A stretch of DNA of 64,000 bases from Defluviicoccus sp. (GTDB taxonomy: Bacteria; Pseudomonadota; Alphaproteobacteria; MPNO01), in assembly GCA_028821395.1 (NCBI GenBank), contig JAPPGP010000126.1, forward strand, positions 1 to 64,000. Direction: 5' to 3'. Below the pieces are notes generated by a model, which was not told the DNA's origin, did no database searches, and saw nothing but the letters and a program-made list of their open reading frames with translations. Below, piece by piece: positions 1 through 64,000 of this stretch (within the stretch, counting starts at the first letter, position 1; each line of letters begins with the position of its first letter). A program made the position numbers and the translations under genes.

Positions 1-2
1 GG

Positions 3-1079
3 TCGCCGCCCGAGCTGGAGCCGCCCAACGACAAGGACCAGATCAACTCCTCGCTCACCTATGGCTTCGTGTTCGATTTCTGCGGCGTCGAGATCGACCG
101 CGACACCGGCGCGGTGAAGATCGACAAGTACGTGACGATGCACGATTCGGGCACGCTGCTGAACCCCAAGCTCGCCGAAGGGCAGGTGCACGGCGCCTTC
201 GCCTGGGCGGTGGGCTGCGCGCTGCACGAGGAGTTCGCCTATGGCGAGGACGGCAGCTTCCTCAACGGCACCTTCGCCGACTACCTGGTACCGACCGCCT
301 GGGAGGTGCCGGAGCCCCAGGTCGTGCACATGGAGACGCCGTCGCTGGTCACCCCGCTGGGCGCCAAGGGGGTAGGCGAGGGCAACTGCATGTCCACACC
401 CGTCTGCATCGCCAATGCGGTATGCGACGCGCTCGGGATCGAAAACGTCACATTGCCCCTCACCCCCAACAAGGTCGCCGGCCTGATCCACGGCGAGGAA
501 CGGCCGCCGCCCGACGGTCCCGAGGCCCCTTCGGCCGCGCGGAAGGCAGCGGGGAATGTCATCGCGGGAACCGGCGATGCGTTCGTGCCGTCCCCGCCCG
601 AGGAGGTATGGGCGGCCCTGCTCGATCCGGAAAGGCTCGCCTCGGTCATCCCCGGCTGCCACGCTCTGGACCGGGTGGGCGAGAACGACTACCGCGCCGA
701 GCTGTCGATCGGCGCGGGCCCGGTCAAGGGCCGCTTCAAGGCGAATGTCAGGTTGAGCGACCTGGACCCGCCCAACGCGGCGACGCTCACGGGCGCGCTT
801 ACCGGGATGCTCGGGCTCTCGGAAGGCAGCGGGCGGGTGACCCTCGCACCGAAGGACGGCGGCACGGCGCTCGCCTACGATTACCGGATCGAGGTCTCGG
901 GCACCGTGGCGGCGGTCGGCGGGCGCATGCTCGAAGGCGCCGCCCGGGCGCTGGTGCGGCAGTTCTTCGACCGCCTCGCCTCGGTGCTCGGCGGCGGGCC
1001 GGCCGAGGCTGCGGCGGCGGACGTGGACGCGGCCTCCTGGTGGCGGCGCCTGCTGGCAGCGCTCGGAATCGGCCGATGA
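3..1079 (+). CDS. Molybdenum hydroxylase large subunit (CoxL-like), 3' part, fused to a CoxG/SRPBCC domain
   Basis: The frame is open from base 3, so the gene starts outside the window. The first 140 or so visible residues are the C-terminal end of a xanthine dehydrogenase/CO dehydrogenase-type Mo subunit: MHDSGTLLNPKLAEGQ and LGAKGVGEG are family blocks, and the Glu of GVGE is the usual catalytic base. A Pro/Ala-rich linker leads into about 150 residues of CoxG-type SRPBCC fold (AFVPSPPEEVWAALLDPERL, FKANVRLSDL) ending in an amphipathic WWRRLLAALG tail. CoxG proteins are tied to membrane attachment of CO dehydrogenase in Oligotropha; the fusion would anchor this enzyme directly. It overlaps the FAD subunit gene by 4 nt (ATGA). 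Substrate unknown. The form I CoxL motif region is not in the window, so CO oxidation cannot be judged here. Confidence 0.88.
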   Translation, partial: SPPELEPPNDKDQINSSLTYGFVFDFCGVEIDRDTGAVKIDKYVTMHDSGTLLNPKLAEGQVHGAFAWAVGCALHEEFAYGEDGSFLNGTFADYLVPTAWEVPEPQVVHMETPSLVTPLGAKGVGEGNCMSTPVCIANAVCDALGIENVTLPLTPNKVAGLIHGEERPPPDGPEAPSAARKAAGNVIAGTGDAFVPSPPEEVWAALLDPERLASVIPGCHALDRVGENDYRAELSIGAGPVKGRFKANVRLSDLDPPNAATLTGALTGMLGLSEGSGRVTLAPKDGGTALAYDYRIEVSGTVAAVGGRMLEGAARALVRQFFDRLASVLGGGPAEAAAADVDAASWWRRLLAALGIGR

Positions 1080-1903
1080 AGCCGAGCCCGTTCGATTACA
1101 TGCGCGCGGCCTCCGCCGAGGAAGCGCTCGACGGCCTGGCCAGAAACGGCGACGACGCCCGCATTCTCGCCGGCGGTCTCTCGCTGGTGCCGATGCTCAA
1201 CTTCCGCCTCGTCGAGCCGGCCATGCTGATCGACATTTCCGGCATCGCGTCGTTCGACTACATCCGCCTCGACGACGGCGCGGTGGAGGTCGGCGCGTCG
1301 ACCCGCCAGAGCGCCCTCGAACGCTGGGACGGGACCGCCGGGAGCCTGCCGCTGGTGCATGCGGCGTTTCCCCATATCGGGCATTACCAGACCCGCAGCC
1401 GGGGAACCGTGTGCGGCTCGGTCGCCCATTCCGATCCGAGCTCGGAGCTGCCGCTCTGCCTAGCGACGCTGGGCGGCGAGGCGGTGCTGCGGTCTGCCGC
1501 CGGCGAGCGCCGCGTCGCCGCCGCTGACTTTCAGACCGGGATGCTGACCACGGCGAAGCGCGACGACGAGATGGTGGCCGCAATCCGCTTTCCGGTGGCG
1601 GAGCCCGAAAGCGGCTACGCGTTCGCCGAGATGGCGCAGCGGCGCGGCGACTTCGCCATCGTGGCGCTTGCCGCTTCGGCCTCCGGCGAGCGGGTCCGGC
1701 TCGGTGTCGGCGGCGTCGCCGACCGCCCGGCGGTGCGCGAATGGGACGGGATCGAGGGCAGCGCGCTCGACGACGCGCTGAACGCCTTCGCCTGGGAGCT
1801 CGGCGGCTATGACGACGTGCACGCGACCGCGCGCTACCGCCGCGAGCTGGTCCGCCGGCTGGGCAGGAAAGTCATCGAGGAGGCCAGGTCATGCCGCAGC
1901 TGA
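1076..1903 (+). CDS. Molybdenum hydroxylase FAD-binding subunit (CoxM-like)
   Basis: 275 residues, starting at the ATG inside the ATGA overlap with the preceding gene; the longer tracked ORF from 422 is a shadow extension. The N-terminal flavin-binding block LAGGLSLVPMLNFRL and the second FAD block SRGTVCGSVAHSDPSSELP are both present, followed by the C-terminal CO-dehydrogenase flavoprotein domain. The subunit carries electrons from the 2Fe-2S subunit to the external acceptor. It lies between the Mo and Fe-S subunit genes and overlaps the latter by 13 nt, so the three are clearly one transcription unit. The chemistry of the complex is hydroxylation with water; the substrate cannot be read from this subunit. 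Confidence 0.93.
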   Translation: MKPSPFDYMRAASAEEALDGLARNGDDARILAGGLSLVPMLNFRLVEPAMLIDISGIASFDYIRLDDGAVEVGASTRQSALERWDGTAGSLPLVHAAFPHIGHYQTRSRGTVCGSVAHSDPSSELPLCLATLGGEAVLRSAAGERRVAAADFQTGMLTTAKRDDEMVAAIRFPVAEPESGYAFAEMAQRRGDFAIVALAASASGERVRLGVGGVADRPAVREWDGIEGSALDDALNAFAWELGGYDDVHATARYRRELVRRLGRKVIEEARSCRS

Positions 1904-2382
1904 ACCGGGATGCGCGGCACGCGATCTCCTTCACCCTCAACGGCAAGCAGGCCCAGGGCCACGCGGAGCCGCGCTTGCTGCTGTCGGACTTCCTGGTCCA
2001 CGAGCTCGGCCTGACCAGCGTCCATGTCGGCTGCGAGCACGGCGTCTGCGGTGCCTGCACGGTACGCATCGACGGGGCGGTGAGCCGGGCCTGCCTCACC
2101 TTCGCGGTGCAGGTCGACGGCAGGCGGGTCGACACCGTGGAGAGCCTCAGCCCCGAATCCGGGGGGCTCAGCGACCTGCAGCAATCCTTCCGGCGGAACC
2201 ACGGGCTGCAATGCGGGTACTGCACGCCGGGGATCCTGATGTCGCTGAGCGCCTATCTGGAAGAGAACCCGAAGCCGAGCGAGGATGAGCTGCGCGACAT
2301 GCTGAGCGGCCATCTCTGCCGCTGCACAGGCTATGTCAACATCGTCCGCGCGGTGATGGAGCATGTCGGCAATTCGCCGTAG
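1891..2382 (+). CDS. Molybdenum hydroxylase 2Fe-2S subunit (CoxS-like)
   Basis: 163 residues. The plant-type 2Fe-2S ferredoxin half has the cysteine set VGCEHGVCGACTV with a fourth Cys in RACLTF. The helical second cluster domain has LQCGYCTPG and LCRCTGY. Length matches CoxS/XdhA small subunits. It passes electrons from the Mo site to the FAD subunit. The ATG start is chosen because the ferredoxin strand ISFTLNGK begins about ten residues later. The gene is the third of a Mo-FAD-FeS trio; the next gene begins about 20 nt downstream on the same strand. Confidence 0.95.
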   Translation: MPQLNRDARHAISFTLNGKQAQGHAEPRLLLSDFLVHELGLTSVHVGCEHGVCGACTVRIDGAVSRACLTFAVQVDGRRVDTVESLSPESGGLSDLQQSFRRNHGLQCGYCTPGILMSLSAYLEENPKPSEDELRDMLSGHLCRCTGYVNIVRAVMEHVGNSP

Positions 2383-2400
2383 ATCCGGGCGGTGCCGGCC

Positions 2401-3900
2401 ATGACCGGGGCGGCGCTGCCGACCGCGATCGAGGATCGGGCGGCCTATCGCAGCGCCGTCCGCCATCTGCGCGATGCGCGGGTGGTGCTTCCGACCTTCG
2501 CCGAGCTCGCCGACCCCGCGGCGATACCGGCCGATATCGCTGCCCGGACCGCTCGCATAGACCGCGATGCGGCCGATCCCTGCAACCTGTTCCGCGTGCA
2601 CTGGTTCAACGACATCGAAACCGGCGGCATCCGGGCGGTGCCGCCGCATGTGGTGCTGCCCCGGGGGCTGACCGGCGTCGACGCGCCGATCGCGGTCGCG
2701 CTCGGCAACAGCTTCCCGATGATCGGCGCGCACAAGGTGCTCGCCGCCTATGCCTGCCTGGTCTGGCGGCTGGTCACCGGACGCTTCGACCCGGCCCGCC
2801 ACAAGGCGGTGTGGCCGTCGACCGGCAATTACTGCCGCGGCGGGGTCGCGATCTCGCGCATCATGGGGGTGCGCGGCGTGGCCGTGCTGCCCGAAGGGAT
2901 GAGCGCCGAGCGGTTCGACTGGCTGCGGGAATGGATCGAGCACCCGGACGACATCGTGCGCACACCGGGCTCGGAGAGCAACGTCAAGGAGATCTACGAC
3001 GCCTGCGACGCGCTGGAGCGCGATCCGGCCAATGCGATCCTCAACCAGTTCTCCGAGTTCGCCAACTATCTCGGCCATTTCCGCTGCACCGGGCCGGCGC
3101 TGGAGGCGGTCCATGCGCATCTTCGGAGGAGCAACCCCGATCTTTCGCTCGCCGCCTTCGTCGCCGGCACCGGTTCCGGCGGGACGCTCGGCGCCGGGGA
3201 CCATCTGAAGGCGGCGCTGGGCGCGCGGATCGTCGCCGTCGAGCCGCTCGAATGCCCGACCATGCTCTATAACGGCTATGGCGCGCACAACATCCAGGGG
3301 ATCGGCGACAAGCACATCCCGCTGATCCAGAACGTGATGAACACCGATGCCGTGGTCGGCGTCTCGGACCGCAACTGCGACCGGCTGAACGCGCTGTTCA
3401 ACAGCGAGGCGGGGCGCGCCCATCTCGTGGGGCGATGCGGCGTCGATCCGGGGATCGTCGCCGGGCTCGCGGATTTCGGCCTGTCGTCGATCGCCAATTT
3501 GCTGGCCTCGATCAAGATCGCCAAGCGCTACGGCCTCGGGCCCAACGACCTCATCGTCACCGTCGCGACCGACGGGGCCTCGATGTACGACAGCGAGCGG
3601 GCGAAGACGGTCGACGCCGAGTTCTCGGGCGCCTATGACGACATCGCGGCGGCGGAGACCTTCGGCCGGGACCTCTCGGCGATCGGCACCGACCACGTGC
3701 TGGAGACCGGCTGGGCGGAGCGGACGCGGATCTTCAATCTCGGCTATTTTACCTGGGTCGAGCAGCGCGGCGTGGACCTCGCGGCGTTCGACGAGCGCCG
3801 CGACCAGGGGTTCTGGACCGGGCTCCACCACGTGCTGCCGCGGTGGGACGAGGCGATCCGGGCGTTCAACGCCGAGACCGGCGTCAACCGGCCGGGCTGA
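2401..3900 (+). CDS. Fold-type II PLP-dependent enzyme of unknown substrate
   Basis: 499 residues from the ATG; an in-frame GTG nine bases upstream (2392) is equally possible because neither has a clear ribosome site. Features of the tryptophan synthase beta/cysteine synthase fold are visible: a Lys in [14 protein letters not shown] at the place of the PLP Schiff base, [11 protein letters not shown] matching the substrate-loop SGN block, and [15 protein letters not shown] as the phosphate-binding Gly loop. At about 500 residues it is longer than O-acetylserine sulfhydrylase (about 310), so it is not simple cysteine synthase. It sits between a Mo hydroxylase and a CoA-transferase in one operon, suggesting a beta-elimination or lyase step in a catabolic route. 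That role is inference; I do not recognise a named enzyme. Confidence 0.82.
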
Positions 3901-3912
3901 GGAGGGGACGAG

Positions 3913-4866
3913 GTGACCAAGGCCTATGCCGATCTCAGGCGCGAGACCGAGGCGCGGGACCGCAGCCTGCGCGAGAAGGTGATGTCGCTGGAAGAGGCGG
4001 CGGCGCTGGTCAAGGACGGCGATCACGTCGCGCTCGGCGGCTGCACGCTCTCGCGCACGCCGATGGCGATGGTCTGGGCGCTGATCCGGGCGCGCCGGAA
4101 GGACCTCGTGGTCTCGCGCAGCATCACCTCGACCGAGGGCGATCTGTTCTACGGCTCGGGCGCCAGCAGGCACGTGCTGACGAGCTGGTTCTCCCAGGGC
4201 ATCGTCTGGGGCGTCTCCAAGGTGATGCGCCACTTCACCGAGACCGGGCAGGCGGTGTTCGAGGAGTGGAGCCACATGGCGATCGGGGTGCGCTACCGCG
4301 CCGGCGCGATGGGGGTGCCGTTCATCCCGGTGCGCAGCATGCTGGGCTCCGACCTCACCGGGCGGATCGACGGGCCGAAGGAGATGGACTGCCCGTTCAC
4401 CGGGGACAGGCTGCTGCTGGTGCCCGCGCTCAACCCCGATGTCGCGCTGATCCACGTCCAGCGCTGCGACGAATACGGCAACGCGCAGATGGACGGGCTG
4501 CCCTTCATGGACGCCGACATCGCGATGGCGGCCAACCGGGTCATCCTGACCACCGAGCGCATCGTCTCCAACAGCCAGATCCGCCGCGCCCCCGACCGCA
4601 CGCGGATCCCGTTCATCACCGTCGATGCGGTGGTCGAGGCGCCCTATGGCTGCGCGCCGCATGAGTGCTACGGGGTGTACGAGCCGTTCCTCCCCAATCT
4701 CGACTCCTATGCGGCGCAGATCGCCCGTGACCCCGAGGCCGGGGTGAAGGAATATTTGGAGCGCTACGTCTACCAACCCAAGGACTGGGTCGCCTATCTC
4801 GATCTCCTGGGCATGGACAACGTGATCGACGCGGCCCGGCGCGGCAGGAGCGTCTACAATGACTGA
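3913..4866 (+). CDS. CoA-transferase subunit A (GctA/IpdA-like)
   Basis: 317 residues, GTG start behind GAGGGGACGAG. The protein has the class I CoA-transferase alpha fold seen in glutaconate CoA-transferase A and IpdA: VKDGDHVALGGCTLSRTP near residue 40, then GVPFIPVRSMLGSDL and VALIHVQRCDEYGNAQ. It overlaps the B subunit gene by 8 nt, so the two should be co-translated. This subunit family activates acids as CoA esters or, in the IpdAB branch, acts on ring-opened steroid intermediates. The aromatic/heterocycle context here makes a ring-cleavage product a reasonable substrate, but that is inference. Confidence 0.88.
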   Translation: MTKAYADLRRETEARDRSLREKVMSLEEAAALVKDGDHVALGGCTLSRTPMAMVWALIRARRKDLVVSRSITSTEGDLFYGSGASRHVLTSWFSQGIVWGVSKVMRHFTETGQAVFEEWSHMAIGVRYRAGAMGVPFIPVRSMLGSDLTGRIDGPKEMDCPFTGDRLLLVPALNPDVALIHVQRCDEYGNAQMDGLPFMDADIAMAANRVILTTERIVSNSQIRRAPDRTRIPFITVDAVVEAPYGCAPHECYGVYEPFLPNLDSYAAQIARDPEAGVKEYLERYVYQPKDWVAYLDLLGMDNVIDAARRGRSVYND

Positions 4867-5653
4867 CCACGGGACTGACCACGGGACCCACAACGGATCC
4901 CACAGCGCGTCCGAGCTCCTCGCGGTGATGAGCAGCCGCTCGCTGGAGGACGGGCAGACCGTCTTCGCCGGCGTCGGCATCCCCCTGCTCGCCGCCACGC
5001 TCGCGCAGCGCACCCACGCGCCGGGGCTCACCATCCTGTTCGAGGGCGGGGTGCTCGGGCCGTTCATCGTCCCCGGCGAGCTGCCGCCCTCGACCAACGA
5101 GCAGCGCTGCACGCGTCAGGCGAACATGGTGCTGTCGAACACCGACGTGCTGCTGCTGCTGCAGCGGGGCTATGTCGATATCGGCTTCATGGGCGGCGCC
5201 CAGATCGACCGGTACGGCAATCTCAATAGCTCGTTCATCGGCGATGCCGCGAGCCCCAAGATCCGCCTGCCCGGGACCGGCGGAGGCAACGACATCGCGA
5301 GCCTGACGAGAATGATCGTCTCGATGATCCACGAGAAGCGACGCTTCGTGGAGGAGGTCGATTTCGTCACCTCGACCGGCTACTGGCACGGCGGCACCAC
5401 GCGCAGCGATTCCGGGCTGACCACGGGCGGGCCCTACCGGGTGATCACCGACCTCGCCGTGCTCGGCTTCGACGACGAGACTCGCCGGATGAAGGTCGAG
5501 GCGCTGCATGACGGCGTGGAGCCGGAACAGGTGCAGGAGGCGACCGGGTTCGAGCTGATGTTCGACGACGAGATCGGCCGGACCGAGCCGCCGACCGCAG
5601 ACGAGCTGGCGGTGCTGCGCGAGATGGACCCGGACCGGGTCTACATCGCCTGA
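4859..5653 (+). CDS. CoA-transferase subunit B (GctB/IpdB-like)
   Basis: 264 residues. LTILFEGGVLGP carries the Glu expected at the catalytic position of class I beta subunits; YVDIGFMGGAQIDRYGNLN is the second conserved block. The N-terminus is unusual: MTDHGTDHGTHNGSHS precedes the domain and is partly encoded by an exact 12-bp tandem duplication. The family domain starts near SELLAVMSSRSL, so the first 16 residues are an appended Asp/His/Gly-rich tail. It overlaps subunit A by 8 nt and forms the heteromeric enzyme with it. Confidence 0.88.
   Translation: MTDHGTDHGTHNGSHSASELLAVMSSRSLEDGQTVFAGVGIPLLAATLAQRTHAPGLTILFEGGVLGPFIVPGELPPSTNEQRCTRQANMVLSNTDVLLLLQRGYVDIGFMGGAQIDRYGNLNSSFIGDAASPKIRLPGTGGGNDIASLTRMIVSMIHEKRRFVEEVDFVTSTGYWHGGTTRSDSGLTTGGPYRVITDLAVLGFDDETRRMKVEALHDGVEPEQVQEATGFELMFDDEIGRTEPPTADELAVLREMDPDRVYIA
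4861..4884 (+). repeat. Exact 2 x 12-bp tandem repeat at the start of a CDS
   Basis: The unit GACTGACCACGG occurs twice back to back immediately after the start codon AT, and a degenerate third copy (GACCCACAACGG) follows. The unit length is a multiple of three, so gain or loss of a copy changes only the length of the Asp-His-Gly tail of the CoA-transferase B subunit. Confidence 0.9.
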
Positions 5654-5689
5654 GCCGCGCGCGCGGCGAACCGGAGAACGGGGGAAGAC

Positions 5690-6634
5690 ATGGCCAGCAA
5701 GATCGTCGGCATCGCGATGCAGAATTTCACCGCCGCGCCGGAGATGCCCGATCCGCAGGCGCTGATCGACTACGCGGTCCGCGTGGAGGAGCTGGGCTAC
5801 GAGTCGGTCTGGGTCTGGGATCACGTCCTGCTCGGCGTCGACCCCTATTTCCCAATCCTCGACTCGCTCACCGTGCTGACCGCGGTGGCGGCGCGGACCA
5901 GCGAGATCCGCATCGGCACCGGCATCCTCGTCCTGCCCTCGCGCAACCCGGTGGTGCTCGCCAAGCAGCTCTCCAGCCTCGACCAGATCTCCAACGGGCG
6001 GCTCACCCTCGGCATGGCGTCGGGCTGGTACAAGCGCGAGTTCGACGCCATGGGCGTGCCGTTCAACAAGCGCGGCAACATCATGGATCAGAACCTGGAG
6101 ATCCTGACCCGCCTGTTCACCGAGGACTCGGTGACCGGGAACTACCCGCCCTATGAGCTGCGCGAGGCGGTGATGTCGCCCAAGCCGGTGCAGAAGCCGC
6201 GCCCGCCGATCCTGATCGGCGGCTATGTCGACCGGGTGCTGAGGCGCGCCGCAGTGGCCGGCGACGGCTGGCTCACCTACTACTACACCGTCGAGGGCTT
6301 CGTGAAATCCTGGGACAAGGTGCGCCGCTTCGCCGAGGAGGGCGGCAAGGACCCCGACACGCTGAAGAGCATCAACCAGCTTCCGATCATGCTGGGCCCG
6401 TCGCGCGCCGAGGTGGAGAAGCCGATGTATGAGTGGCTGACCACCGAATGGGATTTCGCCGGCTGGAGCGATTCGACCACCGACAGCGCGGTGCTCGGCA
6501 CGGCGGAGGAGTGCATCGAGCAGCTCCGCGCCCATCTCGACGCGGGCGTGCAGCAGATCACCCTGGTTCCCTATCGCTTCGACATGGAGCAGATCGCGCG
6601 GATCGCCGAGGAGATCCTGCCCGAGATCGGCTGA
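5690..6634 (+). CDS. Luciferase-like (LLM-class) flavin-dependent oxidoreductase
   Basis: 314 residues, ATG behind GGGGGAAGAC. This is the TIM-barrel bacterial luciferase family: GYESVWVWDHVL near residue 45, IRIGTGILVLPSRNP, LGMASGWYKREFDAMGV and the C-terminal QLRAHLDAGVQQITLVPYRFD. Members use FMNH2 or F420H2 for monooxygenation or hydride transfer, and the sequence alone does not tell which. It is 36 nt downstream of the CoA-transferase genes on the same strand and is followed 16 nt later by an amidase, so it probably belongs to the same catabolic operon. Confidence 0.85.
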   Translation: MASKIVGIAMQNFTAAPEMPDPQALIDYAVRVEELGYESVWVWDHVLLGVDPYFPILDSLTVLTAVAARTSEIRIGTGILVLPSRNPVVLAKQLSSLDQISNGRLTLGMASGWYKREFDAMGVPFNKRGNIMDQNLEILTRLFTEDSVTGNYPPYELREAVMSPKPVQKPRPPILIGGYVDRVLRRAAVAGDGWLTYYYTVEGFVKSWDKVRRFAEEGGKDPDTLKSINQLPIMLGPSRAEVEKPMYEWLTTEWDFAGWSDSTTDSAVLGTAEECIEQLRAHLDAGVQQITLVPYRFDMEQIARIAEEILPEIG

Positions 6635-6650
6635 GGGACGGAGGCGCGAC

Positions 6651-8141
6651 GTGGCGGCGGATGGCGGGTTCGCGGTTGCCGAAACCAGCATAGCGAAGAT
6701 TCACGCGGCGTATCGCGCGGGCGCGCTGACGGCGAGGGCGCTGGTCGAGACCTATCTCGCCCGCATCGAGGCCTATGACCGGAACGGCCCGGCGATCAAT
6801 TCGATCGTCTCGGTCAATCCCGAAGCGCTGGAAGACGCCGCCCGGCTGGACGCGGCGTTCGAGAAAGAGGGCTCGGTTGGCCCGCTGCACGGCATCCCGG
6901 CGATCGTCAAGGACCAGGCCGATGTCGCCGGCATGCCGACGACGATGGGCTCGGTGCTGTTCCGGGACCATTACCCGGGGCGGGACTGCTTCGTGGCTGC
7001 GCGGCTCCGCCGGGCCGGGGCGATCTTCATCGCCAAGTCGACGCTGGGCGAGATGGGCGCGGGCGACACCCACGGCTCGCTGTTCGGCTCGACGCGCAAC
7101 GTCTACGATCTCGCGCGTACCGCGGGCGGCTCTTCGGGCGGCTCGGGCGCGGCGGTCTCCGCCAACCTCGCCGCCGTCGCTATCGGCCAAGAGGGGTTCG
7201 CCTCGATCCGCCGGCCGGCGGCGTGGAACGGGATCGTCGGCATGCGCCCGACCGCCGGGCTGGTCAGCCGGGGCGGCGTCTATGCCGGCTGGCCGATGAT
7301 CAACGGCTCGCTCGGGCCGATGTGCCGCAGCGTCGCCGATGCCGCGCTTCTCCTCGACGTCATGGTGGGCTACGACCCTTCCGACCCGGTCACCGCGCGC
7401 GGCGTCGGCCATGTACCGGAGAGCTACGCCGCCGGGCTCGACGCGGACGGGTTGAAGGACGCGCGCATCGGGATCCTGCGCGAGCCGATCGGCTTCGCCA
7501 GCGAACCGGAGTCGGAGGACTTCGCCAGGGTGGACGCCGTGTTCTCCCGCGCGGTGCGGGAGCTCGCGGACTGCGGCGCGGAGCTCGTGGACCCGGTGGC
7601 GATCCCGGATCTGGTCGAACTGCTGGCCACGCGGGTCAACGACCGGGCGGAGGAGGACGCCGCGTTCCGCGAATACGTCTCCGGGCTCGACAACCGGCCG
7701 TTCTCCACGCGTGACGAGGCGATGGCATCGCCGCTATTCGCCGAGACCAGCCGCGGCGTGCGCGTGCGCTGGGCCGCCCAGGCGAGCGCCGAAGCGCGGT
7801 ACGCATTTCTCGCGGCGCGCGAGAGGCTTACGACCAATCTTCTGGCCGTCATGGCCGACCACCGGCTCGACGCCATCGTCCACAAGGCGGTGGAACACCA
7901 GCCCACCCTGATCGCCGACGGCGTCAACCCGCCCTACGTCGACCAGAAGGGCGCGCCCTGGCTCAACACCTTCCTGGTCTTCGTGCCCTCGATCGTGGTT
8001 CCGGCGGGGTTCACCGAGGACGGGCTGCCGGCCGGCATCACCTTTCTCGGCCGCGGCTACGACGATGCGCGGATGATCCGCTACGCCCACGCCTACGAAC
8101 AAGCGACGCGGCACCGCAGGCCGCCGGCTTCAACTCCCTGA
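6651..8141 (+). CDS. Amidase-signature family hydrolase
   Basis: 496 residues, GTG start after GGGACGGAGGCGCGAC. The Ser-cisSer-Lys triad can be placed: Lys87 in PAIVKDQADVAG, cis-Ser161 in TAGGSSGGSG and nucleophile Ser185 in GFASIRRPAAWNGIVG. Spacings of about 74 and 24 residues match the family. The block before the nucleophile is IGQEGFAS rather than the usual GTDTGGS, so the oxyanion loop is atypical. It hydrolyses a carboxamide, probably the last enzyme of the leading operon; the substrate is unknown. The 3' end overlaps the convergent TRAP permease gene by 12 nt. Confidence 0.87.
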   Translation: MAADGGFAVAETSIAKIHAAYRAGALTARALVETYLARIEAYDRNGPAINSIVSVNPEALEDAARLDAAFEKEGSVGPLHGIPAIVKDQADVAGMPTTMGSVLFRDHYPGRDCFVAARLRRAGAIFIAKSTLGEMGAGDTHGSLFGSTRNVYDLARTAGGSSGGSGAAVSANLAAVAIGQEGFASIRRPAAWNGIVGMRPTAGLVSRGGVYAGWPMINGSLGPMCRSVADAALLLDVMVGYDPSDPVTARGVGHVPESYAAGLDADGLKDARIGILREPIGFASEPESEDFARVDAVFSRAVRELADCGAELVDPVAIPDLVELLATRVNDRAEEDAAFREYVSGLDNRPFSTRDEAMASPLFAETSRGVRVRWAAQASAEARYAFLAARERLTTNLLAVMADHRLDAIVHKAVEHQPTLIADGVNPPYVDQKGAPWLNTFLVFVPSIVVPAGFTEDGLPAGITFLGRGYDDARMIRYAHAYEQATRHRRPPASTP

Positions 8142-10499
8142 GGCGGCTTCGCCCTCGGCGCGCTTTCTGCGCGTGCGGAGGCTATGCCATGCGATCCACA
8201 GTGCCGCCGCGGCGATGGCGGGGCCGTAGACCGTGCTGTCGTTGGAAATCACCAGGACCGCGAGCGCCAGCCTGAGCCCGGTCTCCCAGATCGGCAGCGC
8301 CGTCCGGTCGAACCGCGCGAGCGCGCTGGCCAGCAGATAGAGCGCCAGCACGAGGCGCGCGAGCAGCCAAAGCAGCGGCAGCAATTCCACGCTCCCGTCA
8401 TATCCGGGCAGATAGGCGATCTCGCCACCGGTCGATTTGGGGTTCACCACCGCTGGTTCGATCAGCAGCAGCTCGGGATAGACCGCGAAGACGAACGGGA
8501 TCACGAAAATGACGATCCCGGACCGTACCGCGGAGAACCCGGTCGCCATGGGTTCCGCCTTGGTGATCGAGCTCGCCGCGAAGGCGGCGAGCGCCACCGG
8601 CGGGGTGATCGCAGACGCCACGGCGAAGTAGAAGATGAACATGTGCGCGGTGAAGATCGAGATGCCGAGCCCGGCGAGCACCGGTCCCATCAGCAGGGCG
8701 ACGTTGATATAGGCCGGCACCGCCGGCATCCCCATGCCGAGCAGCACCGCGAGCAGCATGGTCATCCCGAGCGCCATGAACTGGAAGATCACCGAGCCGC
8801 CCGCCCCCAGATTGAGGCTTTGCAGCCATTGCAGCACGTCGAGCGAGATGAAGAAGGGAAGGCCGGTCAGCTTGAGGCAGAAATCGATGATCGAGACCGC
8901 GAGAAACATCAGATAGAGGGTCGAGATCAGGACTCCCGCGTCGGAGAACGCATCGAGCAGCTTGCGCGGCCGCACCCGCATTTCCGGATCGAGGAAGAGG
9001 AGGAAGCAGAGGAGCGCGACCGCCCACCACCCGGCGCTTCCGGCGTCGCCAGCGGCGTTCTGCAGCAGCTTGAGGAACCACGGTAGCTCGGAGACCTTGC
9101 ACACCCCGTCGGCGAATACGCGCTCGGCGCCGAGCAGCCCGTCGAACCAGCCGCAGCCGACGTTCTCCTTGGACGTCAGCAGCAGGAACAGGATCACCAG
9201 GATGGGCCCGAAGATCATCATCAGGTTGTAGATGTCCTGACGCGACAGGTGCATCTCCGCGGTCATCTCGCCGAAGGCCTCGATGTTCTGCTTGCGCGAC
9301 TGGAAGATCGCCGACAGGAACAGACAGAAGAAATAGGCGATGGCGGGGATCGCGGCGGCGACGATGACCTCGCTGTAGGGGACCGCGGTGAGCGCGGCGA
9401 GCACGAAGGCCGCAACCCCCATCACCGGCGGCATGATCGAGCCGCCCGACGAGGCGGCGGCCTCCATCCCGCCGGCGAAGGTCGGGGAAAAGCCGCGCCG
9501 GATCATCATCGGAATCGTGAGAACCCCGGTCGACAGCACGTTGACGATCGGCCCGCCCGAGATCGTCCCGAACATGGCGGACGACACGATGGCCGCGTGC
9601 GCCGGCCCGCCCCGGAGGCGCCGGGTCCAGCGGAAGGCGAGCTTGATCAGGGACTTGCCGCCCGCCGAGGCGCCGAACAGCGAGCCCAGGATCAGGTAGG
9701 GGAAGATCTCGTTGAGGATGATGTCGATGAAACGCCCGAGCAGGCCAGACGCGTTGTTGGTCAGGATGTCATGGACCCGCGGCCTTCCGTCCCACAGCGA
9801 TCGCGGGTCGCCGCCGAGCTTGGTCACGAGGTACTTGTCCATGCCCTCGGGACCGAAGAAATACCAGATCAGGACGGTGCCGATGGTGTAGGCCGCGATC
9901 AGGATCGCGACCAGGACCAGGGGAAATCCCCAGACCTTGATGTTGTAGGACAGGAACACGACGATGGCGAGGCCGACAATGGCCACGATCCACCCCTCGG
10001 TGGTGTTCAGGCATTGCGGGTCCTCCACCGTCTCCGGCTCGGGCAGGCCGAAGATGGCGGCGTTCTCCTTCTCGATCTTCATGGCCTCGGCGAACAGCCG
10101 GGCGCGGTCTCCGGTGAGCTGATCGATCAGGCAGACCGACTCGACCTCGACGATGTAGGTCAGCGAGATGCCGATCGCCATGGCCACCAGCGCGAGGTCC
10201 ATGAACAGGCCGAAGCCGCGGCGCAGACCGCTCCTGCCGGCCCAGCTGCGCCACATCGAGTGGTGCAGCGCGACCGTCAGCATCATCAGGGCGAAGAAGA
10301 ACGGGTAGTAGTACTCGAACGGGAACTTGCGGATGATGAAGCGGGGATCGCCGGTGACCTCCTTGACCCAGTCGTCGAGCCCGGGGATCCCCGGCATCGC
10401 GTTGACCAGGCCGATCAGGACCAGGGAGATCGACAGGAAGTAGACGACGCGTTTACCGAATCCCCGTTCGACGGCGCGCGGGATTTCGGGGTCTGTCAC
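8130..10499 (-). CDS. TRAP transporter fused DctQ-DctM permease, TAXI type
   Basis: 789 residues from the GTG at 10499; the track's TTG at 10526 lies inside a strong hairpin, so the GTG is preferred. The protein has an N-terminal 4-helix DctQ-like part, a soluble stretch with ETVEDPQCLN, and a large DctM-like part with FLSAIFQSR, ASSGGSIMPPVMG and GMGMPAVPAYINVALL. Fused QM permeases of about 700-850 residues are typical of TAXI systems, which use a sodium or proton gradient for import of organic acids. The gene lies downstream of two TAXI binding-protein genes on the same strand and completes the transporter. Confidence 0.92.
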   Translation of the reverse strand: MTDPEIPRAVERGFGKRVVYFLSISLVLIGLVNAMPGIPGLDDWVKEVTGDPRFIIRKFPFEYYYPFFFALMMLTVALHHSMWRSWAGRSGLRRGFGLFMDLALVAMAIGISLTYIVEVESVCLIDQLTGDRARLFAEAMKIEKENAAIFGLPEPETVEDPQCLNTTEGWIVAIVGLAIVVFLSYNIKVWGFPLVLVAILIAAYTIGTVLIWYFFGPEGMDKYLVTKLGGDPRSLWDGRPRVHDILTNNASGLLGRFIDIILNEIFPYLILGSLFGASAGGKSLIKLAFRWTRRLRGGPAHAAIVSSAMFGTISGGPIVNVLSTGVLTIPMMIRRGFSPTFAGGMEAAASSGGSIMPPVMGVAAFVLAALTAVPYSEVIVAAAIPAIAYFFCLFLSAIFQSRKQNIEAFGEMTAEMHLSRQDIYNLMMIFGPILVILFLLLTSKENVGCGWFDGLLGAERVFADGVCKVSELPWFLKLLQNAAGDAGSAGWWAVALLCFLLFLDPEMRVRPRKLLDAFSDAGVLISTLYLMFLAVSIIDFCLKLTGLPFFISLDVLQWLQSLNLGAGGSVIFQFMALGMTMLLAVLLGMGMPAVPAYINVALLMGPVLAGLGISIFTAHMFIFYFAVASAITPPVALAAFAASSITKAEPMATGFSAVRSGIVIFVIPFVFAVYPELLLIEPAVVNPKSTGGEIAYLPGYDGSVELLPLLWLLARLVLALYLLASALARFDRTALPIWETGLRLALAVLVISNDSTVYGPAIAAAALWIAWHSLRTRRKRAEGEAASGS

Positions 10500-10524
10500 G
10501 TCGGTGGTTTCCCGCTGCGAAGCC

Positions 10525-10551
10525 AAGGGCCGCGGGAGACCCGCGGCCCTT
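10525..10551 (-). promoter_or_regulatory. GC-rich hairpin between binding-protein and permease genes
   Basis: AAGGGCCGCGGG and CCCGCGGCCCTT form a perfect 12-bp stem with a 3-nt loop. On the transcribed strand it follows the binding-protein stop by 14 nt and precedes the GTG of the permease by about 25 nt. No U-run follows, so it is more likely an mRNA 3'-end protector or partial attenuator than a full terminator. Such hairpins commonly let binding proteins be expressed in excess over permeases; the role here is inferred. Confidence 0.6.
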
Positions 10552-10565
10552 CCGGTCGGTCCTCG

Positions 10566-11612
10566 CTACGGCCTGGCGCAGTCGGGGATCTTGTGGCCCG
10601 CCTCCTCCCACGCCGCCACGGCGCCCGGGTGGTACTTCACCGGCACCGGTCCGCACAGGCCGGTCTTCGCCGGGTCGGTGTTGCCGATACCGATATTGGC
10701 CATATAGGGCGCCTTCGTCGTGAAGGCTTTCACGTTGGAAATCGCCACCCTGGTCAGCGCCTTGGCAATCTCGAAGTCCATCGACATGTGGACCATGTCG
10801 GCGCCCGCCGTTGCCGGGCTGCGCCAGATGCCGTCTTCCGAAACCAGCGTCAGCCCCTTCAGCGGCTTGACGGTCTTCAAGTCGATGACCCAGGGCGCGA
10901 TTCCGGGCGCCTTGAGATATTTCCGCATGCCCTTGGATCTCCACGCCTTCATCGGCACCGACCAGGCGGTCATGCTTCCCGAGCCGAGCGAGCGGACGAT
11001 ACGGGAGTCCGGGAAGGTGATCGGCAACACCATCGCGTCACCGGTGCCGTCGGTGATGGTCTTGACCATCTGGCCCCAGTTGGACTGCCGGCCCTTGTAG
11101 TCCTTGCCGTCCGAATAGCCGGTCACCAGCCTGACCAGGGCACGGGCGATGCTCAGCGCGGCGCCGCGCGGCGGGCCGTTGACGATGGTCTTGCCCTTGA
11201 TGTCCATCCAGCCTTTGACGGGGGAGCTGTCGTAGGCGTAGAGGGCGTAGCCGCCATAGAGATAGGTGTAGAGCACCGCCGTGTTGGCGGCGAGCTCGGC
11301 GCCCTTCTGCTTGCCGAGCTTCGCGTAAGGCCCGGCTCCCTTCGACAACAGGAAGGGCAGAATGAGCGGGACCGCTGCCACGTCGGTCTTGCCCTGGCCC
11401 ACGTTTTGCAGCGAGTTGGTCAGGGTCTGGCCCTCGGCGATCTGGAAATTGGCGACGCCCGCCCGCGAGGCGAGCTCGCCGAGGGTGGTCACCGCTCCGT
11501 GGGGTACGCCGCCCGGGGGACCGGTTTCCGCGGTCAGGTTTACCTGGGCGCCGGCCGATGCGCCAAACGCGAGCGCGGCCGCCAGGGCGGGCAAGAAGAG
11601 TCTTCTAGACAT
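10566..11612 (-). CDS. TAXI-family TRAP solute-binding protein, copy 1
   Basis: 348 residues. A signal peptide MSRRLFLPALAAALAFGASAGAQ is followed by the mature TAXI domain. Conserved landmarks are AEGQTLTNSLQNVGQGKTD, KGWMDIKGKTIVNGPPRG and ITDGTGDAMVLP. It captures the ligand in the periplasm for the downstream fused permease. It is closely similar along its whole length to the neighbouring copy 2, about 70% identical by eye in the N-terminal half. Differences cluster in places such as TAWSVPMKAWRSKG versus TLWSVPLKAWNSKG, so ligand range may differ slightly. Confidence 0.92.
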   Translation of the reverse strand: MSRRLFLPALAAALAFGASAGAQVNLTAETGPPGGVPHGAVTTLGELASRAGVANFQIAEGQTLTNSLQNVGQGKTDVAAVPLILPFLLSKGAGPYAKLGKQKGAELAANTAVLYTYLYGGYALYAYDSSPVKGWMDIKGKTIVNGPPRGAALSIARALVRLVTGYSDGKDYKGRQSNWGQMVKTITDGTGDAMVLPITFPDSRIVRSLGSGSMTAWSVPMKAWRSKGMRKYLKAPGIAPWVIDLKTVKPLKGLTLVSEDGIWRSPATAGADMVHMSMDFEIAKALTRVAISNVKAFTTKAPYMANIGIGNTDPAKTGLCGPVPVKYHPGAVAAWEEAGHKIPDCARP

Positions 11613-11669
11613 TGCAGCTTCCTGTTCCGTGTTTCGGGTCTTCGCCGTTCTTGTCGGCGCGGGCCGAGG

Positions 11670-12716
11670 CTACGGCTTCGCGCAGTCGGGAAGCTTGTAT
11701 CCGGCCTCCTCCCACGCCGCCACCGCGCCGGGGTGGTACTTGGCCGGCATAGGGCCGCACATCCCGGTGAGCGCGGGATCGGTCTCGCCGACGCCGGTAA
11801 ACCGCATGAAGGGCGCCTTGTTCCGGTAGACGTCGAGATTGTCGAGGAACACCTTGGTCAGCGCCTTGGCGAGCTTGAAGTCCATCGAGGCCTGTACCAG
11901 CTCGCCGCCGAGGGTGGCGGAGCTGCGCCACTTGCCGTCCTCCGAGACGATGGTCAGCCCCTTGATCGGCTTCACCGAGCTCAGCTCGACGACGAAGGGC
12001 CCGATCCCGGGCGCCTTGAGGTATTTCTGCATGCCCTTGGAGTTCCACGCCTTGAGCGGCACCGACCACAGGGTGATGCTGCCGGACCCGAGCGAGCGGA
12101 TGATCCGGGCGTCCGGGAAGGTGACCGGCAGCACCATCGCATCGCCGGTGCCGTCGGTGATGGTCTTGACCATCTGGCCCCAGTTGGACTGCACGCCCTT
12201 GTAGTCCTTGCCGTCGACATAGCCGGTAATCAGCCGCACCAGGGCGCGGGCATTGGTCAGCGCGGCGCCGCGCGGCGGGCCGTTGACCACGGTCTTGCCC
12301 TTGAGGTCCATCCAGCCCTTGACGCTGGAAGAGTCATAGGCGTAGAGCCCGTAGCCGCCGTAGCGGTAGGTGTAGAGAACCGCCACCTTGCCGGCGAGCT
12401 CGGCGCCTTTCTGCCTGCCGAGCTTGGCGTACGGGCCGGCCCCCTTGGACAGCAGGAAGGGCAGGATCAAGGGCACCGCCGCTAGGTCGGTCTTGCCCTG
12501 GGCCACGTTCTGCAGCGAGTTGGTGAGGGTCTGCCCCTCGGCGACCTGGAAATTGGCGATCCCCGCACCCGCGGCGAGCTCGGCAAGGGTAGCGACGGCG
12601 GTGTGAGGCGCGGTCCCCGGGCTTGCGGTTTCCGACGTCAGGTTGTGCTGCGCGTTGGCGGACACGGCGAATGCCGTCGCCGCGACCAGGGCGGCGAACG
12701 CGAATTTTCCGGACAT
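11670..12716 (-). CDS. TAXI-family TRAP solute-binding protein, copy 2
   Basis: 348 residues from the ATG at 12716, preceded by a strong AGGAAGGA ribosome site; the tracked start at 12785 adds 23 residues without one. Signal peptide MSGKFAFAALVAATAFAVSANAQ, then the same TAXI blocks as copy 1 (AEGQTLTNSLQNVAQGKTD, KGKTVVNGPPRG). It is first of the transporter genes, 57 nt upstream of copy 1, and evidently arose by tandem duplication. The hydantoinase gene lies just upstream on the same strand, with a 120-nt gap. Confidence 0.92.
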   Translation of the reverse strand: MSGKFAFAALVAATAFAVSANAQHNLTSETASPGTAPHTAVATLAELAAGAGIANFQVAEGQTLTNSLQNVAQGKTDLAAVPLILPFLLSKGAGPYAKLGRQKGAELAGKVAVLYTYRYGGYGLYAYDSSSVKGWMDLKGKTVVNGPPRGAALTNARALVRLITGYVDGKDYKGVQSNWGQMVKTITDGTGDAMVLPVTFPDARIIRSLGSGSITLWSVPLKAWNSKGMQKYLKAPGIGPFVVELSSVKPIKGLTIVSEDGKWRSSATLGGELVQASMDFKLAKALTKVFLDNLDVYRNKAPFMRFTGVGETDPALTGMCGPMPAKYHPGAVAAWEEAGYKLPDCAKP

Positions 12717-12836
12717 GATTCCTTCCTGTGTTTCCCTCTTGTCGGGCGACCGACCGGCGGCATTGTATCGACGCGTCTTCGGCATGAAAATTCCCGGTTC
12801 GAGCGGGAGCGCCGAAGCGAAACGGGTGGCCCGCCG

Positions 12837-15800
12837 TCAGCCCGGCGGGCCGTACCCGCCCCCGCCCGGGGTCTCGATGACGAAGCGGTCGCCCGCGTTC
12901 ATCTGGGTCATGTCGGTGCCGGTCAGCTCGTCGACCGTGCCGTCGGCGCGCTCGACATAGTTGCGGCCCGTCTTGCCCGGCCTGCCGCCAGCCGCGCCGA
13001 AGGGCGGCACGCGGCGGTGGCTGGAGACGATCGCCGCCGTCATCGGCGCCTGGAACAGCACCTTGCGGACGATCCCGTTGCCGCCCTTGTGGGCGCCGTC
13101 GCCGCCCGAGCCGTCGCGGATGGAGAAGGACTCCAGCACCACCGGGAAGCGCCATTCAAGGATCTCGGGGTCGGTGGCGCGCGTGTTGGTCATGTGGGTG
13201 TGGACCGCGTGCGCCCCGTCGAAATCCGGCCCGGCGCCGGCGCCGCCGCAGATGGTCTCGTAGTTCTGGTATCCCGCGTTGTCGCCGAAGGTGAAGTTGT
13301 TCATCGTCCCCTGGCCGGCCCCCATGATGCCGAGCGCGCCGATCAGCGCGTTGGTCACGGCTTGCGATGTCTCGACATTGCCGGCAACCACGGCGGCCGG
13401 GTAGCGCGGGGCCAGCATGCAGCCCTCGGGGATGATCACCCTGAGCGGCTTGAGGCAGCCGGCATTCAGCGGGATCTCGTCGTCCACCATCAGCCGGAAC
13501 ACGTAGAGCACCGCCGCCATGCACACCGATGACGGCGCGTTGAAGTTGCTGTTCTGCTGCTCGGACGTGCCGGTGAAGTCGATGATCGCCTCGCGCCGCT
13601 CGCGGTCGACCTTGATGTCGACACAGATCTTCGCGCCCGAATCCATCTCGTATTCGTAAGCCCCGTCGGTGAGCACGCCGAGCACCCGGCGGACGCATTC
13701 CTCGGCGTTGTCCTGGACGTGCTTCATATAGGCGTGGACCACGTCGAGCCCGAAATGGGCGACCATCTTGCGCAGCTCCTGGACGCCCTTCTCGTTGCCC
13801 GCGATATGCGCCTTGAGGTCGGCGAGGTTGTTCTTGAAGTTGCGCGTCGGGTACGGCGCGCCGGTGAACAGCGCCTCGGTCTCCTTTTCCAGCAGCCGCC
13901 CGCCGGAGACCAGCTGGAAGTTGTCGATCAGCACGCCTTCCTCGTCGATATGCGTGGAATCGGGCGGCACCGAGCCCGGCGTGGTGCCGCCGATATCGGC
14001 GTGATGGCCGCGCGCGGCGACCCAGAACAGGATGTCCTTCCCGGCCTCGTCGAATACCGGGGTGATCACCGTCACGTCGGGCAGATGGGTCCCGCCGTTA
14101 TAGGGCGTGTTCAGCATGAACACGTCGCCCGGGACGATGGTGCCGGCGCGCTGCTCGGCGACGGTCCGCACGCTCTCGCTCATCGAGCCGAGATGGACCG
14201 GGATATGCGGCGCGTTGGCGACCAGGCTGCCGTCGGGCCCGAAGATCGCGCAGGAGAAGTCGAGCCGTTCCTTGATGTTGACCGAGTAGGAGGTGTTCTG
14301 CAGCACCACCCCCATCTGCTCGGCGATCGACATGAAGAGGTTGTTGAACACCTCCAGCATCACCGGGTCGACCTCGGTGCCGACCGAGGCCTGGCCCGGC
14401 CGCGGCACCACGCGGTTGAGGATCATCTGGTCGTAGCGGTTGATCTCGGCCGCCCAGCCGGGCTCGACCACGGTGGTCGCGTTGGCCTCGATGATCACCG
14501 CGGGGCCGCTGACCTTGCAGCCCGGCTGCATCGCCTGCCGGTCGTAGAGCCGGGTCGCGCGGCTTTCGCCCGCCATGTAGGTCTCGACCTCGTCGACCGG
14601 CGGCGGCGCCTCGGCGGCGCCGGTCTCAAGCGCCGGATCGACCACGTCGGGGGCGCCCGCGATCACCTCGACGGTCACCGCCTCGACGATGTGGTTCTTC
14701 TCCGGCGCGATGAAGCCGTATTGCAGGTGATGCGCCGCCTCGAACTCGGCGACGATGCTCTCCCGGTCGGCGAAGTCGACGATCAGCGGCGAATCCGTCC
14801 CCTCGTAGCGCAGATGCACCTTGCGCAGCGCGTAGGTGCGCGCGGGATCGCCGCCCTGGCGCGCCATCTCGGCGCGGCCCTCACCTTCCATCCCGTCGAG
14901 CGTCCTGCCGACGTCTTCAAGCAGCGCATCGTCGAGGATCGCCTCGACGGCGCGCTCGCGCATCACGCGGAGGTCGGCGAGCCCCATGCCGTAGGCCGAA
15001 AGCACGCCGGCGAAGGGGTGGATGAACACGCGGCCGATGCCGAGCGAGTCGGCGACCAGGCAGGCATGCTGCCCGCCCGCCCCGCCGAAGCAGTTGAGCG
15101 TGTAGCCGGTCACGTCGTGGCCGCGCTGGATCGAGATCTGCTTGATCGCCTTGGCCATGTTCTCGACCGCGATCATCAGGAAGCCGTCGGCGACCTCGAC
15201 CGGGGAGCGCGCGTCGCCGGTCTCGCGCTCGATCTCGGCGGCCAGCGCCGCGAACTCTTGGCGCACCACGTCTTCGTCGAGCGGCTCGTCGGCGCCCGGG
15301 CCGAACACCTTGGGGAAGAAGCTCGCGCGGATCTTGCCCACCATCACGTTGGCGTCGGTCACGCAGAGCGGCCCGCCCCTGCGGTAGCAGGCGGGGCCCG
15401 GGTTGGCGCCCGCCGAATCCGGGCCGACCCGGTAGCGCGTGCCGTCGAAATGGAGGATCGAGCCGCCGCCGGCGGCGACGGTGTGGATCTGCATCATCGG
15501 CGCGCGCATCCGCACGCCCGCGACCAAAGTCTCGAACGAGCGCTCATACTCCCCGTCATAATGCGCGACGTCGGTCGAGGTGCCGCCCATGTCGAAGCTG
15601 ACGATCTTGTCGTAGCCCGCCATCGCCGACGTCCTGACGGCGCCGACGATGCCGCCCGCCGGACCCGACAGGATGCTGTCCTTGCCGCGGAAGAAGCGCG
15701 CATCTGCGAGCCCGCCGTTCGACTGCATGAACATCAGCCGGGTCTCGCCGAGCTCCTGGCGGATGCGGTCGACATAGCGCCTGAGGATGGGCGAGACATA

Positions 15801-16457
15801 GGCGTCGACGACGGTGGTGTCGCCGCGCCCGACCAGCTTCATCAGCGGGCTCACCTCGTGCGAGACCGAGACTTGGCCGAAGCCCACCTCGCGGGCGAGC
15901 TTTGCTACCTGGATCTCGTGGTCGTGGTGGCGGTAGCCGTGGACGAATACCACCGCGACCGACTCGATGCCGTCGCGCCTCGCCTGCTCCAGCGCTTCGC
16001 GGGCGCCGTCGAGATCGACCGGCACCAGGACTTCTCCGTCGGCCGAACAGCGCTCGTCGATCTCGATCACGCGCTCATAGAGCAGCTCCGGCAGCACGAT
16101 ATGCCGCGCGAAAAGCAAAGGCCGGTTCTGGTAGCCGATACGGAGCGCGTCGCGGAACCCCCGGGTGATCAGCAGGACGGTGCGGTCGCCCTTGCGTTCC
16201 AAGAGCGCGTTGGTCGCGACGGTGGTTCCCATCTTGACCGTGTCGATGGCATCGGCCGGAATGTCGGCCGCCGGATCGACTCCGAGCAGGTCGCGTATGC
16301 CCTGAAGCGCCGCGTCCTCGTAGCGCTCCGGGTTCTCCGACAGGAGCTTGTGGGTGACCAACTCGCCGCCCGGCTGTTGCGCGACGAAATCGGTGAACGT
16401 CCCGCCGCGGTCGATCCAGAACTGCCAGCGGCCGTTGCGCAAAGAAGCATCGCTCAC
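12837..16457 (-). CDS. Fused HyuA-HyuB hydantoinase/5-oxoprolinase-family protein
   Basis: 1206 residues from the GTG at 16457 ([23 protein letters not shown]); the tracked 16598 start adds 47 Arg-rich residues that do not look native. The N-terminal HyuA half has [35 protein letters not shown] and [15 protein letters not shown], the ATP-binding fold of the family. The HyuB half starts near residue 700 ([16 protein letters not shown]) and ends GGGGYGPPG. Length fits the fused 5-oxoprolinase architecture of about 1200-1290 residues. It opens a cyclic amide with ATP; substrate could be 5-oxoproline, a hydantoin or another lactam. It shares a divergent promoter region with a Rieske dioxygenase and lies upstream of the TAXI transporter. 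Confidence 0.9.
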
Positions 16458-16569
16458 GTCGGCACCCCATCCCCGTTTTGCGGTCTTGAACCGGCGAAAG
16501 CCGCGAGCTTCGCGCGAGCCCACGGCATCGCGGCGCCGTTCCGCTTCCGGCGGTCCGCGATTACCCGGT

Positions 16570-16599
16570 CTGATACTATCTTTGCCGCGATGATACAAT
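16570..16599 (+). promoter_or_regulatory. Candidate promoter with direct repeat upstream of the Rieske genes
   Basis: CTGATA and TACAAT separated by 18 nt resemble -35 and -10 boxes pointing into the Rieske alpha gene 50 nt downstream. TGATAC occurs at 16571 and again at 16591, 20 bp apart, as a possible regulator half-site pair in the 190-nt divergent region. The call rests on sequence resemblance only. Confidence 0.4.
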
Positions 16600-16648
16600 T
16601 TCCCCGCCGCGGACGCGAAGCGGACGGAGCAAGGTTGTCGAGGACATC

Positions 16649-17965
16649 ATGGACGACATGAGGCGCACGGCGCGCGGCGACGGCTGGGTCGATGCGGCGG
16701 CCGGCACGGTGAGCCGCGAGGCCTTCGTGAGCGAGGACGTGTTCCGCCTCGAGCTCGACCGCATCTTTCACCGGCTCTGGGTGTTCCTCGCCCATGACAG
16801 CGAGATCCCCGACCGGGGCGACTATGTGGTGCGCAGCATGGGCAGCGTGCCGGTGCTCGTCGTGCGCGGCGCGGACGGCGAGCTGCGCGTGCTGCTCAAC
16901 TCCTGCCGTCATCGCGGCACCAAGCTGTGCCGGGGCGAGGCCGGCAACGCGCGGCGCTTCGTCTGCCCCTATCACGGCTGGAGCTACGCGCTCGACGGCG
17001 GGCTGATCGCCACCGGCTACGAGGATCGCCTGCCGCCGGAGATGGACAAGGCGGATTGGGGGCTGGTGCCGGTGCCCCGGCTGGAGACCTACAAGGGGCT
17101 CGTCTTCGCCGCCTGGGATCCCGGCGTGCCCGCGCTCCGCGACTATCTCGGCGACATCGCCTGGTATCTCGACACGCTGTTCTGGCGCTCGCCAAGCGGG
17201 ATGGAGGTGCTCGCCCCGCCGCATCGCTGGCGCGTGCGGGCCAACTGGAAGATCGGCGCGCTCAACTTCATCGGCGACAGCCAGCACGTGCGGACCACCC
17301 ATGCCGGGCCGATCACGCTCGACCGGGTGCGCTCGGAGAAGGACGGCTTCTACGTGACCGGCGGGGACAGCTTCCAGGTCGTCACCGATCAGGGCCATGG
17401 CTGCACCCTCACCTATCTCGCCCCCGGCATGCCCGAGGAGAACTACCTCACCCACCCGCCGGCGCTCGGCGCGGCCTATGCGGAGACGCTGGGCGCGGAC
17501 CAGCTCGCGATGCTGCACCATTTGCGGGTCTTCGTCGGCAATGTGTTTCCCAATTTCTCGTTCATCGAGTCGCAGGTCGCGCTCGGAGAGAAGGCGGTGA
17601 TCGTCCGCCAGTGGCAGCCGCTCGGCGGCACCGAGATGGAGATTCTGAGCTGGGTGCTGGCCGAGCGCGAGGCCGACGACGGCTACAAGCAGCGCGCGCT
17701 CAGGCACGGTTTCCACAATTTTGGCGCGGCGGGCGTGTTCGAGCAGGACGATTTGGAGATCTGGGCCTCGGCGACCCAGGCGAGCGACAACCCGATCGCG
17801 CAGCGCTACCCCTACAGCTTCCATTCGAGCCTTCCCTTCGACCGGTCGCCCTGCGCGGCGGGTACGCGGCCGGGAACCACCTATCGGCGCTCCGATACCG
17901 AGGTCGCGCAGTTCGCTTTCATGCGTCGCTGGCAGGCGGCCATGGATTCCGCCGACCGGGCATGA
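16649..17965 (+). CDS. Aromatic-ring-hydroxylating dioxygenase alpha subunit (Rieske)
   Basis: 438 residues; ATG preceded by GAGG with 6-nt spacing. The Rieske 2Fe-2S motif is CRHRG then CPYHGWSY. The mononuclear iron site is in NFIGDSQHVRTTH, with Asp and two His in the usual order, although the residue before Asn is Leu where many relatives have Glu. It would use O2 and electrons from a separate reductase, not present in the window, to hydroxylate an aromatic or heteroaromatic ring. It overlaps its beta subunit gene by 4 nt. Confidence 0.92.
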   Translation: MDDMRRTARGDGWVDAAAGTVSREAFVSEDVFRLELDRIFHRLWVFLAHDSEIPDRGDYVVRSMGSVPVLVVRGADGELRVLLNSCRHRGTKLCRGEAGNARRFVCPYHGWSYALDGGLIATGYEDRLPPEMDKADWGLVPVPRLETYKGLVFAAWDPGVPALRDYLGDIAWYLDTLFWRSPSGMEVLAPPHRWRVRANWKIGALNFIGDSQHVRTTHAGPITLDRVRSEKDGFYVTGGDSFQVVTDQGHGCTLTYLAPGMPEENYLTHPPALGAAYAETLGADQLAMLHHLRVFVGNVFPNFSFIESQVALGEKAVIVRQWQPLGGTEMEILSWVLAEREADDGYKQRALRHGFHNFGAAGVFEQDDLEIWASATQASDNPIAQRYPYSFHSSLPFDRSPCAAGTRPGTTYRRSDTEVAQFAFMRRWQAAMDSADRA

Positions 17966-18483
17966 ACGGCGAACCGCCCGCCAAGGCATCCGACGATGCG
18001 GCGTTCGTCGAGGTGCTCCGCTTCCTCCATCGCGAAGCCGCGCTGCTCGACGGCCGCGACTACGACGCCTGGCTCGGCCTGCTGACCGGCGACATCCGCT
18101 ATGTCGTGACCGCCCGCGTCTCGCGCCCGGAGGAGCAGGGGCCGCTCGACTACGCCATCGTCGACGAGGACGCGGACACGCTCCGGCTGCGGGTCCGCCA
18201 GATCTCGGATCCGAAGCTCACCTGGGCCGAGAACCCGGCGACGCTCACGCGGCGCTTCGTCTCGAATCTGGAAGTCGAGGATGCGGACGCCCCGAACCGC
18301 CATGTCGCGCACAGCAACCTGCTGGTCTACCGGCAGCGCGGGACGGCGCCCGACGGCGACTTCTACGCCGGGCACCGGCGCGACGTGCTGAGGCGCGTCG
18401 ACGGGTCCCTGAAGATCGCCGACCGCCTGGTCCGGCTCGACCACAACGTGCTGTTCGACGGATCGCTCAGCGTCATTCTCTAG
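17962..18483 (+). CDS. Aromatic-ring-hydroxylating dioxygenase beta subunit
   Basis: 173 residues from the ATG in the ATGA overlap with the alpha subunit; the track shows it only as part of a longer shadow ORF. It has the NTF2-like beta-subunit fold: FLHREAALLDGRDYDAWLGLL near the N-terminus, RFVSNLEVEDAD, and DGSLKIADRLVRLDHNVL at the end. It is structural and assembles with alpha into a hexamer in this family. The next gene, the AhpD-like selenoprotein candidate, starts 53 nt downstream on the same strand with no terminator between. Confidence 0.9.
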   Translation: MNGEPPAKASDDAAFVEVLRFLHREAALLDGRDYDAWLGLLTGDIRYVVTARVSRPEEQGPLDYAIVDEDADTLRLRVRQISDPKLTWAENPATLTRRFVSNLEVEDADAPNRHVAHSNLLVYRQRGTAPDGDFYAGHRRDVLRRVDGSLKIADRLVRLDHNVLFDGSLSVIL

Positions 18484-18536
18484 CCGCGCCGGGCGTGGCA
18501 TAGTCCGGTCCGGGATACCCGTCCGGAGGAGCCCTC

Positions 18537-19640
18537 ATGCCGGCTGTCGACTACGCCGAGGCGCCCGCCCCGGTGCGCGCGGACATCGTCGCGGCGCATG
18601 ACCGCGCTTGGCGGCGGATCGCCCGCCCGGGAACCTGGCATTCGGGAGAGACCCGGGTGCGCATCGCGGCCGAGACCCGGAATGCGCGGAACTGCCGGCT
18701 CTGCGCCGCCCGCAAGGCGGCACTTTCGCCCTACTCCGTCGCGGGCGAGCACGACAGCCTCGGCAACCTCCCCGACGTCATGGTCGACGCCATCCACCGG
18801 ATCGCCACCGATCCGGGGCGACTCACGCGGGCGTGGTACCGGGGACTGCTCGGCGACGGCCTCGTCGACGCCGAGTACGTGGAGACCGTGGGCGTCGTCT
18901 GCACCACGATATCGGTCGACACCTTCGCCCGCGCGATGGGCATGGATCCGTTGCCGCTGCCGGAGCCGGTGGCGGGCGAGCCCATCCGTGTCCGCCCGGC
19001 GAGCGCGTCCCGGGGCGCGGCCTGGGTGCCGTGGATCGCGCCGGGCGACGCGGCGGATGACGAGCTCGACATGTTCAGCCCGGCGCACGCGAACATCCAC
19101 CGGGCGATGAGCCTGGTGCCCGCCGAGGCGCGCGGCTTCTTCGATCTGGTGGAGACCCAGTACCTCCAGCGCCATCAGATGCGCGACTTCGACAGGGAGT
19201 TCCGCGCCATCACCCACGCGCAGATCGAGCTGATCGCGGGCCGGATATCCGCGATCAACCAATGCGTCTACTGAACCACCAGCCACGCCCTGCTGCTCCG
19301 TGCGAGCGGCGAGCACAAGGGTCAGGCGATCGACCTCGACGCGGTCATCGGCAAGGCCGACGGCGACGGCGGCATCCCGAACGGCGCCGTCCTGGCGGCC
19401 TTCGCGGAGGCGGTGGTGGGCGACGACGGGGTGAAGCTGGCCGAGACGCGCAGCGCCGTCGTCGACGCGCTGGGGCCCGAGGCGCTGGTCGATTCCTGCG
19501 GCGTGGCGGCGACCTTCAACGCGATCGACAGGGTTGCGGACGCGACCGGCATCCCGATCGACGAGAAGCGGATCGCGGTGACCGCGGACCTCCGCGACCG
19601 GCTCGGCATCGACCGCTTCCCGTCGCGGTCGCAGGAATAG
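18537..19640 (+). CDS. AhpD-like alkylhydroperoxidase/CMD-domain protein, predicted selenoprotein (Sec246, in-frame TGA)
   Basis: 367 residues if the TGA at 19272-19274 is read as selenocysteine; the ORF track splits it into 245 residues plus a piece from 19413. ATG is preceded by GGAGGAG. The protein has two AhpD/carboxymuconolactone-decarboxylase-like domains. The first has a CxxC (NCRLCAARKAAL, residues 53-56). The second has the full AhpD catalytic layout: Glu231, Cys243, U246, His250 in QIELIAGRISAINQ and CVYUTTSH. These spacings equal Glu118, Cys130, Cys133 and His137 of mycobacterial AhpD, so the TGA replaces precisely the second catalytic cysteine. The frame stays open with protein-like sequence for 121 codons after the TGA. 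A hairpin of SECIS type follows. AhpD reduces peroxides using a CxxC dithiol. Alternative: a pseudogene with a Cys-to-stop change. The Sec-insertion genes are not in the window. Confidence 0.82.
19275..19321 (+). promoter_or_regulatory. Candidate bacterial SECIS element just after the TGA
   Basis: GCTGCTC (19292-19298) pairs with GAGCGGC (19304-19310) over 7 bp, one of them G-U, closing a 5-nt loop CGTGC. An outer CCCT/AGGG pairing (19288-19291 with 19318-19321) can extend it across a bulge. The loop begins 25 nt after the UGA and has G at its second position, within the published limits for bacterial SECIS elements (loop 16-37 nt from UGA, G in the first two loop bases). SelB would bind it to deliver Sec-tRNA. 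Folding was done by eye. Confidence 0.65.
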
Positions 19641-19651
19641 CCCGCCCGGAC

Positions 19652-20137
19652 TCAGCCCGGCTCGTCGACGGCGATGGGAACCCCGGAGGCGTTCTTCGAG
19701 CTGCGCACGGCGAGCGCCGACTTGACGACGCTGACATTGGGCGCCGCGGTGAGCCGCGTCGTCAGGAAGCGCTGATAGGCGTCCCAGTCTGTCGCCACGA
19801 TCTTGAGCAGGAAATCGGTCTCCCCGGCCAGCATGTGGCACTCGCGGACCTCGGGCCAGGACTCTATCAGCGCTTCGAACGCGGTAAGGTCGGGCTCGGC
19901 CTGGCTGTGCAGCCCGACATTGGCGAACACCGTCACGCCGAAGCCGAGCGCCTCCGGATCGATCTCGGCGTGGTATCCGAGGATGCAGCCGGTCTCCTCC
20001 AGCGCCCGCACCCGGCGCAGGCAGGGGGGCGGCGAGATGCCGGCGCGGCGCGCCAGCTCGACATTGGTCATGCGCCCCTCCTCCTGGAGGTCGCGCAGAA
20101 TGCGAAGATCGATGCGGTCCAGCTTGACCCGGGCCAT
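19652..20137 (-). CDS. Lrp/AsnC-family transcriptional regulator
   Basis: 161 residues. An N-terminal AsnC-type helix-turn-helix (LDRIDLRILRDLQEEGRMTNVELARRAGISPPPCLRRVR) is followed by the RAM effector domain (VTVFANVGLHSQAEP, VRECHMLAGETDFLLKIV). The SPPPCLRRVR recognition helix is common in alphaproteobacterial Lrp next to trxB. It is transcribed away from trxB across a 170-nt AT-rich region and converges on the AhpD-like gene with an 11-nt gap. It probably regulates itself and perhaps trxB; the effector is unknown. Confidence 0.93.
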   Translation of the reverse strand: MARVKLDRIDLRILRDLQEEGRMTNVELARRAGISPPPCLRRVRALEETGCILGYHAEIDPEALGFGVTVFANVGLHSQAEPDLTAFEALIESWPEVRECHMLAGETDFLLKIVATDWDAYQRFLTTRLTAAPNVSVVKSALAVRSSKNASGVPIAVDEPG

Positions 20138-20173
20138 GGAAGACTCTCCATGTCGATGGCGGCTTCGCTTGGC

Positions 20174-20204
20174 GCAATTATATTATCGACATCGGCAATT
20201 ATAT
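20174..20204. promoter_or_regulatory. Direct repeats GCAATTATAT, likely Lrp-type operator in the lrp/trxB divergent region
   Basis: GCAATTATAT occurs at 20174-20183 and again at 20195-20204, exactly 21 bp (two helical turns) apart, in an AT-rich island within otherwise very GC-rich DNA, 36-67 nt upstream of the lrp start. In-phase AT-rich repeats fit binding by an Lrp octamer. The -10 elements of both promoters may lie here as well. No further gene or RNA is seen in this 170-nt gap. Confidence 0.5.
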
Positions 20205-20308
20205 TTCAACCAGAAGCCCGGACGGCGCGGCGGGCGGCCGTCTGGAAATCGCGGCCGCGAGTCCCTAAATTTCCGCCTGCCTGAAGGATGCGCCGGAGCC
20301 GGTAGCCC

Positions 20309-21262
20309 ATGTCCCAGACACGTCGCGCCAAGGTCCTGATCGTCGGCTCCGGACCGGCCGGCTACACGGCCGCGGTCTACGCCGCCAGGGCGGCGCTCGA
20401 CCCGGTCCTGGTCACCGGGATCGAGGTCGGCGGGCAGATGTCCATCACCACCGATGTCGAGAACTACCCTGGCTTCGCCGACGTCATCCAGGGGCCGTGG
20501 CTGATGGAGCAGATGCACCGCCAGGCGGAGAACGTCGGCACCGCCATGATCCATGACCTGATCGCCGAGGTCGACCTGTCGCGCCGGCCGTTCCGCTGCA
20601 CCGGCGACGGCGGCGACCTCTATCTCGCCGACACCCTGATCGTTTCGACCGGTGCCCAGGCGCGCTGGCTCGGCCTCGCCAGCGAGGCGGCGTTCCAGGG
20701 TTTCGGTGTCTCGGCCTGCGCCACCTGCGACGGCTTCTTCTTCCGCGGCCGGGATGTCGCGGTGGTGGGCGGCGGCAACACCGCGGTGGAAGAGGCGCTC
20801 TACCTCACCAACCATGCTTCCAGCGTGACCCTGATCCATCGCCGCGACGCGTTGCGGGCGGAAAAAATCCTGCAACAGCGCCTCTTCGCAAACGACCGGA
20901 TCGACGTGGTCTGGAACACGGTGGTCGAGGACGTGCTCGGCACCGAGGATCCCAAGGAGGTCACCGGGATCAGGCTGCGCGACGTGGCGTCGGGCGAGGC
21001 GTCCGAGCGCCCGGTGGCCGGCCTGTTCGTCGCCATCGGCCACGATCCGGCGACCGCACTGTTTCGCGGTCAGATCGACATGGACGCGGACGGCTATATT
21101 CAGACCGCCCCCGATTCGACGGTGACCAGCGTGCCGGGCGTGTTCGCCGCCGGCGACGTGCAGGACAAGATCTACCGCCAAGCGGTCACCGCCGCCGGCA
21201 GCGGCTGCATGGCGGCGCTGGAAGCGGAAAAATTCATCGCCGAGCACGCCGCCGCCGCGTAA
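20309..21262 (+). CDS. trxB: Thioredoxin-disulfide reductase
   Basis: 317 residues. The FAD-binding motif is [19 protein letters not shown] at the N-terminus. The redox-active disulfide is [12 protein letters not shown] near residues 136-139. The NADPH-binding motif is [15 protein letters not shown]. The terminal FAD block is [14 protein letters not shown]. Length is typical of low-molecular-weight TrxR. It transfers NADPH electrons to thioredoxin in the cytoplasm. Its closeness to the AhpD-like selenoprotein is suggestive because AhpD-type enzymes need a dithiol reductant, but lrp/trxB adjacency is common in alphaproteobacteria anyway. Confidence 0.95.
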
Positions 21263-21362
21263 TTGGCGGCGCCGCCGACCCGCGGCGGCATAGTCTCCGT
21301 CGCATGCGGGGCGAAACCGTTCGATCTATGCGTGAATTGCATAAGTGAGTTGTGTTATCGGG

Positions 21363-21560
21363 TATAGTACCGGGCCGCAGGTGGCACCATTTCCCGTTCA
21401 TCGCAAGGCGCTGCGGCGGCTGCACGCTCTCGGGGCTCAAGCGCCGTATCGCCTTAGCGTTCGGGCGCACAGTAGCGTCCGAAAGGGTCTTCGGACCCTA
21501 CGTCTCCCAGACGTGAAGCCTCCCTGTTACACTGGCCCGGAAATCCTAGATTTCCGGGCC
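21363..21560 (+). ncRNA. Structured small RNA candidate, about 170 nt (6S-like architecture)
   Basis: This 361-nt gap between trxB and the next gene has no convincing ORF. A -10-like TATAGT (21363-21368) is followed by CCGGGCC (21370-21376), which pairs with GGCCCGG at 21534-21540, so the RNA ends can close into one long rod. Inside are compact hairpins: GGCGCT/AGCGCC, TTCGG..CGC/GCG..CCGAA, GGGTC-TTCG-GACCC and ACGTCT/AGACGT. An intrinsic terminator follows at once. Size, closing stem and its own terminator resemble 6S RNA (ssrS), but I cannot match the sequence to the family with certainty. No tRNA-like T-arm is present, so it is not tRNA-Sec. It could be a long structured trxB 3' UTR. Confidence 0.5.
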
Positions 21561-21569
21561 TTCTTTTTG
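21534..21569 (+). terminator. Strong intrinsic terminator
   Basis: GGCCCGGAAATC and GATTTCCGGGCC form a perfect 12-bp stem with a CTA loop, followed directly by TTCTTTTTG. It is the clearest rho-independent terminator in the window and ends the small RNA candidate, and possibly trxB read-through. Confidence 0.92.
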
Positions 21570-21624
21570 TCGCCTGAGGAATGCCGCTGCGGAGGAAGGC
21601 GCGGTTTCGGGCGGGGAGACCTGC

Positions 21625-22608
21625 ATGCGCGCGATGGTGTTGGACCGTCCCGGACAGCCTCTGACACCCGTCGAGCGCCGCGTGCCCGAGCCGCGCGCGG
21701 GCGAGGTCCTGATTCGGATATCGGCCTGCGGCGTCTGCCGCACCGACCTGCACATCGTCGACGGCGAGCTGGCGGAGCCGAAATTGCCGCTCGTGCCGGG
21801 ACACGAGGCGGTCGGGCGAATCGAGCGTCTGGGGGCCGGCGTCGGCGGGCTCGCGGAGGGTGAGCGGGTCGGGATGCCCTGGCTGGGCTGGACATGCGGG
21901 ACTTGCCGCTATTGCCGGGCGGGGCGAGAGAACCTGTGCCCGGACGCCGCGTTCAACGGCTACACGCGGGACGGCGGCTACGCCGATTACGCCCTTGCCG
22001 ATGCGCGCTACTGCTTCCCGGTCCGCGGCGATCTGGTCGACGCGGAAGCCGCCCCCCTGCTCTGCGCCGGTTTGATCGGCTACCGCTCGCTGCGCATGGC
22101 GGGGGACGCGGAGGCGATCGGGCTCTACGGCTTCGGCGCCGCCGCCCACATCGTCGCCCAGGTCGCCGCGCACCAGGGCCGGCAGATCTTCGCCTTCGTC
22201 CGCCGGGGGGACGAAGCGGCCCGCGCCTTCGCCCTGTCGCTCGGCGTGGTCTGGGCCGGCTGGTCCGACGAGCCGGCGCCCGAGCCGCTCGACGCGGCGA
22301 TTCTCTATGCCCCGGTCGGCGCGCTGGTGCCGGCGGCGCTACGCGCCGTGGCGCCGGGCGGCATCGTGGTCTGCGCCGGCATCCACATGAGCGACCTCCC
22401 GCCGTTCCCCTATTCCCTGCTCTGGCAGGAACGGCGCCTGGTCTCGGTCGCCAACCTGACGCGCCGCGACGGCGTGGAGTTCCTCCCGCTGGCCGCCGAG
22501 ATCCCGATCCGGCCGAGAGTCGCCACGATGCCGCTCGCGGAAGCCAATGCGGGGCTCGCCGCGCTGCGGAACGGCGCGGTATCGGGTGCGATCGTGCTCA
22601 CCACCTGA
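21625..22608 (+). CDS. Zinc-dependent alcohol dehydrogenase family protein
   Basis: 327 residues, ATG after GGGGAGACCTGC. This is the medium-chain dehydrogenase fold. The catalytic zinc region is ISACGVCRTDLHIVDG with PGHEAVG. The structural-zinc cysteines are CGTCRYCRAGRENLC. The nucleotide-binding motif is GLYGFGAAAHIVAQVA. The pattern matches the propanol-preferring AdhA-like branch. It oxidises an alcohol or reduces an aldehyde with NAD(P). It stands alone on the plus strand after the terminator; no partner genes are apparent. Confidence 0.9.
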   Translation: MRAMVLDRPGQPLTPVERRVPEPRAGEVLIRISACGVCRTDLHIVDGELAEPKLPLVPGHEAVGRIERLGAGVGGLAEGERVGMPWLGWTCGTCRYCRAGRENLCPDAAFNGYTRDGGYADYALADARYCFPVRGDLVDAEAAPLLCAGLIGYRSLRMAGDAEAIGLYGFGAAAHIVAQVAAHQGRQIFAFVRRGDEAARAFALSLGVVWAGWSDEPAPEPLDAAILYAPVGALVPAALRAVAPGGIVVCAGIHMSDLPPFPYSLLWQERRLVSVANLTRRDGVEFLPLAAEIPIRPRVATMPLAEANAGLAALRNGAVSGAIVLTT

Positions 22609-22824
22609 CTCCCGGACGCGTCGCCGTAGACCGGAAGCCGGGCGGGTGGACGAATTTCCCTCCCCCCTTGAAAGGACGGTCGGGATCGCCATCTGAGTCG
22701 CGTTCGACAATCCAAAAGAGCGAACGATGCAAGGTTTTGCCAGGAAAGGTTGTTCGGCATCGACCTCTCCGGCGGCGCCCGGCCCGACCGATCCCGCGGG
22801 CGACGCGCGGACGGGGTCAGTGAG

Positions 22825-23175
22825 ATGAGGAAGGGCAGATTCGGCAACAACCCGTCAGCGGTGACCGCGGCGCGTCACCTCAGGGAATTCGGGTTTACCG
22901 GTTGGCACCTCAGACGGACCGGGAGGTACGATCCCGCCACCGACACCCTGGCAGCCCCGGAGAACCAGATCGAGCGCCAGGTGGTCGAGGCCCTGCAATA
23001 CCTGGTCCAGGATCGACCGGTGCGCGAGGAGGGTGCGGTGTTCCTGATGGCCGGCGAGCCGCGGCCGAGAACGGGCGACGGGCTGGTCGCCCTGACCCGC
23101 CATTGGCTGATCGATACGGTCGATGTCATGGATTCGGGCGGCGACGAGAGAATTTACGTCGTGGTCTGCGTCTGA
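22825..23175 (+). CDS. Small hypothetical protein
   Basis: 116 residues from the ATG at 22825; the track's start at 22750 adds 25 Arg/Gly-rich residues of doubtful reality. I do not recognise a family. It has no signal peptide or membrane segment, is mixed alpha/beta in character, and ends in a hydrophobic strand ERIYVVVCV. AGG/AGA arginine codons are more frequent than in neighbours, hinting at foreign origin. Its 3' end overlaps the convergent monooxygenase gene by 22 nt. The 216-nt gap upstream holds no other feature I can support. Confidence 0.5.
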   Translation: MRKGRFGNNPSAVTAARHLREFGFTGWHLRRTGRYDPATDTLAAPENQIERQVVEALQYLVQDRPVREEGAVFLMAGEPRPRTGDGLVALTRHWLIDTVDVMDSGGDERIYVVVCV

Positions 23176-24824
23176 CCCGCGCCGCGCGCCAGATCGACGA
23201 GCGCCCGGCAATCCCGCGGCAGACGGTTCCCGCGCCACGCGACGTGGTGGTCGGGCCGGATCAGGACGAGGTCGGCGCCGTAGATGTCGCGTCCCGCGGG
23301 ATCCTCGACCGCCACGACGGCAAGCGGCAGCCCCCGCGCCTCGGCAGCCGCGAGCAGCGGCGCGGGATCGGGCGCGCCGCCGAACCTCAGCAGGGTGAAT
23401 TCCGGCCCCAGCACGTCATGCAGCGCGGCGTGGGCGAGCCACGCATGGGGCGCGCGGGCGCCCGGACAGGCGTTGGGTGTATACGCGTTAGGGTCGTCCG
23501 GCGGCGGCGAGGAGCCGTCGTCGGCGACGATCGGCGAGCCGGCATAGGACAGGCCGAGGAAGATGCCGGGGATGGTGAACTCGAAATGTGCATGGCCCTC
23601 GACGAGCGACCTTAGCGCCGCGCGCGCCGCCCGCCCGGCGGCGCTGTCCTCCTCGATCGCGGCACCGATCGGCATGTGGCCGATCGAGTCGGCGAAGCGG
23701 CTGGCGAAGGCGGTGTTGCGCCTGCCGATCGGCCGGCGCTCCGCCTCGTAGCTGTCGAGCAGGGCCGGGCCGCCCCAGCCGGCGATCTGCGCGGCGAGCT
23801 TCCAGCCCAGATTGACCGCATCGTCGATCCCGGTGTTCATCCCCATCCCTCCGGTGGGCGTGAAGAGATGCGCCGCATCGCCGGCGAGAAAGAAGCGACC
23901 GAGGCGGTAGCGCTCGGCGACCAGCGCGTAGCCCGCCGTCCAGTTTTGCGCCGAAATTATGCGCAGGGGGAAATCCACCCCGGCGGCACGCGGAATCATC
24001 GCAGCCGGTTCGCTCATGCCGCCGTCCCCGGTGCCGAGCGCGGCGATGAACAGGAACTTGTCCCCGCCGTCGACCGGGATGAACAAAGCGCGGATTTCGG
24101 GGTTGAGGACCCAGTACTGCCAGGCGGGGTCCTGCGCGAGCCAGCCGGCGCGGCGACCGGCCTCGAAATAGGTCGCGTACATCGGCCCGCCCATGATCGG
24201 ACGGATTATCCCCGACTCGCCCGCGAGCTCGATCCCGAGCGCGGCGCGAACGCCGCTCCCCGCCCCGTCGCAGCCGATCAGGTAGCCGGCCTCGTAAACG
24301 ACTTCGTCTACGCCGTCGCTCCGCCGGGCGAGCGCCTCGACCCGGTCGCCGCAATCGCGAAATTCCTCGAGCCGCCAGCCGAAGCGTACCTCCACCGCCG
24401 GCAGCGCGTCGACCGCCTTCTTGAGCTCGGCTTCGAGAAAGAGCTGGGAGCAGCGATGCGGCGGCTCCGCCGATGCCCAGCGCCCGGTGCCCGCGGCGGC
24501 TTCGGCCAGCGCCTCGCGCCGCGACGGCTGGCGGTAGCGGCCGATCTCGTAGCCGTTGAGCCGGGTGAAATAGGCGAGATCGGTCGGGTGGTCGTCGTCG
24601 AGACCGCGCGCGCGGACTGCCCGGGCGAGGCCGAGACGGCGTAGATGCTCCATGGTCCGGCTCGATATCGCGTTCGCCTTGGGATGGGTCGCCGTGGTCG
24701 GCCGGTCGTTGAGCAGCACGCAGCGGATCCCGCGGCGACCGAGCTCGATGGCGGCGATCATGCCGACCGGACCGCCGCCCGCGACGACGACGGGAACGCG
24801 CCGCGCCTCGGCCGGCGGGGTCAA
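23154..24824 (-). CDS. FAD-dependent aromatic monooxygenase (PheA/TfdB/MhpA type)
   Basis: 556 residues. Group A flavoprotein hydroxylase signatures are in order: GxGxxG in VVAGGGPVGMIAAIELGRRG, the DG motif in GCDGAGSGVR, and the GD motif in FFLAGDAAHLFTPTGGMGMN. A thioredoxin-like C-terminal domain follows, typical of phenol hydroxylase relatives. It hydroxylates a phenolic or similar substrate using NAD(P)H and O2. The start overlaps the ccmI stop by 4 nt, so it is translationally coupled to the cytochrome maturation operon, an unexpected partnership. Confidence 0.9.
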   Translation of the reverse strand: MTPPAEARRVPVVVAGGGPVGMIAAIELGRRGIRCVLLNDRPTTATHPKANAISSRTMEHLRRLGLARAVRARGLDDDHPTDLAYFTRLNGYEIGRYRQPSRREALAEAAAGTGRWASAEPPHRCSQLFLEAELKKAVDALPAVEVRFGWRLEEFRDCGDRVEALARRSDGVDEVVYEAGYLIGCDGAGSGVRAALGIELAGESGIIRPIMGGPMYATYFEAGRRAGWLAQDPAWQYWVLNPEIRALFIPVDGGDKFLFIAALGTGDGGMSEPAAMIPRAAGVDFPLRIISAQNWTAGYALVAERYRLGRFFLAGDAAHLFTPTGGMGMNTGIDDAVNLGWKLAAQIAGWGGPALLDSYEAERRPIGRRNTAFASRFADSIGHMPIGAAIEEDSAAGRAARAALRSLVEGHAHFEFTIPGIFLGLSYAGSPIVADDGSSPPPDDPNAYTPNACPGARAPHAWLAHAALHDVLGPEFTLLRFGGAPDPAPLLAAAEARGLPLAVVAVEDPAGRDIYGADLVLIRPDHHVAWRGNRLPRDCRALVDLARGAGQTQTTT

Positions 24825-25996
24825 GTTCCCCCGCCGAGCGCGTCGATGCGTTTGGCGATCTCGGCGCGCTCCGGCGAGTCCTCGGGCAGGAGCTCGCGCA
24901 GGCGCGACCAGTGGCGCAGCGCGGCGCCCCTGTCGCCGGTCCGGTCGGCCGCCGCCGCGGCCTGGCGGAGCGCATCGCGCTCATTCTCCGCCTCGCCGAG
25001 CACGCGCCAGGAGCGCGCGAGCCGCGCCCAGCCCTCGACGTCGTCCGGCTCCTCCTGCAGTCTCATGGCGAGCCCCTGCACCATGCCGCGGATCATCGCC
25101 GCCCGTTCTTCGGGCACCAGCCGCTCCGCCGCTTCCACATCCTCGCGGGTCGGGCCGGGGGCGAGGCTCGCGATCCGCCGGCGCAGCATGGGCAGCCATT
25201 CGGCGTCCTCGGGCGACGCCGCTTCGAGTGCGCGCCAGCGCGCCAGCGCGCCGTCCCGATCCCCCTTCTGCAAGGCCGCGAGGCCCAGGTAGAACCCCGC
25301 CCGCGGCTCGCCGGGATCGATCCTGAGCGCGGCGGCGAAGCCCTGCTCGGCTTCGGGCGTGACCGTCCCGCCGCTCGCGGCGGTAAGCGCCTCGGCGCGT
25401 CGCGACCTGAGCTCGGCATCGGCGGGCAGCAGCGCGGTAGCCCGGCCATAGGCGCGGGCGGCCTCGTCGTAGCGCCCGAGCGAGGCGAGCGAGCGTCCCA
25501 GCAGGCGCCAGCCGCGAGCGTCGTCGGGCCGGTCCTGCATCCGCTCGGCGAGCCGCGCGACCAGCGTCGCCATGTCGGCCTCGTGCTCCGCCGGGCGGGT
25601 CCCGGATGCGGCAGTGCTGTCGTTCGCCGACCCTCCGGAGAGCAGCGGCGCACCCTGCCAAACATAGAGCCCGCCGGCGGCGAGCGGCAGCACGGCGGCC
25701 AGAGAAGCGGCCAGGATCGCGCGCATTTGCGGGGCGTCGCGGCGTGCTGCGGGCTCCCGGCGCGCGGCGTCGGCCGCGAGCAGCCGGCGGCCGATCTCGG
25801 CGCGCGCGGCGTCGAGCTGATCCTCGCTCACCAGGCCGCGGTCGCGGTCGCGCTCGATCTCGGCGAGCTGATCCCGGTAGATCTCGACATCGTGCTCGGC
25901 GCGGGCGCGCGGTGGGACCTGCGGCCGCAGCAGGGGCATCAGCACGCAGAGCATGGCGGCCAAGGCCAGGCCGGCGAGAACGGCGAGCAGGATCAC
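24821..25996 (-). CDS. ccmI: Cytochrome c biogenesis protein CcmI
   Basis: 391 residues from the GTG at 25996 in the GTGA-type overlap with ccmH; the track's 26149 start is an artefact of the open frame. The N-terminal membrane helix VILLAVLAGLALAAMLCVLMPLL is followed by VEIYRDQLAEIERDRDRGL, a second helix near residue 100, and a periplasmic TPR region (GWRLLGRSLASLGRYDEAARAYGRA). CcmI binds apocytochrome c and presents it to the CcmFH haem lyase. It is the last ccm gene of the run. Confidence 0.9.
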   Translation of the reverse strand: MILLAVLAGLALAAMLCVLMPLLRPQVPPRARAEHDVEIYRDQLAEIERDRDRGLVSEDQLDAARAEIGRRLLAADAARREPAARRDAPQMRAILAASLAAVLPLAAGGLYVWQGAPLLSGGSANDSTAASGTRPAEHEADMATLVARLAERMQDRPDDARGWRLLGRSLASLGRYDEAARAYGRATALLPADAELRSRRAEALTAASGGTVTPEAEQGFAAALRIDPGEPRAGFYLGLAALQKGDRDGALARWRALEAASPEDAEWLPMLRRRIASLAPGPTREDVEAAERLVPEERAAMIRGMVQGLAMRLQEEPDDVEGWARLARSWRVLGEAENERDALRQAAAAADRTGDRGAALRHWSRLRELLPEDSPERAEIAKRIDALGGGT

Positions 25997-26469
25997 GGCG
26001 CCCCGTCCTCGTCGAGCAGCCGCGCGATCCGCGCCCGCTCCGCTTCGTCGAGCGCGTTGGGCTCGCGCGAGGATGCGGCGCGGCGGTGGCGCAGGAACGC
26101 CGCGACCGCCGCCGTTCCGATCAGCAGGATCGCCGCCGGGCCGAGCCACAGCGCCCAGGTCGCGGCCTTGAACGGCGGCGACAGCAGCACGAAGTCGCCA
26201 TAGCGCGCGGCGACGAAGCGGATCACCTCGTCGTCGCTCGCGCCCGCGGTCAGGCGCTCGCGCACCGCGATGCGCAGATCCCTGGCGAGCGGTGCGTCGG
26301 AATCGTCGATCGACTGGTTCTGGCAGACCAGGCAGCGGAGCTGCTTGGAGATCGTCCGCGCGCGTTGCTCGAGAGCCGGATCGGCGAGGATTTCGTCGGG
26401 CTCGACCGCTTGCGCCGGCGCGGCGAGCAACATCAGCGTGATGGCGATCCCGGCGGCGCGACGCATCAT
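25993..26469 (-). CDS. ccmH: Cytochrome c maturation thioredoxin-like protein CcmH
   Basis: 158 residues from MMRRAAGIA at 26469. Signal peptide ITLMLLAAPAQA, then the diagnostic LRCLVCQNQSI with the redox CxxC, and a C-terminal membrane helix (ATWALWLGPAAILLIGTAAVAAFL). It reduces the apocytochrome c haem-binding cysteines before ligation. The gene overlaps ccmG and ccmI by 4 nt on each side. Confidence 0.95.
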   Translation of the reverse strand: MMRRAAGIAITLMLLAAPAQAVEPDEILADPALEQRARTISKQLRCLVCQNQSIDDSDAPLARDLRIAVRERLTAGASDDEVIRFVAARYGDFVLLSPPFKAATWALWLGPAAILLIGTAAVAAFLRHRRAASSREPNALDEAERARIARLLDEDGAP

Positions 26470-27017
26470 CGGCCGAGCTCTTCGAGCAAAGGCAGGATCC
26501 GGGCCTCGAGATCGTGCGGCAAAATGGGGCCGATATGCTTGTATCGGATGCGCCCGGAACGGTCGAGGACGAAGGTCTCGGGATAGCCGTACACGCCCCA
26601 GTCGATGGAGACCCGCCCGCTGCGGTCGGCGCCGACGCGGCGATAGGGGTTGCCGAGCCGGTCGAGGAAGCCGCGGGCGGCGGCGGGCTCGTCCTTGATG
26701 TTGATGCCGTAGATCGGAATCCCTGCGCGCGCGAGCCGCATGAGATGCGGGTGCTCCTGGCGGCAGGGCGGGCACCACGAGGCGAAGACGTTGACCAGCG
26801 CCGCCTCGCCCTTCAGGTCGGCGGTCGCGAGCCCGCCGGTCATCCCTTCGATAGGCGGCAGGTCGAACGCGGGCGCGGGCTTGCCGATCAGCGCGGAGGG
26901 GACCCGGGCCGCGTCCTTCTCGCCGCTGCCGATCTGGTGCAGATAGACGGCGAAGACCGCGGCGAGCGCGGCGAAGGCGGCGACCGGGACGACGGTGGAG
27001 AGCCTTGGCCCCGCCAT
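26466..27017 (-). CDS. ccmG: Periplasmic thiol:disulfide interchange protein CcmG/DsbE
   Basis: 183 residues from the ATG at 27017; the tracked longer start is a shadow extension. One N-terminal membrane anchor (VVPVAAFAALAAVFAVYL) is followed by a thioredoxin fold with the active site NVFASWCPPCRQEHP and the CcmG-typical GVYGYPETFVLDRSGRI. It supplies reductant to CcmH and the apocytochrome in the periplasm. It is 2 nt from ccmF and overlaps ccmH by 4 nt. Confidence 0.95.
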   Translation of the reverse strand: MAGPRLSTVVPVAAFAALAAVFAVYLHQIGSGEKDAARVPSALIGKPAPAFDLPPIEGMTGGLATADLKGEAALVNVFASWCPPCRQEHPHLMRLARAGIPIYGINIKDEPAAARGFLDRLGNPYRRVGADRSGRVSIDWGVYGYPETFVLDRSGRIRYKHIGPILPHDLEARILPLLEELGR

Positions 27018-27019
27018 GG

Positions 27020-29002
27020 TCAGGCGCCGGCCTCGACCGCCTTGCCGGAGCGCGCCCGGCGCGGTGCGCCCACCCTGAGCCTGCGGTCGGTGAGGGAGAC
27101 CGCGCCGCCCGCCGCCATCACCACCGCGCCGATCCAGATCCACGGCACCAGCGGGTTGTGATAGAGCCGCGCGGTCCACGCGCCGGACGATGCGCGCTCG
27201 CCGAGCACGGCGTAGATGTCGGCGAGCCAGGTGGTGTGGATCGCCGCTTCGGTGGTCTCGGACCGCTCGGCGGGGTAGCTCCGCTTCTCCGGCCTGAGCA
27301 CGGCGAGCACGCGGCCGCCGCGCTCGAGCTCAAAACGCCCGGTCACCGCGCGGTAGTTGGGCCCCGCCGTCTCCGCCGCGCCGCGGAACACCAGCCGGTA
27401 GCCGGCGAGCTCGGCCGTGTCGCCGGGTTGCATCGACAGGATGCGCTCGGTCTGCCAGGCGGACGACGCGGTGACGCCGGCGACCACGATGCCGAGCCCG
27501 GCATGCGCCACCGTCATCCCCCAGGCACTCCGCGGCAGGCCCGCGGCGCGGCGCAGCACCGCGCTGGGGGCGAGCCGGAAGATGCCGATCTTGCCGCCGA
27601 GCTCGGCCAGCGCGCCCACGAACAGCCACGCGGCCAGGCCGAGCCCGAACGCGGCGAGCAGGTCGCCGCCGCCCGCACTCCATGCGACGGCGAGGATCGC
27701 CGCGACGGCGACGGCGGCGGCGATGCCGAGCCGGGCGAGAATGCCGGACAGGTCGCCGCGCTTCCAGGCGAGCGTCGCGCCGATCGTGCAGGCTAGAAGG
27801 AGCGGCACCATGACCGGTACGAAGGTCGCCTCGAAGAAGGGCGGGCCGACCGAGACCTTGCCGCCGCCGAGCGCATCGAGCAACAGCGGGTAGAGGGTGC
27901 CGAGCAGGACCACCGCGGTCGCCGTGGTCAGCAGCAGATTGTTAAGCACCAACGCCCCCTCGCGCGAGACCGGAGCGAACAGCCCGCCGCCCCGGAGCCC
28001 GGGCGCGCGCACCGCGTAGAGCGCGAGCGCGCCGCCGACGATGAGGACCAGGAGGCCGAGGATGAAGACGCCGCGTCCGGGGTCGGTGGCGAAGGCGTGC
28101 ACCGAGGTGAGCACGCCCGACCGCACCAGGAAGGTGCCGAGCAGCGAGAGCCCGAAGGTCAGGATGGCGAGCAGCACCGTCCAGCCTTTCAGCGCGTCGC
28201 GCTTCTCCACCACGATGGCGGAATGGAGCAGCGCCGTGCCCGCGAGCCACGGCATGAAGGAGGCGTTCTCGACCGGGTCCCAGAACCACCAGCCGCCCCA
28301 GCCGAGCTCGTAATAGGCCCACCAGCTGCCGAGCGCGATGCCGACGGTCAGCGCGCACCAGGCGAGCAGCGTCCAGGGGCGGACCCAGCGCGCCCAGGCG
28401 GGGTCGACCCGACCCTCGATCAGCGCCGCGACGGCGAAGGAGAACGAGATCGAGAACCCGACATAGCCGAGATACAGAAAGGGCGGGTGGAAGGCGAGGC
28501 CGGGATCCTGGAGCAGCGGATTGAGCCCCTGACCCTCGACCGGTGCCGGGTCGAGGCGGAGAAACGGGTTGGAGGTGAACAGGATGAAGGCGAAGAAGCC
28601 CGCCGCCACCAGCCCGTGCACGGCCAGCACGCGGGCGCGCAACGCCGCGGGCAGGTTGTCGCCGAACCCCGCGATCATGGCACCGAACAGGGTGAGGATC
28701 AGCACCCACAGAACCATCGAGCCCTCGTGGTTGGCCCAGACGCCGGTCACCTTGTAGAGCATGGGCTTCAGCGTGTGGGAGTGACGGGCGACCAGCTCGA
28801 CGGAAAAATCCGAGACCACGAAGGCGTGGCCGAGCGCGAGGAAGGCGATGGCGACCAGGACGAACTGGACAATCGCCGCCGGCCTCGCCGTCGCCATCAG
28901 GGCGGGCTCGCCCTTGGCCGCGCCGATCAGGGGCAGCGTGCCCTGCACCAGCGCCAGGAGGAAGGCGAGGATGAGCGCGAAATGGCCAATCTCCGCGATC
29001 AT
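27020..29002 (-). CDS. ccmF: Haem lyase subunit CcmF
   Basis: 660 residues from the ATG at 29002, in an ATGA overlap with ccmE. It is a polytopic membrane protein with the tryptophan-rich haem-handling motif WGGWWFWDPVENASFMPWL and LWVLILTLFGAMIAGFG near the N-terminus, and a periplasmic domain near the C-terminus (DIYAVLGERASSGAW). It joins haem delivered by CcmE to apocytochrome c. Length matches the family's roughly 650 residues. Confidence 0.96.
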   Translation of the reverse strand: MIAEIGHFALILAFLLALVQGTLPLIGAAKGEPALMATARPAAIVQFVLVAIAFLALGHAFVVSDFSVELVARHSHTLKPMLYKVTGVWANHEGSMVLWVLILTLFGAMIAGFGDNLPAALRARVLAVHGLVAAGFFAFILFTSNPFLRLDPAPVEGQGLNPLLQDPGLAFHPPFLYLGYVGFSISFSFAVAALIEGRVDPAWARWVRPWTLLAWCALTVGIALGSWWAYYELGWGGWWFWDPVENASFMPWLAGTALLHSAIVVEKRDALKGWTVLLAILTFGLSLLGTFLVRSGVLTSVHAFATDPGRGVFILGLLVLIVGGALALYAVRAPGLRGGGLFAPVSREGALVLNNLLLTTATAVVLLGTLYPLLLDALGGGKVSVGPPFFEATFVPVMVPLLLACTIGATLAWKRGDLSGILARLGIAAAVAVAAILAVAWSAGGGDLLAAFGLGLAAWLFVGALAELGGKIGIFRLAPSAVLRRAAGLPRSAWGMTVAHAGLGIVVAGVTASSAWQTERILSMQPGDTAELAGYRLVFRGAAETAGPNYRAVTGRFELERGGRVLAVLRPEKRSYPAERSETTEAAIHTTWLADIYAVLGERASSGAWTARLYHNPLVPWIWIGAVVMAAGGAVSLTDRRLRVGAPRRARSGKAVEAGA

Positions 29003-29451
29003 CCGCCGCCCCCCGGCGCGCCGCGCCACCTGCCCGATTCCTTCAGCGCGTCGGCCACCTCCCTGGGCATGTAGGTCTCGTCGTGCTTGGCGAGCACCTC
29101 GTCGGCGCGGAACCGCCCGTCTGTGTCCAGCCGCCCCTCAGCGACGACGCCCTGGCCCTCGCGAAACAGGTCGGGAAGAACGCCGGTATAGGCGACCTCG
29201 ATGGTGTTCAGCGTGTCGGTAACCCGGAAGCTCACGCTGGTCGCGTCGCCGACCCGGACGACCGAATCCTTGACCACGATGCCGCCGATGCGGAACCGCT
29301 GGTTCGGCGGGGGCGTGTGTGCGGCCACGTCGCTCGGGCTGTAGAAGTAGACGATGCTGTCCTCGAAGGCGGCCAGCACCAGAGCCGCCGCGGCGCCCAG
29401 CGTCACCATGCCGCAGACGACGAAGGCCAGACGCCGCCGCTTAGCCCGCAT
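28999..29451 (-). CDS. ccmE: Haem chaperone CcmE
   Basis: 150 residues. An N-terminal membrane anchor (LAFVVCGMVTLGAAAALVLAAF) is followed by an OB-fold beta barrel. The covalent haem-binding histidine is in VLAKHDETYMP near residue 123. It carries haem from CcmABCD to CcmF in the periplasm. It overlaps ccmD by 11 nt and ccmF by 4 nt. Confidence 0.96.
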   Translation of the reverse strand: MRAKRRRLAFVVCGMVTLGAAAALVLAAFEDSIVYFYSPSDVAAHTPPPNQRFRIGGIVVKDSVVRVGDATSVSFRVTDTLNTIEVAYTGVLPDLFREGQGVVAEGRLDTDGRFRADEVLAKHDETYMPREVADALKESGRWRGAPGGGG

Positions 29452-29659
29452 CGTCGGTTCCGGAACCGGGTCCGGCGCGCCCGCGCCTCGAACGGCGCGG
29501 GCGGTCCTCTTCCATCGCTTCGACCTCGCGCCTCAGTACCCGCAGGCTGCGCACGCTCTGGACGCCGAGCCCGCCAATGACGATCAGAGCGACCGCATAG
29601 GCGGGCCAGACGAAGCCCGCGTAACCGCCCATGGACAGAAATTCGTGGATTTGGGCCAT
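29441..29659 (-). CDS. ccmD: Haem exporter accessory protein CcmD
   Basis: 72 residues from the ATG at 29659 (MAQIHEFLSMGGYAGFVWPAY); the track's 29752 start is too long. The GGYAGFVWPAY block followed by one membrane helix (VALIVIGGLGVQSV) and a charged cytoplasmic tail is the CcmD pattern. It helps release holo-CcmE from CcmABC. Position between ccmC and ccmE confirms the call. Confidence 0.93.
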   Translation of the reverse strand: MAQIHEFLSMGGYAGFVWPAYAVALIVIGGLGVQSVRSLRVLRREVEAMEEDRPRRSRRGRAGPGSGTDDAG

Positions 29660-29705
29660 GTTCCTCGGCGTCCGCCCCCGGCGTAGACCGCGCTCCATCA
29701 TGCAT

Positions 29706-30482
29706 CTAGGGCAAGCCGGTTCCGGTGTCCATTCCGCCGACCGTCGGGACATGCGCGCGGGCGTGGCGCAGCGCGCGCAGACGCCGCGCCAGCAGCCCCG
29801 CGCGGACCCGGACGAAGAGCAGCGTCAGGAACAGGCACAGGAAACCCGCCGCCATCAGCAGCAGCGGCGCCAGCATCGACTCGTGGACCGCCGGCGCGCC
29901 GATCCGGGTCACGCTGGCCGGCTGGTGCAGCGTGTTCCACCAGTCGACCGAGAATTTTATCACCGGCAGGTTGACCGCGCCGACCAGGGCCAGGATCGCC
30001 GACGACCGGTCGCCGCGCGTCGTGTTGTCGAACGCATTGGCGAGGGCGATATAGCCGAGATAGAGGAAGAGCAGGATCAGCACCGAGGTCAGCCGCGCGT
30101 CCCACACCCACCAGCGCCCCCAGATCGGCTTGCCCCACAGCATCCCGGTGGCGAGGCAGACGATGGTGAAGCAGGCGCCGATGGGAGCCGCGCCGTGGGC
30201 GATGACATGCGCCAGCGGATGGCGCCAGATCAGCCCGGCGGCGGCGGCGAGCGCCATCGTGGCGTAGCAGAACAGGGCCATCCACGCAGACGGCACGTGG
30301 ATGTACATGATCCGCACGGTCTCGCCCTGCTGGTAGTCGGGCGGCGAGAACCCGAGTCCGACCACCAGCCCCGCGCCGATCAGCAGCGCCGCCGCCCAGC
30401 CGGTCCAGGGCTGGACACGGTCGGCGAGGCGCAGGAACCGCGCCGGGCTGGCCAATCCGTGCAGGTTCGACACGAAGCTCAT
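29706..30482 (-). CDS. ccmC: Haem ABC exporter permease CcmC
   Basis: 258 residues with six membrane helices and the periplasmic WWD haem motif GRWWVWDARLTS. VRIMYIHVPSAWMALFCYA in the N-terminal half is also typical. It loads haem onto CcmE together with CcmA, CcmB and CcmD. There are 62 nt to ccmB and 46 nt to ccmD, all on the minus strand. Confidence 0.96.
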   Translation of the reverse strand: MSFVSNLHGLASPARFLRLADRVQPWTGWAAALLIGAGLVVGLGFSPPDYQQGETVRIMYIHVPSAWMALFCYATMALAAAAGLIWRHPLAHVIAHGAAPIGACFTIVCLATGMLWGKPIWGRWWVWDARLTSVLILLFLYLGYIALANAFDNTTRGDRSSAILALVGAVNLPVIKFSVDWWNTLHQPASVTRIGAPAVHESMLAPLLLMAAGFLCLFLTLLFVRVRAGLLARRLRALRHARAHVPTVGGMDTGTGLP

Positions 30483-30544
30483 CCGCTACCCTCGCGAATC
30501 CGGCCATACGGAAATAGTGATCCCGGTGAGCGCGCTCAATGCGG

Positions 30545-31210
30545 TCATTCCAGCGCCTGGCGGACCGCCGACGCCGACGCCCAGGGGCAGAGCGCCGAGG
30601 CGGCGAGCGCCATCGCGCCCAGCACCATTAGATGCTGGCGGACGGGGTGGCCCGCGATCGCCGCGTCGACCGCGGCGGCGCCGAAGATCAGCACCGGGAT
30701 CAGCAGCGGCAGCACCAGGATCGACAGCAGCACCCCGCCGCGCCGCGCGCCCAGGGTGAGGGCGGCGCCGACGCCGCCGACCAGGCTGACGGTTGGCGTC
30801 CCCAGCGCCATCGCCGCGACCAGGGCGGCATAGCCGCCGCCGCCGAGATCGAGCAGCAGGGCGAGCAGCGGGCTGGCCGCGATCAGCGGGATGCAGGTGG
30901 TCAGCCAGTGGGCGAGCATCTTGGCGCCGACCACCAGCGGCAGCGCGAGCGGGCAGAGCGCCAGCACTTCGAAGCTGCCGTCCTCGTAGTCGCCGAGGAA
31001 CAGGCGTTCGAGCGAGAGCATCGCCGCCAGCAGGGCGGCGACCCAGAGCACGCCGGCGGCGATGCGGGCGAGCAGGTCGGGCTCGGGGCCGACCCCGAAG
31101 GGGAAGAGGAGCGCGGCGAGCACGAAGAACATCGCGGCCGTCGCGGCTTCGCCGGGCTCGCGGATGGCGAGCCTGAGCTCGCGCCCCAGCGCGGCGGCGA
31201 AGGCATTCAT
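30545..31210 (-). CDS. ccmB: Haem ABC exporter permease CcmB
   Basis: 221 residues, six membrane helices. FLGDYEDGSFEVLALCPLAL is the characteristic CcmB loop, and LGTPTVSLVGGVGAALTLGARRGGV also fits. It pairs with the ATPase CcmA, whose gene it overlaps by 4 nt. Confidence 0.95.
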   Translation of the reverse strand: MNAFAAALGRELRLAIREPGEAATAAMFFVLAALLFPFGVGPEPDLLARIAAGVLWVAALLAAMLSLERLFLGDYEDGSFEVLALCPLALPLVVGAKMLAHWLTTCIPLIAASPLLALLLDLGGGGYAALVAAMALGTPTVSLVGGVGAALTLGARRGGVLLSILVLPLLIPVLIFGAAAVDAAIAGHPVRQHLMVLGAMALAASALCPWASASAVRQALE

Positions 31211-31866
31211 GCCCGCACCGCCGGATCGGCGGCGTGGCGGCCGACATCGAGCTCGGCCGCGTCGCCGAGATCGAGCGCGGCGTTGGTCGAGACCACGCAG
31301 CGACCGCCGCCCGCGCAGTGTTCGCGGATCGCCGCATGCACCGCGGCGACCCCCTCGCCGTCAAGCGCCACGGTCGGCTCGTCGAGCAGCCAGAGCGGCG
31401 CCTCCGCCACCGCGATGCGCGCGAGCGCGAGCCGTCTGCGCTGGCCGGCCGACAGGAACCGGGCCGGCAGGTCGGCGAGCGGCGCGAGGCCGAACAGCTC
31501 GAGCGCCCGGCCGATCCCGCCGCGCCCGCCGCGCAGCGCGGCCCAGAAGCGCAGATTCTCGGTTACCGTGAGCGCGGGCTTCACCGCGTCGAGATGGCCG
31601 ACATAGTGCAGCCTCTCAGCATGCGCGACCCGGTCGTCCGCGATGTCGGCGCCCTGCCATGCGACGGCGCCCGACACCGGGGCGAGCAGCCCGGCCATGA
31701 TCCGCAGCAGGCTCGACTTGCCGCTGCCGTTGGGTCCGGTCAGCACCAGGGTCGCGCCGGGCGGGAGCGCGAAGTCGAGCCCGGAGAACACCCAGCGGTC
31801 GCCGCGCATGCAGTCGAGCGCGCGGCCCGAAAACGCCGTCGCCGGATCTGGGCTCGCGCGGTTCAC
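31207..31866 (-). CDS. ccmA: Haem ABC exporter ATPase CcmA
   Basis: 219 residues, GTG start. Walker A is LTGPNGSGKSSLLRI, the signature is RFLSAGQRRRLALARI and Walker B is LWLLDEPTVALD. ATP hydrolysis releases holo-CcmE from CcmC. It is the first ccm gene, only 17 nt after the creatininase-like stop, so the ccm run probably shares transcripts with the upstream catabolic genes unless a promoter lies inside that gene. Confidence 0.95.
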   Translation of the reverse strand: MNRASPDPATAFSGRALDCMRGDRWVFSGLDFALPPGATLVLTGPNGSGKSSLLRIMAGLLAPVSGAVAWQGADIADDRVAHAERLHYVGHLDAVKPALTVTENLRFWAALRGGRGGIGRALELFGLAPLADLPARFLSAGQRRRLALARIAVAEAPLWLLDEPTVALDGEGVAAVHAAIREHCAGGGRCVVSTNAALDLGDAAELDVGRHAADPAVRA

Positions 31867-31883
31867 CGCGAGGCGGGCATGCT

Positions 31884-32663
31884 CTAGCGCCGTTCCTCGT
31901 AGGACGGGCGCAGGTTCTCGATCATCGCCACCAGCCCGTCGAGCGCGGCGCCGATGAAGGCCGTCCCCTGTTCGGCGCTCGCGACATGCGGGTTGCCGAA
32001 GATCGAGGCGTGGTTGGTCGCGGGGCTCGGGCGCCGTCGATAGGTGCGCGAGGGCTCGACCGAGGCCACTAGGTCCCAGCCGACCAGCGGCGTGTAGACC
32101 CCCTCGATGCGGTCCATCTTGACCAGCTCCGGCCTTGTCGAGAGCTGAAAGGAGGTCTCGAACTCCCCGCCATGGCCCATCCCGCCGATTTCCGAGTTGC
32201 GCAGCGCGTCGATGCTGGCCGCGCCGGGCTCCCAGTAGCTCACCGCCGTCACCTGGAAGTCGTGCGCCTCGTCGAGATCGTCGACCAGGCGTCGCGCCAC
32301 CGCGTCGTTCGACGTGCCGTTGGGCCGGTTGCCGTTGAGGATCAGGAGGTCCCGGAAACCCTGCCTGACCAGCGCCGCGCCGACCTCGTAGACCAGCTCC
32401 TGATAGGTTGGGATGGAGAGCGAGATCGTGCCCGGGAAGTGCTCGAAGGTCTTGGAGACCGCATAGGGCACGGCCGGCGCGACCACCGCGCCGACCCGCT
32501 CGGCGAGGCGGACCGCCATGTGGTCGGCCTGGTGGGTGTCGGTGTCGCAGGGCATGTGCGGCCCGTGCGACTCGGTCGCCCCCGTGGGCAGGATGACCAG
32601 CCTGCCCGCCTCGATCGCCGCGCGCACCTCTTCATGGGTCATGTGGGCGATGCGGACTTCCAT
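31884..32663 (-). CDS. Creatininase-family metallo-amidohydrolase
   Basis: 259 residues. ILPTGATESHGPHMPCDTDTHQAD carries the Glu, His and Asp metal ligands of the family, and GMGHGGEFETS is the later block. The usual NGHxxN segment reads LNGNRPNGTSN, so the conserved His there is absent; a metal site may be altered. Members hydrolyse cyclic or linear amides such as creatinine or formamides. The ATG overlaps the Mo-subunit stop by 1 nt (TGATG), which places it in the hyuA-hyuB-coxMSL operon, where lactam or amide opening is a sensible job. Confidence 0.85.
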   Translation of the reverse strand: MEVRIAHMTHEEVRAAIEAGRLVILPTGATESHGPHMPCDTDTHQADHMAVRLAERVGAVVAPAVPYAVSKTFEHFPGTISLSIPTYQELVYEVGAALVRQGFRDLLILNGNRPNGTSNDAVARRLVDDLDEAHDFQVTAVSYWEPGAASIDALRNSEIGGMGHGGEFETSFQLSTRPELVKMDRIEGVYTPLVGWDLVASVEPSRTYRRRPSPATNHASIFGNPHVASAEQGTAFIGAALDGLVAMIENLRPSYEERR

Positions 32664-35062
32664 CAGCGCGCCCGCGCCTCCGACAACAGGCGGTGGATCA
32701 TGTCGGGCGACATCGGCGATTCGCGCACCGGCGCGATGCCGAGCGGCGCGAACGCGTCCTCCATCGCCGAGGCTATGACCTGGGAGACCGGGATGGTGCC
32801 GGCCTCGCCGACGCCCTTGATGCCGAGCGGGTTGAGCGGCGAGGGCGTCTCCATGTGCAGGATCTCGGCATCCGGTACCTCCGTCGCATAGGGCATCAGG
32901 AAGTCCATGAAATTGGCGGCGAGCGGGGTGCCGTTCTCGTCGAACGCGCAGCGCTCGTAGAACGCCCCGCCGATCCCCTGGCCGATGCCGCCCATCACCT
33001 GCCCCTCGACGATCATCGGGTTGATCATGTTGCCGCAGTCGTGGATGCAGAGATAGCGCCTGATCTCCATCGCGCAGGTATCGGGGAAGAACTCCACGAT
33101 CGCGGCATGGACGCCATAGGCCCAGGTCGCGTGCGACGGGCTGAAATAGTCGGTCTCCTCGATCCCCGGCGCCGTGCCTTCGGCCAGCGGCGGGCCGTCA
33201 TGGGTCGAGGCCGGCGCGAACTGCGTCGCGGTCTGCGACGCCTCGTTGAAGGCGTAGCGCAGCGGGTTCGACGCGGTGGCGATCTCGGCCAGCGACACCG
33301 AGCGGTTGCCGTCGACGATCCAGGCGCGCCCGTCGCGCAGCTCGATCGAATCCTCGTCGGTCTCCAGCATGTTGGCGGCGGCGGCGATGATGCGGGCGCG
33401 CGCCTTGACGGCGGCCTTGTGGATCGCGTTGCCGCTCACCACCGCTGCGCGGCTGGCGAACGTCGCCACCCCCCATTCATGCGCCTGGGTGTCGCCCTCG
33501 ACGAAGATCACGTCCTTCACGTCGCAACCCACCTGGTCGGCGGCGATCTGGGCGAACACCGTCTCGTGGCCCTGGCCCTGGCTGGTGAGACCGGTGGTGA
33601 CGTAGACCTTGCCGGTGATCGGGTGCACCTTGACGTGGCCGCCCTCATAGGGGCCGAGCCCGGTCCCCTCGACATAGAAGCCGATCCCGAAGCCGAGATA
33701 GCGGCCCTCGGCGCGAGCCGCCTCCTGCTCCTCGCGGAACGCGGCGAGGCCGATGGTCTCGGTGATCAGGTCGAGCGCCTTTTCATACTCGCCCGAATCG
33801 TAGTTCACGGCCAGCCCGTCGGCGAACAGCAGTCCGTCCCGCACATAGGGGAATTCGCCGGGGCCGATGAAGTTGCGCCGGCGGATCTCGGTCCGGTCGA
33901 TGCCGAGCTCGTCGGCGAGCTGGTCGAGTGCGCGCTCGATCGCGAAGCAGGCCTGCGGCCGGCCACAGCCGCGATAGGGCGTCACCTGGACGCAGGGCGT
34001 GTAGACCAGGGTCATCTCGACCCAGATATGGGGTATCCGGTAGGGCCCGGCGATCGAGGTCGAGGCGACCTGGGCGACGGCGATGCCGTACGGGATGAAG
34101 GCGCCGGTGTCGTGGATGAACGAGTCGCGAAGCGCCAGCACCGTCCCGTCCTTCTTCGCCGCCAGCGAGATTTCGTGGATCTGCGCGCGCTCCTGGCTCG
34201 CGCCGATAAAATTCTCCACCCGATCCTCGATGTATTTCACCGGCCGGTCGAGCTGCATCGCCGCGAACGGGACGAGGATCTCGTCGGGGTGGAACATCAT
34301 GATCTTCTGGCCGAACCCGCCGCCGACATTGGGCGCGATAACGCGGATCCGGTCCTCGTCGATGTCGAACAGCGAGGCGAGCCCGCCGCGCACCGAGATC
34401 GTCGCCTGGGTCGAATCCCACACCGTGAGCTCGCCCGACACCCCGTCCCAGCGGGCGGCGACGGCGCGACACTCCATCGGCGCGGCGCTCGATCGCTCGG
34501 CACCGACGCGCACCGTCGTGGTGTGCTCGGCGGCGGCAAAGGCGGCATCGGCATCGCCGCTCCCCTGGATGAAGTGGGCGGCGACGTTGTTGGGGATGTC
34601 GTCATGCACCAGCGGCGCGCCGTCGGCGATGGCCTTCTCCAGGTCGAGCTCGACCGGCAGCGGCTCGTACTCGACCTCGATCGCCGCGCAGGCGTCTTCC
34701 GCGGTATAGCGGTCGACGGCGACCACCATGGCGATACACTGGCCGGCATAGAACACGTCGTCCCGGGCCAGCGGCCGCTGGGTCTTGCCGCCCGAGGTGA
34801 TGCAGGGGTGCGGGATCAGCATCGGCAGCTCGACATCGAGCGCGCCGATTTCGTCGGCGGTGTAGACCGCGACCACGTCGGGCAGCGCCTCGGCTTCCGA
34901 CATGTCGATCGAGCGGATCCTGGCGCGCGCGTGCTGGCTTCTCACGAACGCCGCGTGCAGCGCGCCGGGGAGCGATATGTCGTCGATGAACGCGCCCTCG
35001 CCCTTGAGCAAAGCGGGGTCCGCGTTGCGCTGGACCGGTTCGCCGAACTGCCGTGTCGACAT
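32663..35062 (-). CDS. Molybdenum hydroxylase large subunit (CoxL-like, form II-type)
   Basis: 799 residues. Family landmarks in order: RNADPALLKGEGAFIDDISLPG, APNVGGGFGQKI, TPYRGCGRPQACFAIER, LTSQGQGHETVFAQIAADQ and GIKGVGEAGTIP with the catalytic Glu. The active-site loop is YRGCGR, not the AYXCSFR of true aerobic CO dehydrogenase, so CO oxidation is unlikely and hydroxylation of an aromatic or heterocyclic substrate is more probable. The Fe-S subunit lies 10 nt upstream and a creatininase-like gene follows. Confidence 0.93.
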   Translation of the reverse strand: MSTRQFGEPVQRNADPALLKGEGAFIDDISLPGALHAAFVRSQHARARIRSIDMSEAEALPDVVAVYTADEIGALDVELPMLIPHPCITSGGKTQRPLARDDVFYAGQCIAMVVAVDRYTAEDACAAIEVEYEPLPVELDLEKAIADGAPLVHDDIPNNVAAHFIQGSGDADAAFAAAEHTTTVRVGAERSSAAPMECRAVAARWDGVSGELTVWDSTQATISVRGGLASLFDIDEDRIRVIAPNVGGGFGQKIMMFHPDEILVPFAAMQLDRPVKYIEDRVENFIGASQERAQIHEISLAAKKDGTVLALRDSFIHDTGAFIPYGIAVAQVASTSIAGPYRIPHIWVEMTLVYTPCVQVTPYRGCGRPQACFAIERALDQLADELGIDRTEIRRRNFIGPGEFPYVRDGLLFADGLAVNYDSGEYEKALDLITETIGLAAFREEQEAARAEGRYLGFGIGFYVEGTGLGPYEGGHVKVHPITGKVYVTTGLTSQGQGHETVFAQIAADQVGCDVKDVIFVEGDTQAHEWGVATFASRAAVVSGNAIHKAAVKARARIIAAAANMLETDEDSIELRDGRAWIVDGNRSVSLAEIATASNPLRYAFNEASQTATQFAPASTHDGPPLAEGTAPGIEETDYFSPSHATWAYGVHAAIVEFFPDTCAMEIRRYLCIHDCGNMINPMIVEGQVMGGIGQGIGGAFYERCAFDENGTPLAANFMDFLMPYATEVPDAEILHMETPSPLNPLGIKGVGEAGTIPVSQVIASAMEDAFAPLGIAPVRESPMSPDMIHRLLSEARAR

Positions 35063-35072
35063 GCGCTCCTCC

Positions 35073-35609
35073 TCAGCCTTCGGCCGCGTTCATCAGCTCG
35101 ACCGAGCGGCGGAACGCCTTGACGATGTTGCTGTAGCCGGTGCAGCGGCAGAGATTGCCCGACAGCACCTCGCGGATCGCGTTCTCCGAGAGGTCGGGCT
35201 CGGGCGTCTCCTCGAGATAGCTCAGCATCGACATCACGAAGCCCGGCGTGCAGTAGCCGCATTGCAGGCCGTGGCACTCCATCATCGCCTGCTGGATCGG
35301 GTGCAGGGTGCCGTCCTCGGCGGCGACACCCTCGATGGTGCGGATCTCGGCGCCGTCGGCCTGCACCGCGAAGGCGAGGCAGGATCGCCCGGCGCGGCCG
35401 TCGATCATCACCGTGCAGCAGCCGCACACCCCGTGCTCGCAGCCGACATGGGTGCCGGTGAGGCCGAGCTCGTGGCGGATGAAATCGCTCAAAAGCATGC
35501 GCGGGCTCGCTTCCCGGGTGACGGTCTCGCCGTTGACGGTCAGCGTCACCGGGATCTTCGGATCGGACGAGGCGGCGGGGATCGCCTTCTTCAGCACGCT
35601 CTTCGCCAT
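35073..35609 (-). CDS. Molybdenum hydroxylase 2Fe-2S subunit (CoxS-like)
   Basis: 178 residues. The N-terminal ferredoxin cluster is HVGCEHGVCGCCTV plus SCLAF; the second cluster is LQCGYCTPG and NLCRCTGYSN. About 20 extra N-terminal residues (MAKSVLKKAIPAASSDPK) precede the fold. Its gene is 3 nt from the FAD subunit gene and 10 nt from the Mo subunit gene. Confidence 0.95.
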   Translation of the reverse strand: MAKSVLKKAIPAASSDPKIPVTLTVNGETVTREASPRMLLSDFIRHELGLTGTHVGCEHGVCGCCTVMIDGRAGRSCLAFAVQADGAEIRTIEGVAAEDGTLHPIQQAMMECHGLQCGYCTPGFVMSMLSYLEETPEPDLSENAIREVLSGNLCRCTGYSNIVKAFRRSVELMNAAEG

Positions 35610-35612
35610 CGC

Positions 35613-36476
35613 CTAGCCTCCCGCCCGCTCCGCGGCCGTCGCCACGGTTCGCCGCACCAGCGCCGCCAGCAGGTCCCTGCGGTAGGCCTCGCCCGCCTGC
35701 ATGTCGGCGGGCGCGGTCATGTATTCCTTCGCCGCCTCGCCGGCTTCCGAGCGCGCCGTCTCGTCGACCGCGCGGCCGGCGAGGGCCTCCTCGGCGGCGG
35801 CGAGCCGGACCGGTTTGGCGCCGATGCCGCAGGCCGCGATCCGCGTTTCGCGGCACACGCCGCCCTCGATCGCAAGCAGGGTGCAGACCCCGGCGAGCGC
35901 GTAGTCGCCCCGGCGCCTGGCGAACTCCTCGAACGCATAGCCGGTCGCCGGGGCGAGGGCGGGGATGCGCACCTCGGTCAGGATCTCGGCCCGGTCGAGG
36001 CTGGTGGTCATGTGGAAGCGGAACAGGTCGTCCGCCGCGATCTCCCGGTTGCCGCCCGGGCCCTCGACCGTCACCGAACCGCCGGCCGCGACCAACAGGC
36101 AGGGGAGTTCGGCCGCGGGATCGGCATGGGCGATGCTGCCGCCGACGGTGCCCCGGTTGCGGATGGCGATATGGGCCACGTTGTCGAGCACCTCGCCGAT
36201 CAGCGGGTTGGCGGCGTTGGCCGCCGCATGGGTCTCCAGCTCGCGGTGCCGGGTCATCGCGCCCACGCGGATCGTCCCGCCCTCCACCGCGATCCCCCGA
36301 AGCGCCGCGATCCTCTGCAGATCGACCAGCCGACCGGGGGTGGCGAGGCGGAAGTTCATCGTCGGGATCAGGCTCTGCCCGCCGGCGAGCGGGCGCGCGG
36401 TCTCGTCTTCGGCCAGCGCCGCCACCGCGGCCTCGACGGTCTCCGGCGCGACGTAGTCGAACAGCGCGGGCTTCAC
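35613..36476 (-). CDS. Molybdenum hydroxylase FAD subunit (CoxM-like)
   Basis: 287 residues from the GTG at 36476, which overlaps the HyuB stop as GTGA. PLAGGQSLIPTMNFRL and NRGTVGGSIAHADPAAELP are the two flavin blocks; FEEFARRRGDYALAGV lies in the C-terminal half. The track lists only a long read-through from 38576 in this frame, which is a HyuB shadow. It completes the second Mo hydroxylase, ordered FAD, Fe-S, Mo. Confidence 0.93.
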   Translation of the reverse strand: MKPALFDYVAPETVEAAVAALAEDETARPLAGGQSLIPTMNFRLATPGRLVDLQRIAALRGIAVEGGTIRVGAMTRHRELETHAAANAANPLIGEVLDNVAHIAIRNRGTVGGSIAHADPAAELPCLLVAAGGSVTVEGPGGNREIAADDLFRFHMTTSLDRAEILTEVRIPALAPATGYAFEEFARRRGDYALAGVCTLLAIEGGVCRETRIAACGIGAKPVRLAAAEEALAGRAVDETARSEAGEAAKEYMTAPADMQAGEAYRRDLLAALVRRTVATAAERAGG

Positions 36477-38383
36477 TCCGCCGCCTCCGCCGTGGTCTCG
36501 GCCCACCAGCCGGCGTCGGGGTCCCGCCAGCCTTCGGGCCAGTCGAGCCCGCCCGCTTCCCGCGCGGCCTCGACATAGGCGCCCCGGTCGAACATCGGCA
36601 ACGCGCCCCGGCGCGCCCGCATCTCCGCCCGGCGCGCATCGGTTGCCAGCCCATCCACCCCAAGCCGCGCGCCGTCCGGCTTGAGGATCACGCCGTACTC
36701 CTCCTCCGCGGCCGCTTCCGAGACCAGCCCGCACTCGACATCGTAGGCGACGCGTTGGGGCTCGCGCTGCAGGGGGTCGCCCCAGCCGCCGCCGCCGGTG
36801 GTCCGGATGCGGACGGTCGAGCCCGCCGGCACATCGATGTTGTCGGCCATGCCGGCGATCTCGCGCTCCTCGCCGGGGCCGTCCTCGACCGCGATCCGGT
36901 AGGTCGAGCCCGGCCTGCCGCCATTGACGCCCCAGGTGTTGACCAGCGCGCGGTCGGCATTCGACAGGAGCCGGCAGGGCTCGAGCGCGCGGATGCGCTT
37001 GTCGTAGCCGAACCCGCCGCGGCGGAACCCCGCCCCGCCGGAGTCGCGCGCGAGCCCCAGCTTCTCGACCATGACGGGATAGCGCGTCTCGGAGAACTCG
37101 GCCGGCAGGTTGCGCGAGTTGGGGACGATATGGACCACGTCCGAGCCGTCGGCCCAGGGCCGGCCCGGCCCGCCGCCGCCGAGCACTTCGCGGAACAGGA
37201 AGAAGTCCCGGTTGGAGGCGCCGCCGTGCAGCCCCCAGATGCGGATCGTCTCGTGATCCGCCGGCATCCGCCCGCCGGTCGCCTTCGACAAGAGCGCCGC
37301 GAAGATGCCGAGCGAGCGCAAGAGGATGAAGAACCGCATCCCGGTCGCCTTGCCGAAATTGGGCGTCACCAGCGTCCCCTTCTCCGGGAACTTCACGTCG
37401 ATCACGTCGAGCACGCCCTCGTTCATGTCGATCTCGGCCGCGCGCTCGGGCGAGGCGGCGAGCGAGCGCAGGACCGGGCCCATCCACTTGCGGACGAACT
37501 TTCCGTCGGAATAGTCGATCGCCCAGTTGATCGGCCCCCTGGCCTCGCGGCTGGTGCCGGTGAAGTCGAGCAGGATCTTCTCGGCGTTCTTGGTCATGGT
37601 GACGCGCATCGCGTGCAGCCGGGGCGCATCGACGCCGTCGTTCTCGATATAGTCCTCCCAGGCGTAGACGCCGTCCGCGATCCTGGGCAGGAGCTCGCGC
37701 CGGATCGTCTCGGCGCAGTTCCCGATCATCGCGTCGAACGCGGCTTCCAGCGTGTCCGCGCCGTAGCGCTCGGCGAGCGCTACCACCCGCCTGGACCCCA
37801 GCATGGCGGCGCCGATCTCGGCGTCGAGGTCGCCGCGCAGATGCTCCGACAGGCGGGAGTTGCGCTCGATGATGCGGAACGCCGCCTCGTTCACCCTGCC
37901 GCCCTCGTAGAGCTTGATCGGCGGGATCACCAGCCCCTCGGTCCACATGTCCTCGGCATGGACCGGCAGGCTGCCGGGCACCGACCCACCGACATCGTCG
38001 TGGTGGCCGAACACCTGGGAGAAGCCGATCAGCCTTCCCTCGTGGAAGATCGGCAGGGTGGAGCAGAGATCGGGGATGTGGCCGATGCCGCCCGACGAGT
38101 TGTAGGGGTCGTTCCAGAAGAACACGTCGCCCGGGTTGATGTCGTCCGGCGCGAAATACTCGAACACCGGCTCGACCAGGGCGGAATAGGACCGCCCGGT
38201 GAGCTTGCGGCCCTTGGCGTCGAACAGCGCCACGCGGTAGTCGTGCTGGTCGCGGATCATCGGCGAGCGCGAGGTGCGCTCGACGGCGGCCTCGATCTCG
38301 AGCTCGGCGGAGCGGATGGTGCCGGTGATGATCTCCAGCTCGACCGGCCCGAGCTCGCTTGCCGCCTTCCGGCCTTCGCTCAT
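36473..38383 (-). CDS. HyuB-type hydantoinase/oxoprolinase subunit B
   Basis: 636 residues from the ATG at 38383 (ATGA overlap with HyuA). Landmarks: LEIITGTIRSAELEIEAAVERTSRS, FFWNDPYNSSGGIGHIPD, VFGHHDDVGGSVPGSLP, LDFTGTSREARGPINWA and TTGGGGWGDPL. It works with HyuA in ATP-dependent opening of cyclic amides (hydantoins, 5-oxoproline, caprolactam-like lactams, or acetone carboxylase relatives); the exact ring is not readable. Confidence 0.92.
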   Translation of the reverse strand: MSEGRKAASELGPVELEIITGTIRSAELEIEAAVERTSRSPMIRDQHDYRVALFDAKGRKLTGRSYSALVEPVFEYFAPDDINPGDVFFWNDPYNSSGGIGHIPDLCSTLPIFHEGRLIGFSQVFGHHDDVGGSVPGSLPVHAEDMWTEGLVIPPIKLYEGGRVNEAAFRIIERNSRLSEHLRGDLDAEIGAAMLGSRRVVALAERYGADTLEAAFDAMIGNCAETIRRELLPRIADGVYAWEDYIENDGVDAPRLHAMRVTMTKNAEKILLDFTGTSREARGPINWAIDYSDGKFVRKWMGPVLRSLAASPERAAEIDMNEGVLDVIDVKFPEKGTLVTPNFGKATGMRFFILLRSLGIFAALLSKATGGRMPADHETIRIWGLHGGASNRDFFLFREVLGGGGPGRPWADGSDVVHIVPNSRNLPAEFSETRYPVMVEKLGLARDSGGAGFRRGGFGYDKRIRALEPCRLLSNADRALVNTWGVNGGRPGSTYRIAVEDGPGEEREIAGMADNIDVPAGSTVRIRTTGGGGWGDPLQREPQRVAYDVECGLVSEAAAEEEYGVILKPDGARLGVDGLATDARRAEMRARRGALPMFDRGAYVEAAREAGGLDWPEGWRDPDAGWWAETTAEAAE

Positions 38384-40431
38384 GAGGACTTCTCCAGGAT
38401 GAGATTGCCGTAGCGGTCGACGCTCGACCGCCAGGTTTCGGGGACCACGGTGGTCGAACCGTACTCCTCGACGATCGCCGCGCCGCCGATCGCGGCGCCG
38501 ACGCCGAGATCGCCGCGCCGCCAGATGCCGCATTCGACCCAGCCGCCCTCGCGCCAGTAGACCCGTCGCGAGGCAACCGGTGCCGCTTCGCCGCCGGCGT
38601 CTTCGAGCGGGCGGATATCGGGGCGGTGCACGCGGCCGACCGCCTGAACCCGGAGGCTCACCACCTCGACATCCTGGCGTCCCTCGTAGTGGAAGCCGAA
38701 TGTGCGCTCGTGCACGGCGTGGAAGTCGCGCCACATCGTCGCCACCGCGTCGGCGCTTTCCGTGCCCCGCGGGATCGGCACCGGCACCTCGTGGCCTTCC
38801 CCGACATAGCGGACATCGGCGCTGCGGACCAGGCGGATGGCGTCGCGCGCGACGCCCTCGGCCGCGATTTCGCCCAGCCCCTGCGCCTCCAGCGCGCGCC
38901 ACACCGCCTCCAGCTCGTCCGCGTCGTGGCTCGACTGCTGGCGCACGCAGGTCCTCACATAGTCGCGCTTGATGTCGGAGACGTGGAGCCCGAAGGCCGA
39001 CAGATTGCCCGGGTTGGGCGGCACGATGGCGGTGGCGATGCCGAGGAAATCCGCGACCTCGGCCGCGAACAGCCCGCCGGCGCCGCCGAAGGCGACCATC
39101 GCGTAGTCGCCCGGGTCGAGGCCGCGCGTGGTGGTGACGCGGCGGATGCCGTGCACCTGGTTGGCGGAGGCGATTTCGAGCACGCCGGCGGCGGCCTCCT
39201 CGGCCGGGATCTCCAGCTTGCGGCCGAGCGTCTCGTAGGCCGCGCGCGCCGCCCCGGCGTCGAGCGCGAGCCCGCCGCCGATCAGGGCCCGGGGCAGGCG
39301 GCCGAGCACGAGGGCGGCATCGGTCACCGTGGGCTCGGCACCGCCGCGGCCATAGCAGATCGGCCCCGGATCGGCGCCGGCGCTCCTCGGCCCGACCTTG
39401 AGCGCGCCGTAATCGTCGATCCAGGCGAGCGAGCCGCCACCGGTGCCGACGGTCTCGATATCGAGCATCGGCGACTTCACGGGATAGCTCTCGATCATCG
39501 CGTGGCTGGTGAGCTGCGGCGTGAGGTTCTGCACCAGCGAGACGTCGGTCGAGGTGCCGCCGACATCGAGCGTCAGCACGTTGCGGTACTCGGCGAGCCT
39601 CGCCATGTGAGTCGCGCCGAGCACGCCGCCGGCGGGACCCGACACCAGCATGGTGACAGGCTTCTCGGCCGCCTTGGCGCTGGAGACGATCCCGCCGTTG
39701 GACTGCATGATCAGGAACGGCAGCGCGCCGGAGCGTGCGCGGATGCTGCGCTCGGCATGGCCGAGATAGGTCTTGCAGTAGGGCTTCACCATGACGTCGA
39801 TCAGGGTCGTCATGGCGCGCTCGTATTCGCGGTATTCGGGCAGCACCACGGAAGACAGCGAGACGTGGATTCCGGGGTGGCGCTCGGCCACCAGCGCGCC
39901 CACCCGCTCCTCGTGCGCCGGGTTGGCGTAGGCGTGCAGCAGGCAGACGGCAAGCCGCGTCACCCCGAGAGCGACCAGCTCGTCGGAAGCGGCGATCACG
40001 CTCTGCTCGTCGAGCGGGACCAGCTCCGAGCCGTCATGGCGCATCCGCCCCACCGCCTCGCGCACCAGATGGAGCGGCACCAGGCGCTTCGGCTTGACCC
40101 AGAAGAACGAGTTGCCGTAGCCGTCCGGAACCGATTGGCGGGCGATCTCGATCAGATGCCGGAAGCCCGCGGTCACCAGGAGTCCCAGCCCCTCGAATTT
40201 GTGCTCCAGCACCGCGTTGGTGGCGGTCGTGGTGCCGTGCAGAATGCGGTCGATATCGCCCGGCCCGGCGGACGCCGCGTCCAGCACCTCGTCGATGCCG
40301 TTCAGCAGGCCGCGGCTCGGATCGGCCGGCGTGCTCGGCGTCTTGATGGCGAACTGGTCGCCGGTCTCCTCGTCGAGCGCGATCACGTCGGTGAAGGTCC
40401 CGCCGGTGTCGATGGCTATGCGAAGCGCCAT
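38380..40431 (-). CDS. HyuA-type hydantoinase/oxoprolinase subunit A
   Basis: 683 residues. IDTGGTFTDVIALDEETGD, HGTTTATNAVLEHKFEG, ILTLDVGGTSTDVSLVQ-like VLTLDVGGTSTDV and VAFGGAGGLFAAEVADFLG are the ATP-binding and core blocks. Unlike the fused gene at 12.8-16.5 kb, A and B are separate here. It heads an operon with hyuB, the CoxMSL hydroxylase and a creatininase-like gene, and a promoter candidate lies just upstream. Confidence 0.92.
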   Translation of the reverse strand: MALRIAIDTGGTFTDVIALDEETGDQFAIKTPSTPADPSRGLLNGIDEVLDAASAGPGDIDRILHGTTTATNAVLEHKFEGLGLLVTAGFRHLIEIARQSVPDGYGNSFFWVKPKRLVPLHLVREAVGRMRHDGSELVPLDEQSVIAASDELVALGVTRLAVCLLHAYANPAHEERVGALVAERHPGIHVSLSSVVLPEYREYERAMTTLIDVMVKPYCKTYLGHAERSIRARSGALPFLIMQSNGGIVSSAKAAEKPVTMLVSGPAGGVLGATHMARLAEYRNVLTLDVGGTSTDVSLVQNLTPQLTSHAMIESYPVKSPMLDIETVGTGGGSLAWIDDYGALKVGPRSAGADPGPICYGRGGAEPTVTDAALVLGRLPRALIGGGLALDAGAARAAYETLGRKLEIPAEEAAAGVLEIASANQVHGIRRVTTTRGLDPGDYAMVAFGGAGGLFAAEVADFLGIATAIVPPNPGNLSAFGLHVSDIKRDYVRTCVRQQSSHDADELEAVWRALEAQGLGEIAAEGVARDAIRLVRSADVRYVGEGHEVPVPIPRGTESADAVATMWRDFHAVHERTFGFHYEGRQDVEVVSLRVQAVGRVHRPDIRPLEDAGGEAAPVASRRVYWREGGWVECGIWRRGDLGVGAAIGGAAIVEEYGSTTVVPETWRSSVDRYGNLILEKSS

Positions 40432-40452
40432 GATTCGACCACTATTTCAACA

Positions 40453-40481
40453 CTCTAACCATGTTGCGACGATATTGTCAG
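40453..40481 (-). promoter_or_regulatory. Candidate promoter for the hyuA operon
   Basis: On the minus strand CTGACA (40481-40476) and TTAGAG (40458-40453) are separated by 17 nt and point into hyuA, 22 nt away. CAACA (40448-40452) and TGTTG (40462-40466) form an inverted repeat across the -10 that could be an operator. The -35 overlaps the end of the cysteine hydrolase gene. Support is by resemblance only. Confidence 0.4.
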
Positions 40482-41185
40482 CCGGTCGCGGCGTCAAACA
40501 GGCGCGGCTCGAGCTGCGCACCCCATTCCCCCAGCAGATCGGCCGAGTCCATCACCAGCCCCATATGGATCGAGACCATCTTGAGCGCCGCCTCCTCCAT
40601 CTCGTCATTGGTGCCGCGCACCAGGTCCCGCAGCACGACGACGCGGTAGTCTCGGTTGCTCGCATCGAAGGCGGCGTTCAGCACGCAGCAATCGGTGAAC
40701 CCGCCGTTCAGCACCACCGTCCGAACCTCCATGTTGCGCAGCAGGAAGTCGAGATCCGTCGGGTAGAACACCGACAGCCGCTTCTTGGTCTGGACGATCT
40801 GGTCGCCGGGCTCGACCCGGGTCTCGAACTCGGTCCAGCGGCTGCCCTCGATGGCGTGCTCATCGGCGTTGGGGATCTCGCCGACATAGAGCGGGAAGAC
40901 GTCGCGCCAGGCCGCGCGCAACCCGTTCACGTCGTCCACCCCGCCTTTCCGCAGCACCGACCTGACATGGACGATGGGCACGCCGAGCCGGCGCGCCTCG
41001 TCGTGGAAGGCGTCGATCGGGGCTACGATCTCGCGCGCCCTGGGCGCCGGGCACGGGCAGTCCGGCGTGTCGGCGAGGTGGCCCTGGTGCATGTCGATCG
41101 AGACTATCGCCGATCTCGACGCATCGGCGTAGAGGTCGAACCCGTCCGGCAGAACCCGGCGGTCGCCGTAGACGTAAGCCTCCAT
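40478..41185 (-). CDS. Isochorismatase-like cysteine hydrolase
   Basis: 235 residues from the ATG at 41185, chosen because AGGGAGG lies 5-6 nt upstream; an ATG at 41200 overlapping the Rieske stop is also possible. The catalytic triad can be placed as Asp in AIVSIDMHQGH, Lys in VQTKKRLSVFYPTDL and Cys in GGFTDCCVLNAAFDAS. Relatives hydrolyse N-carbamoyl compounds, nicotinamide, biuret or isochorismate. In this setting an N-carbamoyl or amide intermediate is attractive but unproven. Confidence 0.88.
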   Translation of the reverse strand: MEAYVYGDRRVLPDGFDLYADASRSAIVSIDMHQGHLADTPDCPCPAPRAREIVAPIDAFHDEARRLGVPIVHVRSVLRKGGVDDVNGLRAAWRDVFPLYVGEIPNADEHAIEGSRWTEFETRVEPGDQIVQTKKRLSVFYPTDLDFLLRNMEVRTVVLNGGFTDCCVLNAAFDASNRDYRVVVLRDLVRGTNDEMEEAALKMVSIHMGLVMDSADLLGEWGAQLEPRLFDAATG

Positions 41186-41199
41186 CCCTGCCTCCCTCA

Positions 41200-42555
41200 T
41201 CAGTGTCTCGCGCCGTTCTCGCCGTCCGCGTAATCCGCGATCAGCCGGCGGATACGGGCGTCGCGGTCGGCCGCGGTCTGGTGCGCGCCCTCGATGTTGA
41301 TCGCGGTGATCCGGTCGCCGATGCGTTGCAGCAGCGCTTCGTCGTCGCCGCCCGGAGCCGCCGGGACGCGCACCACCGTATCGTGGCAGTAGGTCGGGAT
41401 CCGCCCGCGGGCGCGGACCTGCGAGGTCTTCGGCTCGCCGCCCGAGGCGACGCGGCGGATCTCCGCCCTGAGCAGCTTGCGCAACATCAGCACGCCCTTG
41501 TCGGTCGCCGTCATGTGCTCCAGCGCATGGACCGCGATCGGCCGCTGACTGGTCTGGGCGTCGAAATCGCCCGGGATGCGCTGGCGGTCCTCGTAGCTGC
41601 GCGCGCCGTCCTGGCCGAAGAAGTCGACCGATTCGGGGCCGCATCTGCTCTCGTCGGCGTTGTTGCCCGGATCGCCGTCCGGGTGGAAATGGCGCCAGCC
41701 GATGATCCGGCAGGTCCGGTTGTCGACCGGCGTGGTCCAGCGCGTGATGCCGGCACGCGAGTAGAGCTTGGGCTGCCGGCCGTCCTCCCAGATATGGCCC
41801 ACCTGGGCGATGTTGCCGAAGAGGATGTCGTTCGAGCGCACCCAGACATTGTCGCCCCAGCGCCTGGTGGTGACGTAGATCATGCCCGTCGGCGTCTCGC
41901 GGAACTCGGTCACCGGCAGCTCGCCCCAGGCATCGGCGAACTGGGAGAAGCTGATCCTTGTGTGCAGGAACACCGCATGCGCCGGGTCCATCACGTTCTC
42001 CTGCACCTGGAGCCAGTTGCAGGGATAGGTGACGTAGTAGGGCACCAGCCGGTCGTCCGGCATGGCGAACGAGTCGTAGGGCGCGAATTTCGGCCGCTTT
42101 TCGGGCGGCCCCATATAGGCGAAGACCAGCCCGTCATGCTCTTCGACCGGGTAGGCGCCGTGATGGAGCCGGTCCTTGAGCGTGCTCGCCGCCGGCTCGC
42201 CCGGCGTCTCCAGGATCTTGCCGTCGGGGGCGAACAGCCAGCTATGGTAGCAGCAGCGCAGCCCCGCGGGCTCGACCACACCGTATTCGAGCGAGGTGCC
42301 GCGGTGGCTGCAATGGAGGTCGAGCAGCCCCCAGTCGCCCGCTCGCGTGCGGAACAGCACCAGGTCCTCGCCGAACATGCGGATCTTCAGCGGCAGCTCG
42401 CCGACCTCGGAGGCGATCGCCACGGGCTGCCAGAAGCGCCTCAGATACTCGCCGCAGGCCGAGCCGCGCTCGACATGGGTGAGCTCGCAATCCTCGTCCG
42501 GCGTCGGCGGGTTGTGGTAGGCGCCGTAGGGCGTGCGCAGAAAATACTTCTGCAC
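41200..42555 (-). CDS. Rieske non-haem iron oxygenase (phthalate 4,5-dioxygenase-like)
   Basis: 451 residues from the GTG at 42555, preceded by a strong AGGAGGAGG; the tracked start at 43092 is a shadow. The Rieske motif is CSHRG followed by CCYHSWLF; the iron site is NVMDPAHAVFLHTRIS. No beta-subunit gene is nearby, which fits the alpha-only phthalate dioxygenase-like group. It oxidises an aromatic ring or demethylates it, with electrons from a reductase outside this window. It opens the long minus-strand run. Confidence 0.9.
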   Translation of the reverse strand: MQKYFLRTPYGAYHNPPTPDEDCELTHVERGSACGEYLRRFWQPVAIASEVGELPLKIRMFGEDLVLFRTRAGDWGLLDLHCSHRGTSLEYGVVEPAGLRCCYHSWLFAPDGKILETPGEPAASTLKDRLHHGAYPVEEHDGLVFAYMGPPEKRPKFAPYDSFAMPDDRLVPYYVTYPCNWLQVQENVMDPAHAVFLHTRISFSQFADAWGELPVTEFRETPTGMIYVTTRRWGDNVWVRSNDILFGNIAQVGHIWEDGRQPKLYSRAGITRWTTPVDNRTCRIIGWRHFHPDGDPGNNADESRCGPESVDFFGQDGARSYEDRQRIPGDFDAQTSQRPIAVHALEHMTATDKGVLMLRKLLRAEIRRVASGGEPKTSQVRARGRIPTYCHDTVVRVPAAPGGDDEALLQRIGDRITAINIEGAHQTAADRDARIRRLIADYADGENGARH

Positions 42556-42628
42556 GGGATCCGTCCTCCTCCTCGATCGCCGAGGGCGAATGCTAGAGCC
42601 TATCCGTCCCGGATGGAACCGTGGCGTC

Positions 42629-42695
42629 CCCCTCGGCAAGCTCAGGGCAGGCTCCCGGTACGCGGCGTGGATACCCGGAAGAAATCCGGGCATGG
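42629..42695. repeat. Palindromic intergenic repeat remnants (REP-like)
   Basis: The 304-nt gap 42556-42859 contains no ORF I would call. It holds CCTCGGCAAGCTCAGGGCAG (42631-42650), which resembles the common alphaproteobacterial TTCGACAAGCTCAGG repeat, and GGATACCCGGAAGAAATCCG with a 6-bp stem CCCGGA/TCCGGG (42674-42690), resembling the widespread GGATGCCCGG...CCGGGCATG element. Both resemblances are from memory. Confidence 0.5.
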
Positions 42696-42859
42696 TGGGC
42701 GAACCGGACAGCGGTGGGCCAAGCCCGACCGTGACGCGGTGAAGACTTGGTCGACATGCGGAACGGGACGCTGCCCGGCGTCTTGACGACAGGAGCGAAT
42801 CTCGCTGTCGTTCGTACAGATTAGTCCGTGGTTCCACGTCCGATGCACCCAGGACGCAG

Positions 42860-43279
42860 ATGGCCCGCCCCGTCCGGCGGGAGACCGGCAACGACGGCGC
42901 CGTGCCGGTGTCGTTCCCGGACATCCCCGAAGCGCTGACCGAAGGTGCCACGGAGGCCGAGGCGCTGGCGGAAGCGCGGGACTGCCGGATTGCCGCTCTC
43001 GATGGGTATGTCGACGGCCGGCGCGACATCCCCACACCGTCGCCGGCGCGGGACAGGCGGCCGGTCGCGTTTCCGGCGCTGGTTGCCGTCAAGATCGCGC
43101 TCTATCGCGCAATGCGCGGACGCGGGCTGAGCAACGCGGCCCTCGCCCGGCGGCTCGGCACCGTCGAAGGGACGGTGCGGCGCCTGGTCGATCCAGACCA
43201 CCGGTCGCATATCGACCAGGTGGAGACCGCGCTGCGCGCGCTCGGCCAGCGGCGGGTGGTGGTCACACGGGCCGCGTAG
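42860..43279 (+). CDS. HicB-like antitoxin with C-terminal helix-turn-helix, no toxin partner
   Basis: 139 residues. The N-terminal half has the HicB degenerate RNase H-like signature VPVSFPDIPEALTEGATEAEALAEARD; the C-terminal half (ALYRAMRGRGLSNAALARRLGTVEGTVRRLVDP) is an HTH. HicB neutralises the HicA mRNA interferase and represses its operon. No HicA-like ORF of about 60-80 residues is seen upstream or downstream, so this is an orphan or a recruited regulator. It is preceded by REP-like repeats. Confidence 0.78.
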   Translation: MARPVRRETGNDGAVPVSFPDIPEALTEGATEAEALAEARDCRIAALDGYVDGRRDIPTPSPARDRRPVAFPALVAVKIALYRAMRGRGLSNAALARRLGTVEGTVRRLVDPDHRSHIDQVETALRALGQRRVVVTRAA

Positions 43280-43376
43280 CGGTTGTCCCGGGCCCCGTCG
43301 GGCTTGACGCCGCCGCCGCGGGCGAGGACTCTGGGGGTTCGGCTACCAATCCAACCACCTTCGGCGGGGTAGAGTC

Positions 43377-44390
43377 ATGCGAGCGGTATGCTTGCGCGAA
43401 CACGGCGGAATCGACGCGCTCAGGCTGGAGACCGACTTCCCCGATCCCGAGGTCGGCGACGGCCAGGTAGTGATCCGCGTCCGCGCGACCTCGCTCAACT
43501 ACCACGACGTGTTCACCTGCGACGGCATGCCGGGCATCAAGGTGCCGATGCCAATGATCATCGGGCTCGACATCGCGGGTGAGATCGCCGAGATAGGGCC
43601 GGGGGTGGAGGGCTGGCGGATCGGCGACGACGTGCTGGTCAACCCGCTCGATCCCGTCACCCCGGAGAAGGGGCTGATGGGCGAGATGGTGCTGGGCGGC
43701 ACCGCGGAGTACTGCCTGGTCGACGCGACCCGGCTGATCGCCATCCCGGACGGGGTGAGCCACGCCCAGGCCGCGGCGCTGCCGGTCGCCTACGGCACCG
43801 CGCATCGCATGCTGTTCACCCATGGCGGGCTGAAAGCGGGCGAGCGCATCCTGATCCTCGGCGCGAGCGGCGGGGTGGGCTCGTGCTGCGTGCTGCTCGC
43901 CAAGCTGGTCGGCGCCGAGGTGGTGGCCTGCGGCTCGACGCCGGAGAAGCTGGATGCGCTCAGGGAATGGGGCGCGGACCACGTGATCGACTACACCCAG
44001 ACCCGGTTCGAGCGCGAGATCTGGAAGCTCTACGAGAAGCCGCACCGGCGGCGGTTCACTGGCGGGGTCGACATGGCGGTCAACTTCACCGGGGGCGACA
44101 CCTGGGTGCCGAGCCTGAAGGCGCTCAAGCGCGGCGGCAGGCTGATGACCTGCGGCGCCACGGCGGGCTACGATCCGAGCGAGGATCTGCGCTACATCTG
44201 GACCTTCGAGCTCAAGGTGCTGGGCTCGAACAGCTGGGCGCCGGAAGACCTGACCCGGCTGATGGAGCTGATCGCCGACGGCAGGCTCGACCCGGTCATC
44301 GACTGCACGCTCCCGCTGGAGGAGACGCGGGAGGGCGTGCGCCGGCTGCGCGACCGCGAAGTCATCGGAAAGATCATCATCGAGCCATGA
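43377..44390 (+). CDS. Quinone-oxidoreductase-like MDR family dehydrogenase
   Basis: 337 residues. N-terminal GroES-like part with RATSLNYHDVFTCDGMPG and GLDIAGEIAEIGPGVEGW; the nucleotide-binding motif is LGASGGVGSCCVLLAKLVGAE. The structural-zinc cysteine cluster of alcohol dehydrogenases is missing, so it is a zinc-free QOR/enoyl reductase type. It overlaps the downstream acyl-CoA synthetase by 4 nt (ATGA), suggesting reduction of an enoyl or acryloyl-CoA intermediate, which is inference. Confidence 0.88.
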   Translation: MRAVCLREHGGIDALRLETDFPDPEVGDGQVVIRVRATSLNYHDVFTCDGMPGIKVPMPMIIGLDIAGEIAEIGPGVEGWRIGDDVLVNPLDPVTPEKGLMGEMVLGGTAEYCLVDATRLIAIPDGVSHAQAAALPVAYGTAHRMLFTHGGLKAGERILILGASGGVGSCCVLLAKLVGAEVVACGSTPEKLDALREWGADHVIDYTQTRFEREIWKLYEKPHRRRFTGGVDMAVNFTGGDTWVPSLKALKRGGRLMTCGATAGYDPSEDLRYIWTFELKVLGSNSWAPEDLTRLMELIADGRLDPVIDCTLPLEETREGVRRLRDREVIGKIIIEP

Positions 44391-45898
44391 CGCGGCCGCG
44401 CAATCTGGGCAGCGTGTTCGCCGCCCATGCCGGGAGCGACCGCCCGGCGGTGGTCGACCTGTTCGACCCGGACCGGCCGCGGAGCATCAGCCACCGCGAG
44501 CTCGATCGCGCCTGCGGCGCGATGGCGGCGGGCCTCGCCGCGCGCAATCTCGGGTGCGGCGACCGGGTGGCGATCTGCGCGCTCAACCGCCTCGAATACC
44601 TGGTGGCGCTGTTCGGCGCGATGCGGGCCGGCTGCGTGCCGGTGATGGTCAACATCAAGCTGCCGGCCGAGACGATCCGCTTCATCGTTGCCGATTCGGG
44701 GGCGCGTATCGTCTTCGCCGATGGGGACTTCGCCTTTGATCCGCCGGACGGCGTGTCGCTGGTCTCGTTCGACGGCGCCGGCTGGCGGGCCTTCGCGACG
44801 CCGGAGCCGGTGCCGGCCTCCGTGCCCGAGCCCGGCGACATCGCCGAACAGCCCTATACCTCGGGCTCGACGGGACGGCCCAAGGGGGTGCTGCTCGACC
44901 ATGCGGGGCAGTGCTGGATGATCGACAAGCTGGTCGAGACCCGCGCGCTCCGCCCCGACGACGCGAGCGTGATCTCGGCCCCGCTCTACCACAAGAACGC
45001 CCTCCTGGCGGTCAAGTCGGCGCTCGCCGCGGGCGGCTCCATCGTGCTCTTCGCCCGCTTCGATGCGAGGCGCTATATCCGCGCGATCGAGCGCTACCGG
45101 CTCACCATGCTGACCGGGGTGCCGACCATGTACGCCCTGATCCTGCAGGAGCAAGATTTACTGCGGGAGACCGACCTCGGCTCGGTCCGCGCCTGCTCGA
45201 TGGGCTCGGCGCCGGCCTCGGACAATCTGCTGGATGCGCTCGCCCGGACCTTCCCCAACGCCGCGCTCAACCTCAACTACGGCATCACCGAGGGCGGGCC
45301 GATCCTGTTCTCGTGGAAGCACCCGGACGGGCTGGAACGGCCGCGCATGACGGTCGGCTACCCGATCGACGGGGTCGAGATCAGGCTGGTCGGCGGGCCC
45401 GACCCGGACCGCGGCACGCTGCATGTCAGGAGCCCGGGCGTGATGGCGGGCTACCACAACCTGCCGGACGACACAGCCCGCGTGCTCGCCGACGGCTGGC
45501 TCGACACCGGCGACGTGCTGAGCCGCGACGCCGAGGGCTGGTACTACTTCGTCGGGCGGGTCGACGACATGTTCGTCACCGCGGGCGAGAACATCTATCC
45601 GGGCGCGGTGGAGGCGATGCTGGAGCGCCACCCGAGCATCATGCAGGCGGTCGTGGTGCCGGCGCCCAACGCGCTCAAGGCCCATGTCCCGGTCGCCTTC
45701 GTCGTCGCCCGGCCGGACGCCGGGATGGACGAGGACGCGGTCAAGCGCCACGCGCTCGCCAACGGCCCGGCCTACGCCCATCCGCGCCGCGTGTTCTTCG
45801 TCGACGCGCTGCCGCTGTCGGGCACCAACAAGATCGACCGCCGCGCCCTTGAGGGCCGCGCCGCGGCGGCGGCGCGGCAGAGCGGGACGGCGGGGTAG
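44387..45898 (+). CDS. AMP-dependent acyl-CoA synthetase/ligase
   Basis: 503 residues from the ATG at 44387. The adenylation P-loop is YTSGSTGRPKGV, then NLNYGITEGGP, GWLDTGDV, VDDMFVTAGENIYPG and the C-terminal catalytic Lys region SGTNKIDRRAL. It activates a carboxylic acid as its CoA thioester. Together with the coupled MDR dehydrogenase it forms a two-gene plus-strand operon, ending 6 nt from the convergent speE. Substrate unknown. Confidence 0.92.
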   Translation: MTRPRNLGSVFAAHAGSDRPAVVDLFDPDRPRSISHRELDRACGAMAAGLAARNLGCGDRVAICALNRLEYLVALFGAMRAGCVPVMVNIKLPAETIRFIVADSGARIVFADGDFAFDPPDGVSLVSFDGAGWRAFATPEPVPASVPEPGDIAEQPYTSGSTGRPKGVLLDHAGQCWMIDKLVETRALRPDDASVISAPLYHKNALLAVKSALAAGGSIVLFARFDARRYIRAIERYRLTMLTGVPTMYALILQEQDLLRETDLGSVRACSMGSAPASDNLLDALARTFPNAALNLNYGITEGGPILFSWKHPDGLERPRMTVGYPIDGVEIRLVGGPDPDRGTLHVRSPGVMAGYHNLPDDTARVLADGWLDTGDVLSRDAEGWYYFVGRVDDMFVTAGENIYPGAVEAMLERHPSIMQAVVVPAPNALKAHVPVAFVVARPDAGMDEDAVKRHALANGPAYAHPRRVFFVDALPLSGTNKIDRRALEGRAAAAARQSGTAG

Positions 45899-45904
45899 GG
45901 GTGT

Positions 45905-46753
45905 TCAGCCCATCAGCGCCCGGATGTATCCCGGCAGGCCGAAGGCGGCGACGTGAATCTCCGGCGTGTAGTAGCGGGTCTCGATGGCGGCGGCGCGGAA
46001 GCGGCGTTCGATCTCGGCGAGCGGGGTTTTCCGGGGGGCGGCGCTCAGGCTGCCCCAGCCGAGCGTCATGAAGCCCGCCCCGTAGGTCGGCACCTGGGTG
46101 AGGTAGAGCCAGGCATCGGCGAACAGCGGCTTCATCCGCCGATAGGTGTCGCGCGCCTCGTCCTCCTGCATGAAGGTGACGCCCGACTGGGTGACCAGGA
46201 CGCCTGCCTCGCCGAGCCGGGCGCGGCAGTCGGCGTAGAATTCCTGCTCGAACAGCGCGACCGAGGGGCCGACGGGGTCGGTCGAATCGACGACGATCAC
46301 GTCGAAGGTCTCGTCGGCCTCGCGCATGAATGCGGCACCGTCGGCAAAGATCACCTCGGCGCGCGGGTCGTCGAAGGCATCGCCGCAGATCGAGGGGAGG
46401 TAGCGGCGCGACAGCTCGACGACGGCGGGGTCGAGCTCGACCATCGCGACCCGCTCGACATCGTGCTTCAAGACCTCTTCGAGCGCGCCGCCGTCGCCGC
46501 CGCCTATGATCGCCACCCGTTTCGCATTGCCGTGGGCGAGGATCGGCACGTGGACCAGCATCTCGTGATAGGCGAACTCGTCGCCCTCGGTGGTCTGGAC
46601 GATGCCGTCGAGCGCCAGCACCCGCCCGAAACAGGGGTTCTCGAAGATCATCAGGTCCTGGTAGACGGTCCGCTCGCGGTGCAGGACCTTGGAGATCCTG
46701 AGGCTCTGCCGGTAGTCCGTATACAGGGTCTCGGTGAACCACTCGCCGCTCAT
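45905..46753 (-). CDS. speE: Spermidine synthase (polyamine aminopropyltransferase)
   Basis: 282 residues. The decarboxylated-SAM binding region is AIIGGGDGGALEEVLKHD, and FDVIVVDSTDPVGPS carries the catalytic Asp. LTQVPTYGAGFMTLGWGS is a typical C-terminal block. It transfers aminopropyl to putrescine. It overlaps speD by 4 nt, so both are made together. Confidence 0.95.
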   Translation of the reverse strand: MSGEWFTETLYTDYRQSLRISKVLHRERTVYQDLMIFENPCFGRVLALDGIVQTTEGDEFAYHEMLVHVPILAHGNAKRVAIIGGGDGGALEEVLKHDVERVAMVELDPAVVELSRRYLPSICGDAFDDPRAEVIFADGAAFMREADETFDVIVVDSTDPVGPSVALFEQEFYADCRARLGEAGVLVTQSGVTFMQEDEARDTYRRMKPLFADAWLYLTQVPTYGAGFMTLGWGSLSAAPRKTPLAEIERRFRAAAIETRYYTPEIHVAAFGLPGYIRALMG

Positions 46754-47145
46754 CCGACGACGCCCCGCCTGCGCTGTTCGACCGCCTCGCGCGCGGGCCG
46801 GTAGTGGCGCCGGAGCACCGGGACCGCTTCGTGTGGCTCGCAGCTACCGCACATGAAGACGTCGAACGCGGCGTAGCCGATCTCGGGCCAGGTGTGGACG
46901 CTGATATGCGACTCGGCGAGCACCGCGACCCCGGATAGGCCTCCGTTCTCCTCGAACCTGTGCACGTGGATGTGGAGGATCGTCGCGCCGCAGGCCTCGG
47001 CCGCCTCGCGCAGCGCCGCCTCGGCGACGGCGATGTCGTCGAGATGGCGCGCGTCCCAGAAGTCGATCAGCAGATGGGTGCCCGCATGCACCGCCCCTTC
47101 GCTTCGGACGAGGTAGTCCCCGGCGGGCGCGCTGCGGTCGGTCAT
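46750..47145 (-). CDS. speD: S-adenosylmethionine decarboxylase proenzyme
   Basis: 131 residues. AESHISVHTWPEIGYAAFD holds the cleavage site; the Ser of ESHISVH becomes the pyruvoyl group, and the catalytic Cys lies in FMCGSCEP. The small prokaryotic form self-cleaves into two chains. It provides decarboxylated SAM to SpeE. Nine nt separate it from the upstream acyl-CoA dehydrogenase gene. Confidence 0.95.
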   Translation of the reverse strand: MTDRSAPAGDYLVRSEGAVHAGTHLLIDFWDARHLDDIAVAEAALREAAEACGATILHIHVHRFEENGGLSGVAVLAESHISVHTWPEIGYAAFDVFMCGSCEPHEAVPVLRRHYRPAREAVEQRRRGVVG

Positions 47146-47154
47146 CGGGGCCGG

Positions 47155-48933
47155 TCAGTGCCAGAGGCGCCGCTCGTCGAACCCGTCGAGCAGCGCGGCG
47201 CCGCCGATCGCCGCCCGCTTGAGCGACGCCGCCCGCGGCAGCACGCATTCGGCGTAGAACCGGGCGGTCTCGACCTTGGCGCGGTAGAACGGCTCGCCGT
47301 CCTCTTCGGCCCTCGCGTCGGCGACGACGGCCGAGCGCGCGAGCAGCCAGCCGCCGGCCACCGTGCCGAGGAGGGCGAGATAGGGTGTCGCGGCGGCGGC
47401 GGCGGTGGCGGGCGCCCGGTCGGCGAGCAGCCAGTCGGAGGCTTCCCTGAGCTCCGCCAGCGCGCCTGCCAGCGCTTCCAGGATCGGCGCCGTGGCGGCG
47501 CTGCCCGCCGCCTGCGCGAGCGCGCCCATCTCCGCCATCAGGTCTTCCAGCGCCGCGCCCCGGTCGCCCAGGATCTTGCGCCGCACCAGGTCGAGGGCCT
47601 GGATGCCGTTGGTCCCCTCGTAGATCGGGGCGATGCGGGAATCGCGGTAGTGCTGCGCCGCGCCGGTCTCCTCGATGAACCCGGCCCCGCCATGGACCTG
47701 GACCGCCTCGGAGGCGACCGCGACGCCGGTGTCGCTGCACCACGCCTTGACCACCGGGACCAGCAAATCGACGCGGGCCTGACGGCGGGCGCGGATCCCG
47801 GGGTCCTCGTGGCGGCCGGCGACGTCGAGATCGGCGGCGACCGAGTAGCTGAGCGCCCGCATCGCCTCGATCTCGGCCTTCATGGTCATCAGCATGCGCT
47901 GCACGTCGGGGTGCCTCACGATGGCGACCGGCCCGGCGGCGGGATCGGCGAGCGCGCGCCCCTGCACCCGCCCGGCGGCGTACTCGCGGGCCTGCTGGAA
48001 GGCGCGCTCGGCCATCGCCAGCCCCTCGCGCCCGACGCCGAGCCGGGCGTTGTTCATCATGGTGAACATGTACTTCATGCCGCGGTTCTCCTCGCCGACG
48101 AGGTAGCCGACGGCGCCCTCGTCGTCGCCGTAGGACATCACCGCGGTGGGGCTCGCATGGATGCCGAGCTTGTGCTCCAGCGCGGCGCAGCGGAGATCGT
48201 TGCGCGCGCCGAGCGAGCCGTCCGGATTGACCAGGAACTTGGGCACGATGAACAGCGAGATGCCGCGCGTCCCCTCCGGCGCGCCGTCGACGCGGGCGAG
48301 CACCGTATGGACGATGTTCTCGGCCATGTCGTGCTCGCCCCAGGTGATGAAGATCTTCTGCCCCTTGATGCGGTAATGCCCGTCCTCGCGAATTGCGCGG
48401 GTCCTGAGCGCGCCCACGTCGGAGCCGGCATGCGGCTCGGTGAGGTTCATCGTCCCCGACCACTCGCCGCTGACCAGCCTGGGCAGCCAGATGTCCTTCT
48501 GCTCGGGCGAGCCGTGGATCGAGATCGCCCAGATCGCGCTCTGGGTCAGCATCGGGCACAGGCTGAAGGCGAGGTTGGCCGATTCCCAGATCTCGCCGAT
48601 CGCGGTGGCGACCAGCCAGGGCAGGCCCTGCCCGCCATGCTCCGGGGCGGCGATAGTCCCGTTCCACCCGCCGGCGGTGAACCGGCGGTAGGCGTCGGCG
48701 AAGCCCTCGGGCGTGGTGACGACGCCGTTCCTGAGCGCGCAGCCCTCCATGTCGCCCACTCGGTTGAGCGGCGCCAGCACCTCGGCGCCGAACCTGCCCG
48801 CCTCGGCGAGCACCTGGCGCACCAGGTCTCCGGTCACCCAGTCGAGCCCCGGCAGGGTGGCGACGGTGTCGAGCCCGATCAGCTCCTCGATGACGAAGCT
48901 CATGTCGCGAACCGGCGCCGCGTAGTCGGTCAT
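47155..48933 (-). CDS. Acyl-CoA dehydrogenase, DmdC/long C-terminal subfamily
   Basis: 592 residues from the ATG at 48933, with AGGAGG upstream. Landmarks: YRRFTAGGWNGTIAAPEHGG, LTEPHAGSDVGALRTRA, GQKIFITWGEHDMAEN and PIYEGTNGIQALDLVRRKIL with the catalytic Glu. The roughly 590-residue length and extra C-terminal domain fit the branch that includes 3-methylmercaptopropionyl-CoA dehydrogenase DmdC, but other DMSP genes are not present, so the substrate is left open. It overlaps the FAD-linked oxidase gene by 4 nt. Confidence 0.88.
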   Translation of the reverse strand: MTDYAAPVRDMSFVIEELIGLDTVATLPGLDWVTGDLVRQVLAEAGRFGAEVLAPLNRVGDMEGCALRNGVVTTPEGFADAYRRFTAGGWNGTIAAPEHGGQGLPWLVATAIGEIWESANLAFSLCPMLTQSAIWAISIHGSPEQKDIWLPRLVSGEWSGTMNLTEPHAGSDVGALRTRAIREDGHYRIKGQKIFITWGEHDMAENIVHTVLARVDGAPEGTRGISLFIVPKFLVNPDGSLGARNDLRCAALEHKLGIHASPTAVMSYGDDEGAVGYLVGEENRGMKYMFTMMNNARLGVGREGLAMAERAFQQAREYAAGRVQGRALADPAAGPVAIVRHPDVQRMLMTMKAEIEAMRALSYSVAADLDVAGRHEDPGIRARRQARVDLLVPVVKAWCSDTGVAVASEAVQVHGGAGFIEETGAAQHYRDSRIAPIYEGTNGIQALDLVRRKILGDRGAALEDLMAEMGALAQAAGSAATAPILEALAGALAELREASDWLLADRAPATAAAAATPYLALLGTVAGGWLLARSAVVADARAEEDGEPFYRAKVETARFYAECVLPRAASLKRAAIGGAALLDGFDERRLWH

Positions 48934-50387
48934 GACGTCCTCCTGGCGGGTCGGGAATCCGGCGGGTCCAGCACCTTCCCCGGGTTCATCAGATTGTCGG
49001 GGTCGAGCGCCTGCTTGATGCGGCGCATCAGGTCGATGGCGATTCCGGGCTTGTACTGGACCAGCGCCTCGCGCTTGAGCTGGCCGATCCCGTGCTCGGC
49101 GCTGATGCTGCCGCCGTGGCGCGCGGCGGCGTCGTGGACGATGGCGTTGAGCTCGCTTTCGCGCGCGAGGAACGCCGCCCCGTCGCCGCCCGCCGGCTGG
49201 CTCATGTTGAAGTGCAAATTGCCGTCTCCGACATGGCCGAAGGCGCAGACCCGGACGCCGTCGACCGCCGTCTCGGCCGCCGCCGCCGCCTCTCTCATGA
49301 AGGCTGGGATGCGCGAGACCGGCACCGAGACGTCGTGCTTGATCGAGATCCCGTCGCGCGTCTGGGCCTCCGGGACAGTCTCGCGGATCTTCCAGAAATC
49401 GGCCGCCTGGCCGCCGCTCTCGGCGATCACCGCGTCGCGCACCAGCCCGTCCTCCATCGCCTCGGCGAGCAGCGACTCCATCCGGCCGCGCACGTCGTCG
49501 TGCTCCGAGCCGGCCGAGAGCTCGGCGAGCACGTAGCACGGGTGGCGTTCGGCGAACGGATCGCGGGTGCCCTCGATCCGTGCGATCGTCATCTCGAAGG
49601 GGAGTCGCAGGATGAGCTCGAACGCGGTCACCCGGTCGCCCGTCGCCGCCCGCGCCCGGGCGAGCAGTTCGACCGCGGCCGCCGGATCGTCGATCGCCAC
49701 CAGCGCGGTCTCCACCGCCCGCGGGCGGGGAAACAGCTTCAGCACTGCCGCGGTGATGATGCCGAGCGTCCCCTCCGCGCCGATGAACAGGTGTTTTAGG
49801 TCGTAGCCGGTATTGTCCTTCCGGAGCGCCGACAGCCCGTCCCAGACCCGCCCGTCGGGCAGCACCACCTCGAGCCCGAGCGCGAGGTCGCGCGCATTGC
49901 CGTAGCGCAGCACCCCGGTGCCGCCCGCATTGGTCGACAAATTGCCGCCGATCCGCGCCGTCCCCTCGCCGCCGAGCGAGAGCGGGAAAAGCCGGTCGAC
50001 CTCCGCCGCCGCGTTCTGCACGTCGGCCAGGATCACGCCGGCCTCGACGGTGATGGTGTAGTTGAGCGGATCGACCTCGCGCACCCGGTTGAGCCTTGCC
50101 AGGCTGAGAACCAGCGCGCGGCCGCTGGAATCGGGCGTCGCCGCGCCGCAGAGCCCGGTATTGCCGCCCTGCGGCACGATGGGGATCTTCCCTTCCGCGC
50201 ACAGCGCGACCACCCGGGCGACCTCGTCGGTGGTCGACGGGCGGACCACCGCCTGAGCCGCCCCGCGGTAGCGCTTGCGCTCGTCGACCAGATAGGGCGC
50301 CATGTCGGCGGACCCGGTCAGCAGCCCGCCGGCGCCGACGATGGCGGTCAGGCGTTCGCGCAGCGCGGGCTCGGGCGTGGCGTCCAT
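48930..50387 (-). CDS. FAD-linked 2-hydroxyacid dehydrogenase (GlcD/D-2-hydroxyglutarate dehydrogenase-like)
   Basis: 485 residues. The PP-loop FAD-binding domain shows IPIVPQGGNTGLCGAA and GNLSTNAGGTGVLRYGN; the C-terminal cap domain has CAFGHVGDGNLHFNMSQP and SAEHGIGQLKR with the metal-binding His residues. It oxidises a D-2-hydroxy acid and passes electrons to ETF or another acceptor. It is translationally coupled to an acyl-CoA dehydrogenase, also an ETF-type enzyme. Confidence 0.9.
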   Translation of the reverse strand: MDATPEPALRERLTAIVGAGGLLTGSADMAPYLVDERKRYRGAAQAVVRPSTTDEVARVVALCAEGKIPIVPQGGNTGLCGAATPDSSGRALVLSLARLNRVREVDPLNYTITVEAGVILADVQNAAAEVDRLFPLSLGGEGTARIGGNLSTNAGGTGVLRYGNARDLALGLEVVLPDGRVWDGLSALRKDNTGYDLKHLFIGAEGTLGIITAAVLKLFPRPRAVETALVAIDDPAAAVELLARARAATGDRVTAFELILRLPFEMTIARIEGTRDPFAERHPCYVLAELSAGSEHDDVRGRMESLLAEAMEDGLVRDAVIAESGGQAADFWKIRETVPEAQTRDGISIKHDVSVPVSRIPAFMREAAAAAETAVDGVRVCAFGHVGDGNLHFNMSQPAGGDGAAFLARESELNAIVHDAAARHGGSISAEHGIGQLKREALVQYKPGIAIDLMRRIKQALDPDNLMNPGKVLDPPDSRPARRTS

Positions 50388-50419
50388 GCCTGACTTTTAA
50401 CCCGCATGTCTCACCGCTG

Positions 50420-51376
50420 TCACGGGCGCGGCGCGGCGGCGCGGCGCAGCCGGTCCATGATCGCGCGGCCGAGCCCGTCCTCCGGCACCGGCATGGCGAC
50501 GATCGCCGCGCAGCCGCTGCGGTCGAGCTCGTGCAGCGCGGCGAACAAATTGGCCGCCGCCTCGACCGGATCGCCGCCGGGGCTCAGATTTCGCTCGGCC
50601 GCGGCCCCCGGCGGCGCTTCGGGGCCGAAGGACAGCAGCGCCTCGCCGGGCCCGGCGCCCGCGGCGTCGATCCTGAGCGGCAGGGAGGTGGCGTAGTGGC
50701 TCGCGAGCTGGCCCGGCGCCCGCGGCGCATCGCTCGAGCCGGGCTCCGCCAGCTTGCCGATCAGCGCCTCGATATCCTCCGCCGGCGTGCCGCCGGGGCG
50801 CAGAAGCCGGGCGATCCCGCCGTTGAGATCGACCACCGTCGACTCGATGCCGATTGCGCAGGGCCCGTCGTCGAGCACCAGGTCGACCGCATCGCCGAGC
50901 GCGTCGAGCACATGCCGGGCGCAGGTCGGGCTGACGGCGCCGGCCGCATTGGCGCTCGGCGCGGCGACGGGGCGGCCGGTCTCCGCCAGCAGCGCCTCTG
51001 CCGTCCGCCCGCGCGGCGCCCGGACCGCAAGCGTCGGCAGCCCGGACCCGGCCAGCATCGAGACAGGGCAGCCCGGGCGCCGCGGCAGCACCAGCGAGAG
51101 TGGGCCCGGCCAGAACCGCCGGGCGAGGGTTTCCGCCCGTTCGGTCCACGCCACCAGCTCGCGGGCCGCCTCGATCCCGGCGACATGGACGATCAGCGGG
51201 TTGAATGCTGGGCGGCGCTTGGCCTCGAACAGGCGGGCGACGGCGCGGCCGTCGGTCGCATCGGCGCCGAGCCCGTAGACCGTCTCCGTCGGGAAGGCGA
51301 CGAGGCCGCCGGCGCGCAGCACCCGGGCGGCCTCGGCGATGGCCGCCGGGTCGGGCTTAAGCGCCGTCGCGCCCAC
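50420..51376 (-). CDS. tsaC: L-threonylcarbamoyladenylate synthase (TsaC/Sua5)
   Basis: 318 residues, GTG start. The YrdC domain is seen as AFPTETVYGLGADATDG, KRRPAFNPLIVHV and PVAAPSANAAGAVSPT; the C-terminal Sua5 domain continues with PGQLASHYATSLPLR. It makes threonylcarbamoyl-AMP for t6A37 of tRNA. It overlaps cysQ by 20 nt. Confidence 0.93.
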   Translation of the reverse strand: MGATALKPDPAAIAEAARVLRAGGLVAFPTETVYGLGADATDGRAVARLFEAKRRPAFNPLIVHVAGIEAARELVAWTERAETLARRFWPGPLSLVLPRRPGCPVSMLAGSGLPTLAVRAPRGRTAEALLAETGRPVAAPSANAAGAVSPTCARHVLDALGDAVDLVLDDGPCAIGIESTVVDLNGGIARLLRPGGTPAEDIEALIGKLAEPGSSDAPRAPGQLASHYATSLPLRIDAAGAGPGEALLSFGPEAPPGAAAERNLSPGGDPVEAAANLFAALHELDRSGCAAIVAMPVPEDGLGRAIMDRLRRAAAPRP

Positions 51377-52133
51377 GGGCGATGAACTCGGGGTTCAGGA
51401 ACCCCGCCTTGCCGTAGCATAGCGGCGCGCCGTCGATGGTCCGCACGCTGCCGCCCGCGGCCCGCAGGACGGCGTCGCCCGCGGCGGTGTCCCACTCGTT
51501 GGTCTCGCCGTAGCGCGGGTAGAGGTCGCCCTCGCCGGCGGCGAGCAGGCAGAACTTGAGCGAGCTGCCGACGGTGCGGTGGGTGGAGATCTTCAGGCCC
51601 GCGAGCAGCTCGGCGAGCCTCTCGCGGTCGCCGTGCCTGCGGCTCGACAGCACCACCGGGCCGTCGGCGGGCACCGGGCGGGCCGTGATCGTCTGCCGCG
51701 CGGCGCCCGCGCGCGAGCGCCACGCGGCACCCGGCGCGAGTCCGCCATAGGTCACGCCGAGCGCCGGCGCGTGCACCGCGCCGAGCACCGGCGTCCCGCG
51801 CTCGACGAGGGCGATGTTGACGGTGAACTCGTCGGTCTCGCCCAGAAACTCCCGGGTTCCGTCCAGCGGATCGACCAGCCAGAACCGTTCTCCGCCCTCG
51901 GCCGGCGCGGCGCCGGCGGCGGCGGCCTCCTCGGCGATCGCCGGGATGCCGGGGTCGAGCGCCCGGAGCGCCCGGAGGATCAGCGCCTCGGCCTCGCGGT
52001 CGGCGATCGTGACCGGCGATGAGTCCGCCTTGCGCTCGACGGCGACACCCGTGCGGTAATGGCGGAGGATCGCCCGCCCGGCCTCCTCGGTGACCGCCGC
52101 GACGCGGTCGAGCAGGGCGGGACCGGCCTTCAA
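51357..52133 (-). CDS. cysQ: 3'(2'),5'-bisphosphate nucleotidase
   Basis: 258 residues, TTG start overlapping the SDR stop (TTGA). The inositol-monophosphatase-fold metal sites are AIAEEAAAA, FWLVDPLDGTREF and NEWDTAAGDAVLRAAGG. It removes phosphate from pAp produced during sulfate assimilation. It lies between the SDR and tsaC genes. Confidence 0.92.
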   Translation of the reverse strand: MKAGPALLDRVAAVTEEAGRAILRHYRTGVAVERKADSSPVTIADREAEALILRALRALDPGIPAIAEEAAAAGAAPAEGGERFWLVDPLDGTREFLGETDEFTVNIALVERGTPVLGAVHAPALGVTYGGLAPGAAWRSRAGAARQTITARPVPADGPVVLSSRRHGDRERLAELLAGLKISTHRTVGSSLKFCLLAAGEGDLYPRYGETNEWDTAAGDAVLRAAGGSVRTIDGAPLCYGKAGFLNPEFIARGRDGA

Positions 52134-52975
52134 CGCGCCCCTGGCCAGGCGGCGGCCGTCCCCGCGCCGGGCCAGGCGGCTGGCGCGCGGGCGGCCTCGG
52201 CGGCCTCCGCGGAGGGCAGCGCCGGATCCCAGTCATTGCCGACGAAGCGGCAATCCGTCACCCCGTCCGAGGCCTCGGAGGCGAGCCACAGGAGCGGCGC
52301 CACCATCACGCCCGGCTGAACCAGGGCGTCGCGGTCGAACGGGGCGTTGGCGGGGATGAAGCCGGTATTGGTGGGGCCGCCCGGAACCAGCACGTTGGCG
52401 GTCACCCCGGTGCCCTCCAGATCCTTGGCCCAGGTGGAGGTCGCCGCCTCGAGCGCTGCCTTCGACTGGCCGTAGGGGGTGTAGGCCCGGCGGTGCATGG
52501 TATCGAGGCTGGTGGTGACGTTGACGATGCGGCCCCAGCCCTGGGCCACGAGGTGCGGCGCGGCGAACTTGGCGATCATGAAGGGCGCCTTGAAATTCAC
52601 GTCCATCATGCGCTGCCAGCGCTCGATATCGGCCTCCCAGAACGACACCGGCTCGTTCATGTAGGTCTCGCGGATGGTCTGCATGCCGATTCCGGCGTTG
52701 TTAACCACGATGTGGAGCCCGCCGAGGGCGCCCCTCGCGCGGGCGACCAGATCGGCACAGGAATCCGGGTCGGCGATGTCGGCCGCCATGGTGTCCAGAC
52801 GGCCGGGCCCGTTGCGCGCGCGCGCCGCCTCGGCCAGCGCCTCCAGCGGCTCGGCGCGGACATCGACGGCGAGCACGTCGGCCCCATCGCCGACCAGGCC
52901 GAGCGACATCGCGCTTCCCATGCCGCCGCCGCCGCCGGTGACGATCGCGACCTTGCCGGCCAGGGGTTCCGCCAC
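52130..52975 (-). CDS. Short-chain dehydrogenase/reductase
   Basis: 281 residues. The nucleotide-binding motif is VTGGGGGMGSAM, then NNAGIG, and the catalytic Ser-Tyr-Lys set is in VTTSLDTMHRRAYTPYGQSKAA. The last 25 residues are an Ala/Pro/Trp-rich tail with AWPG repeated twice, encoded by GC-rich repeated DNA and not part of the SDR fold. Substrate unknown. Coupled to cysQ by a TTGA overlap. Confidence 0.9.
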   Translation of the reverse strand: MAEPLAGKVAIVTGGGGGMGSAMSLGLVGDGADVLAVDVRAEPLEALAEAARARNGPGRLDTMAADIADPDSCADLVARARGALGGLHIVVNNAGIGMQTIRETYMNEPVSFWEADIERWQRMMDVNFKAPFMIAKFAAPHLVAQGWGRIVNVTTSLDTMHRRAYTPYGQSKAALEAATSTWAKDLEGTGVTANVLVPGGPTNTGFIPANAPFDRDALVQPGVMVAPLLWLASEASDGVTDCRFVGNDWDPALPSAEAAEAARAPAAWPGAGTAAAWPGAR

Positions 52976-53081
52976 GAGTTCCTCCCATCACGCGCTCTTG
53001 GGGCGCGCGGAACTTACTTGGGGCAACCCCGGCGGACAACCGCGTGGACCGGCGCCGCCCCGAGGGCGATTCCCGGATTCG

Positions 53082-53441
53082 TCACGCAGCGTGGGGCTCG
53101 ATCTCCCGTTCGATCTTGTCGCGCAAGCCGCGTTCGGCGATTTCCAGGTCGTAACGGGTCTGTAGAGTCATCCAGAACTCCGGCGTCGTGCCGAAATAGC
53201 GCCCCAGGCGCAGCGCGGTGTCGACGCTCACGCCCCGACGGCCGAGCACGAGATCGTTCAGCCGCGGCCGCGAGACCTTGAGCGCCTTGGCAAGCCGGTA
53301 CACGCTGAGCGCCATCGGCGTCAGGAACTCGTCGCGCAAAACCTCGCCGGGATGCACCGGCGCCAGCCGCCGCCCGGAAACGACATCCGAGAAATCGACC
53401 CGCCGCCGGTCGACATCCTCTCGCTCGATGGTCATGGCCAT
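53082..53441 (-). CDS. higA: HigA-family antitoxin (XRE-type)
   Basis: 119 residues from the ATG at 53441 with GAGGGA upstream. HPGEVLRDEFLTPMALSVYRLAKALKVSRPRLNDLV is the HigA HTH, followed by GVSVDTALRLGRYFGTTPEFWM, typical of the family. HigA neutralises HigB and represses the operon. Only a short 3' remnant of higB precedes it, so it now lacks an intact toxin. Confidence 0.9.
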   Translation of the reverse strand: MAMTIEREDVDRRRVDFSDVVSGRRLAPVHPGEVLRDEFLTPMALSVYRLAKALKVSRPRLNDLVLGRRGVSVDTALRLGRYFGTTPEFWMTLQTRYDLEIAERGLRDKIEREIEPHAA

Positions 53442-53449
53442 GCCGTCCC

Positions 53450-53500
53450 TCAATGATAGTCGACGATCTGGACCTCCCAAGCCGCGCCGTCGTGCCTACT
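53450..53500 (-). pseudogene. higB: higB toxin 3' remnant
   Basis: Reading towards higA, the last codons give SRHDGAAWEVQIVDYH followed by a stop 8 nt before the higA ATG. W..V.IVDYH is the usual C-terminal end of HigB/RelE-type toxins, and position and spacing match a higBA operon. Upstream the frame runs into a 15-bp inverted repeat and then the VOC gene, so about 75 residues of the toxin are missing. Confidence 0.72.
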
Positions 53501-53538
53501 CGGGATGAGGGAACATAGAGGACTCCCTCATCCCGAGT
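53498..53538. repeat. Perfect 15-bp inverted repeat at the higB truncation point
   Basis: ACTCGGGATGAGGGA and TCCCTCATCCCGAGT are separated by 11 nt. The left arm abuts the higB remnant and the right arm contains the VOC stop codon (53528-53530). No T-run follows on either strand, so it looks more like a REP-type palindromic element than a terminator, although it may stabilise the VOC mRNA end. Confidence 0.85.
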
Positions 53539-54460
53539 CGCGGCGCAGCCGCGTATCGAAGGGCGGCCAGACCGTCCCGGCAGCGCGCACCGCCAGCCAC
53601 GCGCCCATGGCGAAATCGGGCGGGATCGCGATCGCGCCGCCGGCGAGCTCGGCGACGGGCACGCCGGCGGAATCGACGAAGCGCCTTGTCGCCGCGATAT
53701 CGGCGCTTTCGAGCACCGCAGCGGCGATGAAGGGAAGGCTCGGCGGGCGTGCGCCGGGGAGGATGCGGGCGAGCCCGCCGGGGTCGACGAAATCGAGCCG
53801 GCCGCGGTCGAGCGCGACGGTCGCCCCCGCCGCCTCGTGCCCGGTGAAGCGGGCGTGGCGGGCGGCGGCCTCCGCCGGATCGCCGGCGCAGATCAGCACG
53901 CCCGAAAGCCCGGAGATGGCGTTGTCCCGGGCGATTGCGGAATCCTGCCAGACGAGGCCGGGCGTCTCGTGGCGCAGGATCTGCATGCGGCCCTCCGCCA
54001 TGGTGCCGGGCGGGACGCGCAGCACCGAGAACGCGGCCTCCTCCTCCCCGCCGCCGTCGACCGGCATCGGCCGGCGCAGATGGGCCACGGGTCGCGGCGC
54101 GAAGCCTGCGGCCTCCAGCCGCCCTGCCTCGGCAGCGGTGTCGTCGACCGCGAACGCGATCAGGTGTAGCCCCTCATGGCGGGCGACGGCCTCGCGGTGG
54201 GCGCGCGCGAACGGCGTGTCGAGCCCGGCCACGTCGGTCAGGATCTCGAGATAGCCGCGGCCCAGCATGGCGCAGCGATTGGCGGTGCCGGTCGGCACCC
54301 GCTCGCCCGCCGCGTCCTCGTTGCGGTGGACCGTGAAGGGGGTGAGCGGGAAGCCGAGGCGGCCGAACGCCTCGGATGCCGTGTCCATGTCGGAGACGAA
54401 CCAGCCGACATGGTCGAGGAAGATTTCCCCCGGAGCGGGGGTCTGTGCGGCGGCGCTCAG
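53528..54460 (-). CDS. VOC (glyoxalase/dioxygenase-fold) protein with a CTG start
   Basis: 310 residues if started at CTG 54460; the track starts at 54388. The 24 residues upstream of that ATG (MSAAAQTPAPGEIF, then LDHVGWFVSDMDTA) include the conserved first VOC beta strand, so they must be coding. No ATG, GTG or TTG occurs further upstream in this frame. The CTG overlaps the nrdB stop as CTGA, with AGAGG about 10 nt before it. Tandem VOC-like modules, with GYLEILTDVAG and HEGLHLIAFAVDD in the first, indicate a metal-dependent isomerase, lyase or dioxygenase of unknown substrate. It is co-transcribed with nrdAB. Confidence 0.82.
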   Translation of the reverse strand: MSAAAQTPAPGEIFLDHVGWFVSDMDTASEAFGRLGFPLTPFTVHRNEDAAGERVPTGTANRCAMLGRGYLEILTDVAGLDTPFARAHREAVARHEGLHLIAFAVDDTAAEAGRLEAAGFAPRPVAHLRRPMPVDGGGEEEAAFSVLRVPPGTMAEGRMQILRHETPGLVWQDSAIARDNAISGLSGVLICAGDPAEAAARHARFTGHEAAGATVALDRGRLDFVDPGGLARILPGARPPSLPFIAAAVLESADIAATRRFVDSAGVPVAELAGGAIAIPPDFAMGAWLAVRAAGTVWPPFDTRLRRDSG

Positions 54461-55419
54461 TCGTCCCAGACCTCTTCCCAGCTCCCCTGGGTCGCCGCCT
54501 TGGAATACTCCGTCGCCCGGTTCTCGAAGAAGTTGGTGTGCTCCATGCCGTTGAGCATCTCGTCCATCCAGGGCAGCGGGTTGCGCTCGGTGCGGTAGAT
54601 CGGCTGCAGGCCGAGCTGCGACAGGCGGCGGTCGGCGATGTAGCGGATGTACTGCTTGACCTCCGCCCCGGTCAGCCCCTCGACGCCGCCGAGCTCGAAG
54701 GCGAGATCGATGAATGCGTCCTCGTGCTCCACCACGGTGTTGCAGATCGTGTAGAGCTCGCGCTGGAACGCCTCGGTCCAGATCTCCCGGTTCTCGTCGA
54801 TGAAGGTGCGGAACAGGTGGATGATCGAATCCGTGTGCAGCGACTCGTCGCGCACCGACCAGGACACGATCTGGCCCATCCCCTTCATCTTGTTGACGCG
54901 CGGGAAGTTCATCAGGATCGCAAAGCTGGCGAACAGCTGCAGCCCCTCGGTGAAGGCGCCGAACACCGCGAGCGTCTTGGCGATGTCCTCCCTGGTGTCG
55001 GTGCCGAACTGCTGCATGAAGTCGTATTTGTCCTTCATCTCCTTGTAGCGGAGGAAGGCCTGGTACTCGGTCTCCGGCATGCCGATGGTGTCGAGCAGAT
55101 GCGAGTAGGCGGCGATGTGGACGGTCTCCATGTTGGAGAACGCCGACAGCATCATCTGCACCTCGGTCGGCTCGAACACGCGGGCGTAGTGCCGCATGTA
55201 GCAGTTGTTCACCTCGATGTCGGACTGGGTGAAGAATCGGAAGATCTGGGTCAGCGTGTGGCGCTCTTCCGCGCTCAGCTTGTTGTGCCAGTCCTTGACG
55301 TCGTCGGCGAGCGGCACCTCCTCGGGCAGCCAGTGGATGCGCTGCTGGGTGAGCCAGGCGTCATAGGCCCAAGGATAGCGGAAGGGCTTGTAGACTCCGT
55401 TCGAATCGAGCAGCGACAT
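54457..55419 (-). CDS. nrdB: Ribonucleoside-diphosphate reductase class Ia beta subunit
   Basis: 320 residues. The diiron/tyrosyl radical site is recognisable in METVHIAAYSHLL, giving the Glu, His and radical Tyr in ExxHxxxY spacing; RDESLHTDSIIHLF supplies the second Glu/His set. The C-terminal tail ends SWEEVWDD, for docking to NrdA. It generates the radical used by NrdA. It is 18 nt downstream of nrdA and coupled to the VOC gene. Confidence 0.95.
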   Translation of the reverse strand: MSLLDSNGVYKPFRYPWAYDAWLTQQRIHWLPEEVPLADDVKDWHNKLSAEERHTLTQIFRFFTQSDIEVNNCYMRHYARVFEPTEVQMMLSAFSNMETVHIAAYSHLLDTIGMPETEYQAFLRYKEMKDKYDFMQQFGTDTREDIAKTLAVFGAFTEGLQLFASFAILMNFPRVNKMKGMGQIVSWSVRDESLHTDSIIHLFRTFIDENREIWTEAFQRELYTICNTVVEHEDAFIDLAFELGGVEGLTGAEVKQYIRYIADRRLSQLGLQPIYRTERNPLPWMDEMLNGMEHTNFFENRATEYSKAATQGSWEEVWDD

Positions 55420-55437
55420 CGGCGTTCCTACACGGAC

Positions 55438-57333
55438 CTACTGACAGGCGAGGCACTCTTCGTAGTCGTTGGCCGCGGCTTCGGGGGCGGCCGAGCCGTT
55501 GGCCGCGGCAAGCGGCACCGTGGCCTCGGCGCGGGCCAGCGCGGCCCCGTTGCCGATGACCGCGACGTCGACCCTGTTGGCCACCTTGTCGGCGCGCTGG
55601 ATCGAGCGCGAGCGGCAATAGTAGAGCGACTTCACGCCCTTCTTCCAGGCCTGGAAATGGATGTCGTGCAGGGTCTTCTTGTGCACGTCGGCCGGCAGGA
55701 ACACGTTGAGCGACTGCGACTGGCAGACGAACGGCGCGCGGTCGGCCGCGAAGTCGACCAGCCAGCGCTGGTCGATCTCGAATGCGGTCTTGAAGATGTC
55801 CTTCTCGTCGTCGCTCAGGAAGTCGAGATGGGCGACCGAGCCCTCGTTGACGGTGATCGAGGTCCAGATGTCGTCGGTGTCCCGGCCCTTCGCCGCCAGC
55901 AGCGCCTTGAGGTACTTGTTGCGCACGCTGAACGAGCCCGACAGGGTCTTGTGGGTGAAGGCGTTGGCCACGTTGGGCTCGATCCCCGGCGAGCAGCCGC
56001 CGCAGATGATCGAGATCGAGGCCGTCGGCGCGATCGCGAGCTTGTTGGAGAAGCGCTCCTCGAAACCGTAATCGGCGGCGTCCGGGCACGGCCCGCGCTC
56101 GGCGGCGAGCGCCCGCGAGGCGGCGTCGGCATGGCCCCTGATGTGGCGGAAGATGTTGCGGTTCCACGCCTTGGCCGAGGCCGATTCGATCGGCACGTTC
56201 TGGCTCTGCAGGAAGGAGTGGAAGCCCATCACCCCGAGCCCGACCGAGCGCTCGCGTCTGGCCGCGTAGCGCGCCCGCGACATGCTGTCCGGCGCGCTCT
56301 CGATGAAGTCGTCGAGCACGTTGTCGAGGAATCGCATCACGTCCTCGATGAACAGCGGATCGTTGCGCCATTCGAGGAAGGTCTCGAGGTTGAGCGAGGA
56401 CAGGCAGCACACCGCCGTTCGCTCCTCGCCGTGATGGTCGGGGCCGGTCGGCAGGGTGATCTCGCTGCACAGATTCGACATGCGCACCTGCAGGCCGGCG
56501 AGCTTGTGATGCTCCGGCGCGGCGCGGTTCACGTGGTCGATGAAGATGAAATAGGGCTCGCCGGTCTCGATCCGGCTGGTCAGCAGGCGGATCCACAGCG
56601 CGCGCGCCCCGATGCGGCGCACCACCGTCTTGTCCTTGGGGCTGATCAGCGCCCACTCCTCGTCGTTCTCGACCGCGCGCATGAAGGCATCGGTGATCAC
56701 CACCCCGTGATGTAGGTTCAGCGCCTTGCGGTTGGGGTCGCCACCGGTGGGACGGCGGATCTCGATGAACTCCTCGATCTCGGGGTGGTCAATGCCGATA
56801 TAGACCGCCGCCGAGCCGCGCCTGAGCGAGCCCTGCGAGATCGCCAGCGTGAGCGAATCCATCACCCGGATGAACGGGATGATGCCCGAGGTCTTGCCGT
56901 TGGCGCTGACCTTCTCGCCGATCGAGCGCAGATTGCCCCAGTAGCTGCCGATGCCGCCGCCGCGCGCGGCGAGCCAGACATTCTCGTTCCACAGATCGAC
57001 GATGCCGTCGAGGCTGTCGGACGCCTCGTTGAGGAAGCACGAGATCGGCAGGCCGCGCACCGTGCCACCATTCGACAGCACCGGCGTCGAGGGCATGAAC
57101 CAGAGCCGCGACATGTAGTCGTAGAGCCGCTGCGCGTGCTCGGAGTCGTCGCCGTAATGGGAGCTCACCCGGTAGAACAGATCCTGGTAGCTCTCGCCCG
57201 GCAGCAGATAGCGGTCGTCCAGCACCGCCTTGCCGAACTCGGTCAGCAAGGCGTCCCGGTCGCGATCGATCTCGACCGCGACGTCGCGCTTGGACTGAAG
57301 CAGGTCATGCTTCGAGGAAACCAGATCTAGCAC
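55438..57333 (-). CDS. nrdA: Ribonucleoside-diphosphate reductase class Ia alpha subunit, no ATP-cone
   Basis: 631 residues, GTG start. Active-site residues are visible: Cys in LPISCFLNEASDS and Cys in TAVCCLSSLNL form the substrate-reducing pair, SNLCSEITLP gives the Asn-Cys-Glu set with the thiyl Cys, and the tail ends ECLACQ (CxxC). The roughly 90-residue N-terminal ATP-cone of E. coli NrdA is absent; the fold starts almost at once (LLTEFGKAVLDDRYLLPGES). Overall activity control by dATP may therefore differ. Two NrdR boxes lie 93-140 nt upstream. Confidence 0.95.
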   Translation of the reverse strand: MLDLVSSKHDLLQSKRDVAVEIDRDRDALLTEFGKAVLDDRYLLPGESYQDLFYRVSSHYGDDSEHAQRLYDYMSRLWFMPSTPVLSNGGTVRGLPISCFLNEASDSLDGIVDLWNENVWLAARGGGIGSYWGNLRSIGEKVSANGKTSGIIPFIRVMDSLTLAISQGSLRRGSAAVYIGIDHPEIEEFIEIRRPTGGDPNRKALNLHHGVVITDAFMRAVENDEEWALISPKDKTVVRRIGARALWIRLLTSRIETGEPYFIFIDHVNRAAPEHHKLAGLQVRMSNLCSEITLPTGPDHHGEERTAVCCLSSLNLETFLEWRNDPLFIEDVMRFLDNVLDDFIESAPDSMSRARYAARRERSVGLGVMGFHSFLQSQNVPIESASAKAWNRNIFRHIRGHADAASRALAAERGPCPDAADYGFEERFSNKLAIAPTASISIICGGCSPGIEPNVANAFTHKTLSGSFSVRNKYLKALLAAKGRDTDDIWTSITVNEGSVAHLDFLSDDEKDIFKTAFEIDQRWLVDFAADRAPFVCQSQSLNVFLPADVHKKTLHDIHFQAWKKGVKSLYYCRSRSIQRADKVANRVDVAVIGNGAALARAEATVPLAAANGSAAPEAAANDYEECLACQ

Positions 57334-57425
57334 CCGTCACCCCCGCCCTTGCCCGGACCGTTTGCGGAGCCCCGAAACGGCGTCGAAAACGAATCGGTTG
57401 CCGAAGCACCGCGAACTTCCAGCTT

Positions 57426-57473
57426 GCACAAGAAATTGTGGTCTCGCAAGAACAAACCTACCAAACATTGTGT
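57426..57473 (-). promoter_or_regulatory. Pair of NrdR boxes upstream of nrdAB
   Basis: The 306-nt gap 57334-57639 contains no gene. Two 16-bp sites match the NrdR consensus ACACWATATATWGTGT: GCACAAGAAATTGTGG (57426-57441, 12 of 16 in reverse sense) and CTACCAAACATTGTGT (57458-57473, 11 of 16). Their centres are 32 bp apart, the three-turn spacing typical of NrdR boxes. NrdR with ATP/dATP would repress nrdAB. The rest of the gap is AT-richer DNA, presumably holding the promoter. Confidence 0.72.
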
Positions 57474-57639
57474 GATGGGCCGCGATCAATTCTCTCATTG
57501 GAATTCAATATTCGTCATTTGTTCATCAATTGTACCAGCTAGGTTCGGCGGCACAAGCCGCCGTTCGCCCTCTGTTCCGATTCGAATTGCGTGAATCCCG
57601 GGGATAGACCACAAGATATGGTGGTCGGGTGGACGCCTC

Positions 57640-59973
57640 TCAAGGCGCCTGCGCCGCGCGGCACATCCGGGCCAGCGCGTCCGGGCGGATCGGGATCTCC
57701 GTCACCTCCACCGCGAACGGGGCGAGCGCGTCCTCGATCGCCGCGGCGACCGCCGCGGCCGCCGGCACGGTGCCGCTCTCGCCCACCCCCTTGACGCCGA
57801 GCGGATTCAGACCGGTCGGCGATTCGAGATGGCAAATCGCGACCGGCGGCAGCTCGGCGGCGCCGGGGATCATGTAGTCGGCGAGCGTCGCGGTCAGCGG
57901 CTGCGCGTCGCGGTCGAAGGCGATTCGTTCCAGCAAAGCAGTGCCGATTCCGTGCGCCACGCCGCCCTGCACCTGGCCGTCGACGATCAGCGGGTTGATC
58001 ATGCGCCCGCAATCGTGCACCACGACGTAGCGAAGGATCGCCACATGCCCGGTCTCCGGATCGGCCTCGACCTCGGCGACGTGGCACCCGTTGGCGTAGC
58101 TCAGCGCATCGAAGGGCAGCGCCGCGGTCGCCTCCAGCCCGGGGGAGGCGCCGGCGGGGAGCGCGTAGCCGGGCGTGCCGTAGACCGCGTTGGCGAGCGC
58201 GCCGAAGCCGACGGAGAGCTCTGCCACGCCGCGCACCCGCGCGCTTCCGTCGACGAGCTCGATATCGTCGGGCGCCGCCTCGAGGCGCAGCGCGGCGAGG
58301 CTGCGCAGCTTGTCCGCCACTTCGCTGGCCGCCGTCAGCGCCGACGAGCCGGCATTGACCGCCTGACGGCTGGCGGAGGCACCGATGCCGATCGCCATCG
58401 CGCCTGTATCGCCCATCACGATGTCGATCGATGCGGGGTCGACGCCCAGCCTGTCGGCGCAGATCTGCGCCAGCATGGTCCGCGTCCCCTGGCCGATCGC
58501 CGTCGCGCCAGTGATCAGGCTCACCCGTCCCGACGGGGCGACGCGCACCGTCACCGCCTCGAACGGGCCGCGCCCGGTCCCCTTGACGTAGTTGGCGAGC
58601 CCAATGCCGAGATGGCGTCCTTCGGCGCGCGCCGCCGCCTGCCGCGCCCGGAAACCGTCCATCCCGGCGGCGTCCAGCGCGGCGTCGAGGCAGGCCGGGT
58701 AGTCGCCGCTGTCGAGGACGATGCCCGAGCCGCTGCGCGTGGCGAGCGGGCGGGCATAGGGCATCTCCCCGGCAGCGATGAAGTTGCGCCGGCGCACCTC
58801 CTCGCGCTCCAGCCCGAGGGTTGCGGCGATGCGGTCGACCACCCGCTCCATCGCGAAAATCCCCTGCGGGTGCCCGGCGCCGCGCACCGGGGTCGTGGGC
58901 ACCTTGTTGGTCACCGCCACCCGCACGCGCAGGCGGTAGGCCGGCAGGAGATAGGGGCCGGGAACCACCGTGGCGGCGTTGTAGGAGAGGTTCAGCCCGC
59001 GCGCGGTATAGGCGCCGTGGTCGTGGATCATCTCGCCGCGCAGGGCAAGCAGGCGGCCGTCTTCGTCGGTCGCCGCCTCCATCTCCCAGTACTGGTCGCG
59101 CTCCTGGGTGGTGGCGGTGAAGTGCTCGCGCCGGTCCTCGATCCACTTGACCGGCCGTCCCAGACGCCGCGCCGCATGGGCGATCACGACGTCCTCGGGG
59201 TAGACCACGAGCTTGGGCCCGAAGCCGCCGCCGAGATCGGCGGCGCGGACCACGATCCGGCTCTCGTCGAGCCCGAGCGTCGCCACCAGGGCGCGCAGCG
59301 CGCCATGCGGCGCCTGGCTCGACAGAAAGAGCGTCAGCCGGTCGTCGAGCGGGTCGGGTACGGCGACCGCGCCGCGGCACTCGATGGCGAGGCCGAGCCC
59401 CTTGTGCTGCTTGAGCGAGACTCGCACCCGGTGAGCGGCGGCGGCGAAACCCGCCTCGACGTTGCCATAGCCGATCTCGTACTCGGCGAGCAGGTTGTCT
59501 TCCAGATGGCGATGCGCACAGGGCGCGCCCTCGGCCAGCGCCTCGCGGCAGTCGGAGGCGGCGGGAAGGGCGCGGTAGTCGATTTCGACCGCTGCGGCTG
59601 CGTCCTCGGCGGCGTAGCGGCTGTCGGCTACGACCACGGCGACCGGCTCGCCGACATGGCAGACCTCGTTCCGGGCGAGGACCTGGCGGTCCAGTATGTG
59701 GCGGTAGGACGGGCTCGGCAGGGCGGTGACCAGCCGCTCGGCGGCGAGATGGGGCGAGATCTCGGCATGGCTCAGCACCGCCACCACCCCGGGCAGCGCG
59801 GCGGCGGGACCGGTGTCGATGCCGGCGATCCCGGCATGGGCGAAGGGGCTGCGCACGAACGCCGCGTGCAGCATCCCCGGCAGGCCGATGTCGTCGACGA
59901 AACGCCCCGCGCCGCGCAAGAGCGCCGGGTCCTCCAGCCGCTTGATCGGCTTGCCGATCAGCGTGGCGCTCAG
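57640..59973 (-). CDS. Molybdenum hydroxylase large subunit (CoxL-like), lone copy, CTG start
   Basis: 777 residues if started at CTG 59973. The tracked TTG start at 59919 would cut off IGKPIKRLEDPALL, the family-typical N-terminus, and no ATG, GTG or TTG precedes it in frame. The CTG overlaps the upstream regulator's stop (CTGA). Other blocks: ADLGGGFGPKLVVYPED, TTPVRGAGHPQGIFAMER, TAIGQGTRTMLAQICADR and GVKGVGESGTVP with the catalytic Glu. The RGAG loop is form II-like, not CO dehydrogenase. No CoxM or CoxS gene is adjacent, so partners must come from another locus. Confidence 0.88.
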   Translation of the reverse strand: MSATLIGKPIKRLEDPALLRGAGRFVDDIGLPGMLHAAFVRSPFAHAGIAGIDTGPAAALPGVVAVLSHAEISPHLAAERLVTALPSPSYRHILDRQVLARNEVCHVGEPVAVVVADSRYAAEDAAAAVEIDYRALPAASDCREALAEGAPCAHRHLEDNLLAEYEIGYGNVEAGFAAAAHRVRVSLKQHKGLGLAIECRGAVAVPDPLDDRLTLFLSSQAPHGALRALVATLGLDESRIVVRAADLGGGFGPKLVVYPEDVVIAHAARRLGRPVKWIEDRREHFTATTQERDQYWEMEAATDEDGRLLALRGEMIHDHGAYTARGLNLSYNAATVVPGPYLLPAYRLRVRVAVTNKVPTTPVRGAGHPQGIFAMERVVDRIAATLGLEREEVRRRNFIAAGEMPYARPLATRSGSGIVLDSGDYPACLDAALDAAGMDGFRARQAAARAEGRHLGIGLANYVKGTGRGPFEAVTVRVAPSGRVSLITGATAIGQGTRTMLAQICADRLGVDPASIDIVMGDTGAMAIGIGASASRQAVNAGSSALTAASEVADKLRSLAALRLEAAPDDIELVDGSARVRGVAELSVGFGALANAVYGTPGYALPAGASPGLEATAALPFDALSYANGCHVAEVEADPETGHVAILRYVVVHDCGRMINPLIVDGQVQGGVAHGIGTALLERIAFDRDAQPLTATLADYMIPGAAELPPVAICHLESPTGLNPLGVKGVGESGTVPAAAAVAAAIEDALAPFAVEVTEIPIRPDALARMCRAAQAP

Positions 59974-60440
59974 CTCCCCCGCCCCCGCTCGGTGACCACG
60001 CGCTCGAACGCCGCCAGGGTCTCCGCGCTGACATGGTGCTCAATGCCCTCGGCATCGGCGCGGGCCACATCCTCGCTGACGCCGATCGCCTGGAGGAAGG
60101 CGACCACGATCTGGTGCCGCCGCCGGGAGGCCTCGGCGATGCGCCGCCCCTCGTCGGTCAGGAATATCGCGCGATAGGGCTGGCTGGTGACCAGCCCGCT
60201 CTGCTGCAGCCGCGCCACCGTCTTGGTGACGCTCGCATGGGTCACGCCGAGCCGGCGCGAGATGTCGGCGGAGCGCGCCTCGCCGGTCGAATCGATGAGG
60301 TCGGCGATCAGCTCTACATAGTCCTCGGCGATCTCGGTCTGTCGCGCGAGCCGGGTCTGGCGGTGGTGACCGGCCTGCTCGTCGGGCTCGACGAGCACCG
60401 GCGCCAGCTTCGCCGGCCTCCTGCGCGTGTCCTTCGCCAC
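59970..60440 (-). CDS. mntR: MntR/DtxR-family metal-dependent transcriptional regulator
   Basis: 156 residues from the GTG at 60440; the tracked 62528 start is a shadow. RQTEIAEDYVELIADLIDS, SADISRRLGVTHASVTKTVARL (HTH) and DAEGIEHHVSAETLAAFERV (metal-binding and dimerisation) match MntR. It would repress targets when Mn(II) or another divalent metal is bound. It is divergent from the di-haem/PhnD operon, whose promoter carries a TTAGCC-type palindrome, and is coupled to a Mo hydroxylase gene. Confidence 0.88.
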   Translation of the reverse strand: MAKDTRRRPAKLAPVLVEPDEQAGHHRQTRLARQTEIAEDYVELIADLIDSTGEARSADISRRLGVTHASVTKTVARLQQSGLVTSQPYRAIFLTDEGRRIAEASRRRHQIVVAFLQAIGVSEDVARADAEGIEHHVSAETLAAFERVVTERGRGS

Positions 60441-60493
60441 CCGGGGCCCCCCGCGTTGCAGCACGGCTCCGACTATGCCGAAGCGGGAGCCGC

Positions 60494-60536
60494 TTGACAA
60501 TTCTTGGTCGAGGCCAAATAAGTTAGCCAGGGTTAA
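60494..60536 (+). promoter_or_regulatory. Promoter and DtxR/MntR-like operator candidate
   Basis: TTGACA (60494-60499) and AATAAG (60517-60522) are separated by 17 nt and point towards the di-haem gene. Immediately downstream, TTAGCCAGGGTTAA (60523-60536) is an imperfect palindrome (TTAgCC/GGgTTAA) resembling DtxR-family half-sites and covering the expected transcription start, a good position for repression by the adjacent MntR-like protein. Confidence 0.5.
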
Positions 60537-60557
60537 ACTGTTCAGCGCGGGGCAAGA

Positions 60558-62405
60558 TTGGCATTGGCTGGGAATTGGTGTTGGGCGGTTGTCCGGCCGA
60601 CCGCCTTGGCGACCACGCTGCTCTGTCTCGCCGCCCTCCTGGCGGGCACGGCTTCGGCCCATGTGGCAAGCCGCGCGCAGTGGCACCCGCTGGCCGCCGC
60701 CTATCTCGACGCGGTGTTTGCCAGCCGGATCGACCCGGTCGACTGGCAGGGGATCGCGCGGCGCTACGAGAGCACCGATCCGGCGTTCCGCCACGCCGGC
60801 CCGGTCCCGGCCTTCGTTGCGCTCGCCCGGCTCTCCTCCTTCGCCGGGACCGATCCCGGCGCGGCGATCCGCCGGGCGATCGCCGCGCGCGACGCAAGCG
60901 CGCTGCGGAAAGCGGCGGCGCGGGCCAACGCATTCGCGCTCCGCGCCGGCCTCGATAGGGTGCGTCGGCTGCTGGAGAGGCCGGGCGAGGCGCGCGCCGA
61001 GCTCCGTTCCGCCCGCCTCCTCTGGCGCGGATTCGAAGCGGGCCTCCGCGCCCGCGATCCGGCGGCGCATAAGCGTCTCGGGCTCGCCTGGCTCTCCCTC
61101 GCCACCCTGCTCTCCGGCGAGACCGGCCGGGCGGAGGCGGAACGGCTGATCGGAGAGCTGGCAAGCGAGATCCGCGCCCGGTTCGAGGACGCGGCGCCGC
61201 CCTTGCCGCCTGCCGCCGTTCTGCCGCCGGGCGGCGCGCTCGTCGAGCAGCAGCCGCTGCCCCGGGCGGTGCTCAATTTCGAGCGGCGCGGGGTCGACGA
61301 GAAAGAGCTCTTCCTCGTCGCCTATGGCGACATGCTGTTCGATTCGCCGGAGATTTTCGGCGCGCCCGCGAACGGCCTCGGCCTCGCCTGCTCGTCCTGC
61401 CACAACAGGGGCGACGTCAACCGGGCGCTGTTCGTCCCCGGGCTCAGCCGCCGCGCCGGCGGGATCGATGTCGACAACGGCTTCTTCAACCCGCGCGGCA
61501 ATGACGGGCGGTTCGACCCGCTGGATACGCCGAGCCTGCGCGGCATCCGCTTCACCGCGCCCTACGGGCGGGACGGGCGCATGGCGAGCCTGCGCGAATT
61601 CGTCCGCAACGTGATCGTCGGCGAGTTCGGCGGCGCCGAACCGACCCCGCTGATGCTCGATGCCCTGCTCGCCTACATGAACGAGTTCGACTTCCTGCCG
61701 GCGCCGCTGCTGGCACGCGACGGGAGCCTCAACGAGGGCGCGAGCGCGGCCGCCAGGCGCGGCGAGGCGATCTTCAACCGACCGTTTCCGGGCATGGCGG
61801 GAAGGTCCTGCGCGACCTGCCACGTGCCTGACGGCAATTTCGTCGACGGACGACGCCACGACATCGGCTCCGTCGCGCCGTCCTCGCCCCACGCCCGCGA
61901 CGGCGCGTTGGACACGCCGACGCTCCTGGGGATCCGCTACACCGCGCCCTATTTCCACGACGGCTCGCTGCCGACGCTGCCGGCCGTGGTCGCCTGGTTC
62001 GACCGGCGCTACCGCCTCGACCTCGATGCGGGCGAGCGGGCCGACCTCGCGGCCTATCTGGAGGCAGTCGGCACCGGGGAGGCCCCGTTCGAGGCGTTCG
62101 ACGGCACCAACACGCGCTTCCGGCTGGGCTTCGAGGAGGCCTCGACCTTCCTTTCCACGCTGGACACGCTGATCCCGGCGCGCGACCGCCGCCATGCCTT
62201 GCTGCTGCTTGCCACCGTTGGCCGCGACCTGCGGACCGACGCGGCAGCGATGGGCAACATCGCGGCGCTCGGCCGGGTGTCGGAGCTGGCCGCGAAGATC
62301 GACGCCATCTCGGACGCGGTGTCGGCGGAGGACTGGGCGGCGGCGGAACGCTTGTGGGAAGGCTACAAAAAGGCGGAGGCGCGCCATGCGGCCGAGCTCT
62401 ACTAG
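60558..62405 (+). CDS. Di-haem cytochrome c peroxidase/MauG-like periplasmic protein
   Basis: 615 residues from TTG with GGGG about 7 nt upstream; the exact start is uncertain because downstream TTG codons also precede the signal peptide (ATTLLCLAALLAGTASA). Two haem c sites are present: CSSCH in LGLACSSCHNRGDVN and CATCH in GRSCATCHVPDG. Repeated TPSLRGIRFTAPYGRDGR and TPTLLGIRYTAPYFHDGS are typical of the MauG/CcpA family. The first 230 or so residues are an alpha-helical extension not seen in classical CcpA. It needs the Ccm system for maturation. It heads an operon with a PhnD-type binding protein. Confidence 0.88.
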   Translation: MALAGNWCWAVVRPTALATTLLCLAALLAGTASAHVASRAQWHPLAAAYLDAVFASRIDPVDWQGIARRYESTDPAFRHAGPVPAFVALARLSSFAGTDPGAAIRRAIAARDASALRKAAARANAFALRAGLDRVRRLLERPGEARAELRSARLLWRGFEAGLRARDPAAHKRLGLAWLSLATLLSGETGRAEAERLIGELASEIRARFEDAAPPLPPAAVLPPGGALVEQQPLPRAVLNFERRGVDEKELFLVAYGDMLFDSPEIFGAPANGLGLACSSCHNRGDVNRALFVPGLSRRAGGIDVDNGFFNPRGNDGRFDPLDTPSLRGIRFTAPYGRDGRMASLREFVRNVIVGEFGGAEPTPLMLDALLAYMNEFDFLPAPLLARDGSLNEGASAAARRGEAIFNRPFPGMAGRSCATCHVPDGNFVDGRRHDIGSVAPSSPHARDGALDTPTLLGIRYTAPYFHDGSLPTLPAVVAWFDRRYRLDLDAGERADLAAYLEAVGTGEAPFEAFDGTNTRFRLGFEEASTFLSTLDTLIPARDRRHALLLLATVGRDLRTDAAAMGNIAALGRVSELAAKIDAISDAVSAEDWAAAERLWEGYKKAEARHAAELY

Positions 62406-63249
62406 GCGCCTCGCGCTGGCTCTCGCGCTTTCACTCGCCGCCTCGCCGGCGGCGGCCGACCGGCCGCTCACCGTCGCCTTCGTGCCGCAGGAGAACCCGG
62501 AGAAGCTGCTCGGAGACGTGCGCGCCATCGGCGCCTATCTGGAGGCCGCGACGGGACGGCGGATCGAGACGCGCCTCACCGTCGACCACGCGGCGGCGGT
62601 CGAGAGCCTCGGCGCCGGGCACGCGGACATCGCCTTCATGGGCGCGCTCCCCTATGTGATGGCGCGCGCGCGCATCGGCGCCCAGGCGCTGCTGTCCGAG
62701 GTCTATCGCGGAAAGCCGAGCTACCGGGGCGCGGTGTTCGTGCGCCGGGACGGCGGAATCGCGCGGCTGGAAGAGCTCAGGGGCAAATCCATCGCCTTCG
62801 CCGACCCGATCTCGGAATCGGGCTTCCTCTATCCGCTCGACCTGTTCGTCGAGGCGGGGCTGCTGGCCGCGCGCGACGATCCCAGGGCGTTCTTCGGCGC
62901 GGTCTATTTCGCCGGCGGCTACCAGCAGGCGATCCAAGCGGTGGCCAACGGGCTGGTCGACGCCGCCGGGGTGAGCATCTACGCGGCGCTGCTGCTCGAT
63001 GCCGGCCAGCGCGGCGCGGTTACCGCCATCGCCCGGACGCCGCCGATCCCGTCCCATGTCGTGGTCGCCCGGGACGGGCTGGAGCCCGGCCTCCGAACCG
63101 CCTTTGTGGAGGCGATGCTGGGGCTCAACGCGCCCGCAAGGCGGCATCTGCTGAAACATGTCTACGCGCCGGACGGCTATGTCAGGCCGGACCACGCGGC
63201 CTATGACCGGGTCGCCGCAATGGCGCGCAAATACGGGCTGATCCGGTGA
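62386..63249 (+). CDS. PhnD-type phosphate/phosphite/phosphonate-class ABC binding protein
   Basis: 287 residues from the ATG at 62386, with GGAGG 7 nt before it; it overlaps the di-haem gene by 20 nt. Signal peptide LALALALSLAASPAAA, then FVPQENPEKLLGDVRAIGAYLEAATG, ADIAFMGALPYVMAR and LRGKSIAFADPISESGFLYP, the PhnD-like core. Family members bind phosphonates, phosphite and other oxyanions including putative selenate, so the ligand is open. The coupled ATPase gene follows with a GTGA overlap. Confidence 0.9.
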   Translation: MRPSSTRRLALALALSLAASPAAADRPLTVAFVPQENPEKLLGDVRAIGAYLEAATGRRIETRLTVDHAAAVESLGAGHADIAFMGALPYVMARARIGAQALLSEVYRGKPSYRGAVFVRRDGGIARLEELRGKSIAFADPISESGFLYPLDLFVEAGLLAARDDPRAFFGAVYFAGGYQQAIQAVANGLVDAAGVSIYAALLLDAGQRGAVTAIARTPPIPSHVVVARDGLEPGLRTAFVEAMLGLNAPARRHLLKHVYAPDGYVRPDHAAYDRVAAMARKYGLIR

Positions 63250-64000
63250 GCGGGGACGCGCTTCGCATATCCGGTCTCAGGGTCCGCTACGCTGCGAATG
63301 CGGAGGTCGCGCTGGCGATCGACGCGCTTGCCATCGCCGGTGGCGAACGCGTCGCGGTGATCGGGCCGAGCGGCTCGGGCAAGACCACGCTGTTGCGCGC
63401 GGTTCACGGGCTGGTCGCGCCGGAAGCGGGCATGGTTGCGCTGGACGGCGTGGCCGCGGACTCCATGGCGGCGCGCAGCCGCGCGTTCCGGCGGCGGCAT
63501 GCGGCGGTGTTCCAGGAGTTCCAGCTCGTCGAGCGCGCGTCTGTCCTCGGCAACGTGCTGTGCGGCCGGCTGGGCCACGCGGCGGTGCTGCCGAGCCTGC
63601 TCGGCCTGTTCGGCACCGCCGACCGGGAGGCGGCGCTGGCGGCGATCGAGGCGACCGGCCTCGCCGAGTACCTGCACCGCCGCGTCGACACGCTGTCCGG
63701 CGGGCAGCGCCAGCGCGTCGCGGTTGCCCGCGCGCTCGCCCAGGCGCCGTCGCTGATCACCGCCGACGAGCCGGTCAGCAATCTCGACCCCGTCATCGCC
63801 GACGACATATTGCGCGCGCTCATGGGCTCGGCGCGCGAGAACGCGATCACCGTGCTCGCCGCGGTGCATCACCCGGCGCTCGCGACCGCGCATGCCGACC
63901 GGGTGATCGGGCTCGCCGGAGGCGAGATCGTCCATGACAGCGCAGACGGCGCGCCGCTCGACGCATCGGCGCTCAGGCGGATCTACGGCCGCAGCGTGGC
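63246..64000 (+). CDS. PhnC-type ABC transporter ATPase (runs off the window)
   Basis: About 251 residues visible, GTG start in a GTGA overlap. The track misses this frame because it has no stop before the end. Walker A is VIGPSGSGKTTLLRA, the Q-loop region is VFQEFQLVERASV, the signature is LSGGQRQRVAVARA and Walker B is LITADEPVSNLDP. PhnC enzymes are about 260-280 residues, so only the last few residues are likely missing. A permease gene is expected just downstream. It energises import with the PhnD-like protein. Confidence 0.9.
   Translation, partial: MSGDALRISGLRVRYAANAEVALAIDALAIAGGERVAVIGPSGSGKTTLLRAVHGLVAPEAGMVALDGVAADSMAARSRAFRRRHAAVFQEFQLVERASVLGNVLCGRLGHAAVLPSLLGLFGTADREAALAAIEATGLAEYLHRRVDTLSGGQRQRVAVARALAQAPSLITADEPVSNLDPVIADDILRALMGSARENAITVLAAVHHPALATAHADRVIGLAGGEIVHDSADGAPLDASALRRIYGRSV

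Follow-up and report, generated by a model that had tools for sequence, protein, structure and literature searches.

A conserved small RNA downstream of trxB in Defluviicoccus, linked to vtlR in many Alphaproteobacteria and probably acting like AbcR1 and SorX

The interval between trxB and an alcohol dehydrogenase gene of Defluviicoccus sp. raises the question of which RNA it encodes and how that RNA could work. The window examined here is the whole stretch of 64,000 nucleotides in which this interval lies. Between trxB and the alcohol dehydrogenase gene, the list of open reading frames (ORFs) contains no real gene, in agreement with an earlier, sequence-only reading that had called the region gene-free. 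The same reading placed at 21363-21569 an unassigned structured RNA closed by a 6S-like stem. We find a real small RNA (sRNA) there, which is a threshold member of no Rfam family. With a probability of about 0.72, judged from comparisons of sequence and locus, it is a trans-acting anti-Shine-Dalgarno sRNA of a vtlR-linked kind that would work like AbcR1 and SorX.

A chain of hairpins with two exposed C-rich stretches

The stretch folds much better than its dinucleotide shuffles (z = -5.2). Strong internal hairpins and a perfect 12-bp terminator, both noticed in the sequence-only reading, are present, and the terminator stem at 21534-21560 is followed by a T run, TTCTTTTT. The features of the locus are listed in Table 1.

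Table 1 Features of the trxB-sRNA interval and its neighbours, in window positions
Feature	Position	Strand	Basis or remark
Lrp/AsnC-family regulator gene	19652..20137	-	ORF; Pfam AsnC_trans_reg/HTH_AsnC; divergent, upstream of trxB
trxB (thioredoxin reductase)	20309..21262	+	ORF; Pfam Pyr_redox_2; gene directly 5' of the sRNA
LysR-type palindrome TATGC-N7-GCATA	21327..21343	+	Upstream of the sRNA
VtlR/LsrB box GCAT-N3-TG-N3-T, GCATAAGTGAGTT	21339..21351	+	Exact match to the consensus of PMC8844928
-35-like ATAG	21364-21367	+	Within TATAGT; position kept in 43 aligned promoters, that of S. meliloti abcR1 among them
-10-like CCATTT	21387-21392	+	Position conserved in the same 43 promoters
Small RNA, ~169 nt (probable start)	~21400..21568	+	Predicted folds; conserved in relatives
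Hairpins of the sRNA	21402-21459, 21460-21483, 21484-21499, 21500-21514	+	Fold; followed by linker and terminator
Hairpin ACGUCUCCCAGACGU, loop CUCCCA (21504-21509)	21500..21514	+	Compensatory change in 5 of 6 pairs (63 sequences)
Single-stranded 19-nt linker GAAGCCUCCCUGUUACACU	21515..21533	+	Unpaired in folds
Anti-Shine-Dalgarno core CCUCCCUGUU	21519-21528	+	Inside the linker; nearly invariant (27-63 sequences)
Intrinsic terminator, perfect 12-bp stem and T run	21534..21568	+	3' end of the sRNA; covariation in 7 of 8 modelled pairs
Alcohol dehydrogenase gene	21625-22608	+	3' neighbour of the sRNA

Two C-rich stretches are exposed in this fold. The loop CUCCCA of the last hairpin is identical to AbcR motif M1 as defined in PMC5461406, and the anti-Shine-Dalgarno stretch GAAGCCUCCCUGUU is single-stranded between that hairpin and the terminator. 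AbcR1 and AbcR2 repress ABC-transporter mRNAs with a pair of anti-Shine-Dalgarno motifs, of which the first is located in a hairpin loop and the second between hairpins (PMC5461406, PMC8844928), and the window sRNA shows the same arrangement.

The closing stem and 6S RNA

The stem had been proposed between a 5' CCGGGCC and a 3' GGCCCGG, the latter shared with the terminator so that folding could be coupled to termination. The complementarity is there (21370-21376 against 21534-21540), but a meaningful stem is not. By chance, a 7-nt match of this kind would turn up in 31% of shuffled upstream sequences. Within the full transcript, the stem pairs with a probability of at most 0.0001, since its 3' strand is engaged in the terminator (probability 0.90-1.0), and 6.7 kcal/mol would be needed to force it. 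CCGGGCC occurs only in the window and the sister genome G002, whereas other members of the genus lack it yet keep the terminator strand, and the 5' strand of the stem would lie upstream of the probable transcript start. Neither formed nor conserved, the stem and the coupling derived from it were rejected as a chance complement on the pairing probability and the absence in genus mates.

A 6S RNA, or a 6S-like decoy of RNA polymerase, would agree with a length of ~170 nt and with complementary ends. However, the 6S model (RF00013) has no match in the window at curated or relaxed thresholds, and the 6S RNA gene of this genome is on another contig (G000:C147:19119-19275, 67 bits), which refutes 6S membership by sequence. 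The fold, a chain of hairpins, lacks the long closing stem and the large central bubble of 6S, and the likeness is limited to approximate length. The chance that the RNA belongs there is thus negligible. From the earlier proposal, the discrete structured RNA with its own terminator stands, strengthened by the conservation and covariation described below, and its 6S-like character falls.

A LysR-type operator and a conserved promoter register

An ATGC-N7-GCAT palindrome is found 5' of the sRNA in 40 of 52 loci (shuffles: mean 0.43, maximum 3), and its right half matches the LsrB/VtlR consensus. In Sinorhizobium, the consensus GCAT-N3-TG-N3-T lies at -61 to -49 of abcR1 (PMC8844928); the spacing from the LsrB box to the predicted sRNA start in the window equals that of S. 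meliloti PabcR1.

When 43 loci were aligned with the upstream palindrome as anchor, they had in common TATGCA-N5-TGCATGGCTGNNTTG, a T-G-rich -35-like element at positions 26-29 and a CTATNT-like -10 element at 49-54, and the S. meliloti abcR1 promoter fell in the identical register. TATAGT, previously taken as the -10 element with a start near 21370, coincides with the -35-like position of this conserved LysR-type promoter. It was therefore rejected as a -10 in favour of the conserved register, which puts the probable 5' end near 21400. Of the coordinates originally given, the 3' end is right and the 5' end is ~35 nt too early.

Conservation and covariation

DNA matches to the sRNA were found in 37 of 61 relatives, with the strongest conservation confined to the last 70-110 nt. 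A covariance model of the last 67 nt, here called R1, matched 137 of 289 alphaproteobacterial genomes. The window sRNA scores 77.9 bits with R1, having been among the sequences from which the model was built. Carriers of the exact core include Azospirillum, Reyranella, Kiloniella, Roseomonas, Inquilinus, Nisaea, Magnetovibrio and Acidocella.

In an R1 alignment of 63 sequences, double-sided changes occur in 12 of 14 pairs. The alignment has a covariation score of 0.444 (shuffles 0.111; slid controls 0.092 or less), and 97.3% of its cells are paired (shuffles 80%; slid controls 49% or less). Since the alignment was fitted to the structure, these counts lean toward structure, but a plain alignment shows double changes in the hairpin as well. 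Covariation, whose absence from relatives the sequence-only reading had named as evidence against its RNA, is thus present. Loop and linker seeds hardly vary, and the terminator stem varies by compensation. Judging from the alignments, this is the pattern that selection for the fold and for exposed C-rich seeds leaves in an RNA.

Relation to AbcR, SorX and aR8 RNAs

At curated thresholds, Rfam has no match in the whole window, and in 20 strong relatives that were scanned, no Rfam threshold was reached for this sRNA. Nor did other Rfam sRNA models, a check that had been suggested earlier, exceed their thresholds in the window. Under relaxed settings, suhB/MmgR (RF00519) was the best match of the window by bits (24.9 bits; gathering threshold 41), and SorX (RF02784) reached 23.0 bits (threshold 46.6), both covering the last 75 nt of the sRNA. 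Among the Azospirillum brasilense sRNA sequences given in published main text, it had no match.

The AbcR1/AbcR2 RNAs of Rhizobiaceae and Brucellaceae (ar15, RF02345) are alike in several respects. Their locus order, Lrp - trxB - vtlR/lsrB - sRNA, is also that of the family of the window RNA. The LsrB box and its distance to the promoter are common to both, and so is the series of M1 CUCCCA in the loop of a hairpin, another C-rich stretch between hairpins, and the terminator. In S. meliloti, where the same Lrp/AsnC-family neighbour is annotated, the order is Lrp (reverse) - trxB - lsrB - sRNA region - ArsR, and ar15 matches of 110 and 106 bits at this locus correspond to AbcR1 and AbcR2. On the other hand, covariance models give no match either way: ar15, validated on S. 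meliloti at 110 bits, finds nothing in the window up to E = 10 and nothing in the window genome, control genomes being equally silent, and R1 does not match S. meliloti AbcR1/2. The window also lacks vtlR, and its sRNA occurs singly, with an additional hairpin domain on the 5' side. Where AbcR has its second motif GUUCCCCUC, the window sRNA has CCUCCCUGUU; M2 GUUCCC is not present in the sRNA, the linker being GAAGCCUCCCUGUUACACU. Straight AbcR membership was rejected on the silent ar15 model and the missing M2, and what speaks for kinship with AbcR is the locus, the operator, the spacing of the promoter and the CUCCCA hairpin.

SorX of Rhodobacterales shares the stretch CCUCCCUGUU-N-GACU-GCC ahead of the terminator. 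It differs in that the window remains far below its threshold, that the CUCCCA hairpin is replaced in SorX, and that canonical SorX is released by RNase E from the 3' UTR of an ompR-type mRNA (PMC6238624), whereas the gene upstream of the window sRNA is trxB. In Paracoccus and Pseudorhodobacter, SorX-type RNAs that exceed the threshold (52.6 and 52.4 bits) lie directly after vtlR, as does a SorX-type RNA in another genome (G179). The canonical OmpR-linked SorX is a further copy (L074). R1 matches the Rhodobacterales copies, albeit weakly (31 and 22 bits), and not ar15, which gives sequence support for kinship with SorX.

The aR8 RNAs (suhB RF00519, MmgR, SisA-D) have a weak hairpin, an anti-Shine-Dalgarno CCUCCCU stretch and a terminator in the same order (PMC12559287), and suhB and ar15 belong to one Rfam clan, CL00108. 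Three genus mates (G001, G003, G004) carry a suhB (aR8) RNA at 35-40 bits, just under threshold. In the window genome, no suhB-type RNA was found besides the window sRNA.

Linkage to vtlR and its loss in the window lineage

The linkage to vtlR extends over the class. Counting orthologues at an E of 1e-60 or better, vtlR is in 167 of 289 alphaproteobacterial genomes. RNA and vtlR occur together in 126 genomes, the RNA alone in 11, vtlR alone in 41 and neither in 111 (Fisher p ~1e-31). Among the 100 genomes where both could be placed, there are 83 in which the sRNA follows the LysR gene vtlR/lsrB on the same strand at a distance of 145-623 nt (median 227). Orthologues of trxB are upstream of the sRNA in most relatives, where trxB precedes vtlR and the sRNA is usually separated from trxB by vtlR; in some genomes, the sRNA is far from both.

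In the window genome (G000) and its sister G002, vtlR is absent and the sRNA follows trxB directly on one contig, whereas the genus mates G001, G003 and G004 have vtlR at 91-100% identity. The closest LysR proteins of the window genome are paralogues with 36% and 33% identity. Both vtlR-less genomes retain the LsrB box; as to the palindrome, the window still has an intact left half, whereas that of G002 is altered. Compared with its genus mates, the window genome, together with one sister, has evidently lost vtlR and kept the RNA and the LsrB box.

Proposed action on ribosome-binding sites

The sRNA would be transcribed from ~21400 by the promoter with the upstream VtlR/LsrB box, exposing the two C-rich seeds, CUCCCA in the hairpin loop and CCUCCCUGUU between hairpin and terminator. 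These are predicted to pair with G-rich ribosome-binding sites, probably with the aid of Hfq, so as to prevent translation and destabilise mRNAs, above all those of solute-uptake systems. That the sRNA exists, its structure, conservation and locus, and the presence of the operator are shown by computation, whereas start site, Hfq, direct pairing, targets and physiological role are inferred. By analogy with AbcR and SorX, transporter mRNAs are probably those whose translation is blocked. With vtlR deleted from between trxB and the RNA, the sRNA would now have to be driven by another regulator, be transcribed constitutively, or be processed from the trxB transcript. Its promoter may even be inactive with vtlR gone; in G002, the palindrome is already partly eroded.

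When 10-nt and 9-nt seed complements were searched near start codons, many solute-binding proteins (ABC, TRAP, TTT) appeared, and likewise with a control site. Solute-binding proteins accounted for 8 of 27 starts with the seed-specific extension ACAGGGAGG and for 11 of 26 with the control ribosome-binding site CAAGGGAGG, where 3 of 19 were counted as evident orthologues without a Pfam run of their own. Uptake genes here often have strong ribosome-binding sites, and no seed specificity is visible in these counts; the targets of the sRNA therefore stay predicted ones.

Discussion

The loss of vtlR leaves room for a different origin of the transcript, in which RNase E releases the sRNA from the 3' UTR of the trxB mRNA as it does SorX, no promoter of its own operates in this lineage, and the mature form would comprise no more than the last 70-110 nt. 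This is how SorX, the nearest relative by sequence, is made (PMC6238624); the strongest conservation is confined to just that 3' portion, and only 138 nt, devoid of any terminator, separate the end of trxB from the predicted start. However, the LsrB box and the spaced promoter elements are kept in the window, the box consensus also in G002, and most relatives have the promoter between vtlR and the RNA. We regard this origin as rather unlikely, although an own promoter and processing of the trxB mRNA are not exclusive routes. A further proposal, that the sequence is a long 3' UTR of trxB with its terminator and has no role in trans, agrees with the position directly downstream of trxB but not with seeds that hardly vary throughout the class, in contrast to a terminator stem with compensatory changes, nor with relatives in which vtlR usually intervenes or copies are far from both genes. 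This proposal is very unlikely.

Membership in a divergent branch of aR8 (suhB/MmgR/SisA) deserves weight in that suhB is the best Rfam match by bits, the order of elements is common (PMC12559287), and the clan joins suhB with ar15. Yet 24.9 bits is well short of 41, the linkage is to vtlR and not to an N-formylglutamate amidohydrolase gene, and only the last 7 positions of the aR8 10-mer UUUCCUCCCU match the window's AAGCCUCCCU. Moreover, genuine aR8 copies are found alongside the sRNA within one genome: six relatives have a separate above-threshold suhB RNA elsewhere. Such membership is unlikely. The reading as a vtlR-linked anti-Shine-Dalgarno sRNA is the one we prefer.

AbcR and SorX have so far been treated as separate, order-specific sRNAs of stress and nutrient uptake, and our literature search found no paper naming both. 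An sRNA that spans the class, is unlisted in Rfam and sits at this one redox-linked locus would offer the two a common origin and a common regulator. We conceive that a trxB-vtlR-sRNA module could be ancestral to most Alphaproteobacteria, with AbcR in rhizobia, the vtlR-linked SorX-type RNAs in Rhodobacterales and the present RNA in Rhodospirillales and allies as diverged descendants; in the window lineage, sRNA and operator would have outlived their dedicated activator. The odds of this scenario seem about even to us. Some 100 genomes are available for testing whether the redox-sensing LysR regulator VtlR/LsrB always acts via an anti-Shine-Dalgarno RNA, and the two vtlR-less genomes offer a natural experiment on the rewiring of an sRNA after loss of its activator.

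Copies in other arrangements

Four genomes (G193, L072; G289, L073; G259; G291) have 2-6 copies of the sRNA each. Some of these copies follow vtlR in tandem, a single transcript then carrying several hairpins with a CUCCC loop; this is reminiscent of tandem AbcR1/2 and of multi-seed RNAs like NfeR1. On the 1.1-Mb plasmid pTM3 of Tistrella mobilis (L213, 6001-11809), vtlR and the RNA are ~4.9 kb apart, and G059, G187 and G284 show a similar separation. Plasmid p2 of Azospirillum brasilense (L212) carries a vtlR homologue (58% identity) with no sRNA downstream; the exact RNA core of this species is elsewhere (L137). In G002, a transposase gene of the Mutator/IS256 family (L002:2039-2959) lies ~300 nt downstream of the sRNA, suggesting that the locus there was disturbed by mobile DNA. 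An int-alpA RNA (L056:53-120, 50.9 bits) near one sRNA copy of G130 likewise hints at an adjoining integrated element.
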